DNA of 53,356 bases from Clostridia bacterium (GTDB lineage: Bacteria; Bacillota; Clostridia; Oscillospirales; Acutalibacteraceae). Location of the stretch: positions 1 to 53,356 of the forward strand of contig JAFSXY010000048.1 of assembly GCA_017443805.1 (NCBI GenBank), written 5' to 3'. This document shows, one piece after another, positions 1-53,356 of this stretch. The notes beneath the pieces are model-generated. The model was not told where the DNA came from and made no database searches. It saw only the letters and a program-made list of their open reading frames with translations. The translations under genes and the position numbers were made by a program. Positions within the stretch are counted from its first letter, which is position 1. Every line of letters starts with the position of its first letter.

Positions 1-509
1 GTGTTCACGCCGAAGGCCTCCTGATTGGCAAAATTGCCCCAGCGGCCGATGCCCTGGCCGATCAGAAAGCTCATGCCGCACAGATCCAGCAGATTTAAGA
101 TGTTGATTTTTTCCACGATGCACACGACCAGCGCGCAGACAAGCCCGCCGATCAGGCCGCCGTAGATGGCAAGGCCGCCGTGCCAGATCTTGAAGATCTC
201 CGCCGGCGCGTGCGCATAATAGTCCCATTCGCAGGCGACGTAGTAAAGCCGCGCGCCGATGATGCCGCCGAAGCAGCCGTAGATCAGAATATCGATCATC
301 TTGTAGATATCGATCTTCCAAACGTAGGCCTTTCTGCCGCCGAATAAAACGGCAAGCGTCAGGCCGAAGGCGATGATCACGCCGTACCAGCGGATCGTAA
401 GCGGCGCGGACAGAAACGGCAGGTCGATTTCGCAAAAAACGGAGGAGACCTGAAAAAGACGGTCAAGCGCGGTAAACTTTACCGCGGTCGGATCGGTAAA
501 AAAATGCAT
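1..509 (-). CDS. lgt: Prolipoprotein diacylglyceryl transferase, partial
   Basis: Membrane enzyme that moves diacylglycerol from phosphatidylglycerol to the lipobox cysteine of prolipoproteins. The reverse strand reads an uninterrupted frame from the ATG at 507-509 to the window edge, about 169 residues, so the C-terminal part is missing. Family signatures visible in the fragment are GGLAIYGGLIGG and the Lgt signature GQGIGRWGNFANQE near the cut edge, with hydrophobic membrane segments between. An in-frame ATG at 540-542 lies directly after AAAGGAA and would add 11 residues; I prefer 509 because MHFFTDP resembles a normal Lgt N-terminus. yebC lies 64 bp upstream on the same strand, so the two may share a transcript. 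Identity is firm; the start is not. Confidence 0.9.
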   Translation of the reverse strand, partial: MHFFTDPTAVKFTALDRLFQVSSVFCEIDLPFLSAPLTIRWYGVIIAFGLTLAVLFGGRKAYVWKIDIYKMIDILIYGCFGGIIGARLYYVACEWDYYAHAPAEIFKIWHGGLAIYGGLIGGLVCALVVCIVEKINILNLLDLCGMSFLIGQGIGRWGNFANQEAFGVN

Positions 510-573
510 CTTCCAAAACGGGAAACGGCCGGTTCCCCGCATTTCCTTTCAAATAATCGGGAACAAAGACGGT

Positions 574-1308
574 TTATTCGTAATCGTCCTCGTTCTCCCA
601 GTTGTGCCAGACGGCCTGGATATCGTCGTTTTCCTCAAACATCTCCAGCATTTTGCCCATGCGGGTAATGTCGTCGCCCTCTAAGCGGGTGTAGGTGGCG
701 GGCACGTATTCCGCCTGCGCGCTGACCACGGTGTAGCCCGCTTTTGTCAGCGCCTCCGCCACGTCCGCCACGTCGTGCACGCCGGTGCGCACGTCAAACA
801 CGCCGTCGTCCGTGATCACGTCCTGGGCGCCTGCCTCCAGCGCCGTTTCCATGATCTCGTCCTCGTTGACGTCCTCGCCGTCCACCAGCACGACGCCCGT
901 GCGGGTGAACATGAACATCACGGAGCCCTGCTGGCCCATATTTCCGCCGTATTTGTCAAAATAGTGGCGCACGTCGCCTGCGGTACGGTTGCGGTTGTCC
1001 GTCAACGCCTCCACCACGACCGCGACGCCCGCGGGGCCGTAGCCCTCGTAGATGATCTCCTCGTAGTTCGCGCCGTTGGCGTCGCCGGCCGCTTTTTTGA
1101 TGATGCGGTCGATGTTGTCGTTAGGCACGTTCGCCGCCTTTGCCTTGGCGATCACGTCCTTGAGCTTTGAGTTGCCCGCCGGGTCGGGGCCGCCCTCGCG
1201 CACGGCGACGGCGATCTCGCGGCCGATCTTGGTAAAGACCTTTGCGCGGGCGTTATCGGTTTTTTCCTTTTTTCTTTTGATGGTGCTCCACTTGGAATGT
1301 CCTGACAT
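574..1308 (-). CDS. yebC: YebC/TACO1-family protein
   Basis: A 244-residue full-length member of the YebC/PmpR/TACO1 family. It opens with the family signature MSGHSKWSTIKRKK and carries the conserved VPNDNIDRIIKKA stretch and the GYGPAGVAVVVE motif. The family was long annotated as transcriptional regulators; newer work on the family links it to translation through difficult proline stretches, so the cytosolic role could be either. The start is supported by an AAAGGAAG ribosome site about 8 nt upstream and by the universally conserved N-terminus. A good sigma-A promoter lies just upstream (1345-1373). lgt follows downstream on the same strand. Confidence 0.95.
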   Translation of the reverse strand: MSGHSKWSTIKRKKEKTDNARAKVFTKIGREIAVAVREGGPDPAGNSKLKDVIAKAKAANVPNDNIDRIIKKAAGDANGANYEEIIYEGYGPAGVAVVVEALTDNRNRTAGDVRHYFDKYGGNMGQQGSVMFMFTRTGVVLVDGEDVNEDEIMETALEAGAQDVITDDGVFDVRTGVHDVADVAEALTKAGYTVVSAQAEYVPATYTRLEGDDITRMGKMLEMFEENDDIQAVWHNWENEDDYE

Positions 1309-1344
1309 GGTATTTCTTCCTTTCGGTTTGTTTTCTATCCCCTG

Positions 1345-1373
1345 ATTTTATCATATCGCGTGCCCGGAGTCAA
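1345..1373 (-). promoter_or_regulatory. Sigma-A promoter of yebC
   Basis: On the minus strand TTGACT (1368-1373) and TAAAAT (1345-1350) are separated by exactly 17 bp, about 35 bp ahead of the yebC start. Confidence 0.75.
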
Positions 1374-1453
1374 TATTTTAAGAAGAGAAAATATAATAGA
1401 AAGGGATACGGGGCGGAAAAACCCGAAAACGGGACGTGCAAAAAAAGCATGCG

Positions 1454-1497
1454 GACGTTTGGTTGACATTTGGTTGACATTTGGTTGACGTTTGGTT
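1454..1497 (+). repeat. Four tandem 11-bp units, GAC(A/G)TTTGGTT
   Basis: Units start at 1454, 1465, 1476 and 1487; the two inner copies read GACATTTGGTT and the outer copies GACGTTTGGTT. The unit junctions create TTGACA at 1463-1468 and 1474-1479 and TTGACG at 1485-1490, so the array looks like serial -35 boxes, but no -10 box sits at the right distance. Confidence 0.85.
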
Positions 1498-1503
1498 GCC
1501 GCA

Positions 1504-1558
1504 GGTTAGGTTAGGATAGGTAAGGATAGGTAAGGATAGGATAGGTTAGGTTAGGTTA
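1504..1558 (+). repeat. Eleven tandem pentamers (GGTTA/GGATA/GGTAA)
   Basis: Read as 5-bp units from 1504: GGTTA twice, GGATA, GGTAA, GGATA, GGTAA, GGATA twice, GGTTA three times. The block begins 6 bp after the 11-bp array and lies about 230 bp upstream of the start of a giant secreted protein. Copy number could change by slippage. Confidence 0.9.
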
Positions 1559-1718
1559 TCTCCTCATAGAAGAGGCGGGAAAAAAATAATCCTTAAGAAA
1601 AATATAAAGATTTTTTTGCCGCCTCCGCCGCGAAAAGAAGGCCTGTTTTTTTTAAAATGCGATCCGCTGTTTTATTTAGAAAAATTATAATATTTATCTA
1701 ATTTTTCAGGGTTTAGGG

Positions 1719-1747
1719 TTGCATTTTCGGTAAAAACAGTGTAGAAT
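1719..1747 (+). promoter_or_regulatory. Promoter of the giant secreted protein
   Basis: TTGCAT (1719-1724) and TAGAAT (1742-1747) are spaced by 17 bp, about 40 bp ahead of the ATG at 1787. A second possible -10 (TATAAT) sits at 1686-1691. Confidence 0.55.
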
Positions 1748-1786
1748 AATATTGGTTTAGTATCGGCATTGATAGGAGGTCTTTAT

Positions 1787-4700
1787 ATGCATCGAACCTT
1801 AAAGAAATCGCTGAGCGTTGTGCTCAGCCTGCTCATGGTCCTGTCTGCGTTCGGCGGCTTATCCTTTACCGCCGCGGCGACGATGACCAAGGCGGACGAT
1901 CTTCCCACGTTTACGTTTTACGTGCCGGAGACGCTGTACCTGAACGCGTCCGACAACAAAACCATCCAGTATTATGTGGACCGTCAGCAGGCGGTCGACG
2001 GCGCGCTGACGGCGTCGAACGGCGATACGTCGGGCTGGCTTTACTTTTACTGCGAGGGCGCTACGTCCGTTGACAGCCTGAGCGTGGATACAAGCGTCGC
2101 GACGATCAGCCTTACCAACACGTCCTCTTCGACCGGAGAGCTGAAGACGCTCGCGCAGGCCGGCGGCAGCCTGAAGAACGCGATCGCAATGAACGGCGTC
2201 GTGCTGGTCCCCTGGACGGTCACGTTTACGTACAACGACAATCAGTATTCCGCGACCGCCTATTCCGTGGCGTACGCGCCAAACCGCAACGTGACCGCCG
2301 ACGGCGTTTACGGGTTTGACTATAACAGTAAAGAATCCTGCGCTTCCGGTTTGATCTGGATCCAGGGCGCGCAGACCACCGGTCAGGCGACGTATACGGA
2401 CAGAGACAGCAGCTCCAGCGGCCGGGTCGTTGCCTATCAGAACGTCTCAACCGCCACCGACAGTAAATATCTGGATCCGCTTGTAAACGGAATCAACGCG
2501 CATCCCAATGAAAGCCGGCCCAGCTCCTACTCCACCGGCACTTCACCGTTTACCGGCGCAACCAAATCCTTCCTCGGCTGCAACTGCGTCAAGGAGGATG
2601 AGCGGGACGGCAACGGCGACTGGGTGGTCCACTACGATTACAACAAAACCAGCGCGGAGATCATTGTGGATACGTCCCGCTATACCAATACCAATCAGAT
2701 CCCGAATTTGAAGCTCGGTTTTATGGTGACGGACTGGGCAAACTCCAATTCCCGCCGGAACTGGTACGTTTCCGACGCGACGAGCGCCGTAACAAATCCC
2801 GATAACCACGATAACGCCTCTCTGGTGGACGACAGCAGCCACGATCTGTTTCAGCATGCCTATTGGAGAAGCGATACGGACGCCAGCAGAGCCTACAGCG
2901 GCGTTTACGGTACGATCCTGCGGCACAGCGGCGGCGGCACAACGCCTTCTATGGATAACACCTATACGGATGGGGAGAATATTGACGGCGATACCGACGA
3001 TGAAGGTCTGAAGTATCTGGAGCCGATCAGCTATGCGGTATCCTCCGGTACCCACTACCGGTATTTTAAGTATGGGTTAACGGGCAATAAAAGCAGTTCC
3101 TGGGCGATGTCCATCGGTATTGTCAATCTGAAGGTCACCGCCGTCGATAAGGGCAGCCTGCGCGATCTGATCAACGAATACGTCGGCACCTATATGAGCG
3201 ATTATTATACAACGTCCTCCTGGAATACTTATAGTACCGCCCTGCAGAACGCGTACAGAGTGCTCGGCAACCCGGCCGCAACGGCGGACAATATTTCCTC
3301 TGCGGAGTCTTCGCTTGCCACCGCGAGAAACGGCCTTGTCAGAAAGACCGGTTCCGCGACCGTGAACCATTACAACGCCGCAGGGACCGCTTTGCTGGAA
3401 ACGGAGACCATTACTTTCAATTACGGCGATACGGTCACGGTCACGCCGAACGAATACGCCGGCTATACCTATACAAGCGCTTCTCCCGCAGAGCTTGAAG
3501 TAAAAAACGCGAAGACAGGCAGTCTGGTCTGGACGCTCACCTACACGCCGATTTCTTATGATATCGACTTTACGCTGAACGGCGGTTCGGCGGAGGGGCT
3601 TCCCGCCTCCTATACGATCGAGAGCGGCGCTATCACGCTGCCCACGCCCACGTTTGAAAACCACATCTTTACGGGCTGGAGCGGCACGGACCTGACGGGA
3701 GAAGACAATATGACCGTCACGATCCCCGCAGGCTCCACCGGCGACCGGGAATATACGGCGCACTGGAAGCTGAAAACCTATACCGTCACGTTTTTGGACG
3801 ACGAGGGCGTCGTGATCGGCACGCCGCAGATCGTGGAGCACGGCAGCGACGCCGTTCCGCCCGACGACCTGACCAAGGCGTCTGACGCGACGAACCACTA
3901 CGTCTTCGACGGCTGGAGCGGCTATACGAACATTACAAAGAACACCTACATTCAGGGATTGTTTACCCCCGTCGCGCACGTTTACGATCAGACGAACACG
4001 GATGAAGCCTATCTGAAATCCGCCGCCACCTGTACCGCAAAGGCGCAGTATTATTACTCCTGCGTGTGCGGAAGAAAGGGAACCGCGACCTTTGCGTCCG
4101 GCCAGCCGAACGGCCACACCATGACGCCGTATGCGGCGAACGCCGCCACCTGCACCGCGGCCGGCAACAGCGCGTACTGGTACTGTTCCGTCTGCGAAAA
4201 ATATTTTTCCGATGAAAACGGCACGCATGAGATCGCCCAGAACAGCTGGGTCATTCCCGCTTCCGGCCACCATTATGCCACGCCTGCCGATGCGGACTGG
4301 ACGTGGACGCCGGACGGCGATACCTATACCGTGACGGTCAACGTGACCTGCGAGCAGGGCGACGATACGCAAACGCTGACGGCGGACGTAGTCCTGACCG
4401 ACAGTCAGGAAGGCACGCACCTGACAAACGGCTACAACACCTTTACCGCCACGGCCACGATCGGCAATCAGACCTTTACGGCAACGAGAACCGACGAGTT
4501 TATCGCCACGGGCCACGTTTGGGATTACACGGGCGAGAACGTGCGGTATGATTGGGCGGCGGACTTTACGTCCTGCACCGCGACGGTCCCGTGTAAGTAC
4601 TGCGACGAAACAACGACTGTCAACGCGCAGAATATCACCCACACTACAACGACCGTGCCCGCCTGTAACGAGGACGGCATTGAGACTTACGTCGCGACGT

Positions 4701-6820
4701 TTGAAAACGCGCAGCTCGGCAGCTCGGCGACTGAGAATCTGGGCAGGAACGCTTCAAACCACGCCGGCGGAACCGAAGTGCGCGACGTCGTTGTGGCCAA
4801 CTGCCACACCAACGCCTACAGCGGCGATACCTACTGTCTGGGCTGCGGCAACAAGATTTCTGACGGCGTGACGGGCGAAAAGGATATGACAAAGCACGAC
4901 GGCGCGACCGAAGTGCGCGACATCGTAGTGGCCAACTGCCACACCAACGCCTACAGCGGCGATACCTACTGTCTGGGCTGCGGCAACAAGATTTCTGACG
5001 GCGTGACGGGCGAAAAGGATATGACAAAGCACGACGGCGCGACCGAAGTGCGTAATATAGTGGAAGCCAACTGCCACACCAACGCCTACAGCGGCGACAC
5101 CTATTGTCTGGGCTGCGGCAACAAGATTTCTGACGGCGTGACCGGCGAAAAGGATATGAACAGGCATGACGGCGAAGTAAAGACGCGTCGCGTCAACGAG
5201 ATTGCCGGCACCTGTATGGCGGAAGCCACCTGGACGCTGGAAACCTACTGCGACGGCTGCGGCACCACGCTTTCCTCCGAGAATAAAACCGGCGAAAAGG
5301 ATATGGATAACCACGTGACGGACGAGACCGTGCTGCTGAACGCGCAGCCTGCCGGTTATACCTTTACGGGCTACACCGGCGATACCTGCTGCGCCGCATG
5401 CCGCAGCGTGATCACGCCCGGTGAGACAATCGAAAAGATCAGCATCGACACCAACGGCGTCGTTACCACCGCCAAGGGCGTAAAAGCGGACGCCGAAGCG
5501 GATCCCACCATGTACGAGGCCGATCAGGTCGCCGCGCTGAACAACAAGCTGGATGAACTGGCTGCAGCGCTGCTGATCGACAACAACGACGAAGCAGTGC
5601 ATACGATCATCGGCGAGCTGGATACGCTGCTGCGGAGCATGGACGTTATCATTTACTATAACGTGACCTTTACCGTAGACGGCGTGCCGGTAGATACGCA
5701 GCGGGTCCGCGAGGGCTATAACGCCGAGGCGCCCGCGCAGGCAGCCTATATCAACAACGATGAAAACCACAAAAGGTTCTCCGGCTGGACGGGCGACTAT
5801 ACGAACGTACAGGATAATCTGACGATCACCGCGACCTATGAGGAAGAAGACCACGCGTGGGCGGACGGCGATATTACGCTTGCCCCCACCTGCTCCGAAA
5901 AGGGTACGCAGGACCAGGCCTGTATCTGCGGCGCGACAAACGTTAAGATCCTGGAAAAAGATCCGAACAACCATGCCGATTACGGGACTGAGCTGATCAA
6001 CTTCGTGGAAACGACCTGCAAGCGGGACGGCTACACGGGCGATACGGTCTGCGCGCGCTGCCGCGCCGTGCTGGAGCCCGGTGCATCCGTCTCCAAGGAG
6101 ACCGTGGCGCATACGCCCGGCGAACCGACGGAGACTGTCAACAGAGCGGCCACCTGTATGCTTGCCGGTGAAAAGCTGGTCATCGTAAAATGTACGGTCT
6201 GCGAGAAAACGCTCAGCAGGACCACCGAAACGATCGATATCGACCCCGATAACCATACCGGCAACAACTCCGTAACGAGAGAAAACGTGATCCCCGCCAC
6301 CTGTACCGATCCCGGCAGCTGTACCGAGATCGTGACCTGCGAATGCGGCGCGGAATTAAGCCGGATCGACAACAAGACGCTTCCCATTGATCCGGACGCG
6401 CATCTGGCGGGCGAGCCAGAAAGCGAGGAGACCCTGGCGCCCACCTGCGGCGCCGAGGGCGAACGGACCGTCACCGTAAAATGTACGCGCTGCGGCGAAA
6501 CGATCAGCCGGACCACCGAAGCGATCCCCGCAACCGGCGCGCACACGATGACCTTCGTGCCCGCAAAGGAAGCGACCGAGGATACGGACGGCTATAAGGA
6601 GCACTGGTACTGCGCCGAGTGCGACGGCTACTACGTCGACGAAGCGGGTATGGAGCCCATCGACAGAAGAGCGCTGCGTATCCCGGCGATCAGCTCGGCC
6701 GGCCACTGCCTGTACTGCGGAGAAGTGCACACCGGCGTGTTCGGCAGCATTATCCACATTTTCCACCTGATCCGCTACTTCTTCAGCCTGCTTTCCAATC
6801 TTTCCCGTTCGGGAGGATAA
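1787..6820 (+). CDS. Giant secreted multi-repeat protein with CxxC knuckles and InlB-like repeats
   Basis: 1677 residues, probably cell-surface or extracellular. The ATG at 1787 follows AGGAGG by 7 nt and starts a clear signal peptide (basic MHRTLKK, hydrophobic core, TAAA near residue 30); an upstream TTG at 1769 lies ahead of the ribosome site and is rejected. An unassigned N-terminal region is followed by a FIVAR-like three-helix segment (about 454-518), two InlB/Listeria-Bacteroides-type repeats with FTGWSG and FDGWSG (about 591-735), then roughly 13 cysteine-knuckle units (CxxC or CxC with nearby His) from about 748 to 1652. Three of these are near-identical 45-residue copies. A second helical segment and a third InlB-like repeat (FSGWTGDY) interrupt the array around 1232-1353. 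There is no LPXTG or S-layer motif; the end is CLYCGEVHTG followed by a Phe/Ile-rich amphipathic helix. Function unknown; adhesion or metal binding are guesses. Confidence 0.88.
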   Translation: MHRTLKKSLSVVLSLLMVLSAFGGLSFTAAATMTKADDLPTFTFYVPETLYLNASDNKTIQYYVDRQQAVDGALTASNGDTSGWLYFYCEGATSVDSLSVDTSVATISLTNTSSSTGELKTLAQAGGSLKNAIAMNGVVLVPWTVTFTYNDNQYSATAYSVAYAPNRNVTADGVYGFDYNSKESCASGLIWIQGAQTTGQATYTDRDSSSSGRVVAYQNVSTATDSKYLDPLVNGINAHPNESRPSSYSTGTSPFTGATKSFLGCNCVKEDERDGNGDWVVHYDYNKTSAEIIVDTSRYTNTNQIPNLKLGFMVTDWANSNSRRNWYVSDATSAVTNPDNHDNASLVDDSSHDLFQHAYWRSDTDASRAYSGVYGTILRHSGGGTTPSMDNTYTDGENIDGDTDDEGLKYLEPISYAVSSGTHYRYFKYGLTGNKSSSWAMSIGIVNLKVTAVDKGSLRDLINEYVGTYMSDYYTTSSWNTYSTALQNAYRVLGNPAATADNISSAESSLATARNGLVRKTGSATVNHYNAAGTALLETETITFNYGDTVTVTPNEYAGYTYTSASPAELEVKNAKTGSLVWTLTYTPISYDIDFTLNGGSAEGLPASYTIESGAITLPTPTFENHIFTGWSGTDLTGEDNMTVTIPAGSTGDREYTAHWKLKTYTVTFLDDEGVVIGTPQIVEHGSDAVPPDDLTKASDATNHYVFDGWSGYTNITKNTYIQGLFTPVAHVYDQTNTDEAYLKSAATCTAKAQYYYSCVCGRKGTATFASGQPNGHTMTPYAANAATCTAAGNSAYWYCSVCEKYFSDENGTHEIAQNSWVIPASGHHYATPADADWTWTPDGDTYTVTVNVTCEQGDDTQTLTADVVLTDSQEGTHLTNGYNTFTATATIGNQTFTATRTDEFIATGHVWDYTGENVRYDWAADFTSCTATVPCKYCDETTTVNAQNITHTTTTVPACNEDGIETYVATFENAQLGSSATENLGRNASNHAGGTEVRDVVVANCHTNAYSGDTYCLGCGNKISDGVTGEKDMTKHDGATEVRDIVVANCHTNAYSGDTYCLGCGNKISDGVTGEKDMTKHDGATEVRNIVEANCHTNAYSGDTYCLGCGNKISDGVTGEKDMNRHDGEVKTRRVNEIAGTCMAEATWTLETYCDGCGTTLSSENKTGEKDMDNHVTDETVLLNAQPAGYTFTGYTGDTCCAACRSVITPGETIEKISIDTNGVVTTAKGVKADAEADPTMYEADQVAALNNKLDELAAALLIDNNDEAVHTIIGELDTLLRSMDVIIYYNVTFTVDGVPVDTQRVREGYNAEAPAQAAYINNDENHKRFSGWTGDYTNVQDNLTITATYEEEDHAWADGDITLAPTCSEKGTQDQACICGATNVKILEKDPNNHADYGTELINFVETTCKRDGYTGDTVCARCRAVLEPGASVSKETVAHTPGEPTETVNRAATCMLAGEKLVIVKCTVCEKTLSRTTETIDIDPDNHTGNNSVTRENVIPATCTDPGSCTEIVTCECGAELSRIDNKTLPIDPDAHLAGEPESEETLAPTCGAEGERTVTVKCTRCGETISRTTEAIPATGAHTMTFVPAKEATEDTDGYKEHWYCAECDGYYVDEAGMEPIDRRALRIPAISSAGHCLYCGEVHTGVFGSIIHIFHLIRYFFSLLSNLSRSGG
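4772..5176 (+). repeat. Three near-identical 135-bp (45-residue) repeats in the giant protein
   Basis: Copies start at 4772, 4907 and 5042. Each encodes a unit containing HTNAYSGDTYCLGCGNKIS. The first two are almost identical in DNA; the third differs at a few codons near its ends. Such recent in-frame duplication is prone to copy-number change. Confidence 0.9.
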
Positions 6821-6864
6821 AACCGGCCGAAGGGAACCGGCGTGAATAAAAGACGTTTTCCCGG

Positions 6865-6905
6865 CTGCGGCGCCCTCCGTAAGGAAGCGCGCCGCGGTTT
6901 TTTTA
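6865..6905 (+). terminator. Rho-independent terminator after the giant protein
   Basis: CTGCGGCGC (6865-6873) pairs with GCGCCGCGG (6889-6897), followed directly by seven T. Confidence 0.8.
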
Positions 6906-6957
6906 AAAAAAACGGATCTTCACGGAAAGCTGCGGGATCATTTTGAAAACTTTCGGT

Positions 6958-7120
6958 CAAGCCTTTTTAAAAGGCTTGTGGTTTCCAAAGGCAGCGCCTT
7001 AGGTCGCCGCCCGCAGGCGGCGAAAACCTTCAGGAATAAAAAGCGCAGGAGGGGAGGCCGAACAGCCCGGCGGGCTGTTTGACCGTGGTTAAGCTTCGCC
7101 GGGGGTTCCCTGTGCGAAGC
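6958..7120. repeat. String of five inverted repeats in a gene-free stretch
   Basis: The gap 6821-7232 has no gene. Besides its two terminators it holds five consecutive inverted repeats: a 21-nt one with arms CAAGCCTTTT (6958-6978), AAGGC-AGC-GCCTT (6988-7000), TCGCCGCC-CGCA-GGCGGCGA (7004-7023), AACAGCCC-GGC-GGGCTGTT (7061-7079) and GCTTCGC/GCGAAGC (7093-7120). This resembles a dispersed intergenic element or a structured RNA; I cannot tell which. Confidence 0.6.
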
Positions 7121-7149
7121 GCAAATCCCGCAATTTTCCCTAAAAAGGC

Positions 7150-7201
7150 AATAAAAATACCCACTATGACAGCCTTCCCGATCCGAAAGCGTCAAAGTGG
7201 G
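7150..7201 (-). terminator. Terminator of the phosphatase-like gene
   Basis: On the minus strand CCCACTTTGAC (7191-7201) pairs with GTCATAGTGGG (7160-7170), and TATTTTTATT follows. Confidence 0.75.
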
Positions 7202-7232
7202 TTTAAATACTTTTCAAAAGATTTTTGTTTGT

Positions 7233-8249
7233 TTACAGTATCGTTTTGTTTGAGATGATAAAGGTCATGCGCTCTTCAAAGCTGGGGCCGCCGTGGCCGG
7301 TGCCGGAACCGCCGTGGTCGGTGGTGATGAGAATGAGCCAGTCCTCGGTATCGTAGGTCTTTCGGGCTTCAACGGCCTCAATGATATCCATGCCCGCGTC
7401 CTCCGCGTTGCGGAATGCGCTTATGTATCTTATGTTCTGCGGGCCGAAGCCGGAGTTATGGCCCTCGTGGTCGGTGTATTCCAGCGTCAGGAAAATAAAA
7501 TCGGAGCAGTTTTCCTTCCTGAGGTCGGAAAAAATGTTGAACTTTGTCCCGGGGTCAAACAGCGCGCGGCGGAAGGTCGCGTTGACGCCGTTGTCCTTTG
7601 CGTAATTTTTTTCATTTATATACGTGGCGTCCTTTTTGCTGAAATGGCCGTCCCACGATACGTAAAACGCGCTTTTTTCAACAGTGCCGTCCTCCACAAG
7701 CGAGAGCAGCAGCGTTTTGGGCTCTAAGGGCTTGGGCTGGCCGTTGTCGTTGACGCCGATCTCCTGCGCCCAGGCGCCGATGAGCATGGAGCACCAGCCC
7801 GGCGCGGTGGAGGTGGCCTGTGTGTTCTCGGCGGGGTACATAACGCCGCCGCAGTAGCTGAACACGCCCTGTCCGCCGTTTTCAAGCAGGTAATTGATCG
7901 CGCTGCGTCTGGCGGTCGGCAGCAGGCGCAGGGTGTCCGCACGGCAGCCGTCGTAGCCGATCACGATGGCTTTTTTGGCGGTTTTGCCCGCCGGCAGGGG
8001 AGAAGCAAAATGGTCTTGGATGAGGTCGTAGATCTCGGTTTGCGGCAGCGCTTCTTCCCAGCTGTTGGAAAGCATGGTCAGCTCGTCCAGCGACGCCTCA
8101 AACGGCATTTCGGTAAACGTGCCGTCGCTCTCGGCCATCCATTTGCTGGGGTGGTAGGTAAGCTGCCAGCCGACGTAGCCGCCGACAACGCCGCCGATCA
8201 CAAGCACGGCGGCAAGCACGCAAAGTACGGTTTTGGTTGATTTTTTCAT
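7233..8249 (-). CDS. Membrane-anchored alkaline-phosphatase-superfamily protein (type I phosphodiesterase-like)
   Basis: 338 residues. An N-terminal segment (MKKSTKTVLCVLAAVLVIGG onward) is a signal anchor or signal peptide, so the catalytic part is outside the membrane. The body has the metal-centre motifs of the alkaline phosphatase/nucleotide pyrophosphatase superfamily: GYDGCRAD (first metal Asp), TSTAPGW (candidate nucleophile Thr or Ser), a central YTDHEGHNSG, and TTDHGGSGTGHGG near the C-terminus. Substrate cannot be read from sequence; phosphodiesters or phosphorylated cell-envelope polymers are possible. It starts 23 bp downstream of the secreted-protein gene at 8273-9169 and is probably co-transcribed with it from the 9230-9258 promoter. 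Confidence 0.82.
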   Translation of the reverse strand: MKKSTKTVLCVLAAVLVIGGVVGGYVGWQLTYHPSKWMAESDGTFTEMPFEASLDELTMLSNSWEEALPQTEIYDLIQDHFASPLPAGKTAKKAIVIGYDGCRADTLRLLPTARRSAINYLLENGGQGVFSYCGGVMYPAENTQATSTAPGWCSMLIGAWAQEIGVNDNGQPKPLEPKTLLLSLVEDGTVEKSAFYVSWDGHFSKKDATYINEKNYAKDNGVNATFRRALFDPGTKFNIFSDLRKENCSDFIFLTLEYTDHEGHNSGFGPQNIRYISAFRNAEDAGMDIIEAVEARKTYDTEDWLILITTDHGGSGTGHGGPSFEERMTFIISNKTIL

Positions 8250-8272
8250 GGTATACTCCCTTCTTGTTTTTT

Positions 8273-9169
8273 TCAGCTTGTTATGCGGGTAAAGGAGAAC
8301 AGCCGTTCGAAAAAGATCCGCAGGGCGTTGAAAAAGGCTGCGATCTTGGCGATGAGGATAAAGGGGCTGCCGGCGGGAACGCCCACGTCAATCAGGTCGT
8401 GGGTGCCGGGGATATCGTCACTTGTGATCAGACCGTCGCGCAAGTTGCGCTCGTACATCTCTCCGGAGGTGATAACGGTCAGCGTCCGCTCCGTAATGAT
8501 CCTGTCTCCCTGCCGGACGGCGACGTCCAGCGTGCCGGTTTCGGTGACGCCGAGGGTGTATCTTTGTATGTCGCCGGCGCAAAAGGCGAAAACGGGCGCG
8601 CCGTTCACAAAGACCTCTGCGGGGTACAGACCGCTGTGATCCACTTTCAGCGTGTCGCCCACGGCAACGGTATCGTCCGTTTTGTCGTAATCGCGCCGTA
8701 AAAGCGCGCTGTAAACGTCGATCTCGGCATAGCCGCCCGCGCTGTAATATTCCGTGCCGTCGTCAAAAAAAACGCGCGGGTTGCCGTTTCCGGCGCCGTC
8801 CAGCAGGCTTGCGGGCAGCACGGCGAGCAGCAGGTCGTATCCAGGGACGCTCCCGTCCGGAACGGCGCAGGTGACTGTCAGCGTCCGGTGCGTTTCGGCC
8901 TTGCCGCCGTAATAATACGTGATCTGTCCGGCCTCGGCCGCATAAACGCGGTTTTGCGTCCGATCGGCTGAATAAACCGCTTCGATCTGCGGATGATCGC
9001 CCATGCGCATGTATTTTGACGGCGCTACGACGGTCGCGGTAAAGCTTTCCGCCGTCTCAGCCACACTGTAGAGCAGCCAGCCGTCTGCATGGCCCGCTGC
9101 GGCGGCAAGCGGCACCGCAGCGCAAAGCAGGGCAAGCGCAAGCAGGACTGCCGGGGCTTTTTTTGTCAT
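8273..9169 (-). CDS. Secreted protein with C-terminal amphipathic tail, function unknown
   Basis: 298 residues. I choose the ATG at 9167-9169 because AAGGAGG lies 6 nt upstream; longer in-frame starts have no ribosome site. Residues 1-25 form a signal peptide (MTKKAPAVLLALALLCAAVP). The middle reads as beta-sandwich-like sequence with no family I recognise. The extreme C-terminus, IAKIAAFFNALRIFFERLF plus a short basic end, is an amphipathic Phe-rich helix. It shares IAAFFNAL with the free-standing 42-residue peptide at 43738-43866, and similar tails end the proteins at 1787, 22672 and 25375. No sortase motif is present. First gene of a two-gene operon with the phosphatase-like gene. Confidence 0.8.
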   Translation of the reverse strand: MTKKAPAVLLALALLCAAVPLAAAAGHADGWLLYSVAETAESFTATVVAPSKYMRMGDHPQIEAVYSADRTQNRVYAAEAGQITYYYGGKAETHRTLTVTCAVPDGSVPGYDLLLAVLPASLLDGAGNGNPRVFFDDGTEYYSAGGYAEIDVYSALLRRDYDKTDDTVAVGDTLKVDHSGLYPAEVFVNGAPVFAFCAGDIQRYTLGVTETGTLDVAVRQGDRIITERTLTVITSGEMYERNLRDGLITSDDIPGTHDLIDVGVPAGSPFILIAKIAAFFNALRIFFERLFSFTRITS

Positions 9170-9229
9170 ATCCATCCTCCTTTCCCGAGATAGGTCGGCG
9201 TCGGCCGGCCGTGTTTTTTCTGCACCTTT

Positions 9230-9258
9230 ATTATAACAATCCGCGTGCGGTTTCGCAA
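9230..9258 (-). promoter_or_regulatory. Promoter of the 9169-7233 operon
   Basis: Minus strand: TTGCGA (9253-9258), 17 bp, TATAAT (9230-9235). Confidence 0.7.
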
Positions 9259-9319
9259 CAGGATTTCCGAAAAAAAAGCAGCCGCGTTCCGATCCGTCGG
9301 CCGAAATCATACAAAACGG

Positions 9320-9348
9320 TTGTCAAGCCGCGCGGTTTGTGGTATGAT
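9320..9348 (+). promoter_or_regulatory. Promoter of the truncated secretion ORF
   Basis: TTGTCA (9320-9325), 17 bp ending in TGG, TATGAT (9343-9348). It still points at the broken ORF beginning at 9440. Confidence 0.65.
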
Positions 9349-9439
9349 GGCAATGAGCCTCTTTACAAAAAAAGGCGGTCGCCGGCTGAACGGCAGCTGC
9401 GTATGATCGCCCGCAATGCCCGAAAAGGATGGATGTAAA

Positions 9440-9607
9440 ATGAAAAAAACGATCAGTATCGTGCTCACGCTTTTATTGGCGCTGTCCTGTTTTTCGGCCG
9501 GCTTTGCCGCGCTCGCGTCGTCGGTGCAGGATCTGTCCCGGCAGATCAACGATTTCGATCTGGACGCCCTGAAGCAAACCGGCGGCCTTGCTGCACTATC
9601 AGTTTGA
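9440..9607 (+). pseudogene. Truncated secreted-protein N-terminus
   Basis: The ATG at 9440 opens a 55-residue frame that is mostly a signal peptide (MKKTISIVLTLLLALSCFSA, then GFAALASS) and a short mature segment containing QDLSRQINDFDLDALKQ. It stops at 9605-9607, where the sequence has already switched to a Fic coding frame. The parent gene was clearly longer: a signal peptide with fewer than 30 mature residues and its own promoter is best read as the stump of a secreted protein cut by the same event that brought in the Fic fragment. It could also be a chance short secreted peptide. Confidence 0.6.
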
Positions 9608-10127
9608 GACGATCCATCCGTTCCTCGACGGCAACGGCCGCGTCGGGAGGTTGTTGATCACGCTCTTCCTGATGCGCAAAGAGGTCATCTCATCGCCGGT
9701 ACTGTACCTGTCGTGTTTCCTGAAATCCAACCGGATCGAATACTACGACCGGATGAGCGAAATCCGTAGAGCGGGAAACTACGAGCAATGGATTAAGTTC
9801 TTCTTGCGCGGCGTCGCAGAAACTGCGGAAGATGCGACGGAGACCATAGACCGGCTGAACGAACTGCACCAGAAGAACGAAGCAAAGCTGACAGACGTGC
9901 CGACGCGTTCACGACAAAATATCATGAACCTGTTTGCATATATCGAGCGCAACCCGATCATTGAGACAGTAAAAACAGCGGCTGCACTGGGCCTTTCCCG
10001 AAATGGCACCGCAAATTATATCGCCACGCTATGCAATAAGGATATCTTAAAGTATCTTACGAAATCCGGCAAAGCGTTGGTATTCGCCTATGAGGAGTAT
10101 CTGGATATACTGAGAAAAGATACGTAA
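9588..10127 (+). pseudogene. Fic-domain protein, C-terminal fragment
   Basis: Fic proteins transfer AMP or other nucleotide groups to target proteins; many act as toxins or regulators. This frame contains HYQFETIHPFLDGNGRVGR, the complete Fic catalytic loop with its His, acidic residue and both Arg, followed by helices and a C-terminal winged-helix-like part (TVKTAAALGLSRNGTANYIA). Everything before the loop, normally well over 100 residues, is missing, and no start codon or ribosome site is placed to express it. The frame can be read back only to about 9582, where it meets the secretion ORF. The DNA is more AT-rich than its neighbours, suggesting transfer. A TTG at 9588 is formally available, but the product would lack the N-terminal fold. 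Confidence 0.85.
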
Positions 10128-10165
10128 TTCATATCTTTACCCCGAGGCTTACGAGGAGAAAACGC

Positions 10166-10381
10166 ATGAAGATAAACCGTGTTATTATAAAAAACCATCG
10201 AAATCTTAAGAGTGTTGATGTTATCCTTGGTAGTATTGTTGCTCTTATTGGTGAAAATAACAGCGGAAAATCGAATTTTCCGCGTGCATTATCTATTCCG
10301 TTGTCATCAGACGATTCGGGGAATTCAAAGCGTTTATCCTGGTACGACATTAACCGGGAAGCAAAAGAAGCATACTCATAA
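10166..10381 (+). pseudogene. OLD/RecF-like AAA ATPase, N-terminal fragment
   Basis: A 71-residue frame starting at an ATG with GAGGAG 7 nt upstream. It encodes the N-terminal strand-turn of OLD-family or AAA_15 ATP-dependent nucleases (KINRVIIKNHRNLK) and a full Walker A motif GENNSGKSN, then stops at 10379. Walker B and the TOPRIM nuclease region are absent. It follows the Fic fragment by 38 bp in the same AT-rich segment, so both look like remains of a horizontally acquired defence or toxin segment. The stop may be a point or frameshift mutation, as AT-rich sequence continues to about 10457. Confidence 0.75.
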
Positions 10382-10541
10382 AAAACATTTGCAAAAATTA
10401 ACAGAAATATTTTTTTGCGGTGCGCGTACACTATCTACTGCAATGCAGCCATTTTAAATCAGCGTCCGCCCGATCGATGCGGTCCCGGTTTAAGATGGGC
10501 CGCATCTGCATGGATAACGTACGCAAAGGAGTGAAAAACAG

Positions 10542-10733
10542 ATGGCGAGCAACAGAACGTTAGTCCCCGATGCAAAGGACGCGCTGAACCGTTTTAAGAT
10601 GGAAGCTGCTTCCGAGGTTGGCGTAAACCTCAAGCAGGGCTACAACGGCGACCTGACCTCCAAACAGGCGGGTTCCGTGGGCGGTCAGATGGTGAAAAAG
10701 ATGATCCAGGCCTACGAAAACGGCATGAAGTAA
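10542..10733 (+). CDS. Alpha/beta-type small acid-soluble spore protein
   Basis: 63 residues, the usual SASP length. SASPs coat and protect DNA in dormant spores and are degraded on germination. The sequence has the family core ALNRFKMEAASEVGV, which contains a GPR-protease-type cleavage region, and a second conserved half with GYNGDLTSKQAGSVGGQMVKK. The ATG at 10542 is preceded by AAGGAGTG. Normally made in the forespore under sigma-G or sigma-F; I could not see a convincing forespore promoter in the 160 bp upstream, which includes the edge of the Fic/OLD scar. A terminator follows. This gene is the clearest sign that the organism sporulates. Confidence 0.95.
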   Translation: MASNRTLVPDAKDALNRFKMEAASEVGVNLKQGYNGDLTSKQAGSVGGQMVKKMIQAYENGMK

Positions 10734-10747
10734 AAAAACGAAAACGG

Positions 10748-10777
10748 CCCTCCGCAGTTTGCGGGGGGTTTGTTTTT
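10748..10777 (+). terminator. Terminator of the SASP gene
   Basis: CCCTCCGC (10748-10755), five-base loop, GCGGGGGG (10761-10768), then TTTGTTTTTT. Confidence 0.8.
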
Positions 10778-10797
10778 TGCGTTTCGGCGCCCTTTTA

Positions 10798-10827
10798 TTG
10801 ACAATCGGGCGGAATATATGTTAAAAT
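10798..10827 (+). promoter_or_regulatory. Promoter of the M28 peptidase
   Basis: TTGACA (10798-10803), 18 bp, TAAAAT (10822-10827); the ATG follows 36 bp later. Confidence 0.7.
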
Positions 10828-10862
10828 CCCCGTATAGTGTTTCCGAGAGAGGGAGATTATCC

Positions 10863-12128
10863 ATGAAAGCCAACGAAAGTGTGTCTAATTTTTATCCTAC
10901 CATGCGGATGTATACCAACTTCGCCGTGCGGAACATCAAAAAGATCTGCGCCGAGATCGGTCCCAGGGAGGCCGGCAGCGAGGCGGAGGAAAAAGCGCAG
11001 GATTATATTGCGCAGCAGATCGGTGACGCCGCCGACGAGGTAAAAAAGGATACGTTCCGTTTGTCTCCGCGCGCCTTTCTGGGCTGGCTGCGGCTGTCCG
11101 GTATTTTCCTGCTGGTCTCCACCGTCTGCGGGATCGTGAACCTTTTCGTTTTTCCTCAGATCAAGTATTCCGTCTGGCTCAATCTCGCGCTGGACGTTCT
11201 GATTTTTCTGTTTATCGTTTTGGAATTCCTGTTTTATAAGGAATTTACCGATCCCGTTTACCCGAAGGCGACGTCGCACAACACGTATTGTATCCGCAGG
11301 GCCGAGGGGGAGACAAAGCGCCGCATCATCATCGGCGGCCACGCGGACTCCTCCATTGAATGGATGCCCACGCACGTCGGCGGCAGCAGCTTTTTGTATT
11401 TTTCCTTTGCTTACCCGATCATCGGTTTTCTTTACAATATCGTTATTTCCGTCGTGAACCTCGGCGCGGCGCAGCTCAACAACGTGCTGCTCTACATCTC
11501 CTGCGCGTTTATCCCGTCCTATATCATCCTGATCCTTTTTATGAATTACAAGGTCTGCGTGGACGGCGCCAACGACAACCTCACGGGCTGTTTGACGTCC
11601 GCCGCCGTGATGAAGTTTTTGGGCGACAACAAGATCCGGTTTGCCAACACCGAGGTCGTCGTTCTGCTCTCCGGCGCGGAGGAAGCCGGTCTGCGCGGCG
11701 CAAAGGCTGCCGCAAAGCAGCATCCGGAATTCAGGGACGGCAGCGTGGAGACCGTGTTCATCGCGATGGATACGCTGCGGGATTACGAAAATATGGCGAT
11801 CTATGACCGCGACATGTCCGGTCTTGTGAAAAACGACGACCGCGCGGGCGCGCTGCTGAAGGCCGGCGGCAAGCTGGCCGGGATGGATATCCCTTACGCC
11901 GTGCTGTTTGCCGGCGCGACCGACGCCGCCGCCATGACGCAGGCGGGCATTCCCTCCGGCAGCTTCTGCGCGATGTATCCCGGCCCGCCCAAATACTACC
12001 ACACCCGCGACGACAGGGTGGATATCCTGGAGCCGAAGACCGTGGAGAAATGTCTGGAGATCGCGCTGCAGACCGTTTTCCTTTTTGACGAGCAGGGATT
12101 GAAGACGGCCTACGAGACCGATGAATAA
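10863..12128 (+). CDS. Integral-membrane M28-family zinc peptidase
   Basis: 421 residues from the ATG at 10863, which has GGGAG upstream. M28 aminopeptidase metal-site residues appear in order: GGHADS (His/Asp), DGANDN (bridging Asp), SGAEEAGLRG (catalytic Glu and Glu ligand), FIAMD (Asp), and YYHTRDDR (His). Unusually, hydrophobic segments interrupt the fold: two (about 75-130) lie before the first His, and two more (about 175-230) lie between GGHADS and DGANDN. The active site must therefore assemble across or beside the membrane. No signal peptide, so topology is uncertain. Monocistronic, with its own promoter and a terminator shared with hup. Substrate unknown. Confidence 0.85.
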   Translation: MKANESVSNFYPTMRMYTNFAVRNIKKICAEIGPREAGSEAEEKAQDYIAQQIGDAADEVKKDTFRLSPRAFLGWLRLSGIFLLVSTVCGIVNLFVFPQIKYSVWLNLALDVLIFLFIVLEFLFYKEFTDPVYPKATSHNTYCIRRAEGETKRRIIIGGHADSSIEWMPTHVGGSSFLYFSFAYPIIGFLYNIVISVVNLGAAQLNNVLLYISCAFIPSYIILILFMNYKVCVDGANDNLTGCLTSAAVMKFLGDNKIRFANTEVVVLLSGAEEAGLRGAKAAAKQHPEFRDGSVETVFIAMDTLRDYENMAIYDRDMSGLVKNDDRAGALLKAGGKLAGMDIPYAVLFAGATDAAAMTQAGIPSGSFCAMYPGPPKYYHTRDDRVDILEPKTVEKCLEIALQTVFLFDEQGLKTAYETDE

Positions 12129-12154
12129 AAACCGCATCCGTCAAATAAAAAAAC

Positions 12155-12186
12155 AACCCGCCGCAGATACGACGGGTTATTTTTTG
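12155..12186. terminator. Bidirectional terminator between the M28 peptidase and hup
   Basis: AACCCG (12155-12160) pairs with CGGGTT (12173-12178), flanked by an A-run on the left and TATTTTTT on the right, so it serves both convergent genes. Confidence 0.8.
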
Positions 12187-12197
12187 CGTTCAGACAA

Positions 12198-12470
12198 TTA
12201 TTTCACAGCGTCTTTCAGCGCAGCGCCTGCTTTGAAAGCAGGAACCTTGGTCGCGGCAACCTTGACGGTCGCGCCGGTTCTGGGGTTGCGGGCTTCCTTC
12301 TCAGCTCTTGCGCGCACCTCAAACGTACCAAAGCCGATCAGCTGAACTTTGTTGCCTGCGGCAAGGGTCTCGGTGACGGACTCAAAAACAGCCTTCACGG
12401 CCTTCTCCGCGTCCTTCTTGCTCAGACCGGCCTTTTCGGCAACGGCAGCGATCAATTCGGTTTTGTTCAT
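12198..12470 (-). CDS. hup: HU-family DNA-binding protein
   Basis: 90 residues, standard HU length. Histone-like dimer that bends and compacts DNA. The conserved start [41 protein letters not shown] arm region and C-terminal [13 protein letters not shown] are all present. AGGAGG lies ahead of the ATG. It is 43 bp after mazG and probably the last gene of the long minus-strand run; this mazG-hup pairing is common in Firmicutes. Being abundant, it may also have its own promoter within mazG, which I cannot see. Confidence 0.96.
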
Positions 12471-12513
12471 TGCATAGTACCTCCTGTTTTTTTATCAAAA
12501 GCTTTATAAAAGC

Positions 12514-13314
12514 TCATTGACCTGTTTTTTTGACTTCCTCCCAAAGGGCGTCCAGCGCGTCGAGCCCGGCCGACTTCATGTCCATGCCGCGGGCTGCGGC
12601 AAGCGCTTCCGTTTTTTTGAAGCGGGCGGCAAATTTGTCGGTCGCGGCGGTCAGCGTTTCCTCCGCGTCCACGCCGGCAAAGCGGCAGACGTTTACAACG
12701 GAAAACAACAGATCGCCGATCTCCTCGGGCGCTTGTGCGGGATCCGTATCCAGCGCGGCGCGCACCTCCGCCGTCTCCTCTTGGACCTTGTCCAGCGCGC
12801 CGGAGACGTCGTCCCAATCGAAGCCGACCTTGGCGGCTTTTTTCTGGACCTTCTGCGCACGCATCAGCGCCGGAAATTCCCGCGGCACGGCGTCGATGGC
12901 CTCGGACGCGGTCTTCTGGTGCTTGGAGTCCATTTTGATGGCGTCCCAGTTTTTAAGCACCTCCGCGGAGGAGGAGACCTGTACGTCCCCGAATACGTGC
13001 GGGTGACGTAAAATCAGCTTTTTGCAGATCTCGTTGCAGACGTCGTCAAAGGTAAAGGCGTTCCGCTCCTGCGCCATAACGGTATGCAGCGCGACCTGCA
13101 AAAGCACGTCGCCCAGCTCCTCCCGGAGCATGGCGTCGTTTTTTTTGTTGATCGCCTCAATGACCTCGTAGGTTTCTTCTATAAAATTGCTGCGGATGCT
13201 CTCATGCGTCTGTTCGGCGTCCCACGGGCAGCCGCCCGGGCCGCGCAGCACCGATACGATGTGCATCAGGTCATCGCAGGAATAGCGGTCCTTAAATTCA
13301 AAATCCTGTATCAT
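12514..13314 (-). CDS. mazG: MazG nucleoside triphosphate pyrophosphohydrolase
   Basis: 266 residues with the typical two tandem MazG helical domains. It hydrolyses NTPs and dNTPs to monophosphates, a house-cleaning role, and in some bacteria lowers ppGpp. The first domain shows GGCPWDAEQTHESI and the metal-binding EETYEVIEAI with EELGDVLLQV; the second has EETAEVRAAL and EEIGDLLFSVVNV. All acidic ligands are present. It sits between the spoVB-like gene and hup on the minus strand, an arrangement also found around yabN in Bacillus. Same operon-like run as rel, which also handles alarmone. Confidence 0.95.
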   Translation of the reverse strand: MIQDFEFKDRYSCDDLMHIVSVLRGPGGCPWDAEQTHESIRSNFIEETYEVIEAINKKNDAMLREELGDVLLQVALHTVMAQERNAFTFDDVCNEICKKLILRHPHVFGDVQVSSSAEVLKNWDAIKMDSKHQKTASEAIDAVPREFPALMRAQKVQKKAAKVGFDWDDVSGALDKVQEETAEVRAALDTDPAQAPEEIGDLLFSVVNVCRFAGVDAEETLTAATDKFAARFKKTEALAAARGMDMKSAGLDALDALWEEVKKTGQ

Positions 13315-13368
13315 TTGTATTTCCCACTGCGCCGGATTTTTCTTTTTTGAAGTTTTCCAAAGGCTATT

Positions 13369-15156
13369 TTACCCTATAAGTTTATATTTTTCAAGTACTT
13401 TTGCGATTTTTCTTCCCTTGGGGAGCATAGAAATATCCTCTTTTGTAACGGCGCGCAGGGCGAACAGGGCAACGGCGTATACAAGCACCGCAGCAAACAC
13501 GGCGACCACCGTGGAAATGTTTTCGCCGCTGAGCAGCGTGGGGTGCGCCGCAAAAGGCGCCGCGGGCAGTATTTTTTTCAGCAGCGAAGCGGTCAGCCGG
13601 GCTGCGGCGCCGGAGAGCAGCGCGCAGGCCCCGGGACGGATCACGTCCGCGGACCAGTTGTATTTGAGCTCCGCCTCCCCGGCGATCACGATCATGCCGT
13701 AGACCACCATTACGATATTGCATAAAATGGAGCCGATCACCGCGCCCTGGATGTTGACGGAGGGGATACTGACGAAAATGAAGTTCGCGACGATCTTTAC
13801 GACCGCGCCGATCGCCATGGCTTTGATGGGCACGTCCATCCGATCGATGGCCTGCAATACGGAAACCAGCGGCTGCGCGAGAGCAAGAAAGATCACGCTG
13901 ACACCGTACGCCATAAGGATGGGGGAAATATAAGGCAGCGCAGGGGCGTTCACCTCGGAATTGCCGTAGAGCAGATTGAGGATCCCGCCGGACAGCGCGA
14001 CAAGCCCCGCGCCCGCCGGCATCGCCATGAGCATGGTGATCCGCACGACGCTCTCGGCGGAGCGCCTGACCGTCGGCAGATCGCGTTTTGTCCAGGCTTC
14101 ACTGAGCACGGGAATGGCGCTCAGGCCCAGCGTGATGGTAAACGTGGGTACGATGTTTTTGATATCCAGCACCGTATCGTAGGCGCCGAAAAGATAGGAT
14201 TTGAATTTCTCCGTCAGATCCTCCATGCCGGGCGCAAAGCCCTGTGTGCGCACGATATCCGGGTACATGCGCGCGATCACGTCGTAGTGGTTTTCGATCA
14301 CGGCGGCAAGGCGGTTCTGCACGGTCCAGTTGTCGATCAGCGTCGTCAGATTGAAAACGAGCGAGCTGATCGCGACCGGGATGGCAATGGCCAGCAGCTG
14401 TTTGGCAAGCACCTTTGCGCTTTCAGCCTCCGGGGAGGAGAGCAGCATTTCCGGCGTGATGCCGTCCGACGCGGCGCGGTGGCGGATCATCAGATATACA
14501 AGGCCGATCAGCGATCCCACGGTAACGCCGGCGATGGCCGCTGCCGCCGCATACGACAGCTGCGTATCGGTCACGATATCGCGCAGAACGGGGATCTTAT
14601 CCGCAAAAAAGGCGCCGGAGCCGACGACCGCGTTCATAAAGATCCAGCCGAAGATCAGCTTGCCCGCCGCCTCAAAGATCTGCGACGCGGCGGAGGGCAC
14701 CATATCCCGCAGGCCCTGATAGTAACCGCGGTAACCGGACATCACGCAGCAGAAAAAGACGGAAGGCGCCACGGCGATGATGGAGGGCAGCGCATTTAAG
14801 GCCTCTGTGGTCTTGGCGTAGGGATAGGCAAAAATAAGGATCAGCGCGGTCCCGATCACGCCCACCAGCACAAAAAGCAGCAGGGAAACCTGAAAGAGCT
14901 TGCGCACGTCCTTAAAGCGTCCCTGTGCGGACATGGACGCCACCATTTTGGAGACCGCCGTGGGCAGCCCCGCCAGCGCAATGGAATAAATGGGCACGTA
15001 AATATTGTACGCGCTGGAATAGTAGCCCCTGCCGTCATAGCCGATCTTATTTGTGATATACAGCTTGAACAGCACGCTGAAGACCTTGACCGCGATGATC
15101 GCGAAAGATAAGATCAGCGCGCCGTTGAGCAGCGACTGTTTTCTCCCTTTTGCCAT
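13369..15156 (-). CDS. SpoVB/MurJ-like polysaccharide flippase (MOP superfamily)
   Basis: 595 residues from the ATG at 15154-15156, with GGGAGAAG upstream; a longer frame reaching 15321 overlaps hemZ out of frame and is rejected. About 14 hydrophobic segments, starting LLNGALILSFAIIAVKVFSVL and containing the MATE/MOP feature GRGYYSSAYNIY. Members such as SpoVB and MurJ move lipid-linked sugar precursors across the membrane for cortex or wall synthesis. With mazG and hup downstream the order matches the spoVB-yabN region of Bacillus, which favours the spore role, but a general flippase cannot be excluded. It follows hemZ by 13 bp. Confidence 0.88.
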   Translation of the reverse strand: MAKGRKQSLLNGALILSFAIIAVKVFSVLFKLYITNKIGYDGRGYYSSAYNIYVPIYSIALAGLPTAVSKMVASMSAQGRFKDVRKLFQVSLLLFVLVGVIGTALILIFAYPYAKTTEALNALPSIIAVAPSVFFCCVMSGYRGYYQGLRDMVPSAASQIFEAAGKLIFGWIFMNAVVGSGAFFADKIPVLRDIVTDTQLSYAAAAAIAGVTVGSLIGLVYLMIRHRAASDGITPEMLLSSPEAESAKVLAKQLLAIAIPVAISSLVFNLTTLIDNWTVQNRLAAVIENHYDVIARMYPDIVRTQGFAPGMEDLTEKFKSYLFGAYDTVLDIKNIVPTFTITLGLSAIPVLSEAWTKRDLPTVRRSAESVVRITMLMAMPAGAGLVALSGGILNLLYGNSEVNAPALPYISPILMAYGVSVIFLALAQPLVSVLQAIDRMDVPIKAMAIGAVVKIVANFIFVSIPSVNIQGAVIGSILCNIVMVVYGMIVIAGEAELKYNWSADVIRPGACALLSGAAARLTASLLKKILPAAPFAAHPTLLSGENISTVVAVFAAVLVYAVALFALRAVTKEDISMLPKGRKIAKVLEKYKLIG

Positions 15157-15169
15157 AAGCTTCTCCCTG

Positions 15170-16633
15170 TTATCCGTAAAATTCCTCGATCTCTTTCTTG
15201 CGCGAAAGCAGCTCGCCGAACCTGGAGATATATTCGTAAGGATATTTGAAATTATATACGCGGCGGATATCCCGGTCGCCGGGCGTGACGAGCTTTGTGA
15301 CGGCGCCGGCCCCGCAGGCAAGCACGGTGTGCAGCTCCTCCATCATATAAACGTTATATAAACAAAGCCTTTCCGGCTTTGCCCAGCCGACGTTTTCCAG
15401 ATTGTCCGCCGATTTGGACTGTCTGTACATATAATAAGGGACGTAGCCGTTCTCATACAGCTGCCGGCGCGACAGATCCACCATCCGCGCCGTTTCGCCG
15501 GCAGCGGCGGTTTGCGGCGAAGCGTCTGCGGCAAGCGTGGCGGCGCGCTTTAAGGCGAGCGTGTGCACCGTGACGTTTTCGGGGCCCAAAGCGCAGGCCG
15601 TTTGCAGGCTTTCGCAAAACCCCTCGTACGTATCCGTGGGCAGTCCCGCGATCAGGTCCATGTTGATATCGTCAAATCCGAGTTCCCGCGCAAGCCGGAA
15701 TTTTTCAACGGTCTCGGCCGCCGTGTGACGTCTGCCGACGGCCTGCAGCACGGGATCGGAGAAGGTCTGCGGGTTGATGCTGATACGCGTGACGCCCGCG
15801 TTTTTTAAAACGCGCAGCTTTTCCGGGGTGACCGTATCCGGCCTGCCGGCTTCCACCGTAAATTCCGAAGTCCGGTTTGCGTGCAGATGGGTATTCAGCG
15901 CTTCGAGCACGGTTTTTAAGTCTTCCGCCGAAAGCGCGGTCGGCGTGCCGCCGCCGATATAGACGGTTTGCAGGCGCAGCCCTTTTTGCTGTGCGATCCG
16001 CGCCGTAAGGGCGAGCTCTTCACACAGCAGCCGCACGTAGTCCGGGATCAGCTTTTTCGCCTGCGCGACGGAGTGCGAGACAAAGGAGCAGTAGGCGCAG
16101 CGCGTGGGACAAAAGGGGATGGACACGTAAAGGGAATAATCCTGCGGGCCAACGCCGTCGACGATCGGCCGCTGACGGGCGTCGATATCCAGCGCGAGCG
16201 CCGTTTTTTCGGGCGATACGCCGAAAAACGTGCGGAATTTTTCTTTCGCCCCCTCCGCGCCGTAGAGGTCCACGCAGGTGCGCATCAGCTTGGACGGCCT
16301 TACGCCGGTCAAAATCCCCCAGGGCGGCTTTATGCCCGTAAGCTGTGTCAAAACATCCGCCATGACCCGCGCCAGCTGCTTTTCGCCCGCCGCGTCGTCC
16401 GGTACGTCCTCCGGCTTCGCGGTCAGCGTCGCCGCTGCAGTTTTACCGTCGATAAACGCTTCGCAGCAAAACGTCAGGCCGTTTTGGGCCTGCTCTACGC
16501 GCGTCAGGATCGTTCTGTCCTCCGCCGCGGCGTCCGCGGCTTCGGCAAACGTAACTTTCTCCGACGGAAAATAGATCCGGCAGATCTTTTCGCTCTCGTA
16601 TTTATATGTATGGTTTTGAGTGATTATGCGCAT
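15170..16633 (-). CDS. hemZ: HemZ-like radical SAM coproporphyrinogen dehydrogenase
   Basis: 487 residues from the ATG at 16631-16633, preceded by GGAGAAG; it overlaps the end of the MBL gene by 32 bp. The radical SAM cluster is CPTRCAYCSF (CxxxCxxC) near residue 180, followed by GGGTPT and the HemN-type EAGRPDT motif. A long N-terminal extension with ILTGVRPSKLM is typical of HemZ rather than HemN. The family is annotated in oxygen-independent haem synthesis, though many HemN-like proteins do other jobs (for example haem chaperones), and no other haem gene is nearby. Its place after rel, dtd and the MBL hydrolase is the usual clostridial order. Confidence 0.9.
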   Translation of the reverse strand: MRIITQNHTYKYESEKICRIYFPSEKVTFAEAADAAAEDRTILTRVEQAQNGLTFCCEAFIDGKTAAATLTAKPEDVPDDAAGEKQLARVMADVLTQLTGIKPPWGILTGVRPSKLMRTCVDLYGAEGAKEKFRTFFGVSPEKTALALDIDARQRPIVDGVGPQDYSLYVSIPFCPTRCAYCSFVSHSVAQAKKLIPDYVRLLCEELALTARIAQQKGLRLQTVYIGGGTPTALSAEDLKTVLEALNTHLHANRTSEFTVEAGRPDTVTPEKLRVLKNAGVTRISINPQTFSDPVLQAVGRRHTAAETVEKFRLARELGFDDINMDLIAGLPTDTYEGFCESLQTACALGPENVTVHTLALKRAATLAADASPQTAAAGETARMVDLSRRQLYENGYVPYYMYRQSKSADNLENVGWAKPERLCLYNVYMMEELHTVLACGAGAVTKLVTPGDRDIRRVYNFKYPYEYISRFGELLSRKKEIEEFYG

Positions 16634-17264
16634 ACTTCTCCGATCGCAGGTACCGGTTGTTTGCCTGTTCAAAATCCAGTGTCGTAAAATCCCCGTGCCC
16701 GGGGTAAATATCGTAATCGCCGTCCAGAGCGCCGAGACGCGCCAGAGATGCGAATAACTGTCTGGTTGAGCCGCCGGGCAGATCCGTTCTGCCCATGGAA
16801 AGCCGGAACAGCGTGTCGCCGCTGAACAGAACGCCGTCCGCCAAAAAGCAGACGCTGCCCGCCGTGTGGCCCGGCGTTTCCAGCACGCGGATAAGCTTTT
16901 CGCCGAGGAACAGGCAGTCTCCCTCTTTCAAAAGACTGTCCGCTTCGCAGGGCGAAAACGGGGCGTAGCCCGTAAAGGCGTTCAGGTTTTTTTCTGCGTC
17001 GGTCAGGCAGGCGCCGTCTTTTTCACAGATGCAGACCTCGCCGCCGCAGGCGTTTTTGAGCGCCTTCACGCCGCAGACGTGGTCGAAATGCCCGTGGGTG
17101 AGCAGAATGTATTTTAAGTTTTTTACGCCGGCGCGCGCGAGCATGCTTTGATACTTTTCATCAAAAACCGCGCAGTCGACAGCGGCCGCTTCTTTGCTCT
17201 GTCCGTCCACCAGCAGATAGCAGTTGGTTTCGTAGTCGCCGACGACGGCGGCGTAAATTTTCAT
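16602..17264 (-). CDS. MBL-fold metallo-hydrolase (glyoxalase II-like)
   Basis: 220 residues. Metallo-beta-lactamase fold with THGHFDHVCG (HxHxDH zinc motif), ETPGHTAGSVCF, FSGDTLF and PGHG, so both zinc sites look intact. The substrate may be a thioester such as S-lactoylglutathione-like compounds, but in clostridia this gene is usually of unknown function. I prefer the ATG at 17264, giving MKIYAAVVGDYETNCYL as in relatives; a second ATG at 17276 would add four residues but sits against the heptamer array with no ribosome site. The gene lies between dtd and hemZ, the order commonly seen in Clostridia. Confidence 0.9.
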   Translation of the reverse strand: MKIYAAVVGDYETNCYLLVDGQSKEAAAVDCAVFDEKYQSMLARAGVKNLKYILLTHGHFDHVCGVKALKNACGGEVCICEKDGACLTDAEKNLNAFTGYAPFSPCEADSLLKEGDCLFLGEKLIRVLETPGHTAGSVCFLADGVLFSGDTLFRLSMGRTDLPGGSTRQLFASLARLGALDGDYDIYPGHGDFTTLDFEQANNRYLRSEKYAHNHSKPYI

Positions 17265-17280
17265 GCCGTTTTCCATGCTG

Positions 17281-17315
17281 TTGAGATTTGAGATTTGAGT
17301 TTTGAGATTTGAGAT
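17281..17315 (-). repeat. Five tandem heptamers TTGAG(A/T)T
   Basis: Plus-strand units from 17281: TTGAGAT, TTGAGAT, TTGAGTT, TTGAGAT, TTGAGAT. The array ends a few bases ahead of the MBL gene start, in the dtd-MBL gap. A related array occurs at 34531-34551. Confidence 0.9.
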
Positions 17316-17328
17316 AATATGATCGGGT

Positions 17329-17434
17329 ACGGGCGGAGCCCGTCCATAACGTTTCGCCGCAGGCGGAACACATCATGTTTTCGCTTGCGAAAACGCATCA
17401 TGCGCCGACAGGCGCGCATCACGTTGCGCAGCAA
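17329..17434. repeat. Array of short hairpins separated by CATCA(T)
   Basis: Consecutive inverted repeats: ACGGGC-GGA-GCCCGT (17329-17343), GTTTCGCC-GCA-GGCGGAAC (17351-17369), GTTTTCGC-TT-GCGAAAAC (17377-17394), GCGCC-GACA-GGCGC (17402-17415), TTGC-GCA-GCAA (17424-17434). CATCAT follows the second and third stems and CATCA the fourth. It fills the rest of the gap between dtd and the MBL gene. Confidence 0.8.
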
Positions 17435-17450
17435 TATTTCATTGCGGCCG

Positions 17451-17924
17451 TTATGCGGACGCAAAGCCGCTGTTTTTCCAGGTGTCGGTATCCAGAATGA
17501 TCGTGACGGGCCCGTCGTTGATCAGACTGACCTGCATGTCCGCGCCGAACACGCCGGTATCCACGTGGGAGACGCCCTCGGCGCGCAGACGCTGCACGAA
17601 ATACAAATAAAGCCGTTCCGCCTCCCGGGGGGCGGCGGCGGGCGTAAACGACGGACGGTTCCCTTTTTTGACGTCCGCGCAGAGGGTAAACTGAGAAATG
17701 CAAAGCACCTCCCCGTCCACCTGGGACAGAGAGAGGTTCATTTTTTGGTTTTCGTCCTCAAAAATGCGCAGTCTCGCGGTCTTGGCGGCAAGCACCTCCG
17801 CCTCATGCTCGGTATCGCCGTCCGCGACGCCCAGCAGGAGCATAAAGCCCCTGCCGCAGCGTCCGACGGTTTTGCCGTCCACGGCTACGCTTGCCTGTGT
17901 GACCCGCTGGATGACGGCGCGCAT
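17451..17924 (-). CDS. dtd: D-aminoacyl-tRNA deacylase
   Basis: 157 residues, close to the usual 145-150. Removes D-amino acids and glycine wrongly attached to tRNA. It begins with the family N-terminus [17 protein letters not shown] and has both active-site signatures: [17 protein letters not shown] and the C-terminal NDGPVTIIL (cis-Gly-Pro). The ATG at 17922-17924 overlaps the pspC stop by one base (TGATG), indicating coupled translation. A longer open frame reaches 18218 only because it runs antiparallel to pspC codon usage in another frame. After the stop at 17451 comes the hairpin and heptamer region, then the MBL gene. Confidence 0.95.
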
Positions 17925-18181
17925 CAGTTGTTGACGTCGGTGTAGGGCACGTACTCGCCGTTGTCCGCAGCGGGCTGCGGCTGGTCGGCCGCGGGGCCGT
18001 TGGGCATCACGATCGCCGCGATGATATACGCAAGCAGTCCGACGCCCGCAAATACGACCGCCAGCACCCAGATCAGACGGATGATGGTGGAGTCGATGCC
18101 GAAATATTCGGCGATGCCGCCGCACACGCCGGCAATTTTCTTGTCGGTCTGGGAGCGATAGAGTTTTTTCTTGGTGTCCAT
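17924..18181 (-). CDS. PspC-domain membrane protein
   Basis: 85 residues. The PspC domain covers nearly the whole protein: [40 protein letters not shown] and a membrane helix [13 protein letters not shown], then an acidic, Pro-rich tail. In enterobacteria PspC senses membrane stress with PspA/PspB; stand-alone PspC proteins in Firmicutes lack a defined role. The start at 18181 has GGAGG upstream; it lies 23 bp after rel and its stop overlaps dtd, so it is inside the operon-like run. An insertion of pspC between rel and dtd is slightly unusual. Confidence 0.92.
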
Positions 18182-18204
18182 AGCTTTTTCCTCCAAAAAT
18201 TTTT

Positions 18205-20397
18205 TCAGATATCAGCACCGGAGCGTTCCACGCTTGTCACGCCGCCGGTTTTGAGCAGTTTTGCCATGATGGACCGCAGGTGCTCGACGCTGTCCGCGGC
18301 TACCGTGATGTTGACCAGCATCCTGCCGTCCTTTGTGGAGCGGGTGTTGATGCTTTTTACGCCCACGTGAATGGAGTTGAGCGTGGAAAAAATATCGTTC
18401 ATCACCGTGGCGCCGGACAGACAGGTCAGCAATAGCGAGGCGTAGAAGACCTGTGATTCGCCGTTGTTCCAGTAAACGCGGATCCAGCGCTCCGGTTCGG
18501 CCGCGGTTTTCAGGTTGCGCGGTACGTTGGTGCAGTCCGCCTTGTGTACGGAGATCCCGTGGCCGCGGGTGATAAAGCCGATGATGTCGTCGCCCGGGAT
18601 GGGGTTGCAGCAGCGGGAGAGCTTTATAAGGCAGTTGTCGATGCCCTCTACCACGACGCCCTCGCTGGAGACGGAGCGGATCTGCTTTAACAGCTTCGGC
18701 GCGGTTTTTTCACCCGTGTTGACGATCTTATTGTACTCGTCCTTGATCATGGGCATGATCTTGGACAGGATAATGCCGCCGTAGCCCAGCGCCGCGTAAA
18801 AGTCGTCGGCGGTCGTGCATTTCTGCTTTTCCGTCAGCACGCGCAGGAGCTTTTCCTCCTGTTCGGGCGTAGGGTTGATATTGTTGCGGCGCAGCTCGCG
18901 TTCGTATTCCTGCCGTCCCTCGACGATGTTTTCTTCCCGCCGCTCTTTTTTGAACCACGTGCGGATCTTGGTGCGCGCTTCGCTCGTGGTCACGATCTTC
19001 AGCCAGTCTCGGCTGGGGCCCTTGCCGGGCTGCGAGGAGGTGATGACCTCCACGATCTCCCCGTTTTTGACCTGGTAATCCAGCGAAACGATCCGCTTGT
19101 CGACCTTGGCGCCGATCATTTTATTGCCGACGGCGGAATGGATGGCATAGGCGAAATCGATCACGGTCGCGCCGGCGGGCAGGCAGATCACGTCTCCCTT
19201 GGGGGTGAAAACAAATACTTCGTCGCTGACGAAATCGCTTTTGATCGTATCCAGGATGTCGGCGACCTCGCCGGTCTCGCTCTGCACCTCCAGGAGCTGC
19301 CTGACCCAGTCGACCCCGTTTTTAAGCTGCCGGTCGGAGTCCTTATTCTTGATCCCGAGCTTGTATTTCCAGTGCGCGGCAATACCGTATTCGGCCGTTT
19401 TGTGCATCTCGTGGGTACGGATCTGCACTTCGAAGGGGATGCCCTCCTTGCCGATAAGCGTGGTGTGCAGCGACTGGTACATATTGGGCTTGGGGGTGGA
19501 AATGTAATCCTTGAACCGTCCCTGGATGGGTTTATACAGGTCATGGATCACGCCCAGACAGTTATAGCAGTCGCTGACCGTGTCCACGATGATCCTGACG
19601 GCGTAAATGTCGTAGATCTCCTCAAAGGATTTGCCCTGCATATACATTTTGCGGTAGATGCCGTGTACGGACTTGATGCGTCCCTCGATCACCGCGTTGG
19701 AAACGTAGTTTTTGACTCTTGCTCCGATTTTTTCCTTGATGCTTTCCAGAAATTCCTTCCGCTGGGCCGACTGCTCGAGCAAGGCGTTCTCGATCTCTCT
19801 GTACGCAACAGGGTCCAGGTACTTGATCGCAAGATCCTCGAGCTCCTCCTTCATGGGCCGGATACCGAGCCGGTGCGCGATGGGCGCGTAGATCTCGATC
19901 GTCTCTTTTGCGATATCCCGGCGCTTTTGCTCCGGCATATACTCCAGCGTGCGCATGTTGTGCAGCCGGTCCGCAAGCTTGATGATGATCACGCGGATAT
20001 CCTCGCTCATCGCAAGCAGCAGCTTGCGCAGGTTTTCCGCCTGCTGTTCCTCTCGGCTCTGCAGCGGCACCTGTCCGAGCTTTGTTACCCCTTCCACCAG
20101 AAGCGATACGTCCGCGCCGAACATGCGGTGGACCTCCTCTGCGGTAACGGGCGTATCCTCCACCACGTCGTGCAAAAGGGCTGCGATCACGGACTGGCTG
20201 TCCATGCCGAAGTCCAGTAAAATTTTGGAGACCGCGACCGGGTGGATGATATAAGCCTCTCCGGATCTGCGCCGCTGGCCCTTGTGGTTTTCATAGGCGA
20301 AATAGTACGCTTTTTCCACAAGCGCGGCCTCTGCGGGCGAAAAGCTGTCCCGCACAGTCTGTTCAATTTGGGCGTAATATTCGCTGCCTTCCCGCAT
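18205..20397 (-). CDS. rel: Bifunctional (p)ppGpp synthetase/hydrolase
   Basis: 730 residues. Makes and degrades the stringent-response alarmone. Domains in order: HD hydrolase with HDVVEDT and [12 protein letters not shown], the synthetase domain with [19 protein letters not shown], the TGS domain starting [23 protein letters not shown], a zinc-finger-like [10 protein letters not shown] region, and a C-terminal ACT domain. Both catalytic halves look intact. I take ATG 20397 as start because AGAGGTG lies 6 nt ahead; a GTG at 20406 overlapping the recJ stop would add three residues. Directly downstream of recJ and upstream of pspC-dtd. Confidence 0.95.
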
Positions 20398-20402
20398 CCG
20401 GT

Positions 20403-22439
20403 TCACCTCTTTTTCAATGCCTGTAAAACGGCGCTTTGCTCCAGATCCGCTTTTCCGGCCGGCTGCGCGTCGCGGTAGCCGTCCGCGGTCCGGCAGAGCA
20501 CGCCGACCTCGGTCAGCGCGGCAAGGCTTGCTTCCACCGCGCCCGTTTTTGAAGACGGCTCGCCGATCCGGTATGCAAGCGCTTCCGCCGACAAACGTGC
20601 GCCGCCTTCGTTTTTGATCAGTTTATAGATTTTTCCCAGCAGCTCTCTGCCGGGTAAGAGCAGCTGCTTTTCTTTGTCCGACAGCGGTTCGCCGCGTACA
20701 AGCCTGTGGTAGGCGGCGATCGAAGCAAACACGGCCTCGTCGTCGCTGCCTGCGGGGCGGACGTCCTGCAGCTGCAGGCTTAAACGGATCTCTCCCATGT
20801 ATTCGTTTTTTTCGGCGCGGACCGCCGCGTCCACCGTGTCGCCGACGCGGAACTCAAATGCGTCCGCCGTGACGCCGAAGCATACCACGGGTACGCTGAC
20901 GCCGTTTTTTGTCAGCGTCAGACGAATGTGTTTATTGCTCCCGATGGGGCGTATGCCCGCCACCGTCATATCAAACAGCCCGAAAACCGGGCGGGGGTTG
21001 TCTGCGCCGAACGGCTCCAGCAGCGACAGGCTGTTCAGGATGTCGGCGGTCAGGTGCGCAGGGTTCAGCCTGCAGTCGATGTCCAGCGTGGGGCACACGT
21101 CCCCGACCGAGGCGGCGTATGCGTTGATCGCCGCCGTAAAGGCGGGCAGCGCCTCTTTTTTCAGAGAAAAACCTGCGGCCAGCGTATGCCCGCCGAACTG
21201 CAGCAGATGGTCGGACACGGCTGAAAGCGCGTCATAAAGCGAAAAGCCCTCGATGCTGCGGCAGGAGCCGCGGCAGACGCCGCTTTCCTCATCAATGGAG
21301 ATCACCGCGGCGGGGCGTCCGTATTTTTCCACAAGCTTCGCCGCTACGATCCCGATCACGCCCGGGTGCCGGTCCGCGCCGGCCGTCACAAGAAAACGGG
21401 CGTTCGCGGCCGCGGGGTCGGCGGCGAATTCCGCCTCCACCTGCGCCAGGATCTGCGCCTCCGTCTGCTGGCGCGCGGCATTTGCGGCGTTCATTTCCTC
21501 CGTCAGCGCCGCGGCGCGCGCGGGGTCCTCCGTTAAAAGCAGCTCCAGCGCCGTTTCCGCGGAGCCCATCCTGCCCGCGGCGTTGATGCGCGGCGCAAGC
21601 ATATACGCAACGGTCGCGCTGCTGATCTCCTTATCCTCCAGCGACAGCGCCTTTTGCAAAGCGTAAAGGCCCGGACGGTCGGTCCGGCTGAGCTGCATCA
21701 GGCCGCAGGATACGATGGTGCGGTTTTCTCCCGTCAGCGGTACGATGTCTGCCACGGTGCCGAGCGCAGCCAGGTCGCCGAACATCTGCATGACGGTCCC
21801 ATAGTCGCCGTCCTCCAGCGCGGCGGTCAGCTTTAACGCGACGCCGACGCCCGCCAACTCTCGGCAGGGGGAGTTGTCGTCCGGCCGGTGCGGGTCGACC
21901 ACCGCAGCGCAGTCCGGTAAGACCCTGCCTGCCTGATGGTGGTCCGTTACGATCAGGTCGATCCCGTTTTCACGCAGGAACGCGGCCTCCTCCACGGCGG
22001 CGATGCCGTTGTCCACCGTGATCACAAGCTGAAAATCGCCCTGCAGGATCCGCTCCGCCGTTTTTAAGGACAGACCGTAGCCGTCCGTTTCACGCGAGGG
22101 GATATAATAATCCGCATTCGCGCCGAGCGTTTGCAGGTAGCTGTATAAAAGCGCCGTGGCGGTCACGCCGTCGGCGTCGTAATCGCCGTAGACCAAGATC
22201 TTTTCGCCCCGCTCCAGCGCCGTCCGGATGCGGGCGACCGCTTTGTCCATATCCTTCAGCAAAAAGGGCGAGCTCAATTCCGCCCCGGCGGCGCCCAAAA
22301 ACGCCGTGATCGCCTCGGGCGTGTCGATCCCGCGGGAGGACAGCAGCAGTACGGCAAATTCGTCCGCGCCGGTCTTTTGCGCGAGCCGCAGCGCAAGCGC
22401 TTTGTCATAGGGGACCACGCGCCATTTTTTACGAGTCAT
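20403..22439 (-). CDS. recJ: Single-stranded-DNA-specific exonuclease RecJ
   Basis: 678 residues. 5'-3' ssDNA exonuclease for recombination and repair. DHH-family motifs are present: VYGDYDADGVTATALL (motif I), VTVDNG, VTDHHQAG (the DHH motif) and later the DHHA1 GG motif in FGGHTLAAGFSL. The C-terminal OB-fold region (LTLTKNGVSVPVVCFG) and a short extra wHTH-like tail follow. The start at 22437-22439 has GGAGG 6-7 nt upstream; a longer frame to 22481 includes the promoter and is rejected. First gene of the long minus-strand run; its stop precedes or overlaps the rel start. Confidence 0.95.
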   Translation of the reverse strand: MTRKKWRVVPYDKALALRLAQKTGADEFAVLLLSSRGIDTPEAITAFLGAAGAELSSPFLLKDMDKAVARIRTALERGEKILVYGDYDADGVTATALLYSYLQTLGANADYYIPSRETDGYGLSLKTAERILQGDFQLVITVDNGIAAVEEAAFLRENGIDLIVTDHHQAGRVLPDCAAVVDPHRPDDNSPCRELAGVGVALKLTAALEDGDYGTVMQMFGDLAALGTVADIVPLTGENRTIVSCGLMQLSRTDRPGLYALQKALSLEDKEISSATVAYMLAPRINAAGRMGSAETALELLLTEDPARAAALTEEMNAANAARQQTEAQILAQVEAEFAADPAAANARFLVTAGADRHPGVIGIVAAKLVEKYGRPAAVISIDEESGVCRGSCRSIEGFSLYDALSAVSDHLLQFGGHTLAAGFSLKKEALPAFTAAINAYAASVGDVCPTLDIDCRLNPAHLTADILNSLSLLEPFGADNPRPVFGLFDMTVAGIRPIGSNKHIRLTLTKNGVSVPVVCFGVTADAFEFRVGDTVDAAVRAEKNEYMGEIRLSLQLQDVRPAGSDDEAVFASIAAYHRLVRGEPLSDKEKQLLLPGRELLGKIYKLIKNEGGARLSAEALAYRIGEPSSKTGAVEASLAALTEVGVLCRTADGYRDAQPAGKADLEQSAVLQALKKR

Positions 22440-22471
22440 TCCGCCGCCCTCCTTTTTCGTAATAATACAAT

Positions 22472-22500
22472 ATTTTAGCACTCTTTTCTATAAAATGCAA
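22472..22500 (-). promoter_or_regulatory. Promoter of the recJ-rel run
   Basis: Minus strand: TTGCAT (22495-22500), 17 bp, TAAAAT (22472-22477), about 33 bp before the recJ ATG. Confidence 0.7.
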
Positions 22501-22607
22501 GACCGGTTATGCAGTTTTGCTCCGCCGTTCCGAAACAACGCCGCCGTCGGTTTTTTATGCACTTTTGACAAAAATTTTTTCTATTTTATTTTTTTTATAG
22601 AGATTTC

Positions 22608-22636
22608 TTGATTTTCAGTCGGCAATATGGTACACT
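22608..22636 (+). promoter_or_regulatory. Promoter of the first BspA-like gene
   Basis: TTGATT (22608-22613), 17 bp ending in TATGG, TACACT (22631-22636). The TGG just before the -10 is an extended -10 feature; the same layout recurs at 27555-27583 and 39655-39683. Confidence 0.55.
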
Positions 22637-22671
22637 TATCCTGTTATATTACAGATATCGGAGGTTTTATT

Positions 22672-25317
22672 ATGAAAAAACAGACCAAAGTATTGATCCT
22701 TCTGGTTTCCGTCTGCCTGCTGGCCGTGCTGCTGCCGGTATTTTCCGGCGCGGCGGACGGCGAAGTGTACGCCGTTTACAACAGCACGGACGACGTGAAC
22801 ACGTTGACCTTTTTGGTCGGGCAGAAGGTCTCGGGCGGCGTAAAACGGACCGCCGACGGCGTGACCTATTCCGGCACGGTCTATTCCGGCTTTGCGGATA
22901 CGACCTTTGCAAACGCGCAGGCAAGGCCTTGGAACGCCTACGGTTCATCCGTAAAAGAGGTTCATATCCTTGATGAATTCAAGCCGGTTTCCACTGCGCT
23001 GTGGTTCAGGACCTTTTCGAGCGCCACCGTCATTTCCGGCCTTGAGAAGCTGGATATGAGCGCGGTAGAGAGCATGCGCATGATGTTTTTCAATTGCCAG
23101 CTCGTAGAGGAGCTGAACGTGAGCAGCTGGAATACCGCTAAAGTAACGGATATGTCTTCGGTTTTTTACAACAACAAAAAGCTGGTAAACCTGGATCTGA
23201 GCAGCTGGAGCCTTGCCAACGTCGCAAACACGGCATCCATGTTCTACGGCTGCAGTAAATTGGAAACGCTGACCGTCAACGTAAATAAATGGGCTTCAAG
23301 CAAAATAGCGCAAGCAGGATCTATGTTCGGCGGCTGTGCGAAACTGGAAAGCATTACGTTCGGCAAATGGACGCCGGTCAGCGGCGCGTCCGTGTCCAAT
23401 ATGTTTTCCGGCTGCAACGCGCTGACGACGCTGGACATAAGCCGCTGGGACGTGAAAAATCTGACGGATCTGTCCGAATTCTTTAAGGGCTGCTCCCAGG
23501 TCGCGACGTTGGACGTGAGCGGTTGGAATACGGCAAAAGTAACGAATATGTCCAAGCTGTTCAGCGGCTGTGCGGCCCTGACCGCGCTCGATCTGAGCGC
23601 CTGGAGTACAGCCAAGGTGGAAGATATGTCCAATCTGTTCAGCGGCTGTGCGGCCCTGACCGCGCTCGATCTGAGCGCCTGGAGTACAGCCAAGGTGGAA
23701 GATATGTCCGGCATGTTCCAGGGCTGCTCCTCCCTTGCGACGCTGGAGATCAATAACTGGGGAACAAAGCTGACAAAAGTGAGTGAAATGGACTCGATGT
23801 TCAGCGGCTGTTCCTCTCTTCAGACGCTGGATCTCAGCAAGTGGAAGGCCGGCAGCGTATACTTTATGTCAAACATGTTTGCCGGCTGTACGTCGCTTTC
23901 CACGCTTTCGATCGGCACCGGCTTTAACTATTTACGGAATGTCGGGCTTCCCGATATGGAGGAGGTCGTTTCTCCCTATACCGGTTATTGGACCAATCCG
24001 AACGGAGAAGTCAGGCATTACCTGACGTCTTCGCAGCTGATCTGCGCCTCGGCCGAAACGGTCGAGAACAACACCTGGGTCTGGGAGACTGTCGGCACGC
24101 CGCGCAGTATCGCAGGCGCGAAGGTCAGCGGCGACGGCGTATACCGCCTGTATACCGGCGAAGTCCAGACGCCGGATTACGTTACCGTAAAATTGGACTA
24201 TATCACGCTGACCGAGGGCGAGGATTTTACCGTCGTCGGCTTTGAAGATAACGTGAACGCCGGATCGGCAAAAATATACGTGACCGCCGCGGGCGAAAAC
24301 TATGTGGGAGACGCCGTCGGCTCGTACACGATCTCGGCGCGCCCGATCTACCAGCTGGATATCAATATAGAGAGCCAGCAGTATACCGGAAGAGAGATCG
24401 TTCCGTCGATGACGATCACAATGGGCGACGTCGAACTGGAACAGGGCGTCGACTACGAGGTCAGAAGCTCCTGGCCGTGCACCGATCCGGGTGAAGCGCA
24501 TTGTTACATCAACGGTTTGGGAAACTACGGCGGCCAGGCTTATAAGTCCTTCACCATTGTGACAAGAAACGTTGTCGATGCGAATATCACCTCTGTTGAC
24601 TCGGTCTTTACGGGAGAAGCGCAAACCACGACGCTGACGGCGCATCTGGCCGACAGGGAGTATCCCCTGACCGAGGGTACGGACTATAACGTGGTCAGAT
24701 ACCTGGATAACGTGAATGCCGGAACGGCATACGTGCGCATTTCCGGTATCGGAAAATTCTCCGGCATGACGGACGTTCCCTTTACCATCGAGCCCAGAAG
24801 CCTGACCGAGGCGACGGTCGGCGCCCTGTCCGTGACCTATACGGGCGCTGAGCTGGAAACGACCGGGACCGGGAAATACGGCAATTACACGCTGCAGCAG
24901 GAACGGGATTTTACCGTTGACGGCTATGATAACAACGTGAACGCCGGCTCTGCGACGATCATTTTGACCGGCACCGGCAACTTTAAGGATACCGTTTCCG
25001 TCCGCTTTACCATTCTTCCCAAAGACCTGTCGGCAGCCGAGGTCTTTGCCGAGGATCAGAAACATACGGGCAAAGCGCTCACGCCGCCCGTGACGGTCGT
25101 TTTGGACGGCGAACCCCTGGACGCCGAAAACTATTCCGTTGCGTACGGCAACAACACCGATGCGGGAACGGCGGTCATCACCGTGACCGGCAAAGGCAAC
25201 TACAAGGGCGTTGCGACCGGGACGTTCAAGATCGAAAAGACCAAACTGAGTCTGTGGGAGCGGATCCTTGCGTTCTTCCGCAAGATCATCGCGTTCTTCA
25301 AGGGCAGTTCCAAATAA
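22672..25317 (+). CDS. Secreted BspA-like protein with DUF285 repeats, Ig-like repeats and amphipathic tail
   Basis: 881 residues from ATG 22672, preceded by CGGAGG; the signal peptide is MKKQTKVLILLVSVCLLAVL then LPVFSGAADG. Residues about 110-430 are DUF285/BspA-type leucine-rich units with the core MSxLFSGCxxLTxLDLSxW. Residues about 480-850 are four to five beta-rich units of about 75 residues with YTG at the start and NNxxAGTAxI near the end. The last 20 or so residues, LWERILAFFRKIIAFFKG, form a cationic amphipathic helix. No LPXTG. BspA-type proteins are common adhesins in gut and oral bacteria, so a surface role is likely. The next gene is a clear paralogue. Confidence 0.88.
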   Translation: MKKQTKVLILLVSVCLLAVLLPVFSGAADGEVYAVYNSTDDVNTLTFLVGQKVSGGVKRTADGVTYSGTVYSGFADTTFANAQARPWNAYGSSVKEVHILDEFKPVSTALWFRTFSSATVISGLEKLDMSAVESMRMMFFNCQLVEELNVSSWNTAKVTDMSSVFYNNKKLVNLDLSSWSLANVANTASMFYGCSKLETLTVNVNKWASSKIAQAGSMFGGCAKLESITFGKWTPVSGASVSNMFSGCNALTTLDISRWDVKNLTDLSEFFKGCSQVATLDVSGWNTAKVTNMSKLFSGCAALTALDLSAWSTAKVEDMSNLFSGCAALTALDLSAWSTAKVEDMSGMFQGCSSLATLEINNWGTKLTKVSEMDSMFSGCSSLQTLDLSKWKAGSVYFMSNMFAGCTSLSTLSIGTGFNYLRNVGLPDMEEVVSPYTGYWTNPNGEVRHYLTSSQLICASAETVENNTWVWETVGTPRSIAGAKVSGDGVYRLYTGEVQTPDYVTVKLDYITLTEGEDFTVVGFEDNVNAGSAKIYVTAAGENYVGDAVGSYTISARPIYQLDINIESQQYTGREIVPSMTITMGDVELEQGVDYEVRSSWPCTDPGEAHCYINGLGNYGGQAYKSFTIVTRNVVDANITSVDSVFTGEAQTTTLTAHLADREYPLTEGTDYNVVRYLDNVNAGTAYVRISGIGKFSGMTDVPFTIEPRSLTEATVGALSVTYTGAELETTGTGKYGNYTLQQERDFTVDGYDNNVNAGSATIILTGTGNFKDTVSVRFTILPKDLSAAEVFAEDQKHTGKALTPPVTVVLDGEPLDAENYSVAYGNNTDAGTAVITVTGKGNYKGVATGTFKIEKTKLSLWERILAFFRKIIAFFKGSSK
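23557..23708 (+). repeat. Exact tandem duplication, 78-bp period (26 residues)
   Basis: Bases 23557-23630 recur unchanged at 23635-23708 inside the DUF285 region. Identity at silent positions points to recent slippage or unequal crossing-over. Confidence 0.9.
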
Positions 25318-25374
25318 GGATCTGTTTTTCGGATTACGGTATAATATATGCACAAAAAAATCGGAGGTTTTGGT

Positions 25375-27477
25375 ATGAAAAAAACGATCAAGGTGTTTTT
25401 GGTTTTACTTTCTCTCTGCCTGCTGGCCGCACTGCTGCCGGTCTTTTCCGGCGCGGCTGACACCGGAGCGTATGCCGTTTATAACAATACGGGTGAAACG
25501 ACGACCCTGATCTTTTTGCGGGGCGAAAAGCTTGAGGACGGCGTAAAACGGACGGAAGACGGCGTGACCTATCCCGGCACGGTTTATTCGTCCTTTGAAA
25601 CACGGACTTTCTTAAATGAGATCCGCGTTCCATGGAACAGCGTCGGTTCGACCGTCAATACGGTCACGTTCCTTGACACGATCACGCCGAAGTGCACTGC
25701 GTATTGGTTCTCCTCCTTTTCCAATGTGCAGAATTTTGTCGGCATTGACAAACTGGATACGACAAACGTAACAAGCATGACGAATATGTTTTACGGCTGT
25801 TCTGCTCTTGAATCGTTGGACATCGATTGCTGGGGCGAAAAGGTGGCAAACGTTACGAACATGTCTTATATGTTCTACAATTGCAGTAAACTCGGGGAAA
25901 TGTCTTTCAGTACCTGGGATCCCCAAAAGCTGGAGACCACGGAATATATGTTTTACAACTGTTCACAGCTGCATTCGGTGGATTTCGGCGGGTTTTCCTC
26001 CAACGTCATCAGAAGGATGACGAACATGCTTTACGGCTGTACCGCGCTTTGCCGGATGAAGTTCGGAGAGAATTTCCAGCTCAGCGCAACCTCAAATCCC
26101 GGGCTGCCCTCGGTGCCGACGACGCCGCCGTACACCGGCTGCTGGACCAACCTGGAGGGTGTAAAGCATTACATTTCCTCCTCTTTGCTGGTGAACTATA
26201 CTTTATCGTCCCCGAATTATTTTACGGCAGCGGGCAAAACCTGGGTGTGGGAGACAGAGGGTATGGTCCGCAGCCTGGAAAATGCGGTCGTGTTCGGCAA
26301 GACGGTGACCTACACCGGCGAAGCTCTGACGCCGGTCATTACCGTAAAACTGGACGACATCACGCTGACTGAAAATGAGGATTTTACGGTGACCGGGTAT
26401 GAGGGAAACGTCAACGCGGGCAGATATGCGGTTTATGTGGAAGCCGCGGGAACCCGTTATGAGGGTGAAGCTACCGGTTATTTCACCATTCAGGCCAAGT
26501 CGATCCAGACTGCGGAGATCCAAGTGGAATACCGTCAACAGTATACCGGCGATAAGATCATTCCGGATATGGTCCTCTCGTTTGGAGATACGGTGCTGGT
26601 CAAAGACGTCGACTACGAAGTGACCACGGGTTCGATGAATACCGTTCTCGGCAACGCAAAAGTCACTGTTAAGGGGATTGGAAACTACTCCGGCAGCAGA
26701 GACGTCAGCTTCAACATCGTGAGCAGAGAATTGTTCAACACAGACGTCACCGGTGCGGACGTCGTCTTTACCGGCGAGGCGTTGACTACGACGCTGACCG
26801 CGCATATCAACGGGAAGGATTTTGCGCTGACGGAAGGAAAAGACTATTCCGTTAATTATTATTCCGACAACATAAACGCCGGTACGGGGCGCGTGCACAT
26901 TACCGGAAAGGGCAATTATACCGGATCAACGGACGCGCTGTTTACCATCCAGCCCAGAAGCATCACAGAGGCGACGATCGGCGGGATAGCGGTATCCTAT
27001 TCGGGTGAGCCGCTTGAAACGACAGGAACCGGCAAATACGGCAAATACATACTGGAACAGGGCAGAGATTTAGAAGTTATCGGTTATGAGAATAACGTTG
27101 CGATCGGCACGGGGACGATCATCGTATCCGGCATCGGCAACTTTAAGGATTCCGCTTCCGGTACGTTTACCATTCTGCCCATGGATCTGTCGACTGCCGA
27201 AGTTTACGCAGAGAACCAGAAATATACCGGCAGCGCGCTGACGCCGCCCGTCACGGTGGTGTTCAACGGCGTGGAGATCGACCCCGAAAACTATACCGTT
27301 ACGTACCGCAATAACATCGAGGCGGGAACGGCCGACATTACCATCGTCGGAAAAGGCGAATGCAGAGGTATGACGGTCGGCAGCTTTAAGATTGAAAAGG
27401 AAAAAGTAAGTCTGTGGGAGCGGATCCTCGCATTTTTCCGCAAGATCCTTGCGTTCTTCAAGGGCGGTGCCAACTAA
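25375..27477 (+). CDS. Secreted BspA-like paralogue with Ig-like repeats and amphipathic tail
   Basis: 700 residues, paralogue of the preceding gene with fewer DUF285 units (about 122-230). Start ATG 25375 has CGGAGG upstream; signal peptide MKKTIKVFLVLLSLCLLAAL then LPVFSGAAD. The beta-rich units (about 306-672) match those of the neighbour in order. The end LWERILAFFRKILAFFKG is nearly identical to the neighbour's tail, so the tail is conserved while the repeat region has diverged. The 57-bp gap contains TATAAT (25340-25345) without a clear -35, so it may be read from the upstream promoter, an own one, or both. A strong terminator follows. Confidence 0.88.
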   Translation: MKKTIKVFLVLLSLCLLAALLPVFSGAADTGAYAVYNNTGETTTLIFLRGEKLEDGVKRTEDGVTYPGTVYSSFETRTFLNEIRVPWNSVGSTVNTVTFLDTITPKCTAYWFSSFSNVQNFVGIDKLDTTNVTSMTNMFYGCSALESLDIDCWGEKVANVTNMSYMFYNCSKLGEMSFSTWDPQKLETTEYMFYNCSQLHSVDFGGFSSNVIRRMTNMLYGCTALCRMKFGENFQLSATSNPGLPSVPTTPPYTGCWTNLEGVKHYISSSLLVNYTLSSPNYFTAAGKTWVWETEGMVRSLENAVVFGKTVTYTGEALTPVITVKLDDITLTENEDFTVTGYEGNVNAGRYAVYVEAAGTRYEGEATGYFTIQAKSIQTAEIQVEYRQQYTGDKIIPDMVLSFGDTVLVKDVDYEVTTGSMNTVLGNAKVTVKGIGNYSGSRDVSFNIVSRELFNTDVTGADVVFTGEALTTTLTAHINGKDFALTEGKDYSVNYYSDNINAGTGRVHITGKGNYTGSTDALFTIQPRSITEATIGGIAVSYSGEPLETTGTGKYGKYILEQGRDLEVIGYENNVAIGTGTIIVSGIGNFKDSASGTFTILPMDLSTAEVYAENQKYTGSALTPPVTVVFNGVEIDPENYTVTYRNNIEAGTADITIVGKGECRGMTVGSFKIEKEKVSLWERILAFFRKILAFFKGGAN

Positions 27478-27497
27478 ACGATCATGATTACGGATAT

Positions 27498-27532
27498 CTG
27501 CCCCGCGCGATCCTGCGCGGGGCAGGTTTTTT
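27498..27532 (+). terminator. Terminator after the BspA-like pair
   Basis: CTGCCCCGCGC (27498-27508), six-base loop, GCGCGGGGCAG (27515-27525), then GTTTTTT. Confidence 0.9.
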
Positions 27533-27554
27533 ACATTTTTTATATAAAAAGAAA

Positions 27555-27583
27555 TTGATTTTGATAAAGGGGTATGGTATACT
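27555..27583 (+). promoter_or_regulatory. Promoter of the transporter-DUF1846 pair
   Basis: TTGATT (27555-27560), 17 bp ending in TATGG, TATACT (27578-27583). Confidence 0.75.
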
Positions 27584-27616
27584 GAAAAAGAAATTTTTTG
27601 ACGGAGAAAACGAGAG

Positions 27617-29101
27617 ATGAAGAACATGGCCGAAACCGCCGTGCAGGCGGCGCACCCGAACAGGATCGGGATCAAAGAAGGCATGGGATACATGCTGGGC
27701 GACGCGGGGAACCTGTTTGTGCTCACCTACGTTTCATCTTTCTTAAAGGTTTTTTATACGGACGTTTTGAAGATCGGCGCGAAGAGCGTTGCGAACCTCT
27801 TTTTGTTTACCCGTTTATGGGACGCGGTCAACGATCCGCTGTGGGGCGCGATCGTCGCCAGGCGCCCGCCCGCGAAGGACGGGAAATTCCGTCCCTACCT
27901 CAAATGGGTGGCCGTGCCGCTGGCGGTCAGCGAGCTGCTTTGTTTTTTGAATATCGGCAACTTTACGCAAAAGCAGTGGCTGCTGCTTGTTTTTGCTTAC
28001 GTGACCTATATTGCGTTCGGCATGCTTTACACAGGCATGAACGTGCCGTTCGGGTCGCTGGCCTCGGTGATCACGGACGACCCCGACGGCAGGACGCTTT
28101 TGTCGACCTTCCGCTCCATCGGCGGCGGGATCGGCGGCGCGGCGCCCTTGCTGCTTGCCCCGATGGTGATCTACAATAAAAGCGTGGACGCCTCCGGCGC
28201 GCGCGTGGACACCGCGAACGCAAAGGGCATGTTTCTGTTCGCCGTCGCCATGGCCGTTCTGAGCGTGGTTTTCTACCTTGCCTGCTACAAAACGACGAAG
28301 GAGCGCGTCCCGTCGGAGGCAAATCCCAAGGTCGATATGAAAAAGACCTACTCCGCCATGCTGAAAAGCCGGCCGTTTATTGTGCTGGCCGTCACCGGCA
28401 TCCTGATCAGCGGGCAGCTGCAGTTTTCTTCCTTAAACCAGTACCTTTATAAAAACTATTTCTGCAATACGGGCCTTTCGATCGTGGGAACCATCGCGCA
28501 GTACCTGCCGATGGCTTTGATGATCCCCGTTACGCCGATGCTTGTGAAAAAGTTCGGCAAAAAGGAGCTCTCGGGCCTCGGCTCGGTCTTTGCCGCCGCG
28601 GCGGCGATCGCGACGTTTGTCATCAAGCCGAAACCCGACCAGCCGTGGATCTTTTTGGGGCTGCTGTTTGTGATCGGCTTCGGCTATTCCTTTGTTTCCA
28701 TCACAAACTGGGCAGTCGTGGCGGACGTGATCGACTATCAGGCGTATATCACGCACGAGCGCAGCGAAAGCGCGATCTATGCCGTTTACACCTTCTGCCG
28801 CAAGCTCGGGCAGACCGCGGCGGATTACGGCGGACTGATGCTGCTGGATAAAGTGGGCTACACCAAGGAAATGGCAACAATGGGCTACGTGGAGTCCGTG
28901 AGCCCCGGGATATTGAAGATCTGTACGCTGATCCCGGCCGTTACGTATACGCTGATCTTTTTGCTTTATCAGTTCGGTTATCCGCTGACAAAGAAACGGC
29001 TGGAGCCGGTTTACGCATATGTCCGGGAAACCAATGGAAAAAGTTTGACCGAAAGTACGCAGGAACAGGGAGAAAAAGAGCATGGCAAAAATCGGGTTTG
29101 A
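27617..29101 (+). CDS. GPH-family (MelB-like) sugar:cation symporter
   Basis: 494 residues with about 12 membrane helices. The N-terminus GIKEGMGYMLGDAGNLFV and TRLWDAVNDPLWG are typical of glycoside-pentoside-hexuronide symporters in the major facilitator superfamily; the loop DDPDGRTLLSTFRSIGGGIG and the second-half VVADVIDYQ are also family-like. It should import a sugar with Na+ or H+; which sugar cannot be read. The stop at 29101 overlaps the next gene by 20 bp, so the pair is coupled. The start chosen has GGAG about 12 nt upstream; an internal ATG at 27626 is an alternative. No glycosidase is in the same operon. Confidence 0.88.
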   Translation: MKNMAETAVQAAHPNRIGIKEGMGYMLGDAGNLFVLTYVSSFLKVFYTDVLKIGAKSVANLFLFTRLWDAVNDPLWGAIVARRPPAKDGKFRPYLKWVAVPLAVSELLCFLNIGNFTQKQWLLLVFAYVTYIAFGMLYTGMNVPFGSLASVITDDPDGRTLLSTFRSIGGGIGGAAPLLLAPMVIYNKSVDASGARVDTANAKGMFLFAVAMAVLSVVFYLACYKTTKERVPSEANPKVDMKKTYSAMLKSRPFIVLAVTGILISGQLQFSSLNQYLYKNYFCNTGLSIVGTIAQYLPMALMIPVTPMLVKKFGKKELSGLGSVFAAAAAIATFVIKPKPDQPWIFLGLLFVIGFGYSFVSITNWAVVADVIDYQAYITHERSESAIYAVYTFCRKLGQTAADYGGLMLLDKVGYTKEMATMGYVESVSPGILKICTLIPAVTYTLIFLLYQFGYPLTKKRLEPVYAYVRETNGKSLTESTQEQGEKEHGKNRV

Positions 29102-30566
29102 CAACGACAAATATCTGGAGCTGCAATCCAAAAACATCAAGGACCGCATCGCGCAGTTCGGCGGCAAGCTGTATCTGGAATTCGGCGGCAAGCTGTTCGA
29201 CGACTATCACGCTTCCCGCGTGCTGCCGGGCTTCCAGCCGGACAGCAAGGTCCGTATGCTTTACGAGCTGCGGGAGGATGCGGAGATCGTGATCGTGATC
29301 AGCGCAGAGGACATTGAAAAAAATAAGCGCAGGGGAGACCTGGGCATCACCTACGATATGGACTGCCTTCGCCTGATCGACGCCTTCCGTGATTTCGGCC
29401 TGTTTGTGGGCAGCGTGTGCATCACGCACTTTACCGAGCAGCCTGCGGCCGTTCAGTTCAAGAAACGGCTGGAAAAGCTGGGCATGAAGGTCTACAAGCA
29501 CTATATCATCCCCGAATACCCCGCGAACGTGCCGCTGATCGTCAGCGACGATGGCTTCGGCAAAAACGATTTCATTGAGACCGAGCGCAGTCTGGTGGTC
29601 ATTACGGCGCCCGGCCCCGGCAGCGGAAAAATGGCGACCTGCCTGTCGCAGCTGTACCACGAGCACAAGCACGGCGTCCGCGCGGGCTACGCAAAATTTG
29701 AGACCTTCCCCATCTGGAATCTTCCCTTGAAGCATCCGGTCAACGTCGCCTACGAGGCCGCCACCGCGGATTTGAACGACGTAAACATGATCGATCCCTT
29801 CCATCTGGAGGCCTACAATCAAACCACCGTCAACTATAACCGCGACGTGGAGATCTTTCCGGTGCTCAACGCGATCCTGACCAAGATCACGGGGGACAGC
29901 GTTTACCGTTCCCCCACGGACATGGGCGTCAATATGGCGGGCTTCTGCATTGTGGACGACGGCGTCGTCAGCGACGCATCCAAACAGGAGGTCATCCGCC
30001 GTTACTATGAAAGCGCGTGTCTGGCAAAGCAGGGACTGGGCGAAACGGCCGTCGTGCACCGCATTGAGCTGTTGATGAACCAGCTGAATATTTCCGTTGA
30101 GGACCGTAGGCCCGTCCAGGCGGCGCTGGACAAGGCCGCCCAGACCGGCGCCCCCGCCACGGCGATCGAGCTGGAGGACGGCACGCTGATCACCGGCAAA
30201 ACCTCCGCGCTTTTGGGTGCCGCCTCCGCCATGCTGATCAACGTGGTGAAAAACCTGGCCGGGATCCCGGACGGCATCCCGCTTTTGTCCCCCTCGGTCA
30301 TTGAACCGATCCAGGATCTGAAGGTCCATACCATGGGCAACCACAACCCGCGCCTGCACGTGGACGAGGTGCTCATCGCCTTATCCATCTGCGCCGCCAC
30401 CAACCCCGTGGCGAAAAAAGCGCTGGAGCAGCTGCCGAAGCTGCGCGGCCTGCAGGCCCACGCCACGGTGATGCTCTCAAACGTGGATATCCAGACCTTT
30501 AAGAAGCTGGGCGTGCAGATGACCTGCGAGCCGGTCAGCCAGAACAAAAAGCTCTATCACAAATAA
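29082..30566 (+). CDS. DUF1846 family protein
   Basis: 494 residues, full length for DUF1846. The sequence opens MAKIGFDNDKYLELQSKNI, a hallmark of the family, and contains FIETERSLVVITAPGPGSGKMATCL-type sequence with a P-loop-like GPGSGKMAT, then YAKFETFPIWNLPLKHPVN. The family is widespread in Firmicutes and its biochemical role is not established; a nucleotide-binding or ligase-like function is suggested by the P-loop-like motif, which is inference. It starts inside the transporter gene, so the two are translated together. A terminator follows at 30590-30622. Confidence 0.92.
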   Translation: MAKIGFDNDKYLELQSKNIKDRIAQFGGKLYLEFGGKLFDDYHASRVLPGFQPDSKVRMLYELREDAEIVIVISAEDIEKNKRRGDLGITYDMDCLRLIDAFRDFGLFVGSVCITHFTEQPAAVQFKKRLEKLGMKVYKHYIIPEYPANVPLIVSDDGFGKNDFIETERSLVVITAPGPGSGKMATCLSQLYHEHKHGVRAGYAKFETFPIWNLPLKHPVNVAYEAATADLNDVNMIDPFHLEAYNQTTVNYNRDVEIFPVLNAILTKITGDSVYRSPTDMGVNMAGFCIVDDGVVSDASKQEVIRRYYESACLAKQGLGETAVVHRIELLMNQLNISVEDRRPVQAALDKAAQTGAPATAIELEDGTLITGKTSALLGAASAMLINVVKNLAGIPDGIPLLSPSVIEPIQDLKVHTMGNHNPRLHVDEVLIALSICAATNPVAKKALEQLPKLRGLQAHATVMLSNVDIQTFKKLGVQMTCEPVSQNKKLYHK

Positions 30567-30589
30567 AACAGCGCGTTAAAACAGACAAA

Positions 30590-30622
30590 GGACCTGACGG
30601 AAAAACCGTCGGGTCCCTTTTA
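30590..30622. terminator. Terminator between convergent genes
   Basis: GGACCTGACGG (30590-30600), AAAAA loop, CCGTCGGGTCC (30606-30616), then CTTTTATTA. Good for the plus-strand DUF1846 gene; weaker for the minus-strand hydrolase. Confidence 0.85.
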
Positions 30623-30633
30623 TTACGTCTTTC

Positions 30634-31434
30634 TTACGCAAAAAACCGCAGCAGGCGGTCTTTATAGTCCGGCGCGGTATCGTACGCCGCGTGGCCGCGG
30701 TCCGTATACAGATACGTCTGAACGTCCGGCCGGTCCCCCAGCTTTTCAAAAAGCTCCGCCGCGGCGTTTTCGCCGAGCACTGCGTCGTCAGAAGCGCCGA
30801 GCGCCAGCACCGGACACCGAAGGGAAGAAAGCCTGTCTGACAGATCAAACGTCTGTATGCTGCCCGCCAGCACGGCAAAGCGCGCAAAATCAGCATCCGG
30901 TACCGTTTTTCCGGCTTCCGCCAGCATGCTGCGCAGGGCATTGAACAGCGCGGGGGGATAGATTTTTTCTCCGAACGCCAGGTACAGCCCGACGCCGTCC
31001 TTCTGTTCGGCCAATCGCAGCCACGCGTCCAGCGTTTTCTGCATGGTCGGCGTGACGCGCGCCGCCGTGGAGCCCAGCGCCAGCCTGCGCACAAGCGCGG
31101 GTTTTTCCAGCGCAAGCGTCATGGCGATCATGCCGCCCTGCGAGGCGCCGAAAAGATAAACCTGCTCAAGGCCCAGCGCTTCAAACGCTTTGGCCGTATC
31201 CGCCGCCATATCCGAAATGGAATACACGGGCGGCAGATCCGACCGGCGGTCAAAAACGTAAACGGTATAGTCCTTTTCAAACGCTTTGTACGCCGAAGCG
31301 ACCGCGTCCGCAGCGGCCGTGACGGGCTGCAGGCTCAGGCCGGGCAGGATCACAAAGGTCTTTTTGCCCTGTCCGAAGCGGAAATACGGCATGGTAAAGG
31401 CGTCCGTGCGGACTTCTTGTGTTGGAATGTGCAT
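30634..31434 (-). CDS. Alpha/beta-fold hydrolase
   Basis: 266 residues, a compact cytosolic alpha/beta hydrolase without signal peptide. The nucleophile elbow is GASQGG, the oxyanion region LPGLSLQP near the N-terminus, the acid likely in LGASDDAVLG, and the catalytic His in DRGHAAYD near the end. It is the last gene of the minus-strand run AbrB-ABC-permease-oxidoreductase-hydrolase, 23 bp after the oxidoreductase. Substrate unknown; an ester or lactone hydrolase would fit a carbohydrate-linked partner, but this is only context. Confidence 0.87.
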   Translation of the reverse strand: MHIPTQEVRTDAFTMPYFRFGQGKKTFVILPGLSLQPVTAAADAVASAYKAFEKDYTVYVFDRRSDLPPVYSISDMAADTAKAFEALGLEQVYLFGASQGGMIAMTLALEKPALVRRLALGSTAARVTPTMQKTLDAWLRLAEQKDGVGLYLAFGEKIYPPALFNALRSMLAEAGKTVPDADFARFAVLAGSIQTFDLSDRLSSLRCPVLALGASDDAVLGENAAAELFEKLGDRPDVQTYLYTDRGHAAYDTAPDYKDRLLRFFA

Positions 31435-31457
31435 CGTATGCCCTCCTGAAAGCCGGT

Positions 31458-32720
31458 TCAGTCTTCTTTTTCTCTTTCAGCCAAAAACGTCTCCCATTTT
31501 TCGCGCACGGCGTCGTATACTTCCATCGGGATATCCGGCGTGCCGCCTTTGCAGGTGGGCAAAAGCATATCCCCTGCGGCGTTGGGGTCCGTGCAGGCAG
31601 TATCGTGCCGCCAGCGTTCGCGCTCGGCGGGATCGCGCAGGTCGGGGATCTCCATCGCCCTGCCGTTTTCCAGAATGGAACGGAAGGCAAACATGCCGGG
31701 CAGGCACATATCCAGCGCCTCGTATACGCCGATCACGTCGGCCGATTCGTCCCCGAGGATCTTCTGGATAAAGAAGTGCATGGAATAGTAATCGCTGCCG
31801 CCGTGCCCGTAGTTTGCGCTCTCGGCGTCCTGTTCGGCGGGGAGATAGGTTTCAACGGGCTTTTCGTTCCCGTAGTCGCCTTCCACTGCATCCGCGTTGA
31901 CATACAGACGGTCAACCCCGCCCGTGCCGGCGTCCTCTCTGGCGGATTCCATTCTGCCCTTGGAGCCGTACACCACATAGGAAATATTGTTTTTATACAG
32001 ACCGCCGTGAATGCTCTTTACGATTGCGCCGTTTTCCAGCGTGACCATCTCAATGCCGTAGGCGGCGGCGCGGCTGCCCTGCCGGAAGCGACGCGCATTG
32101 TGGAAGCTCTCAAACCCGATAACGGATACCGGCCGCAGCCCCGTGATATGGAGGATGGGCCCCAGAGAATGCGTGCAGTAGAAAGTGGAATACATGTTGT
32201 TTCGCCAGTGGTCCGGCTCACCGTAGGTGATCTCGAACCAGATCGGCTCGCAGTTGTGCACGTATTCTCCCTCGCCGTACTCAAATTCGCCGATCTTTCC
32301 TTCTTTATAAAGCCGCCGCATCTCGCGCGGCGCCGCCATATAGCAGTAGTTTTCACCGTAGGCGTAAATTTTCCCGCTGCGCTCCACAGCCTCCACCAGC
32401 GCCACGGCCTCGGCCACGGTCTGCACCGGCAGGACCTCCGAAAACACGTGCTTGCCCGCGTCCAGGCACCGTATCGCGAACGGCGCATGCTCGTTGGCGT
32501 AGTTCGCCAGCACCACGGCGTCCATATCGTGCTTTATAAAATCGTCAAAATTATCATAATAGGCGACAGGCAGGTCCCCCGCGTCACGGCGTACTTTTTC
32601 CAGTTCATAGGGCGCCTTGTCGCAAACGGCGACGACCTCGGCGTCCGTCGCGTTTTTACAGTATTCGATCATGGTTCTGCCGCGGTGCGCGCCGAGCACG
32701 CCCACTTTTACTTTTTTCAT
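31458..32720 (-). CDS. Gfo/Idh/MocA-family oxidoreductase
   Basis: 420 residues. An N-terminal Rossmann fold (KVKVGVLGAHRGRTMIEYC, with a modified glycine motif) is followed by HVFSEVLPVQTVAEA, the position usually occupied by the EKP motif; here it reads SEVLP, so the lysine is absent. The C-terminal half has the family's alpha/beta substrate domain with THSLGPILHITG. Members oxidise or reduce sugars and polyols with NAD(P); some relatives are NAD-dependent glycosidases (GH109), which share long C-termini and altered motifs and are an alternative here. It is 27 bp after the ABC permease with AAGGAGG upstream. Confidence 0.85.
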   Translation of the reverse strand: MKKVKVGVLGAHRGRTMIEYCKNATDAEVVAVCDKAPYELEKVRRDAGDLPVAYYDNFDDFIKHDMDAVVLANYANEHAPFAIRCLDAGKHVFSEVLPVQTVAEAVALVEAVERSGKIYAYGENYCYMAAPREMRRLYKEGKIGEFEYGEGEYVHNCEPIWFEITYGEPDHWRNNMYSTFYCTHSLGPILHITGLRPVSVIGFESFHNARRFRQGSRAAAYGIEMVTLENGAIVKSIHGGLYKNNISYVVYGSKGRMESAREDAGTGGVDRLYVNADAVEGDYGNEKPVETYLPAEQDAESANYGHGGSDYYSMHFFIQKILGDESADVIGVYEALDMCLPGMFAFRSILENGRAMEIPDLRDPAERERWRHDTACTDPNAAGDMLLPTCKGGTPDIPMEVYDAVREKWETFLAEREKED

Positions 32721-32747
32721 TTAATAATCCTCCTTGGCGGGCTTCGG

Positions 32748-33500
32748 TCAAGCCCGTTCCATTTTTCTTTTGAACAGAAATACGGCGGCAATGCAAACGG
32801 CTGCCGTGTATGCCAGCACGATCGCCAGCGGCTTTATGAGATCCGCTGCGGGGTCCGCGGCGCCGTTGACCGCGTTCTGCACAAGTACGGTCGCGTTGCG
32901 GAAGGGCAGCGCCTGCATCACGGCCAGCATGCCGCCGCCGAGCCCCTCGGCGGGGAACCACATGCCGGATAACAGGGACTGCCCCGCGATCACGACGGAC
33001 GCGACCCCGCCGACGGAGCGCTCGTTGCATATTACGCCGAGCAGAACCCCGAGGCCGATGTAGAACAGGCCGGTGACCAGACAGAGCAGCACGCCCCAAA
33101 GCATGGACCGCGAGAAGAACGCCGGTTCTAAGATCCCGCCGACAAGGAAGAACAAAACGGACTGCGCGGCGGAACAGGGCAGCAGCGCCAGTATATAGCC
33201 TGCGATAAACTCCCTTGACCGCGCGCCGGAGACGTACAGCCTTGTCAAAAACGACGAGCTCCTGTCCAGCGCGATCAGCAAGCCCGCGAACAGCGCCAGA
33301 AACGCCTGTGCGAACACCGCGATCCCGGGCGCCAGCGCGCGCATCTCAAACTGCGACGTCAGCTTATGAAAGAGCAGATAAAACAATATCTCCATCAAAA
33401 GCGGCATGGCCGTCATAAAGAGGAAGCTCAGCGGATCGCGCAGGATCTCTTTGAGGTTTCTGCCCGCGAGTACAACAATTCTGTTTTCTGCCTTACGCAT
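32748..33500 (-). CDS. ABC-2 type transporter permease
   Basis: 250 residues from ATG 33500 (MRKAENRIVVLAGRNLKEIL), overlapping the ATPase stop by 8 bp; a longer frame to 33575 lies wholly inside the ATPase gene. About six membrane helices (for example FLFMTAMPLLMEILFYLLFH and GVLLCLVTGLFYIGLGVLLG) in the ABC-2/YhhJ-like arrangement. With the upstream ATPase it forms a complete exporter half pair. ABC-2 systems export drugs, lipids, polysaccharides or peptides; nothing nearby names the cargo. Possibly regulated by the AbrB-type protein that starts the operon. Confidence 0.88.
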   Translation of the reverse strand: MRKAENRIVVLAGRNLKEILRDPLSFLFMTAMPLLMEILFYLLFHKLTSQFEMRALAPGIAVFAQAFLALFAGLLIALDRSSSFLTRLYVSGARSREFIAGYILALLPCSAAQSVLFFLVGGILEPAFFSRSMLWGVLLCLVTGLFYIGLGVLLGVICNERSVGGVASVVIAGQSLLSGMWFPAEGLGGGMLAVMQALPFRNATVLVQNAVNGAADPAADLIKPLAIVLAYTAAVCIAAVFLFKRKMERA

Positions 33501-34227
33501 CGGATACACCTCCGCCGACGAATTTGACGAACGCATCCTCCACGTTGTCAGCGCCGGTCTGCGCAAACAGCGCATCCTTGCCGCCCAGAAACAAAAGTCT
33601 GCCGTCCTTCATAATGCCGATGCTGTCCGCAAGCGCCTCGGCCTCCTCCATGTAATGCGTCGTTAAAACGATCGTCGTGGACCCGTGCAGCGCGCGGATG
33701 ACGTTCCACAGCTCCCGCCGCGCGATCACGTCCAGCCCCAGCGTCGGCTCGTCCAAAAATAAGACCTTGGGCGACGACACAAGCGCCAGCGCAATGGACA
33801 GCTTGCGCTGCCATCCGCCGGAAAGCGTGGACGCGCGCTTGTTTTTTACTTTGTCCAGCTCAAGCGCGGCATAAAGCTTTTCCTTTGTGTTTTTGATCTC
33901 CTCTTTTGACTGGCCGTTGAGCTTTGCATAAAACGCAATGTTTTCTTCTACCGTCAGCTTGCGCGCGACGGCGGTCTCCTGCATGGATATGTCGATCAGC
34001 GGTTTTATTTTATCTGCGTCCCGTAAAACGGAATACCCGCACACGAACGCGTCGCCGCCGGTGGGCTTTGCAAGACAGGTCAGCATTTTGACCGTCGTCG
34101 TCTTGCCCGCGCCGTTTAGGCCCAGCAGCGCGAACAGCTCGCCCTCTTTCACCGTCAGGTCCAGCCCCGCCACCGCGACGGTATCTTTATATTCCTTGCG
34201 GAGCTTTTCGGTTTTAATGATCTCCAT
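33493..34227 (-). CDS. ABC transporter ATP-binding protein
   Basis: 244 residues. Walker A GLNGAGKTTT, Q-loop around ISMQETAVARKL, signature LSGGWQRKLS, Walker B KVLFLDEPTLGLD, and H-loop VLTTHYMEEAEALAD are all in order, as in CcmA-type partners of ABC-2 permeases. Its ATG overlaps the end of the AbrB-type gene by 14 bp and its stop overlaps the permease start by 8 bp, so the three cistrons are translationally coupled. Confidence 0.94.
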   Translation of the reverse strand: MEIIKTEKLRKEYKDTVAVAGLDLTVKEGELFALLGLNGAGKTTTVKMLTCLAKPTGGDAFVCGYSVLRDADKIKPLIDISMQETAVARKLTVEENIAFYAKLNGQSKEEIKNTKEKLYAALELDKVKNKRASTLSGGWQRKLSIALALVSSPKVLFLDEPTLGLDVIARRELWNVIRALHGSTTIVLTTHYMEEAEALADSIGIMKDGRLLFLGGKDALFAQTGADNVEDAFVKFVGGGVSDA

Positions 34228-34420
34228 CCCTGTCCTCCATCAGCTTGTAAAACATGGTATCCTTCAGCAGCGCAAGGCCTCTTTGCGCGTCGCCCATCAC
34301 CATCAGCGTGTCGCCCTGCCGGATATCGAACATCGCCCTTGCCTCCGCCGGAATGGTGATCTGCCCCTTCGGGCCGACCTTCACGCTGACGATAAAGCGG
34401 TTGTCCCGATCTTTTTCCAC
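34214..34420 (-). CDS. AbrB/SpoVT-type transcription regulator
   Basis: 68 residues from a GTG at 34418-34420 with AGGAGG 6 nt upstream. The swapped-hairpin domain reads VSVKVGPKGQITIPAEARAM then FDIRQGDTLMVMG, a textbook AbrB/MazE N-terminal fold. A longer ATG frame to 34537 crosses the promoter and is rejected. It heads the ABC transporter operon, so it may regulate that operon or itself; three 9-bp direct repeats lie in its leader (34432-34458). No toxin gene is beside it, so it is not an obvious antitoxin. Confidence 0.88.
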   Translation of the reverse strand: MEKDRDNRFIVSVKVGPKGQITIPAEARAMFDIRQGDTLMVMGDAQRGLALLKDTMFYKLMEDRDGDH

Positions 34421-34431
34421 GTGCGCCCTCC

Positions 34432-34458
34432 TTTTCTTATTTTTCTTACTTTTCTTAC
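34432..34458 (-). promoter_or_regulatory. Three 9-bp direct repeats in the ABC operon leader
   Basis: Minus strand: GTAAGAAAA, GTAAGAAAA, ATAAGAAAA, perfectly in tandem, directly between the -10 box and the ribosome site of the AbrB-type gene. Candidate operator, or an A-rich leader element. Confidence 0.6.
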
Positions 34459-34462
34459 CGTT

Positions 34463-34491
34463 ATTGTATAACAGCCGGTCGTCGATGTCAA
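34463..34491 (-). promoter_or_regulatory. Promoter of the AbrB-ABC operon
   Basis: Minus strand: TTGACA (34486-34491), 17 bp, TACAAT (34463-34468). Confidence 0.8.
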
Positions 34492-34492
34492 G

Positions 34493-34520
34493 AAAAAAAC
34501 CTGCAATGCCGCAGGTTTTT
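34493..34520 (-). terminator. Terminator of the rhamnosidase-HAD operon
   Basis: AAACCTGC and GCAGGTTT form a stem around a six-base loop (34497-34518) and the minus strand continues with T residues. It abuts the -35 box of the next operon. Confidence 0.75.
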
Positions 34521-34530
34521 ACATTCTTAT

Positions 34531-34551
34531 AACTCAAAGCTCAAAACTCAA
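34531..34551 (-). repeat. Three tandem heptamers TTGAG(T/C)T at the end of the HAD gene
   Basis: On the plus strand AACTCAA, AGCTCAA, AACTCAA. The array overlaps the last codons and stop of the HAD phosphatase gene (stop at 34541) and is the same heptamer type as at 17281-17315. Confidence 0.8.
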
Positions 34552-35233
34552 AACTGTGTTCTCCCAGCAGCGCCAAAGCGGCTTTTCCAACGCTTTCGCA
34601 GACGTGCGGGGCGGCCTGCAAAACGGCGCCGCGCGCGGTGGAGACCGCCCAGCCGTTCAAAGAGACGATCATGTCCAGATCATTGTAATCGTCGCCGAAC
34701 ACGGCGGCTTCGTCCGCGCCCAGGCCGAAATGCGCAAGCGCGTCCAGCACGCCCTGCGTTTTGCCGGAGCCCTTTTTGCCCACGTTTACGTGCACGCCGT
34801 TTACAAAGGCGGTCACCTCGTCGCCGAAGCGGGCGTTTACAAGCGAAGCGACCTCCAGCGCGCGCGTTTCATCCGCAAAGGACGCGTAGTAATGGCGGAA
34901 GGCCGTTTCTTCTCCCGCCTTGGAATAATACAGCGCATCGGGGATCGCGGCAAAAAAGCGGACCAGATCCGCAAAAACGGGCGAAGGGATCCGATATTCC
35001 TTCATCACCGTTCCGTCTGCATCCGTGAGCAGCGCGCCGTTATATAAAAGCAGATAATCCGTCGGGATCTCCAGCTCCCGGACGGTGCCGATAAAATCCA
35101 CGCCCCGTCCGGTCACAAAGCCGAAGTACCCGCCCGCGGCGCGCCACGCTTCAACGCCCGCCCGGTTTACGGGCGGGATCTCGCCGCGGATATTAAAAGT
35201 GCCGTCAAAATCGGCAGCGATCAGCCGTTTCAT
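34541..35233 (-). CDS. HAD-superfamily (Cof-type) phosphatase
   Basis: 230 residues. Motif I is AADFDGTFN (nucleophile DFDGT), motif II in FGFVTGRG, motif III lysine around GKKGSGKTQG, and motif IV GDDYNDLDMI, giving a complete HAD subclass IIB hydrolase. Members dephosphorylate sugar phosphates and other metabolites. It starts 3 bp after the rhamnosidase stop and is clearly co-transcribed with it, so a role in handling phosphorylated sugar intermediates is plausible but unproven. The last residues HSFEF are encoded by the heptamer array, hinting that the array has eroded the original C-terminus. Confidence 0.9.
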   Translation of the reverse strand: MKRLIAADFDGTFNIRGEIPPVNRAGVEAWRAAGGYFGFVTGRGVDFIGTVRELEIPTDYLLLYNGALLTDADGTVMKEYRIPSPVFADLVRFFAAIPDALYYSKAGEETAFRHYYASFADETRALEVASLVNARFGDEVTAFVNGVHVNVGKKGSGKTQGVLDALAHFGLGADEAAVFGDDYNDLDMIVSLNGWAVSTARGAVLQAAPHVCESVGKAALALLGEHSFEF

Positions 35234-35236
35234 TTT

Positions 35237-37573
35237 TTATTCCTTTATTTTTACACATTCAAACGTGCCGGAGGCAAGCGGGAAGACGGACGCGCCGTCT
35301 TGAAGCGCGTACCCCGCGGGCAGCCGGACCGTTCCCTTTGCGGCGTCGGGCGCTTGTGTTTTCAACAGGACGCCGCCGTCCGTTTTCTCCCAGCGCGCGG
35401 TCACCCGGCCGCACGGCGCGTCGTAATGCGCTTCGGCAAAGGTCAGCGCTTCAAGAAAGTCGGGCCGCAGCAGGATCGTGTTCGGGTCCGTATCGTCGGG
35501 ATTGACGCAGACGCCGACGACCCTTTGCATGAACCAGCTTACGATATCGCCGAAGAAATGGTGGTTTAAGGAGCTCGGCTCGTCGATCTCACTGTCGGGT
35601 ACAAAATTTTCGGGCAGGGACGTATAGCCTCTGCGGACAAACATCCCGTAGGAGGGGTAGTCGGTGCGGGTGATCATCCGATAGGCAAGGCCGCCGTATC
35701 CGAGATCGGACAGCACGTGAAAGATCACGCGCAGCCCGAGCATGCCGCAGTCAATGTGGTCGCCCCGTTCATGGACGATCGTTTCCAGCACCTTTCCGGC
35801 CGCCGCCTTCTCCGTTTCCTCAAACACGCCGTAATAGATGCACATTGCCTGCGCGGTCTGACAGCGCGGTGAAACCGTCATTGTTTCAAAATCGATAAAA
35901 TGTGCGCGGACCGCCTGCCTGAGCTCGCTGCGCAGCGAGACGGCATACGCTTTTTGCTCCGGCATATCCAGCCTGCCGAAGAGCGCGGCGCTTTTGGCCG
36001 CGATATACATGCCTATAACAGAGCTTGTCAGCAGCGTCGGCGCAACGGGATCGCCCGCACTTCTGTCCGGCTGCAGCCAGTCGCCGAGGCCGTAGGAGAT
36101 CAGGCCGTTTCCATCGCGCAGGCCGGAAAGGTAGGTCAGATATTTGCCGAGCGCGGCGGCAGACTCCGCCGCCGGCGTCAGGTCGCCCCGCAGCCGTGCG
36201 ATCTGCCAGCACAGCTCCGAAAGCACGTTGTCCCACGCCGGGCCGTTGCCCCATTCAAAGCCCCAACCGCCGGTGGGAATGATGCCCGGAAGCGCCCCGT
36301 CCGCGCGCTGCGCCTTGCAGATATTGCGCAGCCATTCGCGGTAGCTTTTTTCTGGCGTCAGCGTTAATAACATGTGCTCGGCGGAAACGGCCGCGTCGCC
36401 GGTCCAGCCGTTTTTCTCCCGGTGCGGGCAGTCCGTGGGGAAGTACCAGAAATTCGCCAGGTCGCTGACGCGCGTGAGGCTTCCGAGCGCGTTCATCGTT
36501 TCATCCGAGCAGGCAAACGATCCGCGTTCCTTCAGATCCGAATTGGCGCGCAGCAGCGTCAGCGTTTCGTCGCCGTACTGCGTCGCTTTCAGCCCGAAAA
36601 CGATGGCGTACCGGTATCCGAAATAACAAAAAGACGGCACAAACGTTTCGTCAGGCTCTCCCTTGCAGATGTAGAGTACGGTCTGGCCGTAGCCGTCCGG
36701 ATAGAACGAGCCTGTATTTAGGTAAGAGGGCTTCCCGTCCGCAGTCAGATGCTCGCAGAACTGGATAAAGATTTTTTGTCCTTTTTTTCCGTTTATGCGC
36801 AGGCGGCACAACCCTGCGGTGTTCACGCCGAAATCGAACAGGACGCCTTTTTTGCCGCGGTAACGGGGCCTGTATTCGGTGCGCAGCCGCATGTTTTTGC
36901 GGTTGTTGAACCGCGTGTCCAGTTTTGCCTGCCGGACGGCGACGGGTTTCAGCTCCTCCGTTATAACGATGGGATCTGCTTCGCAGAGCCTGCGCTCGCC
37001 GCGCGGCTGATCGGCTGGCAGCACGGGCGTCCAGTCCCGGTCGTCAAAATCCGGCATGTTCCAGCCGGGTATTTCTTTGTTCGCGTCGTAAAAGCAGCCG
37101 CTGCGCAGGTCGTCAAACAGGATCGGCGACGGATGCGTGCGGAAACGGGCGCCGATATCCTCTGTTGTTTCGTTGCCGTTTTCATCCGTACAGACAAGGA
37201 CCGCGGCAAAGCACGGCGCGTTGCGGAAACGGGCGGCGTCAAAATCCCACACGCGTCCCCCCGGCGCGTTCTGCATGCCGTTGCCCAGCAGCAGGCCGAT
37301 CACGGCGGTTTCCGCCGCGCCGACGTGCGCACGAAGGTCGTACGCGTCAAAATAGACCAGGTCGTCCGGGTTGGAAATATAGGGCGCAAGCGGGCCCTTG
37401 GTGACGTTTTTGCCGTTTACGTAAAGCTCGTAAAATCCAAGCCCTGATACGTAAAGGCGGCAGCCGCAGCCGGCGCGCAGCGTGATCTTTTGTCTGAGAT
37501 ACGGCGCGGGGACGTGCTTTTTATAGGTATTATAGGCGTTTGTCGCTTTGTAAAACCGTGCGGTTTGGAGCAT
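35237..37573 (-). CDS. GH78-type alpha-L-rhamnosidase, cytosolic
   Basis: 778 residues, no signal peptide. N-terminal beta-sandwich modules with FYELYVNGKNVTKGPLAPY, typical of Bac_rhamnosid domains, precede the (alpha/alpha)6 barrel with the family signature FPTDCPHREKNGWTGDA, then a C-terminal beta domain with a WFMQRVVGV-type segment. GH78 enzymes use two Glu/Asp general acid-base residues; the Asp of GDA and the EID-type acidic residues downstream are candidates. It should release L-rhamnose (or a related terminal sugar) from imported oligosaccharides or glycosides. First gene of an operon with the HAD phosphatase, own promoter at 37631-37659. Confidence 0.9.
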   Translation of the reverse strand: MLQTARFYKATNAYNTYKKHVPAPYLRQKITLRAGCGCRLYVSGLGFYELYVNGKNVTKGPLAPYISNPDDLVYFDAYDLRAHVGAAETAVIGLLLGNGMQNAPGGRVWDFDAARFRNAPCFAAVLVCTDENGNETTEDIGARFRTHPSPILFDDLRSGCFYDANKEIPGWNMPDFDDRDWTPVLPADQPRGERRLCEADPIVITEELKPVAVRQAKLDTRFNNRKNMRLRTEYRPRYRGKKGVLFDFGVNTAGLCRLRINGKKGQKIFIQFCEHLTADGKPSYLNTGSFYPDGYGQTVLYICKGEPDETFVPSFCYFGYRYAIVFGLKATQYGDETLTLLRANSDLKERGSFACSDETMNALGSLTRVSDLANFWYFPTDCPHREKNGWTGDAAVSAEHMLLTLTPEKSYREWLRNICKAQRADGALPGIIPTGGWGFEWGNGPAWDNVLSELCWQIARLRGDLTPAAESAAALGKYLTYLSGLRDGNGLISYGLGDWLQPDRSAGDPVAPTLLTSSVIGMYIAAKSAALFGRLDMPEQKAYAVSLRSELRQAVRAHFIDFETMTVSPRCQTAQAMCIYYGVFEETEKAAAGKVLETIVHERGDHIDCGMLGLRVIFHVLSDLGYGGLAYRMITRTDYPSYGMFVRRGYTSLPENFVPDSEIDEPSSLNHHFFGDIVSWFMQRVVGVCVNPDDTDPNTILLRPDFLEALTFAEAHYDAPCGRVTARWEKTDGGVLLKTQAPDAAKGTVRLPAGYALQDGASVFPLASGTFECVKIKE

Positions 37574-37630
37574 CTCTTACCGACCTCTTTTCTTTTATTT
37601 TTGCCTGAAACCGACAATCTTTTCAAAAGT

Positions 37631-37659
37631 ATTATACAATCAAATATAAAAAAAATCAA
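37631..37659 (-). promoter_or_regulatory. Promoter of the rhamnosidase operon
   Basis: Minus strand: TTGATT (37654-37659), 17 bp, TATAAT (37631-37636). Confidence 0.75.
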
Positions 37660-37686
37660 TCGGGGACTGTGCGGAGACAAAAAAAA

Positions 37687-37711
37687 TTTTTTATCGTATT
37701 TCGATAAAAAA
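37687..37711. promoter_or_regulatory. Inverted repeat upstream of the DUF2975 gene, likely operator
   Basis: Perfect 10-bp arms TTTTTTATCG and CGATAAAAAA around a 5-bp centre, ending 3 bp before the -35 box of the DUF2975 promoter. Confidence 0.6.
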
Positions 37712-37714
37712 TAG

Positions 37715-37743
37715 TTGACAAATAACAAATACCGGGGTATAAT
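37715..37743 (+). promoter_or_regulatory. Consensus promoter of the DUF2975-HTH pair
   Basis: TTGACA (37715-37720), 17 bp, TATAAT (37738-37743). Confidence 0.88.
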
Positions 37744-37778
37744 AAACTTGCCTGAAAAAAAAGATCGGAGGTTTCGGT

Positions 37779-38258
37779 ATGAAACAGAAAGCACTGTCCG
37801 GGTGGCTGAAAGCCGCCGTGATCGGCCTGGGTATCGTGGGCCTGTTTGTTTACGCTTTTATTATTCCGTCGTACGGCGGATCGCTGCGTGCGCAGTATCC
37901 GGAATTCGCGAACTGCTATTGGCCGTGGGTGATTTTTTTGTGGGGATCCGGCGTCCCCTGTTATGCCGCGCTGGTTTTCGGCTGGAAGATCTTCGGCAAC
38001 ATCGGGCGCGACCGGTCCTTCTGCGCGGAAAACGCAAAGTATATGCAGGCGATCTCGCTGCTTGCGGCGGGCGATACGGTTTATTTCTTCCTCGGCAACG
38101 TCATATTGCTGCTGCTGAATATGAGCCACCCGGGCGTGACGCTCTTTTCCATGGCGGTCGTTGCGATCGGAACGGCGGTGTTTATTGCCGCTGCCGCGCT
38201 GTCCCACCTGATCCGCAAGGCGGCCGTTCTGCAGGAGCAGAGCGATCTGACGATATAG
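37779..38258 (+). CDS. DUF2975 membrane protein
   Basis: 159 residues with four hydrophobic segments, starting LKAAVIGLGIVGLFVYAFII and including WVIFLWGSGVPCYAALVFGW. The region FGNIGRDRSFCAENAKYMQ between the second and third helices is characteristic of DUF2975. These proteins are almost always encoded with a small YozG-like regulator, as here 12 bp downstream; role unknown. The ATG has GGAGG 7-8 nt ahead. The consensus promoter and adjacent inverted repeat suggest tight regulation, perhaps by its partner. Confidence 0.9.
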   Translation: MKQKALSGWLKAAVIGLGIVGLFVYAFIIPSYGGSLRAQYPEFANCYWPWVIFLWGSGVPCYAALVFGWKIFGNIGRDRSFCAENAKYMQAISLLAAGDTVYFFLGNVILLLLNMSHPGVTLFSMAVVAIGTAVFIAAAALSHLIRKAAVLQEQSDLTI

Positions 38259-38270
38259 GAGAGAAGTGCG

Positions 38271-38480
38271 ATGGAAGACGGAATTGTTTTCAATATTGAC
38301 GTGATGATGGCAAAGCGCAAGATGAGTCTGACCGAGCTTGCCGAAAAAGTCGGGATCACCGTGACGAACATGTCGATCCTAAAGACCGGCAAGGCAAAGG
38401 CGATCAAGGTCTCCACGCTTGCAAAGCTCTGCGAGGCTTTGGATTGCCAGCCCGGCGACCTGTTTGAGTACCGGAAATAG
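38271..38480 (+). CDS. YozG-like Cro/CI-type regulator
   Basis: 69 residues, almost entirely one HTH_26 domain: FNIDVMMAKRKMSLTELAEK, then VGITVTNMSILKTGKAKAIK (recognition helix) and LAKLCEALDCQPGDLFEY. This small family pairs with DUF2975 proteins. Start ATG with GGAGAGAAG ahead. It probably binds its own operon's promoter, and the 37687-37711 inverted repeat is the obvious candidate site. Confidence 0.93.
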   Translation: MEDGIVFNIDVMMAKRKMSLTELAEKVGITVTNMSILKTGKAKAIKVSTLAKLCEALDCQPGDLFEYRK

Positions 38481-38501
38481 CAGTCGGCAGCCGGCAACCG
38501 G
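38481..38501 (+). repeat. Three tandem heptamers CAGTCGG/CAGCCGG/CAACCGG
   Basis: Directly after the stop of the YozG-like gene, in the 27-bp gap before the convergent SpoIID gene. Third heptamer array in the window. Confidence 0.7.
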
Positions 38502-38507
38502 TAACTA

Positions 38508-39491
38508 TCAGCTGATCTCCGTGCCGGGGTAGTAATGCGCAAGAATCTCCCGCCAGGTCAGCCCCTGTCTTGCGTAATAGTCCGCGCCGTACTGAGACAT
38601 ACCCACGCCGTGGCCGTAGCCGGTCACGTCCAGCACGAAATCGCCGCCGTCGAACCGGACCTTTACCGCGTTGCTGCGCAGGCCGAACAGGTCGCGCAGT
38701 GTTTCGCCGGATACGGTTTTGTCGCCGGTCTGCAGTTTCAGCAGCGTGCCGGCTTTTGAATATTCTCCCTCGCCGATCCATTTCGCCGGATCGGCTTCTT
38801 CTGTTTGAAACCCGATTTTCTCCCGGAATTCCTCCGGGCTGACCGTCAGGGATGAGGCGTACCCGGGACAGAGCCGGTCGCCCTCGCTTTCGGTGTTGAC
38901 AAGATACGCGACCTTTTTGCCCCACAGCGTTTCGGCGTCCTCCGTCAGACCGGAGGAGACCGCATGGAACGCGGCGAGGATCGGTTCGCCGTCATAGCAG
39001 ACGGTATAGGGCAGCACTGCTTCCACCGCGCTTTTGATTTTTCGGTAGCAGGCGTCAAAATCGTCCCCCCAGCGGCTGCGCATCTCCTCCACGGTCATAT
39101 AGCCCTGGTATTTTTTTGCATCCGCGGCGATCACGGCGCCGTTTAGATCCTTCTTGTCCCGGTTGCTGCGCTGCATGTACCGCGCCAGCGTGACGCAGGC
39201 CGCGGCCTGCGCCTTGAGCGCCTCTTCTTCATACGCGGCGGGCATCTCCGCCGCGACCGCGCCGATGACGTAGTCTTCCATGGTCAGCACGGAGGTCTGT
39301 CCTGCGTCCGGCAGGAAGACGGCGATGCTCTCTTCCTCGTCGTTTGTACGGCTGTCCTGCGCGGCGTTCTGCTGCGTGCTTTCGCTCTCCTGCGACGGGC
39401 CGCCGTTTTTTTTCGGCGCGCCGCAGACGGCCACGGGGACCAGCACCAGGATCAGTGCAGCGACGGCGGCGGTGATCAGAACTTTTTTCAT
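38508..39491 (-). CDS. spoIID: Stage II sporulation protein D (SpoIID/LytB domain)
   Basis: 327 residues: an N-terminal membrane anchor (MKKVLITAAVAALILVLVP), a low-complexity acidic linker rich in Gln/Glu/Ser, then the SpoIID domain with MEDYVIGAVAAEMPAAYEEE and ALKAQAAACVTLARY and, near the end, GYGHGVGMSQYGA. SpoIID is a lytic transglycosylase that with SpoIIP drives membrane migration during engulfment in the mother cell. The catalytic Glu lies in AAEMPAAYEEEALKAQ. A sigma-E-like promoter is visible upstream. SpoIIP and SpoIIM are not in the window. Homologous SpoIID-like amidase enhancers exist, but spore context and promoter favour spoIID. Confidence 0.9.
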   Translation of the reverse strand: MKKVLITAAVAALILVLVPVAVCGAPKKNGGPSQESESTQQNAAQDSRTNDEEESIAVFLPDAGQTSVLTMEDYVIGAVAAEMPAAYEEEALKAQAAACVTLARYMQRSNRDKKDLNGAVIAADAKKYQGYMTVEEMRSRWGDDFDACYRKIKSAVEAVLPYTVCYDGEPILAAFHAVSSGLTEDAETLWGKKVAYLVNTESEGDRLCPGYASSLTVSPEEFREKIGFQTEEADPAKWIGEGEYSKAGTLLKLQTGDKTVSGETLRDLFGLRSNAVKVRFDGGDFVLDVTGYGHGVGMSQYGADYYARQGLTWREILAHYYPGTEIS

Positions 39492-39514
39492 GCTTTTTTC
39501 ATCTCCTTTTTTAA

Positions 39515-39543
39515 CATATATGGCTTGTCTTTTTGTTTTATGC
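39515..39543 (-). promoter_or_regulatory. Sigma-E-like promoter of spoIID
   Basis: Minus strand GCATA (39539-39543), 16 bp, CATATATG (39515-39522), which resembles the mother-cell sigma-E pattern (ATA / CATACAnT). spoIID is sigma-E dependent in Bacillus. Confidence 0.5.
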
Positions 39544-39654
39544 GTACGTCCCCTGCGGAGAGGGATAAAACGTCCCGCGATCGAAGCTGTTCGGCATTTT
39601 TCGAGCCCTTATGTCCGGTGTCCGAAAAAAAAGAGAATTATTTCAAAAAAAGTA

Positions 39655-39683
39655 TTGACAATTATGTCATAATATGGTATATT
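39655..39683 (+). promoter_or_regulatory. Promoter with embedded operator, AbrB-zinc-ribbon gene
   Basis: TTGACA (39655-39660), 17 bp ending TATGG, TATATT (39678-39683). The inverted repeat TGACA-ATTA-TGTCA (39656-39669) overlaps the -35 box, so a repressor bound there would block transcription. Confidence 0.75.
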
Positions 39684-39716
39684 GTCCATGAAATAAAAGA
39701 AAAGGAGAAAAAAACA

Positions 39717-39971
39717 ATGAAAGCAACAGGTATCGTAAGAAAATTTGATGAAAACGGGAGGTTTGTGCTGCCGATGGAGATCCGCCGTCAGCTGAATCTG
39801 AACGAGCCGGACGCGGCCCTGGAGGTTTTCCTGGAAGGGGACGCCATCGTACTGAAAAAATACGCGCCGGCCTGTATTTTCTGCGGCAGTCTGGAGGAAA
39901 TCGTCTCATTTCGAGATAAAAAGATCTGCAAAAAATGCGCGGATAAGATCCATATCCTGTTTGAAGAATAA
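39717..39971 (+). CDS. AbrB-type regulator with C-terminal zinc ribbon
   Basis: 84 residues. The N-terminal half is an AbrB swapped hairpin (MKATGIVRKFDENGRFVLPM, EIRRQLNL); the C-terminal half has two CxxC pairs, CIFCGS and ICKKC, which should bind one zinc ion. This layout is common in clostridial AbrB transition-state regulators, which use the C-terminal part for dimer or tetramer assembly. AAAGGAG precedes the ATG. The palindrome in its own promoter suggests autoregulation. A terminator follows. Confidence 0.92.
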   Translation: MKATGIVRKFDENGRFVLPMEIRRQLNLNEPDAALEVFLEGDAIVLKKYAPACIFCGSLEEIVSFRDKKICKKCADKIHILFEE

Positions 39972-39980
39972 AAAAGAGAA

Positions 39981-40014
39981 ACAGGCGCGGCAAAAATCTG
40001 CCGGGCCTGTTTTT
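39981..40014 (+). terminator. Terminator after the AbrB-zinc-ribbon gene
   Basis: ACAGGCGCGGCA (39981-39992) pairs with TGCCGGGCCTGT (39999-40010), one mismatch, then TTTTAG. Confidence 0.75.
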
Positions 40015-40039
40015 AGTAGTGCGCAGTTTTGTGACGGGC

Positions 40040-41833
40040 TTATGATCCGATCGGCTCAAAATCGGCGGCGCCGTGCTTGCACAGCGGGCAGACGATGTCC
40101 TCGGGCAGCTCGTCGCCCTCGTAGACGTAGCCGCAGACCTTGCACACCCAGCCCTTTTTGCCCTCGGTCGCGGGCTTGGGCTTGACGTTGTTCTGGTAAT
40201 AGGTGTAGGTCATGGTCTCCGTGTCGGAGACTGTACGTGCCTCGGTGACGCTGCAGATGAACATGCCGTGGGTATCCAGATCCACGTACTGTTCCACCTT
40301 TAAGGACATAAAGGCGTTGATATAGTGGGGGAGGAAGACCAGGCCGTTGTCGGAGCGCAGGGGCGTGCAGTCCTTGAATTTATCGGTATTCCGGCCGCTT
40401 TGGAAGCCGAAGTTCTCAAACACCTTAAACGGCGCTTCGGTGGACAGACAGTTGACGTTCATGATACCGGTCTGCCTGATAACATGGTGCGAATAGTTTT
40501 GTTTGTTGATGCATACCGCCACGCGGTTGGGCGTGTTGGTCACCTGTGTAACGGTATTGACGATCAATCCGTTGTCCTTTGTGCCGTCGTTGGAGGTCAC
40601 GACGTATAAGCCGTAGCCGATCCTGAACAGCGCGGTCAGGTCGTTTTTGTTTGCAGTGTTGTTGTCCTGCGCCATATAATCTTTGCACAGTTCGTCCGCC
40701 AGCGCTTCGATCTCTTTTTTGTTTTCATCGTTCACGGCGGAACGGATGTGTACGGAAGCGTTGGTGAACGTAAGGTTTTTGCAGCCATCCAGCATCCCGC
40801 GCATGGTTTTTGCCGCAAGGGGCGCCCAGCTGCCGTTTTCGATCAGGCCGACGGTGCGGTTTTTATAGCCGCGTTCGGTCAGATGCCCGATAAAGGTGCG
40901 CATAAAAGGAAAGATATCCGCGTTGTAGGTGGTTGTCGCAAGCACCAGCCTGCCGTAACGGAATGCGTCCTCCACACACTCCGCCATATCCTCTCTTGCA
41001 AGGTCCGCTACGGCCACTTTGGGACAGCCTTTCTTTTTCAGCGCGTCCGCAAGCAGCTCCACGGCTTTTTTTGTGTTGCCGTAAACGCTTGTATAGGCGA
41101 TAAAAATACCGTCGGACTCCACGCCGTAGGAGGACCAGATATCATAGAGGTTCAAGTAGTAGCCGAGGTTTTCCGAGAGGACCGGCCCGTGCAGCGGACA
41201 GATGACGGCAATATCCAGCGCTTTGGCTTTTTTGAGGACGTTCTGCACCTGCGCGCCGTATTTGCCGACGATACCGAAGTAGTAGCGCCGCGCCTCGCAC
41301 GCCCAGTCCTCGTCCGCATCCAGCGCGCCGAATTTGCCGAAGCCGTCGGCGGAAAACAGCACCTTGTCCGTGCTGTCGTAGGTCATCAGCACCTCCGGCC
41401 AGTGCACCATGGGCGCCGTGATAAAGTGCAGCGTATGCCTGCCCAGCGCGAGCGTGTCGCCCTCGCCGACGATCAGTCTGCGGTCGGCAAAATCCGTACC
41501 GAAGAAATTCTGCATCATCACAAAAGCCTTTTCGCTTGCAACGACGGTCGCCCCCGGGTAGTTGTCCAAAAAGCTTTTGACGTTGGCGGAGTGGTCCGGC
41601 TCCATATGCTGGACGATCAGGTAGTCGGGCTGCCTGCCGCCGAGCGAGGCGTGCACGTTGTCCAGCCATTGGTGCTTGAAGCGGACGTCCACGGCGTCCA
41701 TGACGGCGATCTTTTCGTCGAGGATCGCATAGGAGTTATATGCCATGCCGTTGGGAACGACGTACTGTCCTTCAAAGAGGTCGATCTCGCGGTCGTTCAC
41801 GCCGACGTATAAAATATCTTTGGTTACGTTCAT
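40040..41833 (-). CDS. Flavodiiron protein fused to flavin reductase and rubredoxin
   Basis: 597 residues, cytosolic. Domains: metallo-beta-lactamase-like diiron core (1-250) with HMEPDHS (His76, Glu78, Asp80, His81 as iron ligands), flavodoxin (about 255-395, IAYTSVYGNTKKA as FMN-binding loop), a flavin-reductase-like domain (about 410-545), and a rubredoxin (about 560-597) with VCKVCGY and CPLCKHG. Flavodiiron proteins reduce O2 to water or NO to N2O. The fusion means electrons can pass from NAD(P)H through flavin and rubredoxin to the diiron site in one chain, a useful oxygen shield in an anaerobe. ATG 41833 has AAAGGAT 8 nt ahead; a longer frame to 41974 is rejected. Confidence 0.95.
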   Translation of the reverse strand: MNVTKDILYVGVNDREIDLFEGQYVVPNGMAYNSYAILDEKIAVMDAVDVRFKHQWLDNVHASLGGRQPDYLIVQHMEPDHSANVKSFLDNYPGATVVASEKAFVMMQNFFGTDFADRRLIVGEGDTLALGRHTLHFITAPMVHWPEVLMTYDSTDKVLFSADGFGKFGALDADEDWACEARRYYFGIVGKYGAQVQNVLKKAKALDIAVICPLHGPVLSENLGYYLNLYDIWSSYGVESDGIFIAYTSVYGNTKKAVELLADALKKKGCPKVAVADLAREDMAECVEDAFRYGRLVLATTTYNADIFPFMRTFIGHLTERGYKNRTVGLIENGSWAPLAAKTMRGMLDGCKNLTFTNASVHIRSAVNDENKKEIEALADELCKDYMAQDNNTANKNDLTALFRIGYGLYVVTSNDGTKDNGLIVNTVTQVTNTPNRVAVCINKQNYSHHVIRQTGIMNVNCLSTEAPFKVFENFGFQSGRNTDKFKDCTPLRSDNGLVFLPHYINAFMSLKVEQYVDLDTHGMFICSVTEARTVSDTETMTYTYYQNNVKPKPATEGKKGWVCKVCGYVYEGDELPEDIVCPLCKHGAADFEPIGS

Positions 41834-41882
41834 AAAATGATCCTTTCTTTTTTTTTCATTATATCGAATTCTGCCGCCGCGG

Positions 41883-42110
41883 TCAAGCGTTTGTTTTTCG
41901 TTCCATTTCCCGTTCGATCTGCGCGGCGGAAAGCGTTTTTTCAAAATCTCCGCGCGAAATATGTTCTCTTTCATGCAGCAGACTTTTTTGCTGCTGCTCG
42001 CTGGAAAGCGCGCAGTTCAGATAGATGTTGTAATCCCCCTGCGCGTCCGGCAGCGTAAACGCCCGCACGGTCGGGGGCAGCTCCAAGGTTCGGATGATGA
42101 TCTCGTTCAA
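41883..42110 (-). CDS. Minimal ImmA/IrrE-type metallopeptidase
   Basis: 75 residues from a TTG at 42108-42110. The zinc motif is HEREH (HExxH) within QQQKSLLHEREHISRGDF, and the third ligand is probably the Glu of QIEREME near the C-terminus; GDYNIYLN upstream is typical of the short ImmA/IrrE domains seen in clostridial genomes. Such peptidases cleave a partner repressor and relieve repression, as ImmA does to ImmR in ICEBs1. The upstream HTH gene is the obvious partner. An AAAGGAGG lies 24 nt before the TTG, with a CCGGCA/TGCCGG hairpin between that could shorten the effective spacing. Small size or start assignment may reflect decay. Confidence 0.7.
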   Translation of the reverse strand: MNEIIIRTLELPPTVRAFTLPDAQGDYNIYLNCALSSEQQQKSLLHEREHISRGDFEKTLSAAQIEREMERKTNA

Positions 42111-42143
42111 TGCCTGATCCCGGCAGGTGCCGGTTCCTCCTTT

Positions 42144-42479
42144 TTATTCTTCGTCGCCGACCAGCGCGTCTACGATCTTCAGGATCTTGTCCAGATCCGC
42201 ACTGGTTGCTTTTTTTGATTTGTCAAACAGCAGCTTGCGCTTGCGGAACAGCTCCTCCTGCAGGTCTTCGTTTTCGGCGCCGTCCTCTAAAAAATAGGAC
42301 GCCGGCACGCCGAAATAATCTGCGAGCTTTTGAATGGTCTGTACCGAGAGCTGCCGCGTTCTGCCCATTTTCAGCTCCGTAAATACGGAGCTGCGCACGC
42401 CCGCGCCCTTTGCGAGCGCCGAAGGCCGGATGCCGCGCTCCGCGCACAGGCCGAGAATTTTTTCGTAAGTATCCGTTTT
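42144..42479 (-). CDS. ImmR-like Cro/CI-family repressor with no clear start codon
   Basis: About 110 residues. The HTH runs TYEKILGLCAERGIRPSAL, AKGAGVRSSVFTELKMG, TIQKLADYFGVPASYFLEDG, a classic Cro/CI fold, followed by a charged helical C-terminus ending KILKIVDALVGDEE. The frame is open back to a stop at 42492-42494, but no ATG, GTG or TTG precedes the HTH; GTG 42398 would delete half of it. AGGGGAG (about 42486-42492) stands ready upstream, so the true start should be near 42479. The end coordinate is approximate. Either a rare start (for example ATT at 42458) is used or the start was lost. Divergent from the Cys-rich gene at 42739, with repeated operator-like sites between. Confidence 0.72.
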   Translation of the reverse strand, partial: KTDTYEKILGLCAERGIRPSALAKGAGVRSSVFTELKMGRTRQLSVQTIQKLADYFGVPASYFLEDGAENEDLQEELFRKRKLLFDKSKKATSADLDKILKIVDALVGDEE

Positions 42480-42512
42480 TGATCGCTCCCCTCAAAAATG
42501 ATGCTTGACTTT

Positions 42513-42605
42513 TACAGAATTCTGTATTATTATGATCTTGTAGAATTCAGATTTCTGTAATTTATCGGATCATACTCAAATGATAATACATTTTTCTGTA
42601 AAAAG
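42513..42605. promoter_or_regulatory. Operator-like TTACAGAA sites
   Basis: A perfect 14-bp palindrome TACAGAATTCTGTA (42513-42526) plus two further half sites reading TTACAGAA on the minus strand (about 42553-42560 and 42594-42601). Three regularly repeated sites between divergent genes beside a Cro/CI-type gene strongly suggest its operators. Confidence 0.7.
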
Positions 42606-42657
42606 CAAGACTTTTTTTAATTTTTGCCTTTTTCGGGGAGAAAGATATTTTTTTCTG

Positions 42658-42666
42658 TGCTATGAT
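42658..42666 (+). promoter_or_regulatory. Extended -10 promoter of the Cys-rich gene
   Basis: TGCTATGAT (TGn plus TATGAT) with no good -35, about 70 bp before the ATG and just downstream of the operator-like sites. Confidence 0.45.
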
Positions 42667-42738
42667 TGTAACACAAGGCGGCCGGAAAGGAAAGCTGCGC
42701 TGTACGTATAAAAGGACTTGAAAAGAAAAGGAGACAAG

Positions 42739-42960
42739 ATGGCGAACAAAACGATCGAGGCGTTGGTGAAGTGTCCGTTTTTTGCATACGAACGGGGAGA
42801 GATGATCGCCTGCGAGGGCGTGGAAAAAAACACCTGCATGGCGACAAAATTCGCATGCGCAAAAGACAAGCACGCATATCTGAAGGCGCATTGCTACCAT
42901 GAAAACGGCTGCGGCTGTTTTCTGGCGGATAATCTTTATAAAAAATATGAGGAAGAATAA
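42739..42960 (+). CDS. Small Cys-rich protein
   Basis: 73 residues from ATG 42739, preceded by AAAGGAGA; a TTG at 42718 lies before the ribosome site and is rejected. Seven cysteines (12, 25, 33, 40, 52, 58, 60) and two conserved-looking aromatic pairs (CPFF, HCYH) suggest a zinc-bound mini-fold. Similar small proteins in clostridia sit near phage-type or sigma-factor genes and have no known function. It faces away from the ImmR/ImmA-like pair across the operator-like sites, so it is the likely controlled gene. Followed by a strong terminator. Confidence 0.75.
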   Translation: MANKTIEALVKCPFFAYERGEMIACEGVEKNTCMATKFACAKDKHAYLKAHCYHENGCGCFLADNLYKKYEEE

Positions 42961-43032
42961 AAAAAAGGCGCCGTACGGCGGGATCGGCCGTGCAGCAAGC
43001 TGAGAAAAGAACGGGAAAGCGCCGGAAATACA

Positions 43033-43085
43033 AAACCCGCCAGGACATTTCCGTAACCGGAACAATGTCTCAGCGGGTTTTTTTG
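43033..43085. terminator. Bidirectional terminator between the Cys-rich gene and the peptide operon
   Basis: AAACCCGC (43033-43040) pairs with GCGGGTTT (43074-43081), extended by GGACATT/AATGTCT inside; T-run on the plus strand, TTTTGTATTT on the minus strand. Confidence 0.85.
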
Positions 43086-43125
43086 CTTGTTTTTGTCCGG
43101 GCTCTCGCGCAGCGCAAAAAAACGG

Positions 43126-43251
43126 TCAGCGGCTTTCAAAGAGCTCCATCAGCTTATTGATCAGCGCTTTTATGAATTCCATTACGCTGTTGTAATCAAA
43201 ATTGTTTTCCAGGTTGATAAGATCCAAAAGTCCGGAAAAAAGATCTGCCAT
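43126..43251 (-). CDS. Amphipathic peptide A (41 residues)
   Basis: Fourth and last cistron of the peptide operon. ATG at 43249-43251, AGAGGTG 7 nt upstream, TGA at 43126. It begins MADLFSGLLDLINLENNFDY and ends with an amphipathic helix EFIKALINKLMELFESR. Net charge is clearly negative (seven acidic, three basic residues), so it is not a standard cationic antimicrobial peptide. No signal peptide, no Cys. Too short for usual gene callers, but the ribosome site, reading frame and shared layout with three neighbours make it a real gene. Function unknown. Confidence 0.72.
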   Translation of the reverse strand: MADLFSGLLDLINLENNFDYNSVMEFIKALINKLMELFESR

Positions 43252-43325
43252 AAACGTTCACCTCTTTTATGGTTTGAAAAGCGCAATCCGGCACGGCGTC
43301 CGGTTACGGCCCGGACCGGAAAAAA

Positions 43326-43463
43326 TCAGTTGTTTTGAATGAGCTTAAAAAGATCCACGCCGAAAAGCTCCTTAAAGAACCCCGCAACCGCCTCAAAGAC
43401 AATGCGGAACGCAGCGATCCAATCTTCAACGGAAAATGTAAAGTCAACCAGCCTGTTCGGCAT
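43326..43463 (-). CDS. Amphipathic peptide B (45 residues)
   Basis: Third cistron. ATG 43461-43463 with AAAGGTGG 7 nt upstream; TGA at 43326. Starts MPNRLVDFTFSVEDWIAAFR and continues IVFEAVAGFFKELFGVDLFK; hydrophobic and aromatic residues recur every three to four positions, giving one long amphipathic helix of mildly negative charge. The AxFF(K/R)xLF pattern resembles the C-terminal tails of the secreted proteins at 22672 and 25375 (AFFKG). No export signal is visible. Function unknown. Confidence 0.75.
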   Translation of the reverse strand: MPNRLVDFTFSVEDWIAAFRIVFEAVAGFFKELFGVDLFKLIQNN

Positions 43464-43492
43464 GAAAAAACCACCTTTCTGTGAAATAAAAA

Positions 43493-43654
43493 TTATTCGC
43501 CTTCAACTGCCTTATGGTTGGGGCTGGGCGGATAATTATCATAATCTCCCTCTTCGGGAAGCACAAGGATCCCCAACCACGCCATCACCTTTTTGAACGC
43601 GGTCAGCAGTTTTCTGATCAGATCAAGAACTTCGTCCATCGAAAAAGGAAGCAA
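43493..43654 (-). CDS. Amphipathic peptide C (53 residues, TTG start)
   Basis: Second cistron. GAGAGAGGTG ends 6 nt before a TTG at 43652-43654, whereas the in-frame ATG at 43637-43639 has only a pyrimidine-rich stretch before it; I therefore choose TTG, which also aligns LPFSMDEV with FTFSVEDW of peptide B. The helix part is VLDLIRKLLTAFKKVMAWLG; a polar acidic tail EEGDYDNYPPSPNHK follows. Downstream of a hairpin that can form a pseudoknot (43687-43724). If ATG is used the peptide is 48 residues. Function unknown. Confidence 0.72.
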   Translation of the reverse strand: MLPFSMDEVLDLIRKLLTAFKKVMAWLGILVLPEEGDYDNYPPSPNHKAVEGE

Positions 43655-43686
43655 TGAAAACACCTCTCTCTCGTTATGCAGCCAAG

Positions 43687-43724
43687 CGGCACGCTTCGGC
43701 CTTTTTTGCGTGCCGAAAAAAGGC
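43687..43724 (-). ncRNA. Possible pseudoknot/attenuator ahead of peptide C
   Basis: On the minus strand GCCTTTTTT (43716-43724) and AAAAAAGGC (43699-43707) form a perfect 9-bp stem whose 8-nt loop CGGCACGC is fully complementary to GCGTGCCG (43687-43694) four bases downstream. The two helices are either mutually exclusive or form an H-type pseudoknot. The element lies 16 nt before the ribosome site of peptide C. No family of riboswitch recognised. Confidence 0.55.
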
Positions 43725-43737
43725 GGAACGGCGGCAA

Positions 43738-43866
43738 TCAGCCGTTATCGGCGGCTGCGGTTGTTTCTTCCTCTCCTTTGCCGAGACCCTGCTTGATTGC
43801 TTTGACGATGTTTTTCAGCGCGTTGAAAAACGCCGCGATAATGGCAAGGATTTCACTCAATGACAT
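43738..43866 (-). CDS. Amphipathic peptide D (42 residues)
   Basis: First cistron of the operon. ATG 43864-43866, GAGGTG 6 nt upstream, TGA at 43738. Reads MSLSEILAIIAAFFNALKNI then VKAIKQGLGKGEEETTAAADNG: an amphipathic helix with Lys spaced along one face and an acidic low-complexity end. It shares IAAFFNAL exactly with the tail of the secreted protein at 8273-9169. No signal peptide or membrane-spanning length. Could be a membrane-surface peptide, a phenol-soluble-modulin-like surfactant, a leaderless bacteriocin-like peptide, or a type I toxin-like peptide; sequence cannot decide. Confidence 0.75.
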   Translation of the reverse strand: MSLSEILAIIAAFFNALKNIVKAIKQGLGKGEEETTAAADNG

Positions 43867-43908
43867 TGTTTGCACCTCACTTCAGTCGGATTATTTTTCT
43901 GCATTATC

Positions 43909-43937
43909 ATCATAGCACAGTGTGTTTCAAATAGCAA
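43909..43937 (-). promoter_or_regulatory. Promoter of the peptide operon
   Basis: Minus strand: TTGCTA (43932-43937), 17 bp, TATGAT (43909-43914), about 42 bp before peptide D. Confidence 0.75.
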
Positions 43938-44066
43938 CAAAAAAAACGGAGGAAACGAAAAATTTAAATATACACAACATTTTCGTAAAATTTGACAGGG
44001 AAAAACAGCTTTTTTAAGACGAATTCTCCTAAAAGAATAAAAATAGTTAAAATTTTGTAATAAACT

Positions 44067-44095
44067 TTGACTTTTATTTTCAGATATTGTAAGAT
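44067..44095 (+). promoter_or_regulatory. Promoter of the GH95-like operon
   Basis: TTGACT (44067-44072), 17 bp, TAAGAT (44090-44095), 34 bp before the ATG. Divergent from the peptide promoter. Confidence 0.65.
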
Positions 44096-44129
44096 AAAAC
44101 CATACCATAGATGATCGGGGAGATTTTTT

Positions 44130-46964
44130 ATGTCCGCAAAAGCTTTCAGAGCCGTCACGGCAGGGGTGTGCATTGCCGGCCTGCTGTGTTCGGCTGCCTG
44201 CGTCAAGGTCGGCATCACGCGGGACAACACGGCCTTAAAGCTGTTTAAGAACAGTGAAAAGGTCTGTTTCAGCGACACGTATTACGAGCTGCTTGACAAC
44301 GAAAAAAATGAAACGGACGCCTGGCGGCACGGCATGGTCTCCGGCAACGGGGAGCAGGGCTTTATTTCCAGCGGCAGCCCGTATGCGGACAGTTTGATTT
44401 TCCAGAATATCCATTTTGTCATGCCCAACCGGAACAAGCTTGTCACGCCGGACAGCGCCGACGAGCTGGACAAAGTCCGGCAGGCGGTCGTGAAGGGGGA
44501 AGCGGTCGCGGACGCGCAGACCTATGACGACGTATACGCCTTTCATCCCGGCGGCGCCCTGCGTCTGGACAGCCGTCGGCCGGAGGAGAAGCAGAAGGTG
44601 CGCGAATATCTGCGCTATACGGATTATGAGACAGGCGAGGTGGGCGTCTATTTTACCGACGCATACGGCATGTGGGAACGCAAATCCTTTACGTCCTTTG
44701 CGGATAACGCCGTCGTTACCGCGCTGACCTCTCCCTCCGGCAGCCGGATCAATACGACGATCACCTTTGACGATCCCGGCGTTCTTGCGAATTTCGGCGA
44801 GGGCAGCGAAGCGGACTGCCGGTATAAGACCTACGTCAGCCCGCGGGCGGACTGCATCGCCTTTATCGGGCATTACCCGGACTATGCGGAGAGCGAACTG
44901 TCCGAAAGCGGCTGGGCGACGATTACCTATGTGCTGACAGACGGCGGCAATCAGAAACAGATCAAGCTGGAACGGACCTTCCAAAGCGAGCAGGTCGTAT
45001 CGGGCGGAGCGCTCGGCATCCGGATCGAGAATGCCTACGGGGTGTATCTGATCACCCGTTCCGTGCGGCTGGAGGAGCTTGGCGCGCTGTCCGCTTTCAA
45101 ATCCGCCTCCGCCGACCGGATCGTCGGCGACACGCTTGCCGAACTGAAAAAGATTGAAGAAACATATTCCCCCAACGGATACTTTGATTATACCGCCGCG
45201 CTCACCGCACACGGAAAAATCTATACGCCGCAGTTCAACAGCGAAAGCTTAACGCTGGGCAATACGGATAACGCGGTCGTAAACGACGCGCTGCTTAAAA
45301 CGCAGCGGAAGTCCGATCAGCTGCTCAGCGCGCTTGCGGTCCGGGAGTATTGCGCCGCGCGGTACGTGCAGCTTTGCTGCGCAGGGACAAGCGTGCCGCG
45401 TCTTTGCGGCATGTGGACGGGAGAATTTTCTCCCGGCTGGGGCGGCAAATACACCATGGACGCCAACGTAAACCTGCAGACGGCGTCCCTTGCCTCCGCC
45501 AACCTGAAAAAAAGTGTTGTCGGATATGCAAACTTTATTTTGCGGCAGGCGCCGGCCTGGGCGGAAAATGCGCTTCTCACGCACGGCTTTACGGACGCCT
45601 TACAGGCGCCGGTGAATTTTGACGGCGACAACGCCTGCCTGACCGAGAGCTGCTACAGCTATCCCTTCCGCTATTTTAACGCGGGCGCCGCCTGGCTGCT
45701 GCACACGCTGTATGAGGCGCTGCAGGCCTACGGCGACATGCAGATCCCGTTAAGCGACGAATTCGATCTGCAGGCGCTCAAGTCTGTGCTCAGCCTGAAC
45801 GATGAGCCGCTGGACGAGGACGCGCTTGCTTCGATCGCCGAGCGCGGCAGCCTTGACCTGCGCGAGGAGATCCTTTTGCCGCTGCTTAAGCGCACCGCGA
45901 ATTACTGGCGGCAGCTGCTCAGTCCCGCATATTATACCGATAAAAACGGCGAGATCCATTATAAAGCCGGAAAATCTTCGCTCGGCGCGGGGGAGACCTA
46001 CTGCATCGTGCCGGGGTATTCGCCGGAGAACACGCCGACAGGGACGGACTGTCCCGTAACGGCAAACGCCGCGATCGATATCGCAGCCTGCCGGGATACG
46101 ATCAACATGCTGCTTGACGTCGCGCAATACAGCCGGGCCGAGATCGAAACGGACAGCTTTGCAGAGATTTCGGAAAACCTGCCGCAGTACCTTTACGACG
46201 AGTCCGGCGCGCTGAAGGAATGGGCTGTCGACGGCGTTAAAGAAAACAACGCCCACCGGCACTACAGCCATTTATACTGCGTCTGGCCGCTTTCGGAAAC
46301 ACAGCACGATAAAAAACTGCGCGAGGCAGCCGCACAGGCGCTCCGAAACCGTACGCCCGAAAACGGCGCCTCCCATGCTTTGGTGCACGCCGCGCTGATC
46401 GCCGCGCGTCTGAAGGACAATGAAACGCTGACAGACCTGCTTTTGCAGCTGGAAAATTCCGGGATCCGGTACGACAGCCTGCTTACCAATCACGATCTGA
46501 ACGGGGGCAGCGCCTACTGCACGGATTATGCGCTTGGGTATCTCAGCATCATCAACGAGGCGCTTGTTTACGCCGAACCGGGCGAGATCGAGCTGCTGCC
46601 GAGCGTGCCGCTGTCCGGCTTCAACGTGGGCAGCCTTTCCGGCCTGACGACCGCTGCCGGCGCGACGGTCAAGCTGATGTCCTGGGACCTCGGCGCAAAA
46701 TTCGTGATCGCGGATATCACGTCGGCCTCCGAACAGGATATCCGTATTTCCAGCCCGATCTCCGACGACGAAGAGAAGCTGCACTTTAACGCCGGCGAGA
46801 CGAAAACGGTCAAATTTGACCTGAATATCGAAGTCGAAGCCGCCGAGCAGCCGGCGTCCGCCGAAGAGGCCGAAACGCCGGAGGCTGTGACCGGGGACGA
46901 AACGATCGCCGAGCCGGCCGATGAAACGGCCGGCGAAACGCCGACGGAGGATACCGCGGCATAA
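44130..46964 (+). CDS. Secreted GH95-like glycoside hydrolase
   Basis: 944 residues. An N-terminal signal (AVTAGVCIAGLLCSAACVKV) could be a lipoprotein signal ending in Cys, though the lipobox is weak. A beta-sandwich N-terminal domain is followed by an (alpha/alpha)6-type core with CGMWTGEFSPGWGGKYTMDA and NVNLQTA, and later NAHRHYSHLYCVWPLSETQH, both typical of the GH95 fucosidase/galactosidase fold. The C-terminal beta domain ends in an acidic Glu/Thr/Pro/Ala tail that may be a wall-spanning linker. Substrate is probably a fucosylated or galactosylated glycan, inferred from the family. GGGGAG precedes the ATG. The lipase-like gene follows 21 bp later. Confidence 0.82.
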   Translation: MSAKAFRAVTAGVCIAGLLCSAACVKVGITRDNTALKLFKNSEKVCFSDTYYELLDNEKNETDAWRHGMVSGNGEQGFISSGSPYADSLIFQNIHFVMPNRNKLVTPDSADELDKVRQAVVKGEAVADAQTYDDVYAFHPGGALRLDSRRPEEKQKVREYLRYTDYETGEVGVYFTDAYGMWERKSFTSFADNAVVTALTSPSGSRINTTITFDDPGVLANFGEGSEADCRYKTYVSPRADCIAFIGHYPDYAESELSESGWATITYVLTDGGNQKQIKLERTFQSEQVVSGGALGIRIENAYGVYLITRSVRLEELGALSAFKSASADRIVGDTLAELKKIEETYSPNGYFDYTAALTAHGKIYTPQFNSESLTLGNTDNAVVNDALLKTQRKSDQLLSALAVREYCAARYVQLCCAGTSVPRLCGMWTGEFSPGWGGKYTMDANVNLQTASLASANLKKSVVGYANFILRQAPAWAENALLTHGFTDALQAPVNFDGDNACLTESCYSYPFRYFNAGAAWLLHTLYEALQAYGDMQIPLSDEFDLQALKSVLSLNDEPLDEDALASIAERGSLDLREEILLPLLKRTANYWRQLLSPAYYTDKNGEIHYKAGKSSLGAGETYCIVPGYSPENTPTGTDCPVTANAAIDIAACRDTINMLLDVAQYSRAEIETDSFAEISENLPQYLYDESGALKEWAVDGVKENNAHRHYSHLYCVWPLSETQHDKKLREAAAQALRNRTPENGASHALVHAALIAARLKDNETLTDLLLQLENSGIRYDSLLTNHDLNGGSAYCTDYALGYLSIINEALVYAEPGEIELLPSVPLSGFNVGSLSGLTTAAGATVKLMSWDLGAKFVIADITSASEQDIRISSPISDDEEKLHFNAGETKTVKFDLNIEVEAAEQPASAEEAETPEAVTGDETIAEPADETAGETPTEDTAA

Positions 46965-46985
46965 AAAAGAAAGGAACGCCCTGCC

Positions 46986-47726
46986 ATGAAAAAAAGAATC
47001 ATCGCTTTGCTGCTTTGTCTTGCGCTGCTGTGCGCGGGCTTTTGTATGACGGCTTGGGCCGCGGAGAGCGAAACGGTTTGTAAAACCGTTCCCGAGGTGA
47101 TGCGGTTTTTGATCGGCGACCGGAATTATACTGTCCCGCTGCGGATCCTGCCGGCCGTGCTTTCCGAATCGGAGGAGGAAACGCCCGTATACCTGATCGC
47201 CATGGTCGGCGTCAAGCCGGTCAAAGGGCAGGTAAACGTCGTGCAGACCTGTTTCCCGGCTGCGTTCAATAAAGAAAACGTTTACTTTGATCTTGTAAAA
47301 CAAACTGTTCTTGCCGAGGTCCCCGCGGGCAGCAGGCTGGTGTTCGTTTGCCACAGCCTGGGCGGCATGGTGGCGCAGCAGCTGCGCGCCGACGATGCGC
47401 TCAAAGAACAATATGAGATTTTGCACGTGCTTACCGCCGGTTCGCCTTTTATCATGACGAAGGGCGGCGAGGGAACGCTTGTCCGCCTTGCGGATCAATA
47501 TGATCTGATCCCGCTTTTGAGCCCCGCTACGGTCTTAAAGCCCGCGGCGCAGTTCCGCCAGGTCTGCCGTGAAAACGGCGGCTACGTCTTCAATCCGGAC
47601 GCCGCGCACAATCTGTCCTATCTGCGGGAGGATGTTTGGGGCGCATATGACGCGCTGGGCGTGAAAAACGGGAATACATCTCTTTGTTTTGACGCTTCTC
47701 TTTTACGTGAATTCGGCGCGGCATGA
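46986..47726 (+). CDS. Secreted lipase/esterase-like alpha/beta hydrolase
   Basis: 246 residues with signal peptide MKKRIIALLLCLALLCAGF then CMTAWAAES. The nucleophile elbow is FVCHSLGGMVA (CHSLGG, a variant of GxSxG with Cys in place of the first Gly), followed by AGSPFI and a likely acid in ADQYDLIPLL; the His is probably in PDAAHNLSYL. Substrate unknown; could be a lipase or polysaccharide esterase. AAAGGA precedes the start; likely co-transcribed with the GH95-like gene. Confidence 0.8.
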   Translation: MKKRIIALLLCLALLCAGFCMTAWAAESETVCKTVPEVMRFLIGDRNYTVPLRILPAVLSESEEETPVYLIAMVGVKPVKGQVNVVQTCFPAAFNKENVYFDLVKQTVLAEVPAGSRLVFVCHSLGGMVAQQLRADDALKEQYEILHVLTAGSPFIMTKGGEGTLVRLADQYDLIPLLSPATVLKPAAQFRQVCRENGGYVFNPDAAHNLSYLREDVWGAYDALGVKNGNTSLCFDASLLREFGAA

Positions 47727-47867
47727 TCAAAATTGACGGCGATCGGGCCAAAAATGACAACGGTATGTCCGAAAAGTCCGTTTTATGTTAGGATTGTTCC
47801 GCAGCGGTGAAAACCGCGAGACGGTTTATTATGAAGAATTATGGTAAAAAAGGGAGAGTCTGAACAA

Positions 47868-49433
47868 ATGAAAAAGCCTTGTATCTTTCTTGCGCTTATC
47901 TTGAGCCTGACCGTTTTGTGTCTGCCTGCTTCCGCCGCCGCTTTGGGCGACGTGGACGGCAACGGTAAAATCGAGGCCGCCGACGCCAGGCTTGCGCTGC
48001 GCGCGGCTGTGGGGCTGGAGGATTACGCCGCCGGCAGCGAAGCGTTCAAAGCCGCCGACGCCGACAAAAACGGCAAGATCGAGGCCGCCGACGCCCGTGT
48101 GATCCTGCGCGCCGCCGTAGGGCTGGAACAGCTGCCGGATGAAGATCAGCCCGCTTCCGTGCAGGAGATCGCCGATTTTTATAAGGCGGCGGTCCGGCGC
48201 GTAAAGGACGGCGAAGCCGGCTATACCAAAGCGGAGTGGCAGACGGTCGATCAGCTGAAGCTGTCCAATCTTTCAGCCGTGAATAACTCGATCCAGAAAA
48301 TTGTGGACGGTTTGTTGACCACGGAAGAAAAAGCGAGGGCAGACGCAAGCGTCAATGAAACGGGAACAGAGGAAGCCATGCGCCGTTTCCCCGCTTTCAC
48401 CCTGACCGATTATTCCTGGATCGCGAGCGCAAATTGTACGGACGAGGGCGGCAATTACAGAATTAAAATCGTCATGGCCGACGAGGATACGCCGCAGAAT
48501 GCGCAGAGCAGCTTCCTTGCGCAGGTAACCAATTCCGTTTTATATTGGGACGATATTGAAAAAGAACTGTCAAATTATAAGATCAGCAAAGTAGAGGATG
48601 CGCACGTGCTGTACCGCGCCACCGAGATCGACGCGCTTATTACGCCGGACGGCCGGTTTATTTCGCTGACGCATACGCTGCATGCGGAAATTACGATCGG
48701 TTCGGCAAGACTCCTTCTTACCAATCTGAAGAATCTCGGCGGAACGCTTGAAAACGTTGCTGACTTTTCCGCATTTTCCTATGCATCTTCGGTTCCGATG
48801 CTGCAGGGCGTACTGGAGATCGCCGATTTCTATAAGGCCGCTGTGAACAAGGTCAAAAATGACGGCGCCGCGGGTTATACCAAAAAAGAGTGGCAGGCGA
48901 TGTCCGACGTCCATCTGATGGGCGGTGCGGTTGACAATCTTATATTGAATACCGTCGACTCTCTGATCACCACGGAAGGGAATGCCGAAAATCAGGAATA
49001 CCGCAAGGGTTCCGAGACGGCGAAAAATCGCTTTGTACCCTTCACGCTGACGGATTATTCCAAGATCGCTTCTGCTTCCTGTATCTCGGTCGGCAATAAC
49101 TACAAGATCAAGATCGTTATGGCGGATGAGGATACGCCGAAAAACCGGGAATCCAGCTTCCTCGGACAGGTTTCCAACTCTGTTTTGTACTGGGATACGG
49201 ATATCCAGCCGCAGCTCTCCGTTTATAAGATCTCCGACGTGCAGGACGCGCACGTGCTTTACAGCGCCACCGAGATCGAGGCGATCATTACCCCGGACGG
49301 AAAATTTGTTTCGCTGAAACAGGCGCTGCATGCGAATATTTCGGTTGGCTCGGCAAAGTTCACGATCTTACCGATCCGGGATATCAGCGCCAAATTAGAC
49401 GACTTTGTCGTATTTTCGGATTTCCGATATTGA
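47868..49433 (+). CDS. Secreted dockerin protein with two homologous unknown domains
   Basis: 521 residues from ATG 47868, AGGGAGAG about 10 nt ahead; a start at 47841 precedes the ribosome site. After the signal peptide MKKPCIFLALILSLTVLCL, residues about 28-80 are a type I dockerin: GDVDGNGKIEAADARLALRA and DADKNGKIEAADARVILRAA, each with a calcium loop. Two copies of a roughly 190-residue domain follow, each starting EIADFYKAAV and containing FTLTDYS, YxIKIVMADEDTP and LITPDG. I do not recognise this domain. Type I dockerins bind cohesins, so the protein may dock onto a scaffoldin elsewhere; no cohesin is in the window. Confidence 0.85.
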   Translation: MKKPCIFLALILSLTVLCLPASAAALGDVDGNGKIEAADARLALRAAVGLEDYAAGSEAFKAADADKNGKIEAADARVILRAAVGLEQLPDEDQPASVQEIADFYKAAVRRVKDGEAGYTKAEWQTVDQLKLSNLSAVNNSIQKIVDGLLTTEEKARADASVNETGTEEAMRRFPAFTLTDYSWIASANCTDEGGNYRIKIVMADEDTPQNAQSSFLAQVTNSVLYWDDIEKELSNYKISKVEDAHVLYRATEIDALITPDGRFISLTHTLHAEITIGSARLLLTNLKNLGGTLENVADFSAFSYASSVPMLQGVLEIADFYKAAVNKVKNDGAAGYTKKEWQAMSDVHLMGGAVDNLILNTVDSLITTEGNAENQEYRKGSETAKNRFVPFTLTDYSKIASASCISVGNNYKIKIVMADEDTPKNRESSFLGQVSNSVLYWDTDIQPQLSVYKISDVQDAHVLYSATEIEAIITPDGKFVSLKQALHANISVGSAKFTILPIRDISAKLDDFVVFSDFRY

Positions 49434-49466
49434 TTTTGCGGAAAAAACCGATCAACAATGAAAGAA

Positions 49467-49506
49467 ACCGCCGCGATCCCTGTTCTCGGGATCGCGGCGG
49501 TCCCAT
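49467..49506. terminator. Terminator between the dockerin gene and the SPFH gene
   Basis: A perfect 14-bp stem: ACCGCCGCGATCCC (49467-49480) and GGGATCGCGGCGGT (49488-49501), then CCCATTTT. Serves the plus-strand dockerin gene; T-run on the minus side is TTTCTTTCA. Confidence 0.85.
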
Positions 49507-49545
49507 TTTGCCCTGCGGGCAGCCGCTTTCTTGCGGTCGGAACGG

Positions 49546-50337
49546 TCATTCTATGGCGTCAAAGCTGATGATGGCCTCGCCGCCGGAGACGCGCGGCAGT
49601 TCGCCGTTCCATTTTTCGATCTTTTTGTTTTCGATGATCTGGGCGTTTAAGGACGCGCTGATGATCTCGTTGGCCTCCGCTTCGCCCTGGGCGCGGATGC
49701 GCATGGCCTCGGCGTCCGCCTCGGCGTTGGTGATGGCGGTTTGTTTGTCCGTTTCCGCCTTTAAGAGCTTCTGCTGCGCCACTTGTTTTTCCTCAATGGC
49801 GGTGATAAAGGCTTCGGAGAAGTCAAAGTCGATGATATTCACGTCCGTGACGTACAGGCCGATGTTGTTGAGCTTCTCGTTCAGGCCCTCAACCAGGCCG
49901 TCGGAGATCAGGCTGCGGTTCGTTACGGTCTGCTCCGCGGTATAGCTGGACGTAATGGCCTTAAGCACTTCGTTGACCGCGGGCACCACCAGGACGGACT
50001 CATAATCCGCGCCGATGTTTTTATAAATGCTGTAGCTCTTTGCGGTATCGACGCGGTAGTTGATCGCCAGCACCGTTTTTACGCTCTGCAGGTCCTTGGA
50101 GAACGCCTCCGTGTTGACCTCCAGCTTACGGATGCGGTTGTCGATCTTCACGACGTTCTGAATAAAGGGGATCTTGGTGTGGATGCCCTCCTGCAGGACG
50201 TTGTCGTTGACCTTGCCCAGCGTGACAACCACGCCCGTGTGGCCGGGCTCTACGATGGTGAATGCGCTGCTGACCGTGATCAGCACAAGCAGTGCGACCG
50301 CTGTCAGAATGACGATGCCTTTTACTTTTTTCTTCAT
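49546..50337 (-). CDS. SPFH/prohibitin-family membrane protein
   Basis: 263 residues. One N-terminal helix (GIVILTAVALLVLITVSSAF), then the SPFH domain starting TIVEPGHTGVVVTLGKV, with KIPFIQNVVKIDNRIRKLEV, and a long coiled coil (AIEEKQVAQQKLLKAETDK, NAEADAEAMRIRAQGEAEA). Prohibitin/HflC-like proteins build membrane microdomains and modulate proteases such as FtsH. Monocistronic with a consensus promoter and palindromes around it. Confidence 0.92.
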   Translation of the reverse strand: MKKKVKGIVILTAVALLVLITVSSAFTIVEPGHTGVVVTLGKVNDNVLQEGIHTKIPFIQNVVKIDNRIRKLEVNTEAFSKDLQSVKTVLAINYRVDTAKSYSIYKNIGADYESVLVVPAVNEVLKAITSSYTAEQTVTNRSLISDGLVEGLNEKLNNIGLYVTDVNIIDFDFSEAFITAIEEKQVAQQKLLKAETDKQTAITNAEADAEAMRIRAQGEAEANEIISASLNAQIIENKKIEKWNGELPRVSGGEAIISFDAIE

Positions 50338-50404
50338 GGTTTTGAACCTCCTGTATTATCCCTTGTAAGCGCATAGTCTCCAATCTGTCTTACAAGTTTA
50401 CTTG

Positions 50405-50433
50405 ATTATAGCATAAGTTCATTTGACTGTCAA
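50405..50433 (-). promoter_or_regulatory. Consensus promoter of the SPFH gene with flanking palindromes
   Basis: Minus strand TTGACA (50428-50433), 17 bp, TATAAT (50405-50410). TTGACAGTCAA at the -35 and CAAGTAAACTTG just after the -10 (50393-50404) are near-palindromic and may be operators. Confidence 0.85.
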
Positions 50434-50462
50434 GTATTTTCGCGTGACTTTTTTTAAAAATC

Positions 50463-50498
50463 AAAAAAAAGAAAAACAGCGCGAAAAAATGCGCCGTT
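50463..50498 (-). terminator. Terminator of the S51 peptidase gene
   Basis: Minus strand AACGGCGC (50491-50498), loop, GCGCTGTT (50475-50482), then TTTCTTTTTTTT. Confidence 0.75.
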
Positions 50499-50535
50499 TG
50501 TCTTTCCATTTTTGTGAATCCTTTTTTTGGCGGTT

Positions 50536-51231
50536 TTACAGTCTTTCCAGAATTTCCGGATGCTGCCGCAGGTCGCAGCGGCGATATCCGTCGGAAGCGT
50601 CAAAGAACCACACGCGGGCGTCCGGGCGGGCGGACGCGATCATGAGCGACCATTTCCCGTCGATATAACAGACGGCCGTTTCGTTTTCGCAGGCGATGGA
50701 AGAAAGCTTTGTCTGCGTTACACGGTCGTTAAAGCTTTGCCAGAAGGCGCCCTCGTAATGCGGGCAGTTGCAATAGGGGAGCAGGCCGAGGGCGTCGATA
50801 AACATAAAGCTGTCCTGCGGGCCGCAGTCGTCGTAGCCCTGGGCAAACCAGCACATGCTGCCCGAGGAGCTGCCGAAGAGGACCTTGTCCTGTTCGAACG
50901 CCTCTTTCAGGTATTTGTCGGCGCCGGTCCTGCGCCAGACCTCCGAAACGAATTTCAGATTGCCGCCGGGCACGTGGATCATATCCGCATTGCGGATCTT
51001 CTGCGCGATGATCTCTTCGGTCATATAAACGTGCGTAAGATAAAGGATGTCCGTCTCGCAGCCCATTTTGTAATAAAAGCCGACCGAATGTCCGTCCGCA
51101 AAATCGTAACCCGTCGTGGGGATCTGCAGATAGTTCGGATGCGCCTTGCCCGTTAATTCCATCACGTATTTTGCAAGCGCGACCTCATCCTCGTCGTTGA
51201 AGCCGCCGCCGATACCGATGATTTTTCCCAT
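50536..51231 (-). CDS. Peptidase E-like (S51) family protein
   Basis: 231 residues from ATG 51229-51231; AAAGGA is upstream. Fold markers are GIGGGFNDEDE at the start, MIHVPGGNLKFV (the GGN motif of the family) and GSSSGSMCWF, where the central Ser of SSSGS is the nucleophile, as in peptidase E and cyanophycinase. ALGLLPYCNCPHYEG provides a possible His. Substrate likely dipeptides with N-terminal Asp or related; not certain. Divergent from thrH. Confidence 0.88.
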   Translation of the reverse strand: MGKIIGIGGGFNDEDEVALAKYVMELTGKAHPNYLQIPTTGYDFADGHSVGFYYKMGCETDILYLTHVYMTEEIIAQKIRNADMIHVPGGNLKFVSEVWRRTGADKYLKEAFEQDKVLFGSSSGSMCWFAQGYDDCGPQDSFMFIDALGLLPYCNCPHYEGAFWQSFNDRVTQTKLSSIACENETAVCYIDGKWSLMIASARPDARVWFFDASDGYRRCDLRQHPEILERL

Positions 51232-51317
51232 ATTGTTTTTCCTTTCGGTTGTTTTATCATGTATATCATACAATATCCGCGTATGGAAATGCAAGGGAGA
51301 ATTACGGGGAAAGACAG

Positions 51318-51346
51318 TTGACACGGTCTTTTTTTAATGATAAAAT
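51318..51346 (+). promoter_or_regulatory. Promoter of thrH
   Basis: TTGACA (51318-51323), 17 bp, TAAAAT (51341-51346), 38 bp before the ATG. Confidence 0.8.
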
Positions 51347-51384
51347 AAACAAAAGATTTGTTTTTAAAATGGGGATGGTTGCTT

Positions 51385-51999
51385 ATGAGCGGCAAAATGT
51401 ATATTACCTGCCTGGATATGGAAGGCGTGCTGGTCCCGGAGATCTGGATCGCCTTTGCCGAGGCGGTGGGTATCCCGGCGCTGAAACGGACCACGCGGGA
51501 CGAACCGGATTACGATAAACTGATGCGTTACCGGTTGGAGATCCTCAAAGAAAACGGGCTGGGCCTAAACGAGATCACCCAAACCATCGACAAGATCGAG
51601 CCCATGGCCGGGGCAAAGGAATTTTTGGACGAATTACGCAGCTTTACGCAGGTGATCATCCTCAGCGATACCTTTTACCAGTTCGGCATGCCGCTGATGA
51701 AAAAGCTCGGTTACCCCACGCTGTTCTGCAACACGCTGGAGACCGCGCCGGACGGCGCGATCACGGGTTACCGGATGCGCGTGGCGCAGTCAAAGCTTTC
51801 AACGGTCAAAGCGCTGCAGAGCGTCGGCTTTACCACCATCGCCGCGGGCGACAGCTACAACGACCTGGGTATGATCCGGGAAAGCAAGGCGGGATTTCTG
51901 TTCAAAAGCACCGCTCAGATCAAGGCGGACTGCCCGGAGATCCCCGCGTTTGAAGAATACGGCGACCTGCTGCAGGCGATCAGAAACGCGATGGACTGA
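51385..51999 (+). CDS. thrH: ThrH-type phosphoserine phosphatase/homoserine phosphotransferase
   Basis: 204 residues, HAD superfamily. ThrH signature MYITCLDMEGVLVPEIWIAF: motif I is DMEGV instead of the usual DxDGT, as in the family. VIILSDTFYQF is motif II and AAGDSYNDLGMI motif IV. ThrH dephosphorylates phosphoserine and can transfer phosphate to homoserine, linking serine and threonine synthesis. The ATG at 51385 has GGGGATGG ahead. The DUF4474 gene follows 37 bp later. Confidence 0.93.
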   Translation: MSGKMYITCLDMEGVLVPEIWIAFAEAVGIPALKRTTRDEPDYDKLMRYRLEILKENGLGLNEITQTIDKIEPMAGAKEFLDELRSFTQVIILSDTFYQFGMPLMKKLGYPTLFCNTLETAPDGAITGYRMRVAQSKLSTVKALQSVGFTTIAAGDSYNDLGMIRESKAGFLFKSTAQIKADCPEIPAFEEYGDLLQAIRNAMD

Positions 52000-52036
52000 C
52001 GCAGACACACGAGAATAACAGGAGAGGAAAGAAAAC

Positions 52037-53257
52037 ATGTTCAGTAAGATTTTTTCGACTTTTTTGTCGGTCATATTGATGCTCCAGACGCTTTTCCCCT
52101 TTTTCAGCGGCGCGCGGAACGACAAGACCTTTACGCAGGCCGATCTTTCATCGCTGCATTCCGTCAGCGATTACGTCGACTATATCCGGGAAAACGGCGC
52201 GCCGTCCATGGATACGGAAACGTTTTTCAAAAACTTAAAGCCCATTAAGTTCCTGCGCACGCTCTTCGGCGGTACGATCTTTGAAAACGAAGAGGACAAA
52301 TACCTCCATGTGACGATGAGCGACGACCTTGCCGAGATGTGCGACCTTGTAACGGAGGCCTCCGGCTTCGATCTGCTGGGCACCATGCAGCATATCCCCA
52401 AAACGCTGGGTACGCTTACGGCGCTCAAACGCGCGGTGCATCCGGATCTTTCGGCGTTCCGGCAGAAAGTGTTTTCGCTGTGCGACGAGGTCCGCGCAAA
52501 GGGCCACACGGGCGCGGCGACGCTTTTGTATCTGTTCGGCGTCTTTTTCAGCGTAGTGGACGATATGTCGATCTACACGGTGGAGGGTGAAAATGAAAAC
52601 GAGCTTGTCGTTTTAATGGACGTGACCTATCGCGACGGCACCACCGAGACGGTGGACCCCGACATCGTGATCAATATCGAAACGAACATGGCCTATGCAA
52701 AACAGGGCTTCGGCGTTTCCGGTTCCGGCTTTGAGGTGGATCTGGATAAGCTGGTCGTTTATACCGTGGTCAATTCCTGGCAGCGCAATTACGGCTTTTA
52801 TCTGGGCTACGACCTTTCGTCGGACTCCAATCCCGTATTCAACTACAACACCCGCCGCTTTAAGTTCGATTACGCGGGCAAGGCGTGGATGATCCAGATC
52901 TGGAAGGGCAACTACGCGCTGGTCACCAACGGCGCCGAGGTCGGCGTTTACAACCGCGCGCCGGGGAAAATCGGCACCTTCTATAATGCCGCTGCCGACG
53001 AAGATATGCTGGTGATGTCGATGGACGTCTACCACGGCGACGAATGTATCGTCTCCCGCGGGCCGGAGCTGCACTGGTGGGTGACCGGCTTTAAGCTGAC
53101 AAAACAGCTGTATACGCCCTCTTCTCTGACGCTGAAATTCTCCATTGAGATGAAGGACGATGAGATGCTGAAGGCCTTTACCGACGCGATCGAGAAAGAA
53201 GCCAACCATGACGTGTCCTATACCGTGGACGGCCTGACCGTATACGGGACCTGGTAA
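52037..53257 (+). CDS. Secreted DUF4474 protein
   Basis: 406 residues. The hydrophobic start MFSKIFSTFLSVILMLQTLF then PFFSGAR is a signal peptide. An unassigned helical N-terminal half is followed by DUF4474 from about residue 235: NYGFYLGYDLSSDSNPVFNY, RRFKFDYAGKAWMIQIWKG, NYALVTNGAEVGVYNR and a later MLVMSMDVYH. DUF4474 is frequent in clostridia and has no known function; conserved Trp and Tyr suggest carbohydrate or lipid binding. GGAGAGG lies before the ATG. It may share the thrH promoter. Confidence 0.87.
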   Translation: MFSKIFSTFLSVILMLQTLFPFFSGARNDKTFTQADLSSLHSVSDYVDYIRENGAPSMDTETFFKNLKPIKFLRTLFGGTIFENEEDKYLHVTMSDDLAEMCDLVTEASGFDLLGTMQHIPKTLGTLTALKRAVHPDLSAFRQKVFSLCDEVRAKGHTGAATLLYLFGVFFSVVDDMSIYTVEGENENELVVLMDVTYRDGTTETVDPDIVINIETNMAYAKQGFGVSGSGFEVDLDKLVVYTVVNSWQRNYGFYLGYDLSSDSNPVFNYNTRRFKFDYAGKAWMIQIWKGNYALVTNGAEVGVYNRAPGKIGTFYNAAADEDMLVMSMDVYHGDECIVSRGPELHWWVTGFKLTKQLYTPSSLTLKFSIEMKDDEMLKAFTDAIEKEANHDVSYTVDGLTVYGTW

Positions 53258-53305
53258 ACGGTTATATTTGGAATAGCACTGCTATGCAATAAAAGGAGAT
53301 TTTGT

Positions 53306-53356
53306 ATGAGCGAAAAAACAAAGCAACTCGTCTCAAACCGGTACGTCGGCAAAAAA
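53306..53356 (+). CDS. Start of a further gene, cut by the window end
   Basis: ATG 53306 with AAAAGGAG 7-8 nt upstream opens MSEKTKQLVSNRYVGKK, running to the window edge. Too short to assign. Confidence 0.6.
   Translation, partial: MSEKTKQLVSNRYVGKK

Follow-up and report, generated by a model that had tools for sequence, protein, structure and literature searches.

Ordered sets of short anionic amphipathic peptides in a family of Clostridia, and their possible likeness to phenol-soluble modulins

The window, that is, the whole stretch of 53,356 nucleotides that we analysed, carries four consecutive short genes on its minus strand. Gene A (43738..43866) starts with ATG and encodes 42 amino acids. 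Gene B (43493..43654) starts with TTG and encodes 53, gene C (43326..43463) encodes 45 and gene E (43126..43251) encodes 41. Each has a strong ribosome binding site, GAGGTG for A, B and E, and AAGGTGG for C. Gaps of 83 (A-B), 29 (B-C) and 74 (C-E) nucleotides separate the genes, and the net charges of the peptides are -1 (A), -4 (B), -2 (C) and -4 (E). An earlier note on this DNA described four minus-strand frames of 42, 53 (or 48), 45 and 41 codons behind such sites, exactly as we find them; the 48 codons correspond to an alternative ATG start of B. We favour the TTG start because the B proteins of relatives begin at about the same position (GTG and TTG starts are written as M in our peptide sequences).

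Each gene belongs to a family that we name by the same letter. The amphipathic peptide A aligns with 10 relatives. In family B a conserved LGILVLPE closes the helix, and the helix of family C is marked by SxxDW. Window E matches the profile of family E (E 1e-11) and has an N-terminal extension that is present in none of 15 aligned relatives.

A promoter of the vegetative sigma-A type, TTGCTA-N17-TATGAT, precedes the genes as reported earlier (43909..43937, minus strand). Its -10 box is extended, with TGTGC ahead of TATGAT, and the same -10 shape precedes the A and B genes of relatives. Further upstream lies a conserved element common to relatives, TGTTGTGTATATTTAAATTTTT (43958..43979, minus strand). 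After E the minus strand forms a terminator hairpin with a T-rich tail (approximately 43025..43081). A simple terminator scan had not flagged this hairpin; folding did (-28.4 kcal/mol, z -4.69; none of 200 shuffled sequences folds as well), which agrees with the strong terminator claimed before. The A and the B genes of relatives are both preceded, at a fixed place, by a sigma-A type promoter with an extended -10 box, and further upstream by an element. A is frequently its own transcription unit there, and B's own promoter stands before 17 of the 17 relatives' B genes compared. In the A-B gap of the window (43655..43737, minus strand) we see no B promoter and a weak hairpin at the gap start (fold z -0.50). 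Hence B, C and E are probably transcribed by read-through from A.

Short frames can arise by chance. When the window is filtered for short, amphipathic, Cys-poor frames with a ribosome binding site, five frames pass, four of which are the operon genes. The same filter finds a mean of 0.6 frames in 40 dinucleotide-preserving shuffles, and never two within 900 nucleotides on one strand. Chance frames were rejected on this comparison. Furthermore, the genes are under purifying selection. For nine pairs of genomes from the genus, dN/dS (Nei-Gojobori, concatenated genes, 112-222 codons per pair, the first of three A genes taken for locus L018) ranges from 0.17 to 0.30. Between the window and its eight nearest relatives synonymous sites are saturated, and the bias is the same (pS 0.71-0.87, pN 0.34-0.39). 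Four pairs from other genera give 0.15, 0.08, 0.23 and 0.07, one pair of divergent members of the genus gives 0.33, and a sixth pair is saturated. The earlier note would have given up its claim had relatives shown no preference for synonymous changes; the opposite is the case. That the four frames are real genes is close to certain.

These results also bear on a reading of the frames as the toxin of a toxin-antitoxin pair, a phage protein or products of chance. The peptides are short and hydrophobic, and single members do have weak holin and phage matches. Purifying selection and the shuffles speak against this reading. So, as far as known RNA families go, does the search of 42500-44200 against Rfam, where one sub-threshold, unrelated match appears and none above threshold. 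A phage origin was rejected: a search for B relatives in viral contigs gave 63 pattern stretches, none of which was confirmed. We consider any of these origins extremely improbable.

Judged by sequence, A, B, C, D and E are separate orthologous families. The order B-C-D-E is kept in 19 relatives (20 loci compared, window included), and A lies immediately upstream in 7 of the 19; locus L018 has three A copies. The window's set is A-B-C-E, with D missing. Thus the operon proposed earlier is a real gene set, but what the window holds is a reduced version of it, lacking D and a visible B promoter. The kept order also bears out the view that this is a family set rather than a recent tandem duplication. 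Profile-profile comparison links the families to each other in four comparisons (probability 80-92%); because all are amphipathic helices, such links are suggestive only.

Matches to peptide C occur in 16 of 98 relatives, every one inside the window's genus. A profile search detects B in 20 of the genus's 26 genomes, and in 9 of the 12 better ones. The B genes of two loci (L029 and L125) were absent from the gene list and were recovered in the locus comparison. Four of the six genomes without B (G001, G002, G014 and G020) carry other, divergent clusters of two to three such genes; no short-frame cluster was found in the remaining two, G010 (58% complete) and G024 (91%).

Each peptide has 30-60 residues and consists of one predicted amphipathic helix followed by an acidic tail. 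For the window this is a prediction, accompanied by a single AlphaFold2 model, that of B without its start residue, in which residues 5-26 form a helix (mean pLDDT 69.2). Hydrophobic moments over the consensus helices are 0.50-0.61 in all five families. In every one of the five, conservation is stronger on the hydrophobic than on the polar face (entropy 0.76-1.30 vs 1.36-2.09). The motif [LIF]G[IF] often comes after the helix: 46 of the 87 genus peptides have it, where shuffles give 8.6, and so do 24 of the 59 peptides from other genera, where shuffles give 5.3. No signal peptide was seen by eye in the peptide sequences. Of the 87 genus peptides 85 are net negative, two neutral and none positive, and none contains Cys. 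The description of the window's peptides as amphipathic, neutral to negative and free of Cys therefore holds, for predicted helices. Among the 59 peptides from other genera, 51 are negative, seven neutral and one positive, and two contain Cys; these were picked by the filter, plus four added by hand, and the filter limits Arg and so favours negative charge.

Outside the genus we searched with a universal profile, A6, whose alignment has 33 rows (one of them, L028, departs from the real peptide in its first residues). A6 matches 22 of 250 genomes of the family at E 0.001. In seventeen of the 22, two or more genes that pass the filter stand together. Among the others, G038 shows two profile matches side by side and G107 one gene; the matches in G033, G239 and G291 lie inside long frames and were discarded as chance, along with several long-frame matches from another profile search. 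The 18 genomes with clusters span nine genera, the window's and eight others, and in the other genera a cluster comprises two to ten genes (ten in L074). In samples of 197 genomes of the order and 196 of the class A6 matched the window's own genome only, hence the profile does not simply gather amphipathic helices. The family-E profile gave two further matches in 295 genomes of the order, G567 (in a 562-aa frame) and G488; neither site has frames that pass the cluster filter.

The upstream promoter element recurs in three of the other genera. With a matrix built from nine A-type elements, the best-ranked site of the entire region lies upstream of the cluster in 9 of 23 cases from other genera (five in g76, one in g14, three in g77; not so in the other 14), a count that takes no account of how A+T-rich intergenic DNA is. 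We also considered the B-type element as the mark of a wider regulon and rejected this: in five genomes of the genus its pattern has 21 matches against 8 for a control pattern, and only 2 of the 21 precede peptide operons. By resemblance, the TGTGAA-N5-TGTAAA repeat could be a WalR-like site. In L138, L140 and L147 sites like this repeat stand without peptide genes and lead into TGCAAC/TATTGCAT stretches of a similar kind, possibly another repeated element.

Genes beside the clusters bear on further readings. In six genomes (G013, G014, G016, G017, G019 and G021) an A gene comes after spoVAE, and spmA/spmB-like genes adjoin the clusters L110 and L111 (by eye). Both observations fit peptides that act in sporulation in the manner of SpoVM. 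However, G119 (97% complete), G236 (88%) and G123 (82%) have clusters and no SpoVAC/SpoVAE match, and the promoters are sigma-A-like. Since the clusters are not confined to genomes with spore genes, we reject sporulation as the function and rate its chances as very slim.

In two of the six genomes (G014 and G019) spoVAE is followed by two A genes and then by a secreted lipase. In G017 the contig stops after spoVAE, A, A, and in G013, G016 and G021 lipases precede spoVAE and A. The lipase beside A is of the Pfam PF24708 type; the scan was made on the G019 protein, with which the G014 protein shares 82.7% identity (the Pfam scan covered eight proteins, six of them cluster neighbours). A single lipase-peptide operon was rejected, as a terminator and the lipase's own promoter stand between. 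This arrangement recalls LspU/LspD of Staphylococcus aureus, amphipathic small proteins beside a secreted lipase: according to PMC12607899, LspU adjoins sal1 in Staphylococcus and is amphipathic and lipase-associated. In contrast to the Clostridia genes, LspU/LspD are 21 aa long and lie within the sal1 mRNA. Moreover, the window's main operon has no lipase directly beside it.

Several short, leaderless, related peptides per locus are also known from leaderless bacteriocins. Aureocin A70 and garvicin KS have three to four related peptides per locus, according to PMC6131525. A multi-peptide bacteriocin of this kind would account for a single operon with several products that are short and helical, carry no leader or modification and are related to each other. 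Charge argues against it, as the earlier note had supposed: known members carry +4 to +7 in table passages of PMC6131525, whereas the window peptides carry -1 to -4 and not one of the 87 genus peptides is positive. The experimentally confirmed members described there also have secretion and immunity genes nearby. In contrast, across genera no gene, transporter, secretion and immunity genes included, recurs beside the Clostridia clusters (assessed mostly by eye), and amino-acid type ABC genes adjoin L024, L026 and L121 only. Finally, clusters are present in about 24 of the 26 genomes of the genus, unlike a patchy bacteriocin. We therefore regard a bacteriocin as improbable.

Known peptide families give few leads. 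Neither Pfam nor NCBIfam has a match at cut-off for the window peptides or the family members, and we found no report of such a peptide system in the open PubMed Central literature. Below the cut-offs, phenol-soluble modulins come closest in three libraries. In the Protein Data Bank the top four matches of A6 are all phenol-soluble modulin alpha-3 (E 0.023-0.15, short of significance). Pfam PSMalpha matches 2 of 33 members (best E 0.021), the NCBIfam epsilon modulin 4 of 33 (best E 0.012) and delta-lysin 1 of 33 (0.45), none passing. The window peptides have no modulin hit, and the B profile by itself finds no modulin in the Protein Data Bank. These sub-threshold matches may reflect amphipathic composition. 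Pfam phiKZ_IP, a single-family match (4 of 33 members, best E 4.8e-5), probably reflects composition.

The layout points in the same direction. Tandem operons of anionic beta-type phenol-soluble modulins are a close analogue, and the earlier statement that no named system with this layout was known is too strong. Beta-type modulins are described in PMC7913919. The staphylococcal modulins (alpha, beta and epsilon; SLUSH) resemble the Clostridia peptides in being short leaderless amphipathic helices that occur in sets, some in tandem operons, and they are the nearest sequences, below significance, in the universal-profile search of the Protein Data Bank. They differ in that the Clostridia sets pass no family cut-off, belong to a distant lineage, form clusters of up to ten different peptides and carry long acidic tails. 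Further marks of modulins are control by AgrA or another quorum-sensing regulator and surfactant or membrane activity; on the side of regulation, the Clostridia genes show the conserved upstream element. The comparison is one of genes and predicted helices.

The explanation we prefer, with slightly less than even confidence, is an anionic multi-peptide system specific to this lineage, with a mode of action like that of phenol-soluble modulins and with members acting together at membranes or surfaces. The shape, charge and number of the peptides, the strength of the promoter and the weak sequence resemblance suggest such an action. The peptides would be made in quantity and exported with no signal peptide, in the way of modulins, by a transporter whose gene lies elsewhere. 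In staphylococci, the gene for the Pmt-type ABC transporter is unlinked to the modulin genes. Outside, the hydrophobic faces would enter lipid surfaces or each other. The peptides would act as a mixture, either an anionic surfactant or an aggregate of helices, located on the cell's own surface or on particles of lipid and fibre in the gut. Their acidic tails may hold them in solution and protect the anionic membrane of the producing cell. The presence of several distinct paralogues in a kept order suggests that the working unit is the mixture and not the single peptide. It is possible, if doubtful, that these tandem sets of two to ten peptides radiated in the family with no homologue among the known modulins or bacteriocins, and that mutual assembly into a defined mixed structure keeps their order and identity; they would then form a multi-peptide machine of a new class.

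Alternatively, the peptides could stay inside the cell and build a hetero-oligomer, with its own place for each family, that coats a membrane or some other surface. The ordered one-of-each sets of 19 relatives and the conserved hydrophobic faces would suit such an assembly, as would the lack of a recurring transporter and of a visible signal peptide. A fixed structure predicts more constancy than we observe, however: the number and kinds of peptides vary from two to ten between genera, and within the genus A is absent, single or triple and D is lost in the window. We judge an internal assembly unlikely, though worth keeping in mind.

On either account the peptides are strongly selected in abundant gut Clostridia, ruminant-gut genomes among them, while being shorter than annotation usually keeps and present in none of the family libraries searched. 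If the modulin-like reading is right, it would be normal for commensals, and not for staphylococci alone, to make mixtures of anionic surfactants, and these would probably affect lipid use, surface attachment or neighbours. Families kept in order also offer a direct route to testing whether peptide mixtures evolve as one unit.

Some further neighbours deserve mention. Beside the operon, on the opposite strand, the window encodes a large secreted glycoside-hydrolase-like lipoprotein (44130-49433, plus strand, by eye); the same interval has a weak alpha/beta hydrolase match and a dockerin-like repeat protein (by eye). On the other side lies a 73-aa Cys-rich protein (KCPFF...CEG; 42740-42960, plus strand) with no Pfam match. 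The gene caller missed this copy, and homologues lie near the peptide cluster in at least 9 of 36 regions. An XRE-type regulator (HTH_26) and then a 75-aa protein with a HEREH motif together occupy 41883-42110 and about 42144-42473 on the minus strand; the latter resembles the start of ImmA/IrrE and has no Pfam match. An XRE regulator with an ImmA-like protein is found near clusters in five of the 36 regions of the genus. In genome G225 a collagen-like GPTG repeat protein lies near a peptide cluster (L180, 1664-2626, plus strand). The clusters L110, L111, L113, L186 and L188, from genera g112 and g77, have as neighbours a DUF5058 membrane protein (PF16481, assigned for the L110 copy) and a partner membrane protein.
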